From positions 1-34,006 of the forward strand of contig CANHCR010000025.1 in NCBI GenBank assembly GCA_947459205.1: a DNA stretch of 34,006 bases, in the 5' to 3' direction. Below are positions 1 through 34,006 of this stretch, in pieces. Numbering within the stretch: position 1 is the stretch's first letter; each line of letters starts with the position of its first letter. The position numbers and the translations under genes are program-made. Below the pieces are notes generated by a model that did not search any database, was not told where the DNA came from, and worked only from the letters and a program-made list of their open reading frames with translations. The DNA is from Caryophanales bacterium. GTDB lineage: Bacteria; Bacillota; Bacilli; Paenibacillales; CANHCR01.

Positions 1-2158
1 GCTTACGGCCATCGTCCTGATACAAATCGGAACTTCCTGCCACACGCTTCGCCAAATCAGAAATATGTCCCCCGTCACCGCGCACCACTTTGCGAACTGT
101 GTCACGGAACTTATCTTGCCACTCTGCATACGCATTCGTGCCGCTGCCTGGGAAATTACCGACTTGGTAACTGTTTTCGCCACCAGCCGCCCACGGCTCA
201 GCAATATGTTTCACATTCGGGAATTCTTTCAAAATGCGAGCCAATACGGAATTGTTTTTGTCATAATTAAATGCACCGTGCTCGATTGTGTTTCCAAGTA
301 CGGACGCCAAGTCATAGCGGAATCCGTCAATTTTCATCTCATCAATCCAATAGCGCAGTGAGTCAATAATAAACTGCTCGCCCTTCGGATTGGCAACGTT
401 AAAAGTACTAGTACAACCAGTAATATCATAGTAACTGTCGAGTGTCGTTGGGTCAGCGCCCGACGATTTGAGAGAATAGTAGGAAATATTATCGATACCG
501 CGGAAATTGATGTACGGCGCGTTGGTGATGCCCATGTTCGGTACAAGTCCGCCTTCACCGGTGTGGTTGTAGACGACGTCGATGATGACTTCCATGCCAG
601 CATCGTGAATCGCTTTCACCATGTCTTTAAACTCATGAACTGGAGCAACGCCCGTTCGGTTCACTGCATATTTAGTATCCGGCGCAAAGAAGTTAACCGT
701 CATGTAACTCCAATATGCACCGCCGTTGCTGTCGCGAATATCGTTCGCCGACTCATGTATGGGCAAAAATTCAACGGAAGTAACGCCAAGTTCCTTAAGA
801 TGATCTAGTTTCTGTGCAAAACCTTTATAGGTCCCCGGATTAGCCACACCCGAACTTTTGTCAGCTGTATACCCTTTGACATGCACCTCATAAACAATCG
901 TATCTTGCCATGGAATGCTCACGCGGCGATCGATAGGGCCTTTGTACGATTCGGGATCGTAAACGATTGATTTTGGCGCAATCGCAATGGTGTCGATTTG
1001 ACGAAATCCTGCACCGGAGATATATTTCTTGTCGCTCATCTCTGGGTCATGGCTAACCGCACGTGCGTACGGGTCATTCAGCAACTTATTCGGATTGAAG
1101 CGATTGCCAGCCTTGTCCACGTCCGTTTTGAAGCCGAATTCAGTGCCTGGACGCCACTCTGTATGATAAGTAAAGTTCGGTCCCCATACGCGTAGTCCGT
1201 AGTAAAGGCCACCATTGTAAGTCATCTCTGGATCGTTCATCGCATCGACGACCCAATTAAATCCGCCGAGCGTTTCATTCGGTTGCTTGATCAAATCGAG
1301 CACTTTGTACGCTCTACCATGAGCCGGATCCGACTTACCAAAAATCCAAACCTGCATTTTCGTTGCATATTTGGACCAAACGACAAACCGTGTGCCGAGT
1401 GCCGCATTGCTGTTGTTTTTCAAAATCGTCGATCCGTCTTTCAAACCGATGATGTTCGTCTGAGTGTTACGCTTCGTCAAACCTTTTACTTCACGAGTCA
1501 ATACGACTTGATTCGTTTTGCTGCGCGCAATGATGCGAACCTTGCCGTTTGTCGTGTCTGGTTGGGATGTCAAATTTAACGAGAAGAGGAACGCAGTTCT
1601 TCCGCTCACCGCATTTTGTGTTGCAGTTGGCGTCGCAGGATAAGGTTGATTGTCACGCGAGTAGTACACTTCGAGTTTCGTAATCGCCGGGTTGTACACT
1701 TCCGTGCGCACGTTGATGAAGTTGTTGTAGTTCATGTTGTTGCGTGGCTCCAACACGACCATGCTCGCATTGCTCTGTGTTTCAGCGTTCGTGCGAACGA
1801 TCAACGACTTGCTCGAAGTCGACATGTTTTTACCGACATCTGTTGCTTTTACCGTGTAGCGATAGTTCGAATTCGGCATCAGACCCGTATCCGTATACTT
1901 CGTACCAAAACTGACTTCGCCCACTTTGACGCCATTACGATAAATATGATAGCGATCGATACCGAAGTTATCGACAGAATCTTTCCATGAAAGTGAGATT
2001 GAGGTTGTCGTTTTGGCTGGTGATGTAAGCGCTGTCGGTGCTTGCGGCGGTTGTTTGTCACTTTTCACCACATTTGCGAACGCACTAAACGAACTGAGCG
2101 GCAACCCGAAACATAAACTGATAATGAGACTGACTAGAATGGGACGATACCACTTCAC
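1..2158 (-). CDS. Secreted isoamylase (glycogen/starch debranching enzyme) with FN3 domain, 3' truncated
   Basis: The product resembles Pseudomonas-type isoamylase, which hydrolyses alpha-1,6 branches of glycogen and amylopectin outside the cell. The chosen GTG start at 2158 follows GGAGGA at normal spacing and begins a signal peptide (basic VKWYR, hydrophobic core, likely cut after SAFA). Residues about 40-125 form a fibronectin-III domain (SISLSWKDSVDNFGIDRYHIYR). An E-set region and a GH13 barrel follow. Barrel motifs visible are VEFLPIHE, DVVYNHTGEGG, the nucleophile in DGFRYDLAS (Asp near residue 616) and the acid/base in AEPW (Glu near 654). The third catalytic Asp lies beyond the window edge; 719 codons are present, open to base 2. 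Family assignment rests on close motif agreement with isoamylase as I recall it. A pullulanase-like GH13 enzyme is the alternative. The gene appears to be transcribed alone; the 126 bp upstream are AT-rich with no clear promoter. Confidence 0.88.
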   Translation of the reverse strand, partial: MKWYRPILVSLIISLCFGLPLSSFSAFANVVKSDKQPPQAPTALTSPAKTTTSISLSWKDSVDNFGIDRYHIYRNGVKVGEVSFGTKYTDTGLMPNSNYRYTVKATDVGKNMSTSSKSLIVRTNAETQSNASMVVLEPRNNMNYNNFINVRTEVYNPAITKLEVYYSRDNQPYPATPTATQNAVSGRTAFLFSLNLTSQPDTTNGKVRIIARSKTNQVVLTREVKGLTKRNTQTNIIGLKDGSTILKNNSNAALGTRFVVWSKYATKMQVWIFGKSDPAHGRAYKVLDLIKQPNETLGGFNWVVDAMNDPEMTYNGGLYYGLRVWGPNFTYHTEWRPGTEFGFKTDVDKAGNRFNPNKLLNDPYARAVSHDPEMSDKKYISGAGFRQIDTIAIAPKSIVYDPESYKGPIDRRVSIPWQDTIVYEVHVKGYTADKSSGVANPGTYKGFAQKLDHLKELGVTSVEFLPIHESANDIRDSNGGAYWSYMTVNFFAPDTKYAVNRTGVAPVHEFKDMVKAIHDAGMEVIIDVVYNHTGEGGLVPNMGITNAPYINFRGIDNISYYSLKSSGADPTTLDSYYDITGCTSTFNVANPKGEQFIIDSLRYWIDEMKIDGFRYDLASVLGNTIEHGAFNYDKNNSVLARILKEFPNVKHIAEPWAAGGENSYQVGNFPGSGTNAYAEWQDKFRDTVRKVVRGDGGHISDLAKRVAGSSDLYQDDGRK

Positions 2159-2284
2159 AAGAAATTCCTCCGTTTGCGTGAAAATTGTTTATACATTTAA
2201 TCACTCTTACATTATCATATACGGCAAATGAATGCTACTTTCAGTAGAAATTATCATCTAAATTGTGAACATTTTATGACAATT

Positions 2285-3181
2285 TTATTTTTGATTCGTG
2301 ATGCCGAACGGAACGTGTACAGACGGCGCAAAATTCGCCACCCCTTCGATGTGTCCCACTTGATCATCGAAGAAAATATGCGGTCTGAAAATTTTCAATA
2401 CTCTTCCTTTCTCAATCCCACCTAGAAAAAACGCTTCATCAATGCGAATATTGAGGTTGCGTAAGGTCGCTACCACCCGTTCATGCGCTGGTGCCGAGCG
2501 CGCAGTACAAATCGCGACGCGGATCCGCGCCTGCGCCACCGCTTGCAATTTCGATATGCCTCGCAAAAACTTCAGCAGCGGCCCCGGCGGTAACGGTTCT
2601 TGCTTTTTCATCACTTCATGCTCAATGAACGAGTCCAACTTTCCTTGCTGATACACTTTCTCCGCTGAATCATCGGCGATAATCCCATCGAAATCGAAGG
2701 CAATCCGCAGTTCATCGTCCTCATCGTCATCCACATATTCAGTCGGATACACGCACCCTGCCGGAAAACCACGTTCCATCGCATCTTTCACATCTCCACG
2801 ATTTCCCGACAAAAACAAAGTCGCCCCGAACGAGTCCATGTACAGATAAGGATTGCGCCCGGCCGTGAAAACCGCGCGACTAATCGGCAAGCCATAATGT
2901 TGAATCGACTTGAACACACGCAACCCAGTATCCGGATCGTTTTTTGAAAGCAACACGACTTCGACAATTTTTTCGTCTGAATCCCCACCGTTCATGCGCA
3001 ACAATCGCTTGATGAGCGGAAAGGCAACGCCTGGCGGAAGCACCTCATGTTCATGTTCACGCTGATACTTGCGGTACTCTTCTTCTCCTAGGCGTTGAAA
3101 CACCGCATCCGACTCCTCCAATTGAAAAAGCGCGCTTGAGGCGACTGCCACGACAAATTTTTGTTCGATGTTAAATCCCAT
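2285..3181 (-). CDS. Cytosolic 5'-nucleotidase (PF06189-type)
   Basis: This 298-residue protein matches the 5'-nucleotidase family related to cytosolic nucleotidase I, which dephosphorylates purine or pyrimidine nucleoside monophosphates. Supporting segments are the N-terminal VVAVASSALFQLEESDAVF, the HEVLPPGVAFPLIKRLL segment, the catalytic-type FDFDGIIADDSAEKVY (HAD-like DxDxxxxDD) near residue 167, and a C-terminal FFDDQVGHIEG. There is no signal peptide or membrane segment, so it is cytoplasmic. The ATG at 3181 follows AGAGGTG at close spacing. It is divergent from the FliB-like genes and lies upstream of the isoamylase on the same strand, with 126 bp between. Substrate preference cannot be read from the sequence. 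Confidence 0.85.
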   Translation of the reverse strand: MGFNIEQKFVVAVASSALFQLEESDAVFQRLGEEEYRKYQREHEHEVLPPGVAFPLIKRLLRMNGGDSDEKIVEVVLLSKNDPDTGLRVFKSIQHYGLPISRAVFTAGRNPYLYMDSFGATLFLSGNRGDVKDAMERGFPAGCVYPTEYVDDDEDDELRIAFDFDGIIADDSAEKVYQQGKLDSFIEHEVMKKQEPLPPGPLLKFLRGISKLQAVAQARIRVAICTARSAPAHERVVATLRNLNIRIDEAFFLGGIEKGRVLKIFRPHIFFDDQVGHIEGVANFAPSVHVPFGITNQK

Positions 3182-3210
3182 ACATCATTCACCTCTTCTA
3201 TTACTATATC

Positions 3211-3224
3211 AAAAAACGCTTTCA
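3211..3224 (-). promoter_or_regulatory. Possible CcpA (cre-like) site
   Basis: On the minus strand TGAAAGCGTTTTTT matches the left half and centre of the Bacillus cre consensus (TGWAANCGNTNWCA) but misses the last two positions. It lies between the divergent nucleotidase and FliB-like genes. The match is half-site quality, so this is a weak suggestion only. Confidence 0.2.
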
Positions 3225-3249
3225 TTTACGCTTGCTTTCATCATATAAT
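3221..3249 (+). promoter_or_regulatory. Candidate sigma-A promoter for the FliB-like pair
   Basis: A perfect TATAAT at 3244-3249 is preceded at 17 bp by a weak -35 element, TTCATT (3221-3226). The start codon is 29 bp downstream, after a GAGGTG ribosome binding site at 3266-3271. No other -10 of this quality lies in the 96-bp gap. Confidence 0.4.
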
Positions 3250-3277
3250 TGTCTATATCTGACTGCGAGGTGTCTAC

Positions 3278-4495
3278 ATGAGTGGCAAGCGCTCTATTTT
3301 GATCCCCGAGTACATGCAAACATTCGCGTGTATTGGCGGGGATTGCGAGGATACGTGTTGTTCTGCATTCCAAATTGATCTAGATAAAAGAACTTTCGAT
3401 TTGTACAAAAAAATAGAAGACCCCGATTTGAGGTTCATTATATCTCGCTCGGTTAAACAATTTACTGATATTCAAACTGATAATAAGTATGCATTTATTG
3501 AAAAACAAAGCGACAATCGTTGTGCCTTTCTTACTTCTGAAAATTTATGTAAAATGCAGCAACTTAAAGGAACTGACGCACTCGGTCTCATTTGTCATAC
3601 CTATCCGCGGTTGGTGAATGTTGTTGACGGCACACCCGAACAATCAGCCTCCATCTCTTGTCCTGAAGTTGCACGGCTAGCCTTGCTAAACAAAGAAGGC
3701 ATCCGCTTTGTCGAGACAGAAATCGACGCCGATGAACGTCATAACTACGGCTTCGATATCGATACTTCGAAAAAATCTTCAGCGTTCTGGGAAGTTCGGT
3801 TGTTCTCGCTCAACACGTTACAAGATCGGCAGTATACAGTCGTTGAACGGCTTCTCATTCTCGCCATGTATTTTCAAAAAGCGGATGAAACAGTGCAAGC
3901 CGGACAAGCCGACTCCATCCCGTCGTTAACTGAAAAATATGACCATTTGTGCCAAACCGGCGCTTTCCAATCATTGGTCCAAAAACTCCCGATCAACTTG
4001 GAGTGGAAATACTCGTTGCTCGCAAAACTTCTGCTAGGTCGCGAAAATTTCCCGATCGCTAACCAACGATTTCACGAGCGTTTTTATAAAGCAATCGATG
4101 CACTCGGGCTTAATGGTCATTCCTATGAATCCCAACCATACATAACGGAACTGACGAAGTGGGAAACGATATTCACAGAAAAATATGAGTACATCTTTGA
4201 AAATTATTTGGTCAATCAAGCGTTTCGGACACTGTTTCCATTCCGTGGCTATAGCAACTTCAGCGAAGAATTCATGATGTTAGCCATACACTATGCCGCC
4301 ATTCGCTTGCTGGCAACAGGCGTAGCCTGCACCGCTCCCAATCAATTCGATGAGCATGAACTGCTCAGTTGCATGCAGTCCTATTCAAAAGAAATCGACC
4401 ACCATGCTGTCTATCTCAAATACATGTTCGATACACTAAAACTTAACGATTGTACATCAACAGCAAAACTATCTGCCATACTGAAAGGAATTTAA
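3278..4495 (+). CDS. FliB-like protein (flagellin lysine N-methylase family), copy 1
   Basis: This 405-aa protein belongs to the family annotated as flagellin lysine-N-methylase (FliB), which methylates lysine side chains on flagellin in Salmonella. The signature cysteine cluster is at the N-terminus: C18, C23, C27, C28 in FACIGGDCEDTCC. More conserved cysteines follow in NRCAFL, ENLCKM, LICHTYPRL and ISCPEVARLALL, consistent with a metal or Fe-S centre. The ATG follows GAGGTG. The stop is one base from the next gene, a paralogue of the same length class, so the two are co-transcribed. No flagellin or flagellar gene is visible here, so the true substrate is unknown. Family call is good; function is by homology only. 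Confidence 0.8.
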   Translation: MSGKRSILIPEYMQTFACIGGDCEDTCCSAFQIDLDKRTFDLYKKIEDPDLRFIISRSVKQFTDIQTDNKYAFIEKQSDNRCAFLTSENLCKMQQLKGTDALGLICHTYPRLVNVVDGTPEQSASISCPEVARLALLNKEGIRFVETEIDADERHNYGFDIDTSKKSSAFWEVRLFSLNTLQDRQYTVVERLLILAMYFQKADETVQAGQADSIPSLTEKYDHLCQTGAFQSLVQKLPINLEWKYSLLAKLLLGRENFPIANQRFHERFYKAIDALGLNGHSYESQPYITELTKWETIFTEKYEYIFENYLVNQAFRTLFPFRGYSNFSEEFMMLAIHYAAIRLLATGVACTAPNQFDEHELLSCMQSYSKEIDHHAVYLKYMFDTLKLNDCTSTAKLSAILKGI

Positions 4496-4496
4496 A

Positions 4497-5750
4497 ATGA
4501 AGAGTAAACACCAACTTCTCATTCCCGATTATATGAAATCGTTCCAATGCATCGGTCCCGATTGCGAGGATCCTTGTTGTCACGGATTCAACGTGGATAT
4601 CGACAAACAAACGTATTTGAAATATATCCATACCAAGGACAAAGAATTAAAGGCCAAATTCAACACCGTTCTGAAACTACACAAGAAAACAAAAAATGAT
4701 TTGGAATACGCCTATCTAGAATACCCGCAAAACAGCAAATGCCCGATGCTTACCGATCAGGGTTGGTGCTCAATTCAGCAAAAGCTGGGCGAAGAAGCAC
4801 TCAGTCTTACTTGTCATTCCTATCCGCGTGTGACGAACGACATCCTCAACCAGATCGAAAAGGGAGCGACCACATCTTGTCCTGAAATTGCCCGCCTTGC
4901 TTTGCTTAACAAAGATGGCATCGGCTTCGAACAATCAGAAGAGGACGACAGTGTGCGCAACGCCATCGGATTTACGATGAGTGACAAATCGCCGCTTACC
5001 CCCTACTTTTGGGATTTGCGAATTTTTACAATTGAATTGTTGCAAAACAGAACGTACACATTGAACGACCGAATGATGATCCTCGGCCTGTTTTGCCAAA
5101 AAGCAGCGGAATTGATTCAAGACAAACAATACAATGCGCTTCCTTCGTTAATCGCACAGTATAAGCATATCTATATTGAAACTGACCAATTCCGCAATTT
5201 CTCGGCAAAAATCAACAGCAAACCATTATTGCAACTGAACATTTTCAGAAAAGTATATCAAGTGACGGAAAAGATCAAAGCGACCTCCTTGAACTACGAA
5301 TCATTGCGACTGGCTGCGTTTGCTGGTTTTCAACTGAGTCCTGAAGATACAGAAAATTTCACAATCGAAACGGATGAACAGCAAGTCAATCATTATTTAC
5401 ATATCATTGAAAAGTGGCAATCCGTCATCGAAGGAGACTATGAATACATATTTGAAAATTATTTGGTGAATGCTATTTTTATCAATGTGTTTCCGCACTC
5501 CGGTTACAAAACATTAGTAGAAGAATTTATGATGATCACTGCAAAATACACTTTGATTCGCTTTATGACGTACGGTGTCGCTGAACAACTGCAAGAGCAG
5601 TTCGATGAGCACGATATCGTCTCGTGTGTGCAAGCATTCTCCAAACAACTTGAGCACAATCAGAGTTTCATCAAATACATTAACGAACAATTCGTTGCAA
5701 ACGAGTGCAACAATTTGGCGCGACTAGCTGTGCTTATCAAAACGATTTAA
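4497..5750 (+). CDS. FliB-like protein (flagellin lysine N-methylase family), copy 2
   Basis: This 417-aa paralogue of the preceding gene keeps the same N-terminal cluster at identical positions (C18, C23, C27, C28 in FQCIGPDCEDPCC). Later motifs are KCPML, GWCSIQQKLGEEALSLTCHSYPR and TSCPEIARLALLNKDGIGFE. Both proteins share the C-terminal block EYIFENYLVN, then an FDEHD/E segment with a cysteine (LLSC or IVSC), so the duplication covers the full length. The ATG starts one base after the upstream stop, with AAAGGAA just before it inside the upstream 3' end. Its own 3' end overlaps the convergent rmuC by 4 bp with no terminator between. The copies have diverged considerably, suggesting an old duplication with separate substrates or a heteromeric enzyme. 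Confidence 0.8.
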   Translation: MKSKHQLLIPDYMKSFQCIGPDCEDPCCHGFNVDIDKQTYLKYIHTKDKELKAKFNTVLKLHKKTKNDLEYAYLEYPQNSKCPMLTDQGWCSIQQKLGEEALSLTCHSYPRVTNDILNQIEKGATTSCPEIARLALLNKDGIGFEQSEEDDSVRNAIGFTMSDKSPLTPYFWDLRIFTIELLQNRTYTLNDRMMILGLFCQKAAELIQDKQYNALPSLIAQYKHIYIETDQFRNFSAKINSKPLLQLNIFRKVYQVTEKIKATSLNYESLRLAAFAGFQLSPEDTENFTIETDEQQVNHYLHIIEKWQSVIEGDYEYIFENYLVNAIFINVFPHSGYKTLVEEFMMITAKYTLIRFMTYGVAEQLQEQFDEHDIVSCVQAFSKQLEHNQSFIKYINEQFVANECNNLARLAVLIKTI

Positions 5751-6958
5751 TCCTCATCAGGCGCTAACAATTGGCCGGCTTCAGTGAGATCTAACTCCTG
5801 AACTTTGGCCAATTTTTTTTCGATTTGGCGTGTGCTGGTGCCAGCCGATTCGATGGAACGACCGGCCTCTTCGATTTTTTTCTGCGCCTTCTCGAGCAAT
5901 TGCGCGAATGAACCGAACTTCGCCTTGACTGCCCCGAGCAGTTGCCAAACTTCACTCGAGCGCTTCTGGATGGCGAGCGTGCGGAAGCCCATCTGCAAGC
6001 TGTTCAACAAAGCGGCGAGCGTCGATGGCCCGGTAATGACCACTCGATAATCACGTTGCAATTCCTCCCAAAGTCCAGGGCGCCGAAGCACTTCGGCATA
6101 CAAACCTTCGAACGGCAAAAACATTACGGCAAAGTCGGTCGTATACGGCGGATGGATATACTTGTCGCGGATTTTTTTCGCCTCAGCGCGAATCGTGGCG
6201 ACCAGCCCTTTGATTTCTTCCAGCTCCGCCTCCTTATTCCCCTCCTCCTGCGCGTGAATCAAACGCTGGTAATGTTCAATCGGGAATTTGGAGTCGATCG
6301 GCAAATAAATATAGCCTTTGCTCTCTTCTTTGGCAGGAAGCTTCACGGCGAACTCCACTCGCTCCTGACTGTTAGGTCGCACCGCTACGTTCGTTTCGTA
6401 CTGCTCGACCGCGAACGTCTGCTCCAGCAAATTCGCCAGTTGAATTTCACCCATCGTGCCGCGCGTCTTCACATTGACCAGCACTTTTTTCAAATCACCG
6501 ACGCCACTTGCTAGCGACTGCATCTCGCCAAGCCCTTTATGTACCTGCTCCAAGCGCTCGCTCACCTGCTTGAATGATTCGCCAAGTCGTTGTTCCAATG
6601 TCGACTGCAACTTTTCCTCGACCGTATTGCGCATTTGTTCTAACTTCTTGCTATTGTCCTCCTGCAACGCCGTCAACTTCTGCTCGACCGTCGTGCGCAT
6701 GCGGTCCAACTGCTGTACCAACTCGGACAACACCTTTTGTTGTTGATTGGCAATCAATTCGAGCGTCTGCAAATTGGTTTGCGACTGCTGACTGAGTGTC
6801 GTCTGCAACTCATAGCGCCCTTCGCGCGCCTGTGCGGATTGCTCGGTTCGCAATCGCTGTAACTCCTCCGAAACACGATTGCCGCGCATGAGCAAATAAA
6901 CGATACAGAGCAACGTCAAACCGTTCAAAATCACGCCAAAAATCAGCAACATTTCCAT
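5747..6958 (-). CDS. rmuC: RmuC family DNA recombination protein
   Basis: RmuC proteins are membrane-tethered, nuclease-fold proteins that limit rearrangements at inverted repeats. The 403-aa product has one N-terminal membrane helix (residues about 2-23), a long Gln/Glu-rich coiled coil (about 30-155) and the RmuC domain (about 160-375). The domain contains the family segments TRGTMGEIQLANLLEQ, YLPIDSKFPIEHYQRL, FAVMFLPFEGLYAEVLRRPG and VVITGPSTLAALLNSLQMGFRTLAIQKRS. The ATG at 6958 follows GGGGG. A TATAAT at 6989-6994 on this strand may be its -10, but no good -35 was seen. The final codons overlap the convergent FliB-like gene by 4 bp. Confidence 0.92.
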   Translation of the reverse strand: MEMLLIFGVILNGLTLLCIVYLLMRGNRVSEELQRLRTEQSAQAREGRYELQTTLSQQSQTNLQTLELIANQQQKVLSELVQQLDRMRTTVEQKLTALQEDNSKKLEQMRNTVEEKLQSTLEQRLGESFKQVSERLEQVHKGLGEMQSLASGVGDLKKVLVNVKTRGTMGEIQLANLLEQTFAVEQYETNVAVRPNSQERVEFAVKLPAKEESKGYIYLPIDSKFPIEHYQRLIHAQEEGNKEAELEEIKGLVATIRAEAKKIRDKYIHPPYTTDFAVMFLPFEGLYAEVLRRPGLWEELQRDYRVVITGPSTLAALLNSLQMGFRTLAIQKRSSEVWQLLGAVKAKFGSFAQLLEKAQKKIEEAGRSIESAGTSTRQIEKKLAKVQELDLTEAGQLLAPDED

Positions 6959-7003
6959 CTGTCAACCCCCTTTCTGCGTCCTATCGATATTATACCGAAA
7001 TGT

Positions 7004-7032
7004 TTGACGAGGTGATATGTCAATGTTATGAT
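7004..7032 (+). promoter_or_regulatory. Sigma-A promoter of queD
   Basis: TTGACG (7004-7009) and TATGAT (7027-7032) are separated by exactly 17 bp. Transcription should begin near 7039, leaving a leader of about 40 nt before the ribosome binding site GGAGGT at 7067-7072. The in-frame ATG at 7028 lies inside the -10 box, so it cannot be the start codon. No preQ1 riboswitch-like element is apparent in the short leader. Confidence 0.75.
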
Positions 7033-7081
7033 TGTTGTATGGCAAAGTTATACTAAACTTATACACGGAGGTCGATTCACA

Positions 7082-7489
7082 GTGTTTAACTACTACCCGT
7101 CCACCCCGCACCCTTACAAATATGAGTTACACAAAGACATGGATTTCTCTGCCGCGCACTTTATTCCGAAGGACGAAGCAGGCAAGTGCAAACGCATGCA
7201 CGGACATACCTATTTCGTCAACTTGACCATTGTCGGCAACGAGCTCGATGACTGCGGTTTTCTCATCGATTTCAAGTCGCTCAAAGACTTGATTCATGGC
7301 CGTTACGATCACACGTTGCTCAATGATCACCCTGAATACAAGGATGATTTTCCGACGACCGAAATGGTCGCTGAGACGATATACAAAATTACCGCTGAAT
7401 GCCTCGCCGGACGTGCCAACCAACCGAAATGCATCCAGGTCATCGTGCGTGAGACGCCGACCAGTTACGTCGTCTATCGACCTGTTTAA
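7082..7489 (+). CDS. queD: 6-carboxy-5,6,7,8-tetrahydropterin synthase (QueD-like)
   Basis: QueD converts dihydroneopterin triphosphate to 6-carboxytetrahydropterin in the synthesis of preQ0 and queuosine. The 135-aa product has the family zinc and catalytic set: H26 in FSAAH and the CxxxHGH motif C36-KRM-H40-G-H42. LIDFKSLK, DHTLLND and a late VRETPTSYVVY segment (catalytic Glu region) are also present. The GTG start at 7082 is preferred because GGAGGT precedes it by 9 bp and the upstream in-frame ATG overlaps the promoter -10. Other queuosine genes (queC, queE, queF) are not in the window, so the gene stands alone. A 6-pyruvoyl-tetrahydropterin synthase activity is the main alternative. Confidence 0.9.
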   Translation: MFNYYPSTPHPYKYELHKDMDFSAAHFIPKDEAGKCKRMHGHTYFVNLTIVGNELDDCGFLIDFKSLKDLIHGRYDHTLLNDHPEYKDDFPTTEMVAETIYKITAECLAGRANQPKCIQVIVRETPTSYVVYRPV

Positions 7490-7511
7490 TTAGCTGAACC
7501 ACATTTATAAA

Positions 7512-7533
7512 AAACGGGCAAGCTTTCCCGTTT
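7512..7533 (-). terminator. Second terminator hairpin below the sbnB-like gene
   Basis: A perfect 7-bp stem (AAACGGG 7512-7518 with CCCGTTT 7527-7533) has an 8-nt loop. On the minus strand it is followed by TTTTTTATAAA, so it best fits termination of the minus-strand unit. It could also weakly stop queD transcripts arriving from the plus strand. Confidence 0.65.
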
Positions 7534-7539
7534 GACGGC

Positions 7540-7581
7540 AAAAAATCTGGCGCAAGGCAACGTTCATTGCTTTTGCGCCAG
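7540..7581 (-). terminator. Rho-independent terminator of the diaminopropionate-like operon
   Basis: A perfect 9-bp stem, CTGGCGCAA (7547-7555) with TTGCGCCAG (7573-7581), plus an inner GCAA/TTGC pairing, is followed on the minus strand by six T residues (7545-7540). The stem overlaps the last codons of the sbnB-like gene. Together with the hairpin at 7512-7533 it makes a tandem terminator. Confidence 0.8.
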
Positions 7582-8544
7582 ACGATAGTAATATTCTGCG
7601 ATTGCAATATCATACACTGCCATCCCCATCGGCGAAAACATCACCGTCGCACGCGCCGCCGCCATATCATGCCACCGTTTCGCATCTATTCGTTCCGGCC
7701 ACTCTTGCACCAGCTTCTTAGTGCCGCCAAATTGTCGGTACCACAACTCGATGTCCGTCCCTTCACGGCACACCTCATCCCAACGATCAACCACCACAAG
7801 CGGAATTTGCTCCAAAACGCGCGGTTCATAATCACGAAGCGAGATATGCAGCAGGATTTTACCGTTCATAGGCGGTTCGACATCGATGTAACGCTCGCTT
7901 GAGGCGGTACAAGTCAGCACCACATCGGCCTGATCATACACTTCCTGCCACGATGCACACCGTTTCACTGTCATCTGCTCCCGCTCCGCCATTTCACAAA
8001 AACGCTTACACGTCTCCTCGCTCACATCGTACACGACATACTCCAGCACCCGTTCGCCATAGAGCGCATCTAGCATTTGCAAATGCATCTGGCCAATCGG
8101 ACCGCAACCGATCAAACCAACACGAAACGACCCGCTCAACCACGCCTCACACTGTTGCAAAAAACAAGCGCTCACCGCAGCCGTTCGCCTCGCACTCAGT
8201 ATACCGCTATCTACCACAGCAAGCGGCACGCCACTGTCGGCATCATTCAGTACCGTCACACTATGGGCACGCGCCAACCCGTGCGTACGATTCCCAGGAA
8301 AACTAGCAATCCACTTTAACCCTGCACGATGCACAGCACCGCCAACATACGCAGGCATTGCGATGATGCGATTGCGCCGATCACCGTAACGCAAGTATGG
8401 TTTCATCGGCTGCACAGCGTCCCCCGCCAACAAACAATCATTCACCTCAGCAACAATCGCACACAAGGCGCGCCAATCACAGCCGAGCGCCGTCAGTTCT
8501 GGTTGACGCAACGCAAGCCACTCTCCGCGCCACTCACTGCTCAT
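7564..8544 (-). CDS. SbnB-like dehydrogenase (ornithine cyclodeaminase/mu-crystallin family)
   Basis: In staphylococci SbnB oxidatively splits N-(1-amino-1-carboxyl-2-ethyl)glutamate with NAD+ to give L-2,3-diaminopropionate and 2-oxoglutarate. This 326-aa product shows the family N-terminal half (GDAVQPMKPYLRYG, HRAGLKWIASFPGN, GVPLAVVDSGILSARRTAAVSA) and a Rossmann motif VGLIGCGPIGQMHLQML, then VVLTCTASS and LLHISLRDYEP. I chose ATG 8544, overlapping the end of the sbnA-like gene by 11 bp; an upstream in-frame ATG at 8580 would lie deeper in that gene and lacks support. The adjacent SbnA-like gene makes diaminopropionate synthesis more likely than ornithine cyclodeaminase or alanine dehydrogenase activity. 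The tandem terminator follows. Confidence 0.82.
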   Translation of the reverse strand: MSSEWRGEWLALRQPELTALGCDWRALCAIVAEVNDCLLAGDAVQPMKPYLRYGDRRNRIIAMPAYVGGAVHRAGLKWIASFPGNRTHGLARAHSVTVLNDADSGVPLAVVDSGILSARRTAAVSACFLQQCEAWLSGSFRVGLIGCGPIGQMHLQMLDALYGERVLEYVVYDVSEETCKRFCEMAEREQMTVKRCASWQEVYDQADVVLTCTASSERYIDVEPPMNGKILLHISLRDYEPRVLEQIPLVVVDRWDEVCREGTDIELWYRQFGGTKKLVQEWPERIDAKRWHDMAAARATVMFSPMGMAVYDIAIAEYYYRLAQKQ

Positions 8545-9463
8545 CAAACACCGTCTCCAAATACCGTTCTCCGCGATCATGCATGATCAGCACAACCGTT
8601 GCTCCCTCCGCCAATTCATCTTCCATTTTCAAATAGGCCGCACAAACGCCACCAGATGAAGCGCCGACCAACATCCCTTCCGTCGCTGCCAAGCGCCGAC
8701 AACCCTCGACACAATCGTCATCACTGACATGTACCACTCGTTGCAAGTCTTCTGCTTCATAAAAAGGTGGCGAAAACCCTGCCCCCAACCCTGGAAAGCG
8801 TCTGCAACCAGACGTGTCGGCTGCGATTTTACTCCCTAGCGCATCTACACCAATCAATCTCGTTGCGAGCCCTGCGTCGCGTATGGCCGTTGCGATGCCA
8901 TGCACGGTGCCGCACGTACTCATACCCGCGATGACGTAATCGATACCTGGCAACTCCGCCTGCAATTCGGCAAACGTCGTCTCCCCATGCGCGCGCGGAT
9001 TCGCTTCATTTTCATACTGATTCAACCACACCGCGCCACTAACCTCCGCCAACAATTGACGGACACGCGCCAGTCTAGCCGGCAAAAATTCTCCGCTCAC
9101 CGCATCCGGCTCCATCACCCACTCCAACTGCGCACCCAATGCCTGCAAAATCCGCACGTTTTGCGCACTCGTTTTCACATCCAACACACAGATGAAACGA
9201 ATGCCAAGTTGCGCACAAAAGGACGCCAAACTGATCGCCATATTGCCCGAACTGGACTCAATCAGCACACTGTTAGCAGACAGCCACCCATCACGAAGGG
9301 CACAGCGCAACATGTGCAATGCCGGCCGATCCTTGGCGCTACCGTTCGGATTCAAGTACTCCAATTTCGCCCACACATGCACGTCCGTACGGCGCGAAAA
9401 ATGCGCCAGACGAACGAGCGGTGTCCGCCCGACCGCAGCTGCAGCACCCTCATCCAACCTCAT
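8534..9463 (-). CDS. SbnA-like PLP enzyme (2,3-diaminopropionate precursor synthase)
   Basis: SbnA joins O-phosphoserine and glutamate into the substrate of SbnB. This 309-aa product is a fold-type II PLP enzyme of the cysteine synthase superfamily. It shows VGRTPLVRL, the PLP lysine K44 in NPNGSAKDRPA, the substrate loop ESSSGNMAISLA, NQYENEANPRAH, the phosphate-binding GMSTCGTVHG, and the late GASSGG motif. The NPNGSAKDRPA form is closer to SbnA than to CysK. ATG 9463 is preferred because GAGGTG precedes it; the in-frame ATG at 9484 overlaps the upstream stop and has no Shine-Dalgarno. It follows the adenylate-forming gene by 11 bp and overlaps the sbnB-like gene. An ordinary cysteine synthase is possible but the neighbour argues against it. 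Confidence 0.83.
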   Translation of the reverse strand: MRLDEGAAAAVGRTPLVRLAHFSRRTDVHVWAKLEYLNPNGSAKDRPALHMLRCALRDGWLSANSVLIESSSGNMAISLASFCAQLGIRFICVLDVKTSAQNVRILQALGAQLEWVMEPDAVSGEFLPARLARVRQLLAEVSGAVWLNQYENEANPRAHGETTFAELQAELPGIDYVIAGMSTCGTVHGIATAIRDAGLATRLIGVDALGSKIAADTSGCRRFPGLGAGFSPPFYEAEDLQRVVHVSDDDCVEGCRRLAATEGMLVGASSGGVCAAYLKMEDELAEGATVVLIMHDRGERYLETVFDEQ

Positions 9464-9474
9464 ATCGCACCTCG

Positions 9475-10671
9475 TCAACGCCATATTTTTTTCAATTTAC
9501 GCGCGCCATCGGCAAACCATTCATCCGCCTCATTCGCTTGCTCAACCACAATCGCAGTCAGCAGTCCATGGCTAATCATTTCGCCAATTTCAGCGATGCG
9601 GTGCGCCAAATCATCGGCAATACGCGCCCTCGTCTGCTCACTCAACGCCTCACTGCTGCGCACAAAAACGCACATCTTTCGCCCCTCGCGCAACACCACT
9701 CGGATGACCGCATCCGCAACATGTGTGCACACCGTTTGCTCGATATCGTACAAACTGATTTTCTCACCATGCTTAAATTCATCGCCAATACGCCTAGTCA
9801 CTGCGGCGAACGTCATCCGCTGCCGACCCTCCACTTCCATCATCCGCAAATCGCGCACCACATCATTCGTCACATATCGCAAAACTGGAAAATGCGTGCG
9901 ATAAAGCGCCGTCAAGACGAGCACACTTTCGTCCTGCGCAACGTCGAACCCGTCGCGCAATCGCTCGGCAATCAGTCCATCCATCAGTACATACCTACCG
10001 ATTTTATTGCAAAAGTAAGCAATCGTGCCGATTTCAATCGAGCCGTACGTATCGACGATATCGCCTGCCGCCAACTGCAATCTGGCCGCCATCTGTGCAC
10101 GCCACGCCGGCGTACACACCTCACCGACTAGTATCACTTTTCGAAGGCCAAATTGCAGTGGATCCGGCGCCGCAAACAGCAATCGTTCCAAAATCGATGG
10201 CATCGTATACAGCACCTGCGGACGCTCACGCTCCAGCACGGTAAGGTGTTCTGCAATCGGCAGTGAAAACGGCAAACTGTGACATGTCAAGCCAATCTGC
10301 TGAAAAATGTCCGCCGCCGTCGCCGCCGCATGACCAGTCCCCATATCCGCAACCGCCGTTCGATACGGCACATGCCCCGTTTCATCGGCCAACAACTGCG
10401 CAAACAAGCGCGCCTTTTCATCGAGATAAAACCGCTCCTCGGCCGCCGAATAGCGAATCCGCTTGCGCCGACCGTTCGAAGTACCCGAAGTCAGATAAAC
10501 ATTCAATGTGCCGGGTGGATCGGCAGCGGCATAGTAATGCGTAGCCAGCAACGTGTCATCGATCAGCGGCATTTGATCATCATTCAACATTTCCCCATAC
10601 CAGGCGAACTGTGCACGCACTTGCTCCCGTTTCAGACGTAATTGTAATACGTTCTCATTTTCGCTATCCAT
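9475..10671 (-). CDS. Adenylate-forming enzyme, phenylacetate-CoA ligase / CoF synthetase-like
   Basis: This 398-aa protein resembles the PaaK/CapK branch of AMP-forming ligases, which activate carboxylic acids as acyl adenylates. Visible motifs are the ATP loop YLTSGTSNGRRKRI near residue 80, LRKVILVGEVCTPAWRAQMA, the adenine-binding DTYGSIEIG, and LTALYRTHFPVLRYVTNDVV, where the usual YRTGD-like motif has an altered end. The C-terminal region GARKLKKIWR carries lysines where the catalytic Lys usually lies. No carrier-protein domain is present. As first gene of the unit ahead of the sbnA- and sbnB-like genes, it probably activates an acyl or amino acid partner for diaminopropionate. The ATG at 10671 lacks a strong Shine-Dalgarno sequence. 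Substrate is unknown. Confidence 0.75.
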   Translation of the reverse strand: MDSENENVLQLRLKREQVRAQFAWYGEMLNDDQMPLIDDTLLATHYYAAADPPGTLNVYLTSGTSNGRRKRIRYSAAEERFYLDEKARLFAQLLADETGHVPYRTAVADMGTGHAAATAADIFQQIGLTCHSLPFSLPIAEHLTVLERERPQVLYTMPSILERLLFAAPDPLQFGLRKVILVGEVCTPAWRAQMAARLQLAAGDIVDTYGSIEIGTIAYFCNKIGRYVLMDGLIAERLRDGFDVAQDESVLVLTALYRTHFPVLRYVTNDVVRDLRMMEVEGRQRMTFAAVTRRIGDEFKHGEKISLYDIEQTVCTHVADAVIRVVLREGRKMCVFVRSSEALSEQTRARIADDLAHRIAEIGEMISHGLLTAIVVEQANEADEWFADGARKLKKIWR

Positions 10672-10696
10672 ACGATCAACATATGCAAATTCGGCC

Positions 10697-10725
10697 CTAA
10701 CGGTTCACGCGAACGCACATATACT
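10697..10725 (+). promoter_or_regulatory. Candidate promoter for the ATP-grasp/SDR pair
   Basis: TATACT (10720-10725) lies 17 bp after a weak -35 element CTAACG (10697-10702). Transcription would begin near 10732, which excludes the in-frame ATG at 10727 and supports the start at 10754. Confidence 0.35.
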
Positions 10726-10753
10726 AATGGATGACACCAAAGGAGGCGAACTA

Positions 10754-11467
10754 ATGCGCAGCAAGTGGAACAAGCACCAAATTTTAAACATGGCGGCAAA
10801 ACTGCGCGCCCATTTGCCCGAGTGCAGCCCGTACAAACGCACGACCTTGCATAAAATGTTGCAGCGACACCGCATTGTGTACGCCAAGCCTGACAACAGT
10901 TCACTCGGCTACGGCGTCATTCGTATTGAGAGCGGACCGCCTTACATGTTGCAGTCCGGCACGCGCCGCATCCGTTGCAAATCGTTCTCCAGTTTATGGA
11001 GAACGCTCCAGACGCAGATGAAAAAAAGACCGTATATCCTTCAGCAAGGGATCGAATTGATGACGCGCCACGGTCGCCGTTTCGACCTTAGGGTGATGGT
11101 ACAACACTCAAAAAGCGAGTCATGGCAGGTCACCGGAGACGCCGCTCGGCTCGCACCCGCTCGGCAAATCATCACCAACATTAGCGCTGGCGGTTCCGTC
11201 GTGCCGCTCCTCAACTTGCTTCCAGACTCGATTAGCACCGCCGGCAAACACGAACTCAGCAAACAATGCGCGAACGTTGCACTGATGGCGAGCAAACAAT
11301 TGGCGCGCCACCTGCCATACCTTAAAGAGAGCGGCGTCGATTTGGCGATCGACCGCTCAAGACGGATCTGGATATTGGAACTCAACACACGGCCCGACAC
11401 GAAAATGTTCAATCGCCTTGCCGACCGTAGTATAATAGAGAAAATCAACCGCTTTCGCAGCGAATAA
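10754..11467 (+). CDS. YheC/YheD-type ATP-grasp protein
   Basis: The 237-aa product matches the YheC/YheD ATP-grasp family, whose Bacillus members are associated with endospore coats and whose reaction is not known to me. Family segments are LRAHLPECSPY, the nucleotide-binding VYAKPDNSSLGYGVIRI, YILQQGIEL, RRFDLRVMVQ, WQVTGDAARLA, NISAGGSVVPL and the late metal-binding WILELNTRPDTKMF. The start at 10754 is chosen because AAAGGAGG precedes it by 8 bp. It is divergent from the adenylate-forming gene by 82 bp and precedes an SDR gene by 15 bp. An ATP-grasp ligase beside a diaminopropionate unit could belong to the same pathway, but the divergent arrangement only hints at this. Confidence 0.8.
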   Translation: MRSKWNKHQILNMAAKLRAHLPECSPYKRTTLHKMLQRHRIVYAKPDNSSLGYGVIRIESGPPYMLQSGTRRIRCKSFSSLWRTLQTQMKKRPYILQQGIELMTRHGRRFDLRVMVQHSKSESWQVTGDAARLAPARQIITNISAGGSVVPLLNLLPDSISTAGKHELSKQCANVALMASKQLARHLPYLKESGVDLAIDRSRRIWILELNTRPDTKMFNRLADRSIIEKINRFRSE

Positions 11468-11482
11468 AAGGGAGTCTTCGCA

Positions 11483-12178
11483 ATGACACTTACTGCCGTC
11501 GTCACCGGTGCCAATCGCGGCATCGGCTTTGAAATTGTTCGCCAACTTGCACAGCGCGGGGTGCATGTCGTGCTGACCGCCAGAGATGAACAGGCCGCCG
11601 CCAAGGCCGCCGCAACGCTTCAAGCGGAAATGCTCAGCGTCAGCCACCATCCGTTGGATGTGACCAGCCAGCTTAGCGTTGATCGCCTTGTCGACACCTT
11701 ACAAACCCAAATCGGCACACTCGACATTCTCATCAACAACGCAGGCATCTTCCCTGACCGTCATCTCGGCCTGCTCGATTTGGACCTTAACACGTTTCAA
11801 CAAACGATGGACACCAACCTATACGGTCCATTCCGCCTCGTCAAAGCACTTTTGCCGCTCATGCAAAAAAGCCCCGCAGGCCGCATCGTCAACATCTCGA
11901 GCGGCTTGGGGGCCTTAGAAGATATGGGACCAGGCTTCATCGCCTACAGCGTTTCCAAAACAGCGCTCAATGCGCTGACCGTCAAAATGGCCTACGATCT
12001 CTTACCGTACGGGATTGTCGTCAACTGCATGTGCCCGGGTTGGGTGCGTACAGAAATGGGCGGCGCAGAGGCACCACGCACCGTCGAACAAGGAGCAGAC
12101 ACTGCAATCTACCTTGCGCTTGAAGATGTCGGCGTGAGCGGTTGCTTCTTCAGCGAGCGTAAGATTCGCCATTGGTAA
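11483..12178 (+). CDS. Short-chain dehydrogenase/reductase (carbonyl reductase-like)
   Basis: This 231-aa protein is a classical NAD(P)H-dependent SDR. Visible are the cofactor motif TGANRGIG (8-15), the acidic-turn region PLDVTS (57-62), NNAG (85-88), the catalytic Ser in NISSGLG (139-140), Tyr155 and Lys159 in YSVSK, and PGWVRTEMGG. The arginine in TARDEQ (about 34) suggests NADPH preference. The fold and spacing are like plant and bacterial carbonyl reductases. The ATG at 11483 follows GGGAG. It lies 15 bp behind the ATP-grasp gene, so the two are probably co-transcribed, and it converges on the M28 peptidase with a 20-bp gap and no clear terminator. Substrate is unknown. Confidence 0.88.
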   Translation: MTLTAVVTGANRGIGFEIVRQLAQRGVHVVLTARDEQAAAKAAATLQAEMLSVSHHPLDVTSQLSVDRLVDTLQTQIGTLDILINNAGIFPDRHLGLLDLDLNTFQQTMDTNLYGPFRLVKALLPLMQKSPAGRIVNISSGLGALEDMGPGFIAYSVSKTALNALTVKMAYDLLPYGIVVNCMCPGWVRTEMGGAEAPRTVEQGADTAIYLALEDVGVSGCFFSERKIRHW

Positions 12179-12198
12179 CGATCGTCCAACTGTACGAA

Positions 12199-13143
12199 CT
12201 ACAATTTCGCTTGCAATTGCATTAACACGAGCGGCAACTGATCAACATCAATTTCTTTTTGAAAAAAACGCGACATCTCAGCGGCATGATCGTCCTCAGT
12301 GAATCGCTCAGCAGTTTGATTTCGATCAAGCGAAACCACAAAATTCGCAATCAATTCCGAAATGTTCGACATTTTTTTGAAATCCAGCTTGTCTATCGTA
12401 TCGTTAGCGGTATGATAATGGTGTGCACGTCCCGATGTCAAAAATAGATGTGGACGTTGATTTTCATAAAACACATTGTGATCCGAGAGACCGACATGCA
12501 CGCTCGAACCGTACACTTCCAAATCACTCAAAGGTTCTCGAGCATCGAACAACGCCTGCTTCAATCCAGGTCCACTCTGCACACCGAGCGCGAACAACGA
12601 CTGTTCTTTTCCAGGAATTTCTGTCTGGTGTCCTACCAAATCTAAAACAACAGCGCATTGCAGCAATGCAAGGTCAAAACCCTCAGGGCATCTGTCATGA
12701 AAAATGTAACTACCCATCGAGCGTTCGTCATTAAAAAATGGTGGCTCTTCCATATCAAAGATGGCCACGACGACGTCGCAGTCATGGTGACGTTCACTCA
12801 GACGACGAATCGCTTCTAAAACAACGCCGACCGAAGCTGCATTGTCACTCGCACCCGGACAACCCGCAAGATGATCGTAGTGGGCGCCCAACAACACCCA
12901 CTTCCCTTGTGCACCAGTGCCACGTTTCACGCCCAGCAAATTGCGACCTGTTATTCCTCCCATTGCTGCCTTGTAGGATTGTTCGTAACCGCTCGCTAGC
13001 AATGGTTCCAATTTTAAATCTGCCAACGAATTCACAATCATCGTCCGAGCTGTATCGTGCCCAGGCGTACCTGGGACACGACCATCCAATTCCGGATCAC
13101 AAAGTTCCGTAACGAATGGTTCATAATAAAATGGTTTCATCAT
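12199..13143 (-). CDS. M28 family zinc aminopeptidase, cytosolic
   Basis: The 314-aa product has the M28 metal ligands: H88 in GAHYDH, D100 in CPGASDNAAS, E132/E133 in DMEEPP, an Asp in VVLDLVGH and the final His in HHYHTANDT. These enzymes bind two zinc ions and remove N-terminal residues. Unlike many M28 enzymes it has no signal peptide, so it should act in the cytoplasm. The ATG shares one base with the stop of the upstream sigma-factor gene (TAATG) and is preceded by GGAGAG, so translation is coupled to the sigma factor. That link to a regulator is unusual for a peptidase. Substrate specificity cannot be told; an aminoacylase-type hydrolase is possible. Confidence 0.85.
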   Translation of the reverse strand: MMKPFYYEPFVTELCDPELDGRVPGTPGHDTARTMIVNSLADLKLEPLLASGYEQSYKAAMGGITGRNLLGVKRGTGAQGKWVLLGAHYDHLAGCPGASDNAASVGVVLEAIRRLSERHHDCDVVVAIFDMEEPPFFNDERSMGSYIFHDRCPEGFDLALLQCAVVLDLVGHQTEIPGKEQSLFALGVQSGPGLKQALFDAREPLSDLEVYGSSVHVGLSDHNVFYENQRPHLFLTSGRAHHYHTANDTIDKLDFKKMSNISELIANFVVSLDRNQTAERFTEDDHAAEMSRFFQKEIDVDQLPLVLMQLQAKL

Positions 13144-14051
13144 TACATTTCACTCTCCATGTTTTTTGTGTTTTTTGTCGATTTCGGTTTGCAAAAGCGA
13201 AACGCAATCGGCTTTAGCGCCTTGCGTACACGGTTGTCGACTTTCGTCGCTTCCGCAGCACTAATGTTTAACATCGCAGCAACTTGAGCAATCGACAATT
13301 TCTCAGCGCCACAATACAGCAAATCAATCACTTGTTTATCGAGCACCGATAAACCTTCAAGCACTCTTTGCACATCCAGCGAACGTTCTTCTGAATCGTA
13401 ACGTTCCATCATCAATAACTCTGGATTCGTACACAAATGCTCGGCGTCACTAATTGTCTCCATCACTTCTTGTTCGAATTCTGCCGGAGACACCATATGC
13501 GTTTGTGCGCACATTGCGTTATGGTAGCGCCGCTGCGTCATCTTCGTCTCAATAATCGTAAGCTCAATCAACTCCTCTTTCGACAAGTAATTTTTCGAGA
13601 TGAGATAATGATCCGTCATCTCAAATCTACGAATGCGATTTAAATCGTCAATCGCGTTTTCGGCGATATTCACTGTAAAACTGTCCTCGCGCAGAACCTT
13701 GTTGATTACTTTGAAAACATAAGTGTTAATGACAGTAATCAACTTAGTGCCTTTTGCAGGTTTGTACTTGTCAATCGCTATCAATATGCCTTTAATCGCA
13801 CTATTAATTAGGTCACGTCTCGATACCGAGGTATTCGTATAGTATCCGTTGCATTTTTTCACCGCATAACGGACATTTCGAATGACCAAGTAATCCTTAA
13901 TTTGCGCTTTCTCTGCAATATCAGTTGCGTTTGTGTACAAAGTGAACAATTCCTCGTTACTCAATACTTTCCACATAGAAACAACAGGATTTTCAATCGC
14001 GTGCATGATTTTTTTCAAAAACATTTTCAAACCTTCATTTTCAATAATCAT
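13143..14051 (-). CDS. Divergent sigma-70 family factor (sigma factor 1)
   Basis: The 302-aa protein has a region 2-like segment (about residues 78-125: SRRDLINSAIKGILIAIDKY, then TKLITVINTYVFKVINKVLRE) and a C-terminal region 4 helix-turn-helix (about 230-290: LEGLSVLDKQVIDLLYCGAE, LSIAQVAAMLNISAAEATKV, RVRKALKPIAF). The middle, with LTIIETKMTQRRYHNAM, may correspond to region 3. Identity to housekeeping sigma factors looks low, and the -10 recognition helix is atypical, so its promoter specificity should differ. The ATG follows GGGAGAG two bases after the upstream 98-aa gene, and its stop overlaps the M28 peptidase start, giving a tight three-gene unit. No anti-sigma factor is recognisable. 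The surrounding DNA is visibly more AT-rich than flanking genes. Confidence 0.72.
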   Translation of the reverse strand: MIIENEGLKMFLKKIMHAIENPVVSMWKVLSNEELFTLYTNATDIAEKAQIKDYLVIRNVRYAVKKCNGYYTNTSVSRRDLINSAIKGILIAIDKYKPAKGTKLITVINTYVFKVINKVLREDSFTVNIAENAIDDLNRIRRFEMTDHYLISKNYLSKEELIELTIIETKMTQRRYHNAMCAQTHMVSPAEFEQEVMETISDAEHLCTNPELLMMERYDSEERSLDVQRVLEGLSVLDKQVIDLLYCGAEKLSIAQVAAMLNISAAEATKVDNRVRKALKPIAFRFCKPKSTKNTKNMESEM

Positions 14052-14053
14052 CT

Positions 14054-14350
14054 TTACACTCTCCCTTTGTTTTTGGAAATCTCAAACGCATGTTGTAGTA
14101 ATACATCTCTGACACATTTGGCAATTGCATCACCAATTTCTTTGTCACAAGCCCCTGGTGAATCATGCAGCACTTGGTTTCTGATTGCGCGACCTACAAC
14201 AAACATTTCTTCTCTAGCTCGAACAAATACTCTGTAGGGAAATCCAAGTCCTAACGCATATACAGTTTGATTCACGAGTTCGGTGCCATGTCCAATCTCT
14301 TCTGATACAACCTGCTTGTCCAAAGTAATCGTTAAAGTTTTCCCTTCCAT
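14054..14350 (-). CDS. Hypothetical 98-aa protein preceding the sigma factor
   Basis: I do not recognise this protein. It is soluble and mixed alpha/beta in appearance, starting with a beta-like MEGKTLTITLDKQVVSEEIG and followed by YALGLGFPYRVFVRAREEMF, then a helical C-terminus (KEIGDAIAKCVRDVLLQHAF). There are two cysteines and no membrane segment. AGGGG precedes the ATG by 8 bp. It is the first gene after a strong sigma-A promoter and ends two bases before the divergent sigma-factor gene. Its position would suit a regulator or partner of that sigma factor, but nothing in the sequence proves this. Confidence 0.7.
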   Translation of the reverse strand: MEGKTLTITLDKQVVSEEIGHGTELVNQTVYALGLGFPYRVFVRAREEMFVVGRAIRNQVLHDSPGACDKEIGDAIAKCVRDVLLQHAFEISKNKGRV

Positions 14351-14454
14351 CCCAACATCCCCTTATACATTTATTTAAAACAAATTAATAACAAATAAAA
14401 ATATTGTATATGTCATAAATAAATGAGAGAAAAATTTACCCAAGGTTAAATTGA

Positions 14455-14482
14455 ATTGTACGAAAATATCGTTGTTTGTCAA
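14455..14482 (-). promoter_or_regulatory. Sigma-A promoter of the 98-aa protein/sigma/peptidase operon
   Basis: On the minus strand a perfect TTGACA (14482-14477) and TACAAT (14460-14455) are separated by 16 bp. Transcription should begin near 14448. This is among the strongest sigma-A matches in the window, so the divergent sigma factor seems to be expressed by the housekeeping polymerase. Confidence 0.75.
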
Positions 14483-14615
14483 GCGATCAAGGAGACAATC
14501 AATCCATCTGACTTACCAGCCTCGCATTTTCATTATACCGCATTTTTTTGAAAACGGATAGTTATTATAAATAAAAAATAAAAAATATTGTAATTGTCTA
14601 TATAACATACGATAC

Positions 14616-14648
14616 GAACCGCCAAAAAGTTTCACTTCAAGGCGGTTC
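14616..14648 (-). terminator. Hairpin after the second sigma-factor gene
   Basis: An 8-bp perfect GC-rich stem (GAACCGCC 14616-14623 with GGCGGTTC 14641-14648) encloses a 17-nt loop, 14 bp beyond the stop codon. The T-run after it is poor, so this is a likely but imperfect intrinsic terminator. Confidence 0.5.
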
Positions 14649-14661
14649 TTTAGAAATTTAA

Positions 14662-15504
14662 TCAAGCAACATCTTCAAACGATATATTCCATTTTTTCAA
14701 AACGGTGCGCAATTGTGTCAGTCCTTCACGAACCATTTTTGTGACACGCGATTTTGGTACATTTAATCTACGCGATAGTTCCACAACACTACACGCTTCC
14801 TCGTTACCTAACCCAAAGTACATTTCGATTACTCGCCGGTCGTTGTCGGCAATTTCAAGAAGCGCCTGTTTCAATATTTGTTTGCGATCGCCGTCGCAGC
14901 ACAACTCAGCAGCATCCTGATATTCCTTGTGAAATGTCATGCCTACATGGCCGTTCGAGTACGCAATCTCTTCGCCAATTTCACGCTGATCTTCGTCACC
15001 ATGACGGACATCCTGCAACGATGCAATCTGGCTGCAGACAAAATCAGTGAGCAAAATATCTTCATACTCTTGTTCACTCAAATCAGTCCGCGCTAGTACA
15101 TATTGGCGAACTTCATAAGGCTTCGCGCCTTCAAGATTACATTCATTTTGCACTCGCTTAATCAACGACAACAAACGCGTGAAGTTCTCTGGATAGCGAA
15201 TCATTTCTCCCTTTTCATCCTTCGCGCGCCGAACATTTCGTTCTATCCAAAACATCGCGTACGTACTGAGCGCAAATCCTTTGTTTATCTCGAAGCGTTT
15301 GATTGCTTCAATCAAGCCAGTAATTGCTTCATGGAACAAATCGGACACGGACAATCCCGAAGGAGCAAAGCGAGCATGTTTTTGTGCTACCTTCCATGCC
15401 AACAACTGATTCGCTAAAACCAATTGCTTCAAAATCTCGGGAGACTTTGTTTGAGCGTATTGTTCCAACAATACTTTGTTGCTGTTCATTCTCGTGTTCA
15501 CCAT
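14662..15504 (-). CDS. Sigma-70 family RNA polymerase sigma factor (sigma factor 2)
   Basis: This 280-aa protein is a clearer sigma-70 member than its neighbour. Region 2 is near residues 28-95: LVLANQLLAWKVAQKHA, then SVSDLFHEAITGLIEAIKRF and FALSTYAMFWIERNVRRA. Region 3 contains RYPENFTRLLSLIKRV. Region 4 is at the C-terminus: IADNDRRVIEMYFGLGNEEA, then SVVELSRRLNVPKSRVTKMV. Region 1.1 is absent, so it is an alternative (group 2/3) factor. It is none of SigB, SigF, SigE or SigG as far as I can judge. ATG 15504 is chosen because GGAGGG precedes it by 7 bp; the in-frame TTG at 15510 is too close to that site. Its promoter carries a palindrome overlapping the -35 position. Confidence 0.82.
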   Translation of the reverse strand: MVNTRMNSNKVLLEQYAQTKSPEILKQLVLANQLLAWKVAQKHARFAPSGLSVSDLFHEAITGLIEAIKRFEINKGFALSTYAMFWIERNVRRAKDEKGEMIRYPENFTRLLSLIKRVQNECNLEGAKPYEVRQYVLARTDLSEQEYEDILLTDFVCSQIASLQDVRHGDEDQREIGEEIAYSNGHVGMTFHKEYQDAAELCCDGDRKQILKQALLEIADNDRRVIEMYFGLGNEEACSVVELSRRLNVPKSRVTKMVREGLTQLRTVLKKWNISFEDVA

Positions 15505-15539
15505 GATCAATCCCTCCGTATCCGATTGCTTACATCATG

Positions 15540-15568
15540 ATTATACGAAATATGCGCAACATATTATG
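15540..15568 (-). promoter_or_regulatory. Candidate promoter of sigma factor 2
   Basis: The minus strand has a perfect TATAAT (15545-15540). At 17 bp the -35 position reads CATAAT (15568-15563), a poor match that sits inside the palindrome at 15553-15575. A weak -35 replaced by a protein-binding palindrome would fit a regulated promoter. Confidence 0.5.
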
Positions 15569-15575
15569 ATGCGCA
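15553..15575. promoter_or_regulatory. 23-bp near-perfect palindrome (operator-like)
   Basis: Two TGCGCA arms (15553-15558 and 15570-15575) flank CAT and ATG in dyad symmetry, with only one mismatched pair besides the centre. It overlaps the -35 position and spacer of the sigma factor 2 promoter. A dimeric regulator is the natural reading; which one is unknown. Confidence 0.5.
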
Positions 15576-15590
15576 CAATAGATAGCAACA

Positions 15591-15622
15591 AAAAAATCCC
15601 GATTATTTTTCGGGATTTTTTT
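15591..15622 (-). terminator. Terminator of metY
   Basis: A symmetrical hairpin (AAAAAATCCCG 15591-15601 and CGGGATTTTTT from 15611) has A and T runs on both sides, so it can stop transcription in either direction. It lies 17 bp beyond the metY stop and isolates metY from sigma factor 2. Confidence 0.85.
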
Positions 15623-15638
15623 GACAACGTACAACAGA

Positions 15639-16970
<1,332 letters not shown>

Positions 16971-16973
16971 CAG

Positions 16974-17882
16974 TCACGTCCAATCATACGGAGTGACTTG
17001 ATATACAAAGTAATTGAGCCAGTTAAAATACAACAAATTCGCATGACCGCGCCACTGGACGAGCGACGGTTGCGAAGGATCATTATTTGGAAAATAATTG
17101 ACCGGCACTTCGATTGGACGTTGCAAGCGCACATCACGATCGTATTCTGTCTTCAATGTGTGTGGATCGTATTCACAATGTCCGGTAACGAAGATTTGCC
17201 GTCCATCTTTGGTCGCGACCATATACAATCCTGCTTCTGCTGATTGTGAAAGCACCAGTAGCTCGTCCACTTTGTGAATGTCAGTTACACGTGTTTCGGT
17301 ATGGCGCGAGTGCGGAGCAAAATACGTATCATCAAAACCACGTAACAATGAATGACCAGGTTCATCGATTGAGTGACGAAAGACGCCGAACATTTTTGCT
17401 GGCAACTCGTATTTGGGTACGCCGTAATGATGATACAAACCAGCTTGGGCGCCCCAACAAATGTGCAACGTCGAGTAGACGTTGGTTTTGCTCCAATCCA
17501 TGATCTCCTGCAATTCTTGCCAGTAATCTACTTCCTCAAAATCAAGCAACTCAACCGGTGCACCGGTGATGATCATGCCGTCAAAACGTTGATTGCGTAC
17601 TTCATCGAGACCGATGTAAAACCGCGACAAATGTTCCTTGGGAGTATGTTTCGGGTTGTGCGTCGTGGTATGAAGCAATGTTACATCTACCTGCAGTGGT
17701 GTGTTGCCGAGCAAGCGTAGCAGTTGAGTCTCTGTATCAATTTTGGTCGGCATGAGGTTAAGAATTAAAACGCGAAGCGGACGGATGTCTTGCGACACCG
17801 CCTTTCCTTCTGGCATGATAAAAATATTTTCATTCGATAAAATTTCCGCAGCGGGTAAATCGTCAGGAATTTTGATGGGCAT
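16974..17882 (-). CDS. metA: Homoserine O-acetyltransferase
   Basis: MetA acylates homoserine in the first committed step of methionine synthesis. The 302-aa product has catalytic C142 (HICWGAQAG), H235 and E237 (VTGHCEYD), and Glu at position 111 in TGAPVE. Glu111 marks acetyl-CoA use, whereas Gly111 (TGAPLG in E. coli) marks succinyl-CoA, so this should be an acetyltransferase, in keeping with the adjacent metY. The start follows GGGGAGGTG. Only 48 bp separate it from the upstream CAP-protein gene, leaving no room for a SAM riboswitch or T-box. A TATACT box in that gap could be a promoter -10, but the -35 is unclear, so read-through from the CAP genes is possible. Confidence 0.95.
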
Positions 17883-17930
17883 CGGTGTTACACCTCCCCG
17901 TTCAGTTGTGCATCATTAACTAGTATACAA

Positions 17931-19619
17931 CTAATTTCGCTTGCGCAATAGATATAAAAATAGCAACAACGCAATGATTAGAGAACAAAGACCGATGACC
18001 AGGATTAACCAATTTTTAAGACCGGTTAACTGGTCTTGTAAAGCTTGGTACGCGGATGACGTTATCGAGCTGGCCGTTTGTAGCGTTTGATTCCACAAAG
18101 CCTGCGCCCCGCTATCTTTTGCGACCTCGGCGTTCGACTTACTCGCGCCACCCTCACCTTCTGATGCTTTATCACCATCGCTACCATCATTGTTACGATC
18201 TGCAGTCTGACCTTGTTGCTCGTTGTCATCTGCAATCATACCCGTAGCAATCTCGCTGCGCTCGCGACTCCATCCATCAGGTCGTTGCCAGTTGGGAATC
18301 GCAAAAAAATTCACTTCATAACTTACATCTACCGGACCTTTGACTCGGTGCATCAATCCTCTTATAGCAACGCGGTATGTGTCACCGTCTCGATACTGGG
18401 CTTCGGAAGGACGGAATACAACGGCCGAAGCATAGTCACCCTTGCTAACATCGATATTAAAAAAATCGTCATTGTCAGATACGGCGCTATCATATTGATT
18501 TAACGTCCACGTTCGCTTCCCTTGCTCGTCCGTCAGTTCGACCGATAGTTTAGTGGATTGTGACAAATCATAGGTCATCGGATTTGGCGTGAACGACCAA
18601 GGAGCCATCGTATTGAAATATTGTGTCGGAAAGAAGCCGGCGCTAGGCCAGGCGATATAATCATAATTGACTTTGGTATTCGTCGCATCGGAAGTGTCGA
18701 ACACTTGCATCACACCATAAGGAACACTTTGCCGCGTGTAGGCCAACCCAAAGCCAATGTTCTTAAGTGGTGGGTGCAAAATCCACCGGCGATGACCGAC
18801 CGCTTCTAAATTATGAATACCGATATCGTCCATGAAACCGACGACCTGTTCACTGAACGTATCAACGCCTGATGAGATGTTGCTCGATGTGGTGGACTGG
18901 TAGCCAATGTCATAAAATGCTCGATTCATAGCTAGCGGTTTACGCGGTTCATGCGTCAATTCATCATTGGCGGCCAGCACCAGCGCCCCGTGTTGCGCTT
19001 TACGATTTAGTTGCTGATCAAGCACGAGCCGGTCAGGCAGTCCTGCCAAATAGCGGACAAAATTGGCCGTTCGAAGACCGTCGAGTAGCATCCCATCTTT
19101 GAGATTCCCAAGTGAGTAGGGAGAATCTGCACTTGGTAACTGGGTAAATTGTTCATTGTATTCGTTGAATGAGAACTGTGCCTTGTTCGCTTTATATTTC
19201 GCGACAATCTCATTTTTACTACGGTCTGCTGTGCTATGGTTGAATGTGCTGGCAGCTACGGAAATCGTTTTGCTCGTCCGCCAAATCTGGCTTTTGTCCG
19301 TTTCTTCAATGCGCAACGAGCAGACGCCAGGACCGACCGCTTTCAAAATATTACCGGGAAGCACGCGAACGACCTTTTCGTCCGTTGAGATGTATACCAA
19401 TTTGTCCGTAACATTTTCACGCTTCAACAATGTTGAACCGCTATAATAGTCACGAAACGCCTGCATCGGATACGTCTCTCCGACTGCCATCACATCCGGC
19501 CATTCCATATAAGATCGTTTCAATTGGCTGAAATTCGATGATTCGGCGCGAACAAGCGCTGTCACCAAAAACAACAAACAAATGGCCAACACCAAGATTC
19601 GTATATTCCTATTTGTCAA
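17931..19619 (-). CDS. Membrane-anchored CAP-domain protein
   Basis: The 562-aa protein has an N-terminal signal/anchor (ILVLAICLLFLVTALVRA), a Big-like beta domain (about 35-120, WPDVMAVGETYPMQ and EKVVRVLPGNILKAVGPGVC), and a CAP/SCP domain (about 165-330) with LLDGLRTANFVRYLAGLP, KAQHGALVLAAND, EVVGHRRWILHPPLKNIGFG-type residues. Another beta region follows, then a low-complexity acidic linker (about 470-505) and a C-terminal membrane helix with a short basic tail (LLRKRN). It should therefore sit on the outside of the membrane. The start is TTG at 19619, overlapping the upstream paralogue by 11 bp; a later TTG is possible. CAP domains in Bacillus such as YkwD lack a firm enzymatic role. 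It is the downstream partner of a tandem duplication. Confidence 0.75.
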   Translation of the reverse strand: MTNRNIRILVLAICLLFLVTALVRAESSNFSQLKRSYMEWPDVMAVGETYPMQAFRDYYSGSTLLKRENVTDKLVYISTDEKVVRVLPGNILKAVGPGVCSLRIEETDKSQIWRTSKTISVAASTFNHSTADRSKNEIVAKYKANKAQFSFNEYNEQFTQLPSADSPYSLGNLKDGMLLDGLRTANFVRYLAGLPDRLVLDQQLNRKAQHGALVLAANDELTHEPRKPLAMNRAFYDIGYQSTTSSNISSGVDTFSEQVVGFMDDIGIHNLEAVGHRRWILHPPLKNIGFGLAYTRQSVPYGVMQVFDTSDATNTKVNYDYIAWPSAGFFPTQYFNTMAPWSFTPNPMTYDLSQSTKLSVELTDEQGKRTWTLNQYDSAVSDNDDFFNIDVSKGDYASAVVFRPSEAQYRDGDTYRVAIRGLMHRVKGPVDVSYEVNFFAIPNWQRPDGWSRERSEIATGMIADDNEQQGQTADRNNDGSDGDKASEGEGGASKSNAEVAKDSGAQALWNQTLQTASSITSSAYQALQDQLTGLKNWLILVIGLCSLIIALLLFLYLLRKRN

Positions 19620-21381
19620 AGGTAATCACCACCGCGTTATAAATCGGTTCCCAACGGACATCTGCAGCGAATGATTCACTAACGAAGCGAAGCGGCACAA
19701 ACACGCGACTTTTGTTGCTAATTGCTGATTGCGATAATGTGACCGTTTTGCCGTCTACCGTTGCACTTTTTTGACCCACTCGCAACATCACTTTGCGAGT
19801 TCCTTTCATTGCTGTAATCGTCTGCGTCGCGTTGTTAAACGAGATGCTAGCCCCTAAGTTCTCAAGGATACCACGCAACGGTACAAGCACACTGCCATTC
19901 ACGCGCAACGGAGCTTGATCGTATATTTTCTGCTTGCCATTGATGTAAATCAAAATCTCATTTCTGCCGGTCGCACGTTGCACTTCCGCAGTTGAAGGAT
20001 AGTCGATGTTTGATGCCGCTCCTTGCACTTGCTCAAGCCCAAAAAACTTCACCTGATAAGTAATCGTTTTTAACCCCTGTGTTTTATGGCGTACGCCACT
20101 GACCGTCACGGTAAATGTGTCACCATGATCAATTTCAATGGATGGATCAGGGCGAAACATGATGGCGAATGGGATGCCGCTCCCTTTTTTACTAATGTTA
20201 AAAAATTCTCCCGTTTCTCGAACCGCGCTGTCGTTCGCGTTCAGCGTCCATGTTTTTCCGCCGCGCTCACTTAAGGTGACAGCAATCGAGCCCGTATCGG
20301 TAGCATCATAAATGGCAGGATTGAGCGAAAGCGACCAAACAGCTGCTGGGTCGAAGAAGTCGAGCGGAAAATGACCGGCAGACGGCCAACCAATCGTATC
20401 ATAAATGACCTTCGTGCCGATATTGCCGCTATTATCGAACACCTGCATCGTGCCATAAAACTGATTGTCCGCCGATTTTGCCATGCCAAAACCAATCTTC
20501 TTCAAACTAGGATTCATAATCCATCGCCGGTGACCGACTTCTTCGACGTTATTCAGACCGAGATCATCCATAAACCCGCGCACCTGACCATCCAACGTCT
20601 CCATTCCATAGGAAAGATTGCTAGTGGACGTAGACTGATAGCCTTTTTTATAAAAGGCATCGTCCATGCTGGCAGGCTTCTGCGGCGTGTGGTCGAGTTC
20701 GTTCCAAGTCGCATTAAGCACGGCGCCATGTTGCGCCTGCAAGTTCAGCGCCATATCCAATTCCAAGTTGCTCGGCAATCCTGATAAATATCGGACAAAA
20801 TTCGCCATCCGCAGGCCATCCTGCAAAAATCCATCAGCCAATTTACCGGTGGCATATGGACTTTGGATACGCGGCGCACTGACGAACGGGTTGCCCGAAA
20901 AAAGCGGCACATTCCGCTCAAAGACAGCCTTAATTTGTTCCGGCGTCAGTTTCATTTTATCTGCAACAATGTGCTGCTTTGCGGCGACGGCGATTGTTTT
21001 GCTCGTCGTCCATTTCGTGGTCGTCGTGGTCGTCGTATTGCCAGAAGTGGTAACTGTCTTGATTTCCAAACGCAAGGTGGTCGAACCCGCCGCTACTCCT
21101 TGCAACGTTTTGCCGTCCGCCATCACACGAACAACCTTGTCATTCAACGACACATACTTCCAACTGCTCTGCAACGCTTCTTTAGCGATCACTTTACCAT
21201 TTTTGTAATAGACGTCTGCAGGTTGCATGACATACGTTTCGCCAATATTCAACACGTCTGGCCAGTCATAATAATCCCGCTCCGTTTTATCATAATCGGA
21301 GGGAGTCGCCATGCTCACCGATCCGAAAAAGAAACCGCATATCATCGAAAAAACCAAAATCAGTTTTGCCAACTTCGCCAT
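19609..21381 (-). CDS. Secreted CAP-domain protein with stalk (copper amine oxidase N-like) domain
   Basis: The 590-aa product has a signal peptide (MAKLAKLILVFSMICGFFFG..., cut near SMA), a Big-like domain (about 35-130, DKVVRVMADGKTLQGVAAGS), a CAP domain (about 175-340, with MANFVRYLSGLPSNLELDMA and VGHRRWIMNPSLKKIGFGMA) and a C-terminal stalk domain (about 475-590, EILIYINGKQKIYDQAPLRV, LVPLRGILENLGASI and VFVPLRFVSESFAADVRWE). The stalk domain is common in surface proteins of Paenibacillus and relatives. It shares Big and CAP domains with the next gene, which ends in a membrane helix instead. The ATG follows GGGGGAA. A terminator separates it from gerC. Ligand or enzymatic role is unknown; a cell-wall function is likely. 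Confidence 0.8.
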   Translation of the reverse strand: MAKLAKLILVFSMICGFFFGSVSMATPSDYDKTERDYYDWPDVLNIGETYVMQPADVYYKNGKVIAKEALQSSWKYVSLNDKVVRVMADGKTLQGVAAGSTTLRLEIKTVTTSGNTTTTTTTKWTTSKTIAVAAKQHIVADKMKLTPEQIKAVFERNVPLFSGNPFVSAPRIQSPYATGKLADGFLQDGLRMANFVRYLSGLPSNLELDMALNLQAQHGAVLNATWNELDHTPQKPASMDDAFYKKGYQSTSTSNLSYGMETLDGQVRGFMDDLGLNNVEEVGHRRWIMNPSLKKIGFGMAKSADNQFYGTMQVFDNSGNIGTKVIYDTIGWPSAGHFPLDFFDPAAVWSLSLNPAIYDATDTGSIAVTLSERGGKTWTLNANDSAVRETGEFFNISKKGSGIPFAIMFRPDPSIEIDHGDTFTVTVSGVRHKTQGLKTITYQVKFFGLEQVQGAASNIDYPSTAEVQRATGRNEILIYINGKQKIYDQAPLRVNGSVLVPLRGILENLGASISFNNATQTITAMKGTRKVMLRVGQKSATVDGKTVTLSQSAISNKSRVFVPLRFVSESFAADVRWEPIYNAVVITFDK

Positions 21382-21441
21382 CTGCTCATTCCCCCGTCAA
21401 TCATAACATTCGCCAATCATTGTGTTATTAGTTTACCACAG

Positions 21442-21462
21442 AAAAACGCGCGTTGCGCATTT
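21442..21462 (-). terminator. Terminator of the rhodopsin-ger operon
   Basis: On the minus strand an 8-bp stem (AAATGCGC with GCGCGTTT, one G-T pair) and a 3-nt loop run into a short T tract, directly after the gerC stop. It marks the end of the four-gene germination unit. Confidence 0.65.
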
Positions 21463-21467
21463 CTCGT

Positions 21468-22571
21468 TCAATACAAAATCCCCGTGCGCTCGATTTGCAC
21501 GTCGACTTCCACATGAACTGGAATCTTCGCAAATTGTTCATTCCACTTCATTTTCTGATACCCCTCTCGCCATTTGACACGCGCCATGTTGCGCAAATGA
21601 AGCAATTCGAGCTTGTGTCTTTTTTGGACGATCGCAAGCACTTCCTCAGTCAGTTGACGCAAGTCATTTTCAATCGCTAACTCCAGTTGCTCGAACTCAT
21701 CGATGCGCATTTTGTCCGGCACCCACGGATTGATTTCCAGCACTTCGTCTTTGAATATAAAATGCATGAAAATAGTAGGTTGTCCACTAGCCACCCGCCA
21801 TTCCACCTTGCGTTTTGGACCAAAGATGCGCACGGTAGTCGCTTTGGCTGTACGCTCACCGATCTTCAGCGAACCGGTCGTATACACGGCATGTTGCAGA
21901 TAGCCACTCAGCATTAGAAAAGCGATGGTTTGCCGCTCATCCAGTTCACCGACCAACATTCCATCGTCGAACAGCGCCAACCCTGCAAAGCGAATGACTC
22001 GTTGATTCTGTTCAAACGTTAATAGTGGCAAAGAGAAGTGAGCGAAATTTTGCTCGATATTGAAAATCACGTTTTTGATATCATACGCATGCTCCCCGAC
22101 TTTTGTTTCCGAACTAGAAACAATCTCATGTATCGCTTTACCGTTTATCGGATTTTTCATTTTTTTGCTGTCAAAAAAGTCGCGAACCTGCCCTTTCGCC
22201 ACCATGACAAGCGCATCACTGCGCAGTTGCGGATCGCGATAAAAAATATCCAAATAAGGCTTGATTCCCTTTTTCGCGATTTCCTCAGAGAACAGCACCA
22301 CCTGAATATGACTGAGGGCGATATATTTATCGGAACGGTCACGAATCGCACGGATGGCGTCACTAATCGAACTTCCCTCTGCACTGAGTGATTCATTCGC
22401 TTCCTGGTAGGTAATGCCCATTGCCGTGACAAGAATTCGCTCTGGGTCGCGTTCACTGATATCAATCCCTAGTGCATTGACGATGAATTTCTCCTCAAGC
22501 GGCAAATAATCCCAGCAACCGCTTAGCAGCAGATTGCACGCACAAATCACAATGATAATCGCTGTTCTCAT
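21468..22571 (-). CDS. gerC: Ger(x)C family spore germination lipoprotein
   Basis: GerC subunits are lipoproteins on the outer face of the spore inner membrane and part of the germinant receptor complex. The 367-aa product has a lipobox LLSGC with lipidated C19, followed by WDYLPLEEKFIVNALGIDIS, the family N-terminus, and domains with DKYIALSHIQVVLFSEE, FFDSKKMKNPINGKAIHEIV and a helical C-terminal domain. Length is close to GerAC (about 370 aa). ATG 22571 is chosen because AAGGAG precedes it by 9 bp and it overlaps the gerB stop by 4 bp; an in-frame TTG at 22595 lies upstream without a Shine-Dalgarno. It is the last gene of the operon. Confidence 0.93.
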   Translation of the reverse strand: MRTAIIIVICACNLLLSGCWDYLPLEEKFIVNALGIDISERDPERILVTAMGITYQEANESLSAEGSSISDAIRAIRDRSDKYIALSHIQVVLFSEEIAKKGIKPYLDIFYRDPQLRSDALVMVAKGQVRDFFDSKKMKNPINGKAIHEIVSSSETKVGEHAYDIKNVIFNIEQNFAHFSLPLLTFEQNQRVIRFAGLALFDDGMLVGELDERQTIAFLMLSGYLQHAVYTTGSLKIGERTAKATTVRIFGPKRKVEWRVASGQPTIFMHFIFKDEVLEINPWVPDKMRIDEFEQLELAIENDLRQLTEEVLAIVQKRHKLELLHLRNMARVKWREGYQKMKWNEQFAKIPVHVEVDVQIERTGILY

Positions 22572-23668
22572 GCGCTTCCTCTCCTTCTTTTCCAAGTATC
22601 AATGACGAGCAGTAACGGTGTAAGAATCATCGATATGCCGACAGAGGTAGAAAAGATATACAGAAACCAGCGCTCCATTTCTTCGATGCTGATCGATATG
22701 AACGAGAAACTGTAGACGATGACGGCCAAGGTTACGATGATGACGTTGCGTCGCTGGATCCCTGTTACGTGACCAATTTCTAGAACGGCGCGGTAAAAAT
22801 ACATGGTGTTTGTTTTGAATAGCACGAGAAACCAGAAGAGGATGAAGATCATGTCGGTTCGTTCCAAAATCGGCATCGAAACGAGTGCGACATATTGTAC
22901 CGATGGCGCCCATATTTTTGCAAGATAATCAAGCGGATACACAAGTTGTTGCGTGATTACGGCAAGTATGAACAAGACACTAACAAAAGTCACCGCCCAA
23001 AGCGCGTGCATCATCGATTTTCGTTGGTCAATTACATAGGGATAATAGGTCTGCAACACTTCGTAGCCGGCATAAGCGAACAGTACCGCGAGTGTACCTG
23101 ACACGAACGTACCAGCGTCATTTTCGAATAGCGGCAACAAATGGTAGATGTCGCCATGATTCATGACAGGTGAAACAAAAAACAAATTGAAAGGCAATGA
23201 GATGAAAAAAATGAGTACTGTCACACGACCGAGCGTACGCAGCCCACAAACGGAAACATAGACCGTGAGCAACAGTAGCAGTAGCGAAAGTACATAGGCT
23301 GGCGTCATCAGCAAAATGTACGTGTTAAACAGTCGCCCTGTATACCATAGAGTCACGCCACAGGAGAGCGCGCCCAGTGCGATGATGACGATGCCGACCA
23401 ATTTGCCGAGCCATTTGCCGAGCAGCCGCTCTGCATATTGTGTGACGGTTAAATCGGGATAACGCGCCGCTAATTTCATCATCATCCACGTGTTGATGAA
23501 CACAATGATGCTAGCCGCCATGGTCACAAACCAGCCGTCACGTGCGGCGTTTTCGGTCGCGATTCGTCCAATGAAGAGAGGACCTAGACTTAACATGACA
23601 CCGACGATAATGGTGCCCATTTGAAATGCGCTAATCATCATGGATGGCGGCCGTTGCGAGATGTTCAT
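22568..23668 (-). CDS. gerB: GerB family spore germination permease-like subunit
   Basis: GerB subunits are integral membrane proteins of the APC superfamily (PF03845) that bind germinants in characterised receptors. The 366-aa product is hydrophobic throughout with about ten membrane helices and family segments such as ISAFQMGTIIVGVMLSLGPL, TVTQYAERLLGKWLGKLVGI, PLFENDAGTFVSG and FAYAGYEVLQTYYPYV. ATG 23668 is preferred; it shares one base with the gerA stop (TGATG) and AAAGGAG lies 9 bp upstream. Overlaps on both sides imply fixed stoichiometry with GerA and GerC. The natural ligand cannot be read from the sequence. Confidence 0.93.
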   Translation of the reverse strand: MNISQRPPSMMISAFQMGTIIVGVMLSLGPLFIGRIATENAARDGWFVTMAASIIVFINTWMMMKLAARYPDLTVTQYAERLLGKWLGKLVGIVIIALGALSCGVTLWYTGRLFNTYILLMTPAYVLSLLLLLLTVYVSVCGLRTLGRVTVLIFFISLPFNLFFVSPVMNHGDIYHLLPLFENDAGTFVSGTLAVLFAYAGYEVLQTYYPYVIDQRKSMMHALWAVTFVSVLFILAVITQQLVYPLDYLAKIWAPSVQYVALVSMPILERTDMIFILFWFLVLFKTNTMYFYRAVLEIGHVTGIQRRNVIIVTLAVIVYSFSFISISIEEMERWFLYIFSTSVGISMILTPLLLVIDTWKRRRGSA

Positions 23669-25095
23669 CAATTGCGACTCCTTTGCTTCGGTAAACGAAT
23701 AATCATATCGCGCATCTCGCGCAAGTTGAATGGACTGAGCGGCGACAAATAGGCCTTGCCAAGCGGATGCAAATGACAGAGTTGAATAAGCCAGAACATG
23801 ATGGAGACAATCAAACCGTAGCCACCGAACAATGATGCTAGGATTAGGTTTGCATAGCGCAGCACTTGCAACGAATAACTGGTCGATAAGCGCGGCATGG
23901 CGAACCCGGATATGGTGGTGATGGCGACGACGATAATGACACCAGGTGAAATGAGATTCGCCGATATGGCGGCCTGACCAATAACGATCGCCCCTGCCAC
24001 GCCGATAATTTGCCCCAATTTGGTCGGCAACCGCAAGATTGCCTCAAGGATGAGATCAATCATGATTTGCATAATCAAAATTTCGAATAACGGCGGAAAC
24101 GGCACCTGCTCTCGTTTTGACATCAGGATTTCCACCAATTTCATAGGGATGAGATGTGCGTGATAGGTTACTAGACTTAAATAGACCGCCGATAAGTGCG
24201 CCGATAGCATGAACCCACCGAAGCGCAAGAAACGATGAATGGTCGCGGAAATGAAGCGCTGGTAATAGTCATCAGGCGAACTGAGCAGATTAAAAAAAGT
24301 GGCAGGACCGATGAGCGCTGTCGGACTTCCATCGACCAACAAAGCAATGCGCCCGTCTAGCAGTTCGGCGGCTACTTTGTCGGAACGTTCGGTATTCATG
24401 AATTCATCAAACGGTGAAAGCGGATGGTTGACGAGCAACTCTTCCAGTTGACCGCTATCAAAAATGGCATCGGTGCGAATGTTGCGTAATTTGTCCTCGA
24501 CCCTTTGAACCAAGTGTTGTTCGGTTATGTCTTGTAAAAAAAGGAGCGTGCACGTGGTACGCGTGCGTTCACCGATGACATATTGGCGCGCGACCAGTTC
24601 GACTCCTTTCAAGCGTTTGCGGATGAGACCGACGTTCACCTGGATGTCCTCGGTGAAACTGTCGCGTGGTCCGCGTGAGACGAATTCGTTGACGGGCTCT
24701 TCGATGCCGCGCGATAGATTGCGCGGGGCGTGCACGAGGATGGCGGTCTGTTCATCCTGAGCCAGTAGAACGAGATACCCATCCTTCAATGCGACCGTAA
24801 TGTCCGCAAAGTGCAAAACCTCCTTCACAATCGTCAGAGCGGATAGCGATTGTTGTAGTTCCCCCCAAGTTTGCACGTGCAACAGTCGTTCGGCAATCTG
24901 TTCACGAATGAATTTGTCATCTGTCAAACTGCGGAAGTAGCACATTTTTGTCACGAGATTTGTTGCACCCGCCAAATAAACGGTTCGCGTGACAAAGTCG
25001 AGGTGATCAGCAAAAGTTTCCTGAAGCCGTTCGCTTACTCGTTGCGGAGTGTCATGGAACAATGACTGAAGCCAACGAACAACACTTTTGATCAT
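23668..25095 (-). CDS. gerA: GerA family spore germination receptor subunit
   Basis: GerA subunits (PF03323) oligomerise in the spore inner membrane and are thought to form the ion channel that opens at germination. The 475-aa product has a soluble N-terminal part (about 1-260) with ITVALKDGYLVLLAQDEQTA and EEPVNEFVSRGPRDSFTEDI, the family hallmark NVGLIRKRLK, then ELLDGRIALLVDGSPTALIG and a C-terminal membrane part with IPMKLVEILMSKREQVPFPP and LGQIIGVAGAIVIGQAAISA. Length is typical of GerAA. GGAGGTG lies 7 bp before the ATG, which overlaps the stop of the rhodopsin gene by 4 bp (ATGA). It is translationally coupled to rhodopsin and gerB. Confidence 0.95.
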   Translation of the reverse strand: MIKSVVRWLQSLFHDTPQRVSERLQETFADHLDFVTRTVYLAGATNLVTKMCYFRSLTDDKFIREQIAERLLHVQTWGELQQSLSALTIVKEVLHFADITVALKDGYLVLLAQDEQTAILVHAPRNLSRGIEEPVNEFVSRGPRDSFTEDIQVNVGLIRKRLKGVELVARQYVIGERTRTTCTLLFLQDITEQHLVQRVEDKLRNIRTDAIFDSGQLEELLVNHPLSPFDEFMNTERSDKVAAELLDGRIALLVDGSPTALIGPATFFNLLSSPDDYYQRFISATIHRFLRFGGFMLSAHLSAVYLSLVTYHAHLIPMKLVEILMSKREQVPFPPLFEILIMQIMIDLILEAILRLPTKLGQIIGVAGAIVIGQAAISANLISPGVIIVVAITTISGFAMPRLSTSYSLQVLRYANLILASLFGGYGLIVSIMFWLIQLCHLHPLGKAYLSPLSPFNLREMRDMIIRLPKQRSRN

Positions 25096-25766
25096 CTCCG
25101 CTCACCTCCACTTAATTGCCAGACGGCTAAGATAAGCAAGCCGGCTTTGACGAACACTTGTCCAAGAGCAAGCGCATCAACCATCGCGGGTGCACTCAAC
25201 CAACCAGTAGCGAATGGACCAAGCAACCAAATAATAGGAAAATAGAGCCACCCGACGGTGACCAGGAGTGCTAACGCGACAAATGTGCGATAGACCGGGC
25301 GCGCTTGTTTTTGTGATTGTTCAAGCAAATGGCGCCAGATGGTATACAAAATGTAGCCCAGCATTATGCCAGCAGCAGTAAACATCATCGTGCTCAACAA
25401 ACCGTTTGCCCGTTCCGCCATCATGCCGAATATGAGCATGAGTACGTTCGAAGCAATCAGGCGCAGCGGAAGTTTGATCGTTTGATGTGTTGCTTTGGAG
25501 AAATCGGCGTGTGCCAACGTCCACATTATGATGAGCGTGAATGGCGTTGTCCAAAACCAGTCGGCATAGAATGGTACTAATGGTGAATGGCTATCGATAT
25601 CGGCAACTAACCAAGCAATGAAAAGCGTACCCATTGTTTTGAGCAAAAATAAGTGCCAGATGCGTTCATACTTTACTTCTCGCCGGTGTAAATACAGAAG
25701 TACCCATAGTGAAATCCATAAACACCAAATATATACGTCCACCCACCACGAACTGATTGCATCCAT
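25092..25766 (-). CDS. Microbial rhodopsin, first gene of a germination receptor operon
   Basis: The 224-aa, seven-helix protein matches the bacteriorhodopsin family (PF01036). Helix C reads YADWFWTTP (67-75), matching YADWLFTTP of bacteriorhodopsin, with counterion D69 (D85) and T73 (T89). Helix F reads WLYFPIIW (173-180), matching WSAYPVVW. Helix G has the Schiff-base lysine K207 (K216) in QVFVKAGLLIL. Helix spacing agrees with one constant offset of 9 across helices F and G. Unusual residues are F66 for R82, I80 for the proton donor D96, F176 for Y185 and Q203 for D212. AAGGAG lies 7 bp before the ATG. The stop overlaps gerA. A light sensor for germination is inferred. A pump is less likely without a D96 equivalent. 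No retinal synthesis gene is in the window. Confidence 0.87.
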   Translation of the reverse strand: MDAISSWWVDVYIWCLWISLWVLLYLHRREVKYERIWHLFLLKTMGTLFIAWLVADIDSHSPLVPFYADWFWTTPFTLIIMWTLAHADFSKATHQTIKLPLRLIASNVLMLIFGMMAERANGLLSTMMFTAAGIMLGYILYTIWRHLLEQSQKQARPVYRTFVALALLVTVGWLYFPIIWLLGPFATGWLSAPAMVDALALGQVFVKAGLLILAVWQLSGGERR

Positions 25767-25834
25767 CGTCTCACTCCTTCAGCTTCATTTTTGCCAATTT
25801 CGACCGATTTATGCGACGAACGTTGATTCATTCA

Positions 25835-25863
25835 CTGACAGACTGTGAGGAAACGGTTACAAT
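25835..25863 (+). promoter_or_regulatory. Sigma-A promoter of the methyltransferase gene
   Basis: CTGACA (25835-25840) and TACAAT (25858-25863) are separated by 17 bp on the plus strand. Transcription begins near 25870, about 30 nt before the TTG start. It faces away from the rhodopsin operon in the same 136-bp gap. Confidence 0.7.
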
Positions 25864-25902
25864 GAGGTTGTCGCTTGAATTTACTGAAGGAGAGATTTTC
25901 GT

Positions 25903-26493
25903 TTGCTATACTTATCAATTGTCATCATCGCGCTCACACTTATCGCAGCTTTGACCATCGTCATTTACACATTAAAAAACGGCATCCCACCGATGCCGAC
26001 AACGCGTTATTTATGTGATCAAACGGAAAAAATTGTGCAGAAATATCAACTCCCCAGCGGCACGGCAGTCGAGGCCGGATCGGGTTGGGGCACGCTCGCT
26101 CTATATCTTGGGCGACGTCACCCGCATTTGCAATTCATCGGTTTGGAAAACTCGCCGTTGCCATTCTTAATCGCGCGCTTGTTACGTCTAATGCTGCGAC
26201 GCGACAATTGCCGTTTCCTACGCACCGATATGTATCGCTATGATTATCGCGAGACAAATATCGTTCTCTGTTACCTGTTTGCTGGTGCGATGCGGCGCTT
26301 TGCGCCCCTCTTTCGCGAGCAATTGCCCAATGGCGCGCTCGTCATTAGCATATTTTTTGCGATACCTGGGTGGACGCCTGTCGAGACGTATCAATGCTCG
26401 GATTTGTATCGAACAAAAATCTATGTTTATAAAATTACAAACCGGACCGAAACACATGAATCGCAAAACACAAAAATAATAGCGCCGAAATAA
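25903..26493 (+). CDS. Membrane-anchored class I SAM-dependent methyltransferase
   Basis: The 196-aa product begins with one membrane helix (about residues 2-24, LYLSIVIIALTLIAALTIVIY) followed by a cytoplasmic Rossmann-type domain. It has SAM motif I AVEAGSGWGTLALYLG, the acidic residue of motif II in FIGLENSPLPF, FLRTDMYRYD and a post-motif segment NIVLCYLFAGAM. The start is TTG at 25903 with AAGGAG 10 bp upstream. It is divergent from the rhodopsin operon. Its last 59 bp overlap the convergent LysE-type gene, so the C-terminal tail after VYKITNRTE may be a recent extension. The substrate is unknown; similar small anchored methyltransferases occur widely in Bacillota. Confidence 0.72.
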   Translation: MLYLSIVIIALTLIAALTIVIYTLKNGIPPMPTTRYLCDQTEKIVQKYQLPSGTAVEAGSGWGTLALYLGRRHPHLQFIGLENSPLPFLIARLLRLMLRRDNCRFLRTDMYRYDYRETNIVLCYLFAGAMRRFAPLFREQLPNGALVISIFFAIPGWTPVETYQCSDLYRTKIYVYKITNRTETHESQNTKIIAPK

Positions 26494-27082
26494 TCGACAT
26501 CCAGCGCAAAAATAACGCGCCCACTCGTTGACCGGAGCGACTGCTCATCCATGCCAAGCAGCTCGACCAAATCAAACCTGCACTAAAAAAACCAGCAATA
26601 AAGAGCATGGTGGATGAACCGAATATAGACGAAGTTGAAAGTTGCAAACCTGCTACAATCGGTACTGCAACGGCCGCATACCAAAGCACAGCACTCGGCG
26701 ATAGCACCGCCAAACCGACTCCCAAAAACACGTCCTTCATCTTCAAGTTTGCAGACATGCTCGAACGCATTTGCGTTTCATCGCCGACCGCTTTGCTACG
26801 CGGTCGCCATGCTTCGCGCGCCATTTTCCAAGCCAGCCATAACAAAGTCAACGTTCCACCGATCCATAATGCAGTTTGTACAATTGTAAATTGCAGGACG
26901 AAAGCGAATCCGAGCAAAACCAAAACGATATAGATTACATCGCCAAAACAGGAACCGAAACCAATCGCAAAAGCCGGCCAAAATCCACGTGCAATGCCTG
27001 CGCGAATAATCGCCAAATTGACGATGCCGATGTCGGCACACAATGACAATGAAAGCAAAAATCCTTGAATAAACGAAACCAT
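26435..27082 (-). CDS. LysE/RhtB family exporter
   Basis: The 215-aa protein has about six membrane helices and the LysE-family start (GFLLSLSLCADIGIVNLAII, then GFWPAFAIGFGSCFGDVIYI), LWIGGTLTLLWLAWKMARE, and DVFLGVGLAVLSPSAVLWYA, which corresponds to the family NPK/NP helix. These carriers export amino acids or related small molecules. GGAGTT precedes the ATG by 8 bp. The 3' end overlaps the convergent methyltransferase gene by 59 bp. The exported compound cannot be told from the sequence. Confidence 0.82.
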   Translation of the reverse strand: MVSFIQGFLLSLSLCADIGIVNLAIIRAGIARGFWPAFAIGFGSCFGDVIYIVLVLLGFAFVLQFTIVQTALWIGGTLTLLWLAWKMAREAWRPRSKAVGDETQMRSSMSANLKMKDVFLGVGLAVLSPSAVLWYAAVAVPIVAGLQLSTSSIFGSSTMLFIAGFFSAGLIWSSCLAWMSSRSGQRVGALFLRWMSIISALLFLCFAIHVFRSGL

Positions 27083-27150
27083 CAGAACAACTCCACAAAT
27101 GTTTGTAAATCTACTTTTCTCTATAGTAAGCGTATGAAAGCAGATAAAGC

Positions 27151-27186
27151 AAAAAGTGCCACACCGATTGGTGTAGCACTTTTTTT
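27151..27186 (-). terminator. Terminator of the two-gene unknown operon
   Basis: A long stem (AAAAAGTGC-ACACC paired with GGTGT-GCACTTTTT, one mismatch, GATT loop) with A and T runs on both sides terminates in either direction. It lies 28 bp beyond the stop at 27214. Confidence 0.88.
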
Positions 27187-27213
27187 GAAAGTTTTGACCT
27201 TAATCTCTAGTAG

Positions 27214-27840
27214 TTAATACATGGCATATACATTCTCTTCCATACGGAACGAAATGCCTGCAAAACATTGATCGCGAATGTACAATTTCACATGCCAATT
27301 GCCCGTTGGCGTATCTTCGCTTACCTTAAGGGCGTTAAATGTCTCTTTGCGCGGGTAAATCGAGTACGGCATGTTCGTTACCCAGAACAGTTTCCCTTCA
27401 TGCAACCATTCGCTCGTTACCATTACTTGCTCCGGCAACTCATCCACAGAAACTCCATTTTTCACAGAAAAATCGAGTTTGACAATGATTGCTGAGTCCA
27501 CTCGTTTGATGAACAAACGTTGGTTGCTGCGATTGCTATCGTCCAAGCGCGAGCAAATGCGCGCCTGACATTCTATTTTTTGAAGGATGTCTTGTGTTGA
27601 CGTTTCGTCTACAGCGACGGTCGCAGGCAAGTCCTCATGAACTTGTTTCAACTGCACCGTATGTGGGTGATTCAACACGAACTTCCCGTCAATGATATAG
27701 AAAAACCACTGGTAATCATGATGCGTTGGTCCAACCCAACCATGCTCTGTCGATTGAAGTTGAAGCTTTTCGATTTGCAAGTCTTTGCCGGCTACCATCT
27801 CAAGTTGCTGAACATGCTTCAAATGAGGCAAGTGAATCAT
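27214..27840 (-). CDS. Hypothetical soluble protein (about 208 aa)
   Basis: I do not recognise this protein. It is soluble, without signal peptide or membrane helix, and looks beta-rich, with segments such as HHDYQWFFYIIDGKFVLNHP, RLFIKRVDSAIIVKLDFSV, LFWVTNMPYSIYPRKETFNA and NWHVKLYIRDQCFAGISFRM. The ATG at 27840 is preferred because AAGGAG lies 9 bp upstream. An in-frame ATG at 27864, overlapping the stop of the 62-aa gene (TAATG), would add eight residues. It follows that small gene in one operon governed by a promoter with phased repeats. Confidence 0.72.
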   Translation of the reverse strand: MIHLPHLKHVQQLEMVAGKDLQIEKLQLQSTEHGWVGPTHHDYQWFFYIIDGKFVLNHPHTVQLKQVHEDLPATVAVDETSTQDILQKIECQARICSRLDDSNRSNQRLFIKRVDSAIIVKLDFSVKNGVSVDELPEQVMVTSEWLHEGKLFWVTNMPYSIYPRKETFNALKVSEDTPTGNWHVKLYIRDQCFAGISFRMEENVYAMY

Positions 27841-27863
27841 CTGCAACCGCTCCTTCAACATCA

Positions 27864-28052
27864 TTATCTGCCCCAGATACCAGGACTTTGCTGAAGTGAG
27901 TATGTCAAGATGTTGATGGTCGTGATGCTGTTCGCCGTTGCTGCTGTTGCATACTCAGCGATGTCCGCTTCTTCTGAGTGAAATTGATGATTCGCCATCT
28001 CATAAACCTGCTGTTCCGAACCTTGAAAATCCTCTAAGCACAATATTGTCAT
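27864..28052 (-). CDS. Hypothetical 62-aa protein
   Basis: This small gene has a strong ribosome binding site (GGAGGG, 6 bp before the ATG) and its stop overlaps an ATG of the following gene, so it is very likely real. The protein is acidic in its first half (CLEDFQGSEQQVYEMANHQF, SEEADIAEYA) and polar or small in its second half (TAATANSITTINILTYSLQQ). No known domain was recognised and there is no membrane helix. Confidence 0.65.
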   Translation of the reverse strand: MTILCLEDFQGSEQQVYEMANHQFHSEEADIAEYATAATANSITTINILTYSLQQSPGIWGR

Positions 28053-28102
28053 TGTAAACCCTCCGTATCTTCAGCGCCCTTAATCACGCTTTTGATACTT
28101 CG

Positions 28103-28131
28103 AGTGTAAGTCACATTGTAGTCACACTCAA
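28103..28131 (-). promoter_or_regulatory. Promoter of the unknown two-gene operon
   Basis: On the minus strand TTGAGT (28131-28126) and TACACT (28108-28103) are separated by 17 bp. The start codon is about 45 bp downstream of the expected transcription start. The -35 is embedded in the phased direct repeats at 28110-28153. Confidence 0.6.
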
Positions 28132-28153
28132 TGAACAAATTGTGAACAAATTG
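28110..28153. repeat. Four 11-bp-phased direct repeats (PhoP-box-like)
   Basis: On the plus strand GTCACA starts at 28110 and 28121, and TGAACA starts at 28132 and 28143, each separated by exactly 11 bp; the last two units are identical over 11 bp (TGAACAAATTG). Each hexamer is one change from the Bacillus PhoP half-site TT(A/C/T)ACA. The array covers the -35 and spacer of the promoter, and points opposite to transcription. Confidence 0.55.
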
Positions 28154-28190
28154 TTATTTACGAATACGTTCATAATTTAGACAAAACTCA

Positions 28191-29531
28191 TCAGACGAAG
28201 CTCATCGATTGCCATACACGTGAACGCCACCGCCAAAGCATGATCAGTCCGCGCAACCATTCATCTACAATGAATGCAATGTATACGCCGATTAAGCCGT
28301 ATTCTAGGTGAACGCCCAAATACCAGGCGAGCGGCACGCTGATTCCCCACATCGAGAGGATACCCATCAGTACAGGGAATTTGGTGTCGCCAGCGGCTTT
28401 TAGCGAATTGATGATGACCAAATTGAGACATCGTCCCGGCTCCAAAATAATGGAAAGCGCCATAATCAGCGTCGCTAAATGAATAATCTCTTTGTTTTCT
28501 GTGAATAGCGAAAATAAAAATGGTGCCGACACCGCAAACACGATAGATACGGCGATGGATAATCCGAGCGCGATTTTCACACTGCGCATACAACGCTGGT
28601 ACGCGTCGTCCATCTGCTTCGCGCCAACCAAGTGACCAACGATAATTTGTGTGCCCATACCGATCGATGCGGAAAATAAAAACAGAAACAGACTGACACT
28701 ATGGACGTACACTTTGGTCGTAAGTGCCAACGCCCCGACCATAGTCACAAAATAGGTAATCATCAATTGCGAGGAGTGGTAGGCCATGTGTTCACCCGCC
28801 GACGGCACGCCAATTTGCATCAATTGACGCACATCTTTTTTCGGCAGTCGTACCATTTCAGCGACGTTAAAACGCATCTGCACTTGTCGTTGCAAAATCA
28901 ACAACACGCCGAGCAGTCCCAGAAATCTGGAAACGACGACGGCAATCGCTACTCCCTCAACACCGAAATTGGGCAAGCCGAACGGCTCGTAAAGTGCGAG
29001 CCAACAACCGACAACATTGACCACATTCATGCCGAGCGTGACGTACATCACTGATTTCGTGCGTCCGTGTGCACGAGCAATCGCCGACACAGTCATCATG
29101 ATCGCCTCGAAAAACAGAAAGATGCCGACAATTACCGTATAGATGACGGCATAGTCCATCAACTCCGGCGGCAATTTCATCCAGCGAAGCAACGTTTCGG
29201 CGTTGAGCACGAGTAGCACGCTCGTTGCGATGCCGAACAAACTGTTGAGTGTAATCGCAGTCAGCGCCGCCCGACGCGCCTCTACCACTTGCTGAGCTCC
29301 CAAATGCTGCGCCACGAGAATGCTCGTACCCGTCGCGACAAAGCCGAAGATGACAATGAGAATGCCGACAACTTGTGTCGCCACACCGACCGCTGCCACC
29401 GCATCGTCCGAATATCGGCCGAGCATCATCGTGTTGACGTTGCCCATCATCATATGCAGAAAAATTTCGATGAATATCGGCCAGGTAAGCGCGAAAAGTG
29501 TTAATTTTGATTTAGACGTTGATTCCTGCAT
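28191..29531 (-). CDS. MATE family multidrug/metabolite exporter
   Basis: The 446-aa protein has about twelve membrane helices and MATE-family segments: LTWPIFIEIFLHMMMGNVNT, MLGRYSDDAVAAVGVATQVV, and in the second half GVPSAGEHMAYHSSQLMITY and SASIGMGTQIIVGHLVGAKQ. MATE carriers exchange organic cations or metabolites for Na+ or H+. The chosen start MQESTSK at 29531 lies inside the end of the ABC-F gene (20-bp overlap) without a clear Shine-Dalgarno, suggesting translation by reinitiation. The longer open frame to 29687 is antisense-like sequence within the ABC-F gene and was not accepted. Co-transcription with ABC-F might link an antibiotic-protection factor and an exporter. Confidence 0.85.
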   Translation of the reverse strand: MQESTSKSKLTLFALTWPIFIEIFLHMMMGNVNTMMLGRYSDDAVAAVGVATQVVGILIVIFGFVATGTSILVAQHLGAQQVVEARRAALTAITLNSLFGIATSVLLVLNAETLLRWMKLPPELMDYAVIYTVIVGIFLFFEAIMMTVSAIARAHGRTKSVMYVTLGMNVVNVVGCWLALYEPFGLPNFGVEGVAIAVVVSRFLGLLGVLLILQRQVQMRFNVAEMVRLPKKDVRQLMQIGVPSAGEHMAYHSSQLMITYFVTMVGALALTTKVYVHSVSLFLFLFSASIGMGTQIIVGHLVGAKQMDDAYQRCMRSVKIALGLSIAVSIVFAVSAPFLFSLFTENKEIIHLATLIMALSIILEPGRCLNLVIINSLKAAGDTKFPVLMGILSMWGISVPLAWYLGVHLEYGLIGVYIAFIVDEWLRGLIMLWRWRSRVWQSMSFV

Positions 29532-31137
29532 AATGTTCGGCGCGCAATTTTTGCACTTCCGCATTCTCCAAATATTCTTCGTACGTGTACATTCTGTCGA
29601 TGATGCCGCGTGGCGTAATCTCCACAATGCGATTGGCAATCGTTTGCACGAACTGATGGTCATGCGAAGTGAACAGCATCGTTCCATCGAATGACATCAA
29701 CGAGTTGTTGAGCGCTGTAATCGACTCTAAATCCAAGTGGTTCGTCGGTTCATCCATCACTAACACATTCGGACCAGCAAGCATCATTTTCGAAAGAATA
29801 CAGCGAACCCGCTCGCCCCCGGACAGTACACCTACTTTCTTGAGCGCTTCTTCGCCAGAGAACAGCATCCGACCGAGGAATCCGCGAATGAACGACTCAT
29901 CCTGCTCCTTGGAGAATTGACGCAACCAGTCGATGAGCGAGAAATCTCCCTCAAAGTATGGCAAGTTGTCTTTTGGAAAATAGGCCTGTGTCGTCGTCAC
30001 GCCCCAACTATACTCACCGGAATCTGCTTCCATACAGCCGCTGATAATCTCAAATAGCGCGGTCTTCGCTTGCCCGTCTGGACCGACGAATGCGATCTTA
30101 TCACCCTTATTCACGACCAAATTGAATTGATCGAGTACCTTACGCTCTTCAATCGTTTTGCTGATGCCGTCAATCGTTAAAATTTGTTTGCCAGCCTCGC
30201 GCTCCGACTTGAAGTGGATGAACGGGTATTTGCGACTCGATGGCCTAATATCTTCAAGCGTCAATTTCTCTAGCATCTTCTTGCGCGAAGTCGCTTGCTT
30301 CGACTTAGATGCATTGGCACTAAAACGGCGGATAAACTCTTCCAATTCTTTGCGTTTTTCTTCAACGCGCTTGTTGGCACTTCTTTGCAATTGCAACGCC
30401 AGCTGACTCGACTCATACCAGAAATCGTAGTTACCAACGTACATTTGAATTTTGCCGAAATCGATGTCGGCGATATGCGTGCAAACTTGGTTCAAAAAGT
30501 GGCGGTCATGGGAGACCACGATGACTGTGCCGGTGAAGCGAGCGAGAAAGTTTTCCAGCCAGCGAATCGACTCAATGTCCAAATGGTTCGTCGGCTCATC
30601 GAGCAGCAAAATGTTGGGATTGCCGAACAACGCCTGCGCAAGCAAGACGCGTACTTTCTCCGTACTTTCGAGCTCCGCCATGCGCAGATCGTGCTTGTCT
30701 TTGTCAATACCGAGTCCGTTGAGCAACTCAGCGGCCTCCGACTCCGCTTCCCAACCGTTCATGTCAGCAAAATCGCCCTCTAACTCTGCCGCGCGCATCC
30801 CGTCTTCGTCTGAGAAGTCCGCTTTCATATAGATTGCTTCCTTCTCCTTCATCACCGCATACAGTTTGCTATGTCCCATGATGACCGTCTCCAGCACTGG
30901 AAACTCGTCATACTCATTTTGGTTCTGCTTAAGTACGGCGATACGCTCACCTGGTGTGACATGCACATGGCCGCTATTCGCCTCAATTTCGCCCGATAAA
31001 ATTTTCACAAATGTCGACTTGCCGGCACCGTTCGCACCGATTAAGCCGTAACAGTTTTCCGGCGTAAATTTGATGCTGACATCCTCAAATAATGTACGCC
31101 CGCCAAAGCGCAACGTCACTCGTTCCGTACTGATCAT
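29512..31137 (-). CDS. ABC-F family ATPase (YkpA/YbiT-like)
   Basis: ABC-F proteins have two ATPase domains and no membrane part; they act on ribosomes. The 541-aa protein closely follows the Bacillus YkpA/YbiT pattern. NBD1 has Walker A GANGAGKST (34-42), Walker B LLLLDEP (177-182) and an SHD switch. The linker contains SANASKSKQATSRKKMLEKL. NBD2 has signature LSGGERVR and Walker B VMDEPTNHLD. Two motifs are altered: the NBD1 signature is LESTE (156-160) instead of LSGxE, and the NBD2 Walker A is GPDGQAKT (352-359), with Ala where GKT has Gly. YkpA-type NBD2 loops are, from memory, also degenerate. GGAAGGT precedes the ATG. A housekeeping translation factor is likelier than a resistance determinant. 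Confidence 0.9.
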   Translation of the reverse strand: MISTERVTLRFGGRTLFEDVSIKFTPENCYGLIGANGAGKSTFVKILSGEIEANSGHVHVTPGERIAVLKQNQNEYDEFPVLETVIMGHSKLYAVMKEKEAIYMKADFSDEDGMRAAELEGDFADMNGWEAESEAAELLNGLGIDKDKHDLRMAELESTEKVRVLLAQALFGNPNILLLDEPTNHLDIESIRWLENFLARFTGTVIVVSHDRHFLNQVCTHIADIDFGKIQMYVGNYDFWYESSQLALQLQRSANKRVEEKRKELEEFIRRFSANASKSKQATSRKKMLEKLTLEDIRPSSRKYPFIHFKSEREAGKQILTIDGISKTIEERKVLDQFNLVVNKGDKIAFVGPDGQAKTALFEIISGCMEADSGEYSWGVTTTQAYFPKDNLPYFEGDFSLIDWLRQFSKEQDESFIRGFLGRMLFSGEEALKKVGVLSGGERVRCILSKMMLAGPNVLVMDEPTNHLDLESITALNNSLMSFDGTMLFTSHDHQFVQTIANRIVEITPRGIIDRMYTYEEYLENAEVQKLRAEHYAGINV

Positions 31138-31213
31138 GATGTTATACCTTCCTTTTTCGAATTCACTGATTGATAGTGGTTACTTTGCTAATTATACAGA
31201 AATGTTCGAGCGA

Positions 31214-31229
31214 TTCACACATTTTCACA
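31214..31229. repeat. Tandem TTCACA repeat between the ABC-F and exported-protein genes
   Basis: TTCACACATT occurs twice in tandem with 10-bp period (TTCACA at 31214 and 31224), upstream of a TTGATA that might be a -35 element. The hexamer equals a Bacillus PhoP half-site, but only two copies exist and the -10 is unclear. Confidence 0.35.
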
Positions 31230-31301
31230 CATTTTTTTGATAATTGAACGGAAATGGCGCTGTAAGATGAAGTTGTAAAAAACAAAAAGGAGGAATCAAT
31301 C

Positions 31302-31853
31302 ATGAAGAAGTTTTTGAAAGTGATGCTCGTCACCGTACTCGTGTTGTCGTTGTTGGCTCCGGTTAGCGCATTCGCACATGGCGGCGGCAAAGGCAAAATG
31401 AAATCGCACGGCAAGTCGCACATGGGGCAAATGAAGAAACCTGGACCAAAAGGCGGTCCGATGTTCGCTGGCAAAGGCAAAATGCCAATCATGAAGCAGA
31501 CCCTTTTCACTTTACTCGCGGAAAAGTATAGCCCAGACACGTTGGCAGCTTGGGAAGCAACAATCGCTGAAGGTGAAAAGACGCGCGCCGACATTCATGC
31601 CATTGTCAAAGCAAATCCAGAACTCCGCAAATCGCTCAAACCGCAACACACCGAAGATTTGAAAGCAAAAATGGAAGAGCACAAACAAACTCGTGCAGCA
31701 TTCGAAGCGGCACTGAAAGCGAAAGATGCTGAAAAAATTAAAGCATCGCTCGCGACCATTCTCGCTAAATTGCAAGACCGCAACAAGTTGATGGCTGCGA
31801 AATTGACTGCTTTGCAAAAGGCAGTGGCGGCCAAAGCAACGACTACACCATAA
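31302..31853 (+). CDS. Exported Lys/His/Met-rich helical protein
   Basis: The 183-aa protein has a textbook signal peptide (MKKFLKVMLVTVLVLSLLAP, cut after SAFA), a Gly/Lys/His/Met-rich basic segment (about 26-66, with HGGGKGKMKSHGKSHMGQMK), and a charged helical region to the end (KANPELRKSLKPQHTEDLKA, TRAAFEAALKAKDAEKIKAS). AAAGGAGG precedes the ATG. I know no named family. The His and Met content would suit metal binding, and the helical part recalls periplasmic chaperone-like proteins. The strong positive charge might also bind anionic surface polymers such as polyglutamate, whose genes are adjacent. These are guesses. It is a single-gene unit closed by a strong terminator. Confidence 0.78.
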   Translation: MKKFLKVMLVTVLVLSLLAPVSAFAHGGGKGKMKSHGKSHMGQMKKPGPKGGPMFAGKGKMPIMKQTLFTLLAEKYSPDTLAAWEATIAEGEKTRADIHAIVKANPELRKSLKPQHTEDLKAKMEEHKQTRAAFEAALKAKDAEKIKASLATILAKLQDRNKLMAAKLTALQKAVAAKATTTP

Positions 31854-31872
31854 ATATCGCTCATTCTCTAGC

Positions 31873-31906
31873 AAAAAGACGCGGAATCCACCCTCCGCGT
31901 CTTTTT
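31873..31906. terminator. Bidirectional terminator between exported protein and pgsC
   Basis: A perfect 13-bp stem (AAAAAGACGCGGA 31873-31885 and TCCGCGTCTTTTT 31894-31906) with an 8-nt loop has A and T runs on either side. It serves the plus-strand exported-protein gene and the minus-strand pgsBC pair. Confidence 0.92.
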
Positions 31907-31910
31907 TTGT

Positions 31911-32351
31911 TCACCAGCCGATGTTGAGCAATCCAATCAACTGAAGCAGCAGCCAAGTGATAGTCGTTAGTAGAACAGTGATGCCTAGCGTAAGTTTCAC
32001 GCCTTGCCGTTCCATCGTATTGGCGATGAGGCCAGGGACGATCAGTCCGATTGCGCTCAATATCCATGCCAATGATCCGCCAAGCATTAAACTTAATGTC
32101 ATGCCGGTCAGCAACATCGCCACAAACTTTCGCCTGCCATAAAGAATCGTCATTCGCCCAATGCCGTATTTGACGATGAAAAAGGTAAGCAAACTGATTA
32201 ACAATACGGCAACCAAGGAAAGCGGCTGATTGAAGAGCAACGCCAAGTAACCGGGTACGACTAAGCCTGCAGGTAACAATTGAAAGCGTTCGGCAAACAG
32301 CAAACTGATTGCGCAACCGACAGCAAGCGCCAAATAGACTTCAGCAACCAT
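31911..32351 (-). CDS. pgsC: Poly-gamma-glutamate synthesis membrane protein PgsC/CapC
   Basis: PgsC works with PgsB to polymerise and export gamma-linked polyglutamate. The 146-aa product follows the family closely: YLALAVGCAISLLFAERFQL, LLPAGLVVPGYLALLFNQPL, YGIGRMTILYGRRKFVAMLL, and LIVPGLIANTMERQGVKLTL, with about four to five membrane helices. GGAGG precedes the ATG, which overlaps the end of pgsB by 11 bp. A terminator follows at once, so pgsA and pgsE homologues are not part of this unit. Confidence 0.93.
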   Translation of the reverse strand: MVAEVYLALAVGCAISLLFAERFQLLPAGLVVPGYLALLFNQPLSLVAVLLISLLTFFIVKYGIGRMTILYGRRKFVAMLLTGMTLSLMLGGSLAWILSAIGLIVPGLIANTMERQGVKLTLGITVLLTTITWLLLQLIGLLNIGW

Positions 32352-33540
32352 GCGGGGTTCCTCCTTCCGGCATCATCCGTTTGAGAAGTTCGATTCCCGC
32401 ACCGTGGATATTGCCCATGCCAACGATTGCACAACCGACGTGAACCATCTCTTGGATGGCTGCAACAATCCGGTCGGCGCCGACGTTCTCAAGGTCGCGA
32501 TACTCAATGACTGTGAATACGCCGTTAGCAATCGCTTCGGCGAGCGGTTCCGTCCGTGTTCCGATGGCGAGCAGCCGATGCGCAGGCAAATGCGGCAACA
32601 CGTCGTTCGCAAACTGCCAGGTTCGGTCGACTCGATCAGCGCGACAATTGAGCACAATCAACGGCTCCCCTGCAGGAAATCCGCTGGTCGCGATTTTCTG
32701 CCAAACGGCGAGTGCAGACTGCGGGTCATTGGCTGCGAACCCGTTGAAAAACCAAACGTCATCGGGCCACTGTTCGCCCTCCATTTTCCGATACATAAGT
32801 GCTCCAGGATCAGGTTTCGCTTGCAACATGCCGCGCCATGCCATCTGCGGATCGATGTGCAGAGCTTCGGCAACGGCCAAGGCGAGCGCCACATTTTCGG
32901 CGAACAATAAATACGGAAATGCCGTCAAACTGTCTTCGTCGATCGCCTGCAAATCGGCGATGAAAACGCGTGTCTGGCGTTCGGCTGCGACTTCGCAAAA
33001 ATAAGCGGCATAAGGTCCCGGCGAAATGACCAAAATACCCTCATACGGAATCGTTGCGGCGAAATGGCGGGCAACATCGTCGAGCGTCGGCCCCATCACA
33101 TCGAGATGATCGGTCAACACGTTGGTAATGACGAGCAACTGCGCTTGCAGCAACTCTTCCTGAAAAATCAATTGGTACGCTGGCTTGAGCGCCATACATT
33201 CGCTGACGAGCACTTCCGCCTGCCAATTCGCAGTTTCTTGGACGACCATTTTTTGCTCGGAAATGTTCGCTCCCAGCGGTCCGCGGCGAATCGGTCGTTC
33301 GTCGGCACTAAACCAATAAAGCATGCGAGCGGCGCTCCCTGTCGTCTTACCCACGACGCGCCAATCCGCCTCTGCCAACATCGCCGTCAACAAGCGCGTT
33401 ACCGTCGATTTGCCGCGACTGCCGTTGACGTTGATGCGCAGCGGGATTCGATTGATGCGACGCCGGTGAAGCGCACGTTCCACCATTCCGACTGCAATCA
33501 GCAACGAGATGACAAGCATCCCAAGTAGCCATAACGGCAT
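32341..33540 (-). CDS. pgsB: Poly-gamma-glutamate synthase PgsB/CapB
   Basis: PgsB is a membrane-associated, Mur-ligase-like amide ligase using ATP to join glutamates through the gamma carboxyl. The 399-aa product has an N-terminal membrane helix (about 3-20), the P-loop GSRGKST (40-46), GKTTGSAARML, RGPLGANISEQ, VLVSECMALKPAYQ, TNVLTDHLDVMG and a late GNIHGAG segment, all typical. The start is preceded by GGGGGGTG, which lies in the 3' arm of a terminator-like hairpin, with seven T residues between stem and ATG. It overlaps pgsC by 11 bp. Polymer stereochemistry and whether it is capsule or released cannot be told. Confidence 0.93.
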   Translation of the reverse strand: MPLWLLGMLVISLLIAVGMVERALHRRRINRIPLRINVNGSRGKSTVTRLLTAMLAEADWRVVGKTTGSAARMLYWFSADERPIRRGPLGANISEQKMVVQETANWQAEVLVSECMALKPAYQLIFQEELLQAQLLVITNVLTDHLDVMGPTLDDVARHFAATIPYEGILVISPGPYAAYFCEVAAERQTRVFIADLQAIDEDSLTAFPYLLFAENVALALAVAEALHIDPQMAWRGMLQAKPDPGALMYRKMEGEQWPDDVWFFNGFAANDPQSALAVWQKIATSGFPAGEPLIVLNCRADRVDRTWQFANDVLPHLPAHRLLAIGTRTEPLAEAIANGVFTVIEYRDLENVGADRIVAAIQEMVHVGCAIVGMGNIHGAGIELLKRMMPEGGTPHGC

Positions 33541-33583
33541 AAAAAAACACCCCCCAGTTCATAACATATGAACAAGGGGGGTG
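33541..33583 (-). terminator. Terminator-like hairpin containing the pgsB Shine-Dalgarno
   Basis: On the minus strand CACCCCCC (33583-33576) pairs with GGGGGGTG (33555-33548), with an inner stem GTTCAT/ATGAAC, followed by seven T residues (33547-33541) and the pgsB ATG at 33540. It looks like an intrinsic terminator of the upstream gene, yet its 3' arm is also the only Shine-Dalgarno of pgsB. Confidence 0.75.
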
Positions 33584-33587
33584 CGCA

Positions 33588-34006
33588 TCAAAGGCATTCG
33601 TACGCGATATCGAATAACGCCAGCATATCCGCTTCTTGATCGGCAATCCAATTGCCGTGCTCCGTTTTCTGTAAGTTGCTGGCTATCGACTTTGTCCTAC
33701 TGTACAAGTCGAAGTGATCCATGTACTGCCTGTCACATTCCAGCACAATTCGCCGTAACTGTCGGTTCAGCGCAGAAACTTTGATGAAGCGCAACGTCAT
33801 GATTGGCATGTGATTGTCTCCGCTCAGAAAAGAAAACACGTGTTCGTTACCGTAACATCTATATTTGCGGCGATAGTCAAAAATACGCGATGCCGCCAGA
33901 AAGTGACGCATCTTCACATCCAAACGTTCTGCCAGCGATTCGGGCAGTTTGAGCACCTCGCTCATAAACGGTAACTGCCAATTGACGTACAATTCTGTTA
34001 TTGACA
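33588..34006 (-). CDS. Hypothetical protein, 5' truncated by the window edge
   Basis: The frame is open from the window edge to a stop at 33588, giving at least 138 residues; no start needs to be placed inside. The visible part is soluble and basic-aromatic, with LKLPESLAERLDVKMRHFLA, FDYRRKYRCYGNEHVFSFLS and RLRRI-type charged stretches near SALNRQLRRIVLECDRQYMD. An internal TTG (33992) or ATG (33965) could be the start if the gene is short. I do not recognise the family. It lies directly upstream of the pgsB hairpin, which probably serves as its terminator. Confidence 0.55.
   Translation of the reverse strand, partial: SITELYVNWQLPFMSEVLKLPESLAERLDVKMRHFLAASRIFDYRRKYRCYGNEHVFSFLSGDNHMPIMTLRFIKVSALNRQLRRIVLECDRQYMDHFDLYSRTKSIASNLQKTEHGNWIADQEADMLALFDIAYECL

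Follow-up and report, generated by a model that had tools for sequence, protein, structure and literature searches.

A type-1 rhodopsin gene at the head of a GerA-type germinant receptor operon in two bacterial families: a candidate light-modulated germinant receptor

Endospores are understood to germinate when they meet nutrients or one of a few physical cues. GerA-type receptors, typified by GerAA, GerAB and GerAC of B. subtilis, sometimes with a D subunit, are described in a review as ion channels that are gated by nutrients and let ions out of the spore core when they open, with SpoVAF/FigP as the amplifier (PMC11841064). The locus described here resembles these systems (PMC11841064) in its gerA-gerB-gerC order and gene families, in its lipoprotein C subunit, in the overlap of its genes, and in its sporulating host. 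It is unlike them in that a microbial rhodopsin gene leads the operon, whereas none of the known extra (D) subunits is described as a rhodopsin.

Rhodopsins coupled to a partner protein are known in other settings. The heliorhodopsin AbHeR binds and light-regulates the glutamine synthetase AbGS, the enzyme of its own operon (PMC9529153). That arrangement shares with the present locus the placing of a rhodopsin and its partner in one operon; there, however, a type-3 rhodopsin is paired with a soluble enzyme, and here a type-1 rhodopsin is paired with a membrane ion-channel receptor. Flotillin-associated rhodopsins (FArhodopsins; PMC10308929) are also of type 1, with a conserved gene context, altered key residues and a likely non-pumping function, but they derive from proteorhodopsins, have flotillin as the partner, and possess a retinal pocket that is predicted to be reduced. 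Xenorhodopsins, a group that is diagnosed by the replacement of Asp by Pro at position 212 in helix G (Ugalde 2011, PMC3198991) and that is known in the sporulating Bacillus coahuilensis (PMC3198991), are considered below together with Anabaena sensory rhodopsin (ASR).

Light is also known to decide or modulate the exit from dormancy. For example, it controls this exit in Rhodospirillum centenum cysts (PMC8092318), and the CarO rhodopsin of the fungus Fusarium slows conidial germination in the light (PMC5796164). A germinant receptor operon is involved in neither system: the former involves the photosynthetic apparatus and the latter a proton-pump rhodopsin in conidia. A rhodopsin-germinant receptor unit of the present kind, for which the preliminary description of this locus gave no precedent, was likewise not found in a full-text literature search covering few subscription papers and no preprints.

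Organization of the operon and identity of its products

The window, that is, the whole stretch of DNA analysed, comprises 34,006 nucleotides (contig CANHCR010000025.1) of a Caryophanales bacterium. Four genes follow one another without gaps on its minus strand from 25766 to 21468, in the order rhodopsin, gerA, gerB, gerC. The features of the unit are as follows.

25773..25780, minus strand: Shine-Dalgarno-like AAGGAG 5' of the rhodopsin ATG, read from the sequence
25092..25766, minus strand: gene that opens the operon, for a microbial (type 1) rhodopsin of 224 aa; predicted Schiff-base Lys207 and counterion Asp69
23668..25095, minus strand: gerA, germinant receptor A subunit, channel-forming (PF03323, E 5.7e-144)
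22568..23671, minus strand: gerB, spore permease, ligand-binding B subunit (PF03845, E 1e-45; TIGR00912 above cut-off)
21468..22571, minus strand: gerC, lipoprotein C subunit with lipobox LSGC (PF25198 and PF05504; TIGR02887 above cut-off)
21441..21465, minus strand: hairpin with T-run 3' of gerC, possible terminator (fold -12.7 kcal/mol, z -1.96)

Each junction is a 4-bp overlap. The rhodopsin stop and the gerA ATG share ATGA, gerA and gerB overlap in TTGA, and the gerB stop and gerC start share ATGA; the preliminary description had already reported an overlap at all three junctions. ATG 22571, which forms this last overlap, is the more likely start of gerC and is favoured over the mechanically listed TTG 22595. 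The rhodopsin gene is preceded by a good site for ribosome binding and, further 5', by a gene in divergent orientation, and thus it is the first of the unit. No convincing sigma-G promoter was recognized upstream of the operon. The terminator that had been said to close the unit is plausible only: the hairpin and T-run are present after gerC, but the consensus terminator scan does not list them. The assignments of GerA, GerB and GerC made earlier agree with the Pfam and TIGR matches and the lipobox, and by these matches the A, B and C families of a GerA-type germinant receptor are encoded together at this locus.

The product of the first gene gives a significant, near-full-length match to PF01036 (Bac_rhodopsin; residues 8-212, E 1.5e-18; score 67.6 bits, family cut-off 24.6 bits), and it is the sole match above cut-off in its genome (2.5 Mb, 99% complete). 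In a phmmer search of the PDB it also matches solved rhodopsins, best 6kfq (E 1.5e-7), with ASR at E 3e-7. A PF01036 profile search and a comparison with rhodopsin structures, the latter by HHpred, had been proposed earlier as checks; the PF01036 and phmmer matches both speak for a rhodopsin. The bacteriorhodopsin (BR) signatures reported in the preliminary description were all found: YADWFWTTP aligns with BR Tyr83-Pro91, WxxFPxxW with BR Trp182-Trp189, and Lys207 with BR Lys216. An AF2 model has seven long helices at low confidence (pLDDT 62.5), and the top 50 Foldseek matches listed for it are rhodopsins only (probability 1.00, weak E values, 3e-3 at best); this modelling is taken as supporting evidence only for a rhodopsin fold. 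The suggestion that the protein is a "D subunit", or takes the place of a small extra subunit, was dropped as unsupported, the protein being a 224-aa PF01036 homologue.

Other genes of the window may be mentioned briefly. Immediately 3' of the operon, and on its strand, lie the genes of two adjacent large CAP/SCP-domain proteins, one of which has a copper-amine-oxidase N-terminal domain (window 17931-21381). A CapC-like protein beside a Mur-ligase-domain protein (window 31911-33540) resembles poly-gamma-glutamate capsule genes. An overlapping run at window 7564-10671, consisting of genes for a PLP-dependent enzyme, a member of the ornithine-cyclodeaminase family and a product with an AMP-binding match, resembles a small pathway for a siderophore or amino-acid derivative.

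A second case and the GerABC complement of both genomes

A conserved association in related genomes, which had been proposed as a further check, was found in the MAG Paenibacillaceae bacterium RE-23may17-333 (G011), which belongs to the same order as the window's organism and to a different family. Its rhodopsin gene (L006:8024-8740) directly overlaps gerA, and gerB and gerC come next with overlapping starts; after this unit comes a second complete gerABC without a rhodopsin of its own (L006:12476-16144). Between the window and G011 the rhodopsins are about 25% identical, GerA 43%, GerB 39-42% and GerC 32-36%. No flanking gene common to the two loci was seen, so the conserved unit is the rhodopsin plus gerABC. 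The rhodopsin-gerABC association is therefore real and conserved, in two instances, each from one genome, at least one of them a MAG.

Apart from this, few genomes of the order have a rhodopsin. A rhodopsin above the family cut-off occurs in 4 of 395 genomes of the order; two of the four are Ger-linked, each being the sole rhodopsin above cut-off in its genome, and the other two are ordinary (proteorhodopsin-like in G019, xenorhodopsin-like in G246). Searches of genome contigs with the window protein gave no further member, and with the pair alignment they recovered only the G011 case; viral contigs, for which the pair alignment and the G011 protein served as queries, and plasmids, searched by tblastn, gave none. 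Ordinary rhodopsins of the proteorhodopsin or xenorhodopsin type exist elsewhere in the phylum (G019, G246, G715, G1096 and Exiguobacterium-like genomes), and among those whose neighbours were read none adjoins a GerABC. For example, at L003, L008 and L029, in other Bacilli genomes that have GerA homologues, the ordinary rhodopsins (of proteorhodopsin-like type in G019 and of xenorhodopsin-like type in G246 and G715) have no adjoining Ger genes in the stretches read. Conversely, the flanks of the GerA loci fetched from other genomes contain no rhodopsin motif.

In a tree of 24 GerA homologues, the three GerA of the rhodopsin clusters (one in the window, two in G011) form one clade (100/100), within which the GerA of the second G011 gerABC is slightly nearer to the window GerA than the first G011 copy is (89/79 support). 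A profile built from these three scored them at 857-892 bits over the 395 genomes, values inflated by their having seeded the profile, and the best other GerA at 445.

The genome of the window has two PF03323 (GerA) loci and G011 has three. The one locus of each genome that lies outside the rhodopsin cluster comes right after dacF-spoIIAA-spoIIAB-sigF and before lysA. In B. subtilis the spoVA genes ending in spoVAF sit between sigF and lysA. SpoVAF belongs to the spoVA operon in that species (PMC11841064), and by gene order the non-cluster homologue of each genome occupies the SpoVAF position. In the GerA tree these two homologues fall with counterparts from other genomes in a separate clade (100/100). 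Since the sole other GerA homologue is at the SpoVAF position, every GerABC receptor detected in either genome lies in the rhodopsin-led cluster, and the rhodopsin-linked receptor is the only GerABC detected in either, as far as the assemblies go. At both loci (L064:6492-9523 and L065:6649-9682) the spoVAF-like gene and lysA follow dacF-spoIIAA-spoIIAB-sigF directly, and the SpoVAC/SpoVAEb genes are on a different contig from the spoVAF-like gene (G000:C51 and G011:C13). With spoIIAA, spoIIAB and sigF in the window's genome above the cut-offs of their equivalog models, and SpoVA proteins (SpoVAC/Eb) present in both genomes, the host is, judged by its genes, an endospore-former.

Active site and descent of the Ger-linked rhodopsins

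Active-site residues were compared in an alignment of 16 rhodopsins, the two Ger-linked proteins and 14 others, and are numbered by their BR equivalents. In BR and ASR, the yardstick sequences, the placing of the Lys, of Asp85 and of the pocket is borne out by the PDB alignments. Both Ger-linked rhodopsins keep Tyr83, Asp85, Trp86, Thr89, Thr90, Pro91, Met118, Gly122, Trp182, Pro186, Trp189 and the Schiff-base Lys216. In the window rhodopsin the equivalent of K216 is Lys207 and that of D85 is Asp69, so that both the lysine and the counterion are in place.

Other positions have changed in both. Arg82 is replaced by Phe or Leu and Tyr185 by Phe, and Thr stands at position 93, none of these changes being found in the 14 others. 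Tyr57 is missing in both where aligned, unlike in the 14 others, and position 212, which is Asp or Pro in all 14, is Gln (Gln203) in the window rhodopsin and Asn in that of G011. Asp96 is replaced by Ile or Thr and the proton-release glutamates (194/204) are missing. Thus the equivalents of the Asp96/Glu donor, Arg82, Asp212 and Glu194/Glu204 that would be expected of a proton pump are all absent. The loss of Arg82, Asp212 and the proton donor speaks against pumping, and the retention of the lysine, the counterion and the pocket speaks for retinal binding. The residues therefore point to retinal-binding, non-pumping sensors, and such common changes at 25% identity would fit one dedicated rhodopsin subfamily.

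The Ger-linked pair shares with xenorhodopsins and ASR (PMC3198991) the replacement of Asp212, and these types are among its best structural matches (7zmy, E 6.6e-18, is the best PDB match for the G011 rhodopsin; ASR is among the best for that of the window). It differs from them in having Gln or Asn rather than Pro at 212, in the loss of Arg82, Tyr57 and Tyr185, and in its GerABC operon. Identity as a xenorhodopsin was rejected for want of Pro212. In the rhodopsin tree the two proteins are joined weakly (66/16) on long branches, with a risk of long-branch attraction, and each placed alone takes the identical basal, poorly resolved position. They are fast-evolving (25% identity, versus 43% for GerA). 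Their common descent is therefore argued from their place in the operon, from the clade formed by the linked GerA proteins and from the residues that they share, and not from the tree.

Proposed function and alternative explanations

If GerA receptors are nutrient-gated ion channels, as reviewed (PMC11841064), they are open to direct action by a photoreceptor in the membrane. We lean, if only slightly, towards reading the operon as a GerA-type germinant receptor with a built-in photoreceptor that modulates its ion channel. The fuller proposal, in which a GerA-type channel includes, as an integral subunit, a rhodopsin of a dedicated subfamily that does not pump, and light is a cue for endospore germination, we regard as evenly poised; the claim of light gating, put forward in the preliminary description, is well motivated but unproven. 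The rhodopsin would be made in the forespore together with GerABC, insert into the spore inner membrane, bind retinal, and contact GerA/GerB, and its light-driven isomerization would shift the gating of the receptor or its sensitivity to the nutrient ligand. Germination would thus depend on light and nutrient together, and light may either promote or delay it. Spores of the window's organism may in this way use light when deciding to germinate. If so, light would be added to the germination signals, acting via a spore-former's only GerABC receptor, type-1 rhodopsins would gain a new effector in a spore ion channel, and the question of what else gates GerA channels would become directly testable. 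The unit would also be a natural start for the optical control of spore germination in laboratory strains.

It could be argued that the rhodopsin is a chance neighbour, which serves vegetative cells or has only its promoter in common with the receptor genes, and which plays no part in germination. The number of cases is just two, and the failure to recognize a sigma-G promoter is in keeping with this explanation. We nevertheless consider it most improbable, as the rhodopsin gene is the overlapping first gene of a GerABC unit in two families without other conserved synteny, and in both genomes the sole rhodopsin above cut-off sits on the sole GerABC cluster; two such adjacencies arising at random are very unlikely. 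A role in germination without contact with GerABC is conceivable if light-driven ion transport over the forespore or spore membrane alters the potential, and thereby feeds the receptor channel or energizes outgrowth. Pumps do exist among the distant relatives (bacteriorhodopsin, BcXeR), and the electrochemical potential of the spore is reported to matter in germination (a reference cited in PMC11841064). With the equivalents of Asp96, Arg82, Glu194, Glu204 and Asp212 missing, however, the proteins have neither outward-pump nor xenorhodopsin (Pro212) machinery, which makes ion transport distinctly unlikely.

Rather unlikely is a light-independent role, in which the opsin is an accessory or structural subunit that stabilizes or tunes the receptor without retinal, as has been suggested for FArhodopsins and lysine-less opsins. 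Opsins without retinal have been described (PMC10308929, PMC4915679), and the rapid sequence divergence of the Ger-linked pair, the loss of several conserved polar residues, and the lack of a detected retinal-making enzyme would all agree with such a role. On the other hand, Lys216, Asp85, W86, T89, T90, M118, G122, W182, P186 and W189 are kept in both proteins despite 25% identity, and the lysine and counterion are not expected to persist without retinal.

The photoreceptor reading is at its weakest on the supply of retinal. A PF03055 oxygenase was detected neither in the window's genome nor in G011 by a search in which the positive controls matched; PF15461 (Blh) gave no match in either genome in a search in which no positive control matched either. 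As no retinal-forming enzyme was found and G011 has no detected phytoene synthase, any retinal would probably have to be scavenged. The genome of the window does have a crtM/crtN-type carotenoid cluster (L037:425-12687, on G000:C6), in which no cleavage oxygenase was seen. It encodes four crtN/crtI-type desaturases, a phytoene/dehydrosqualene synthase, a PF04240 protein, a glycosyltransferase and an acyltransferase, a content that suggests a pigmented spore-former.
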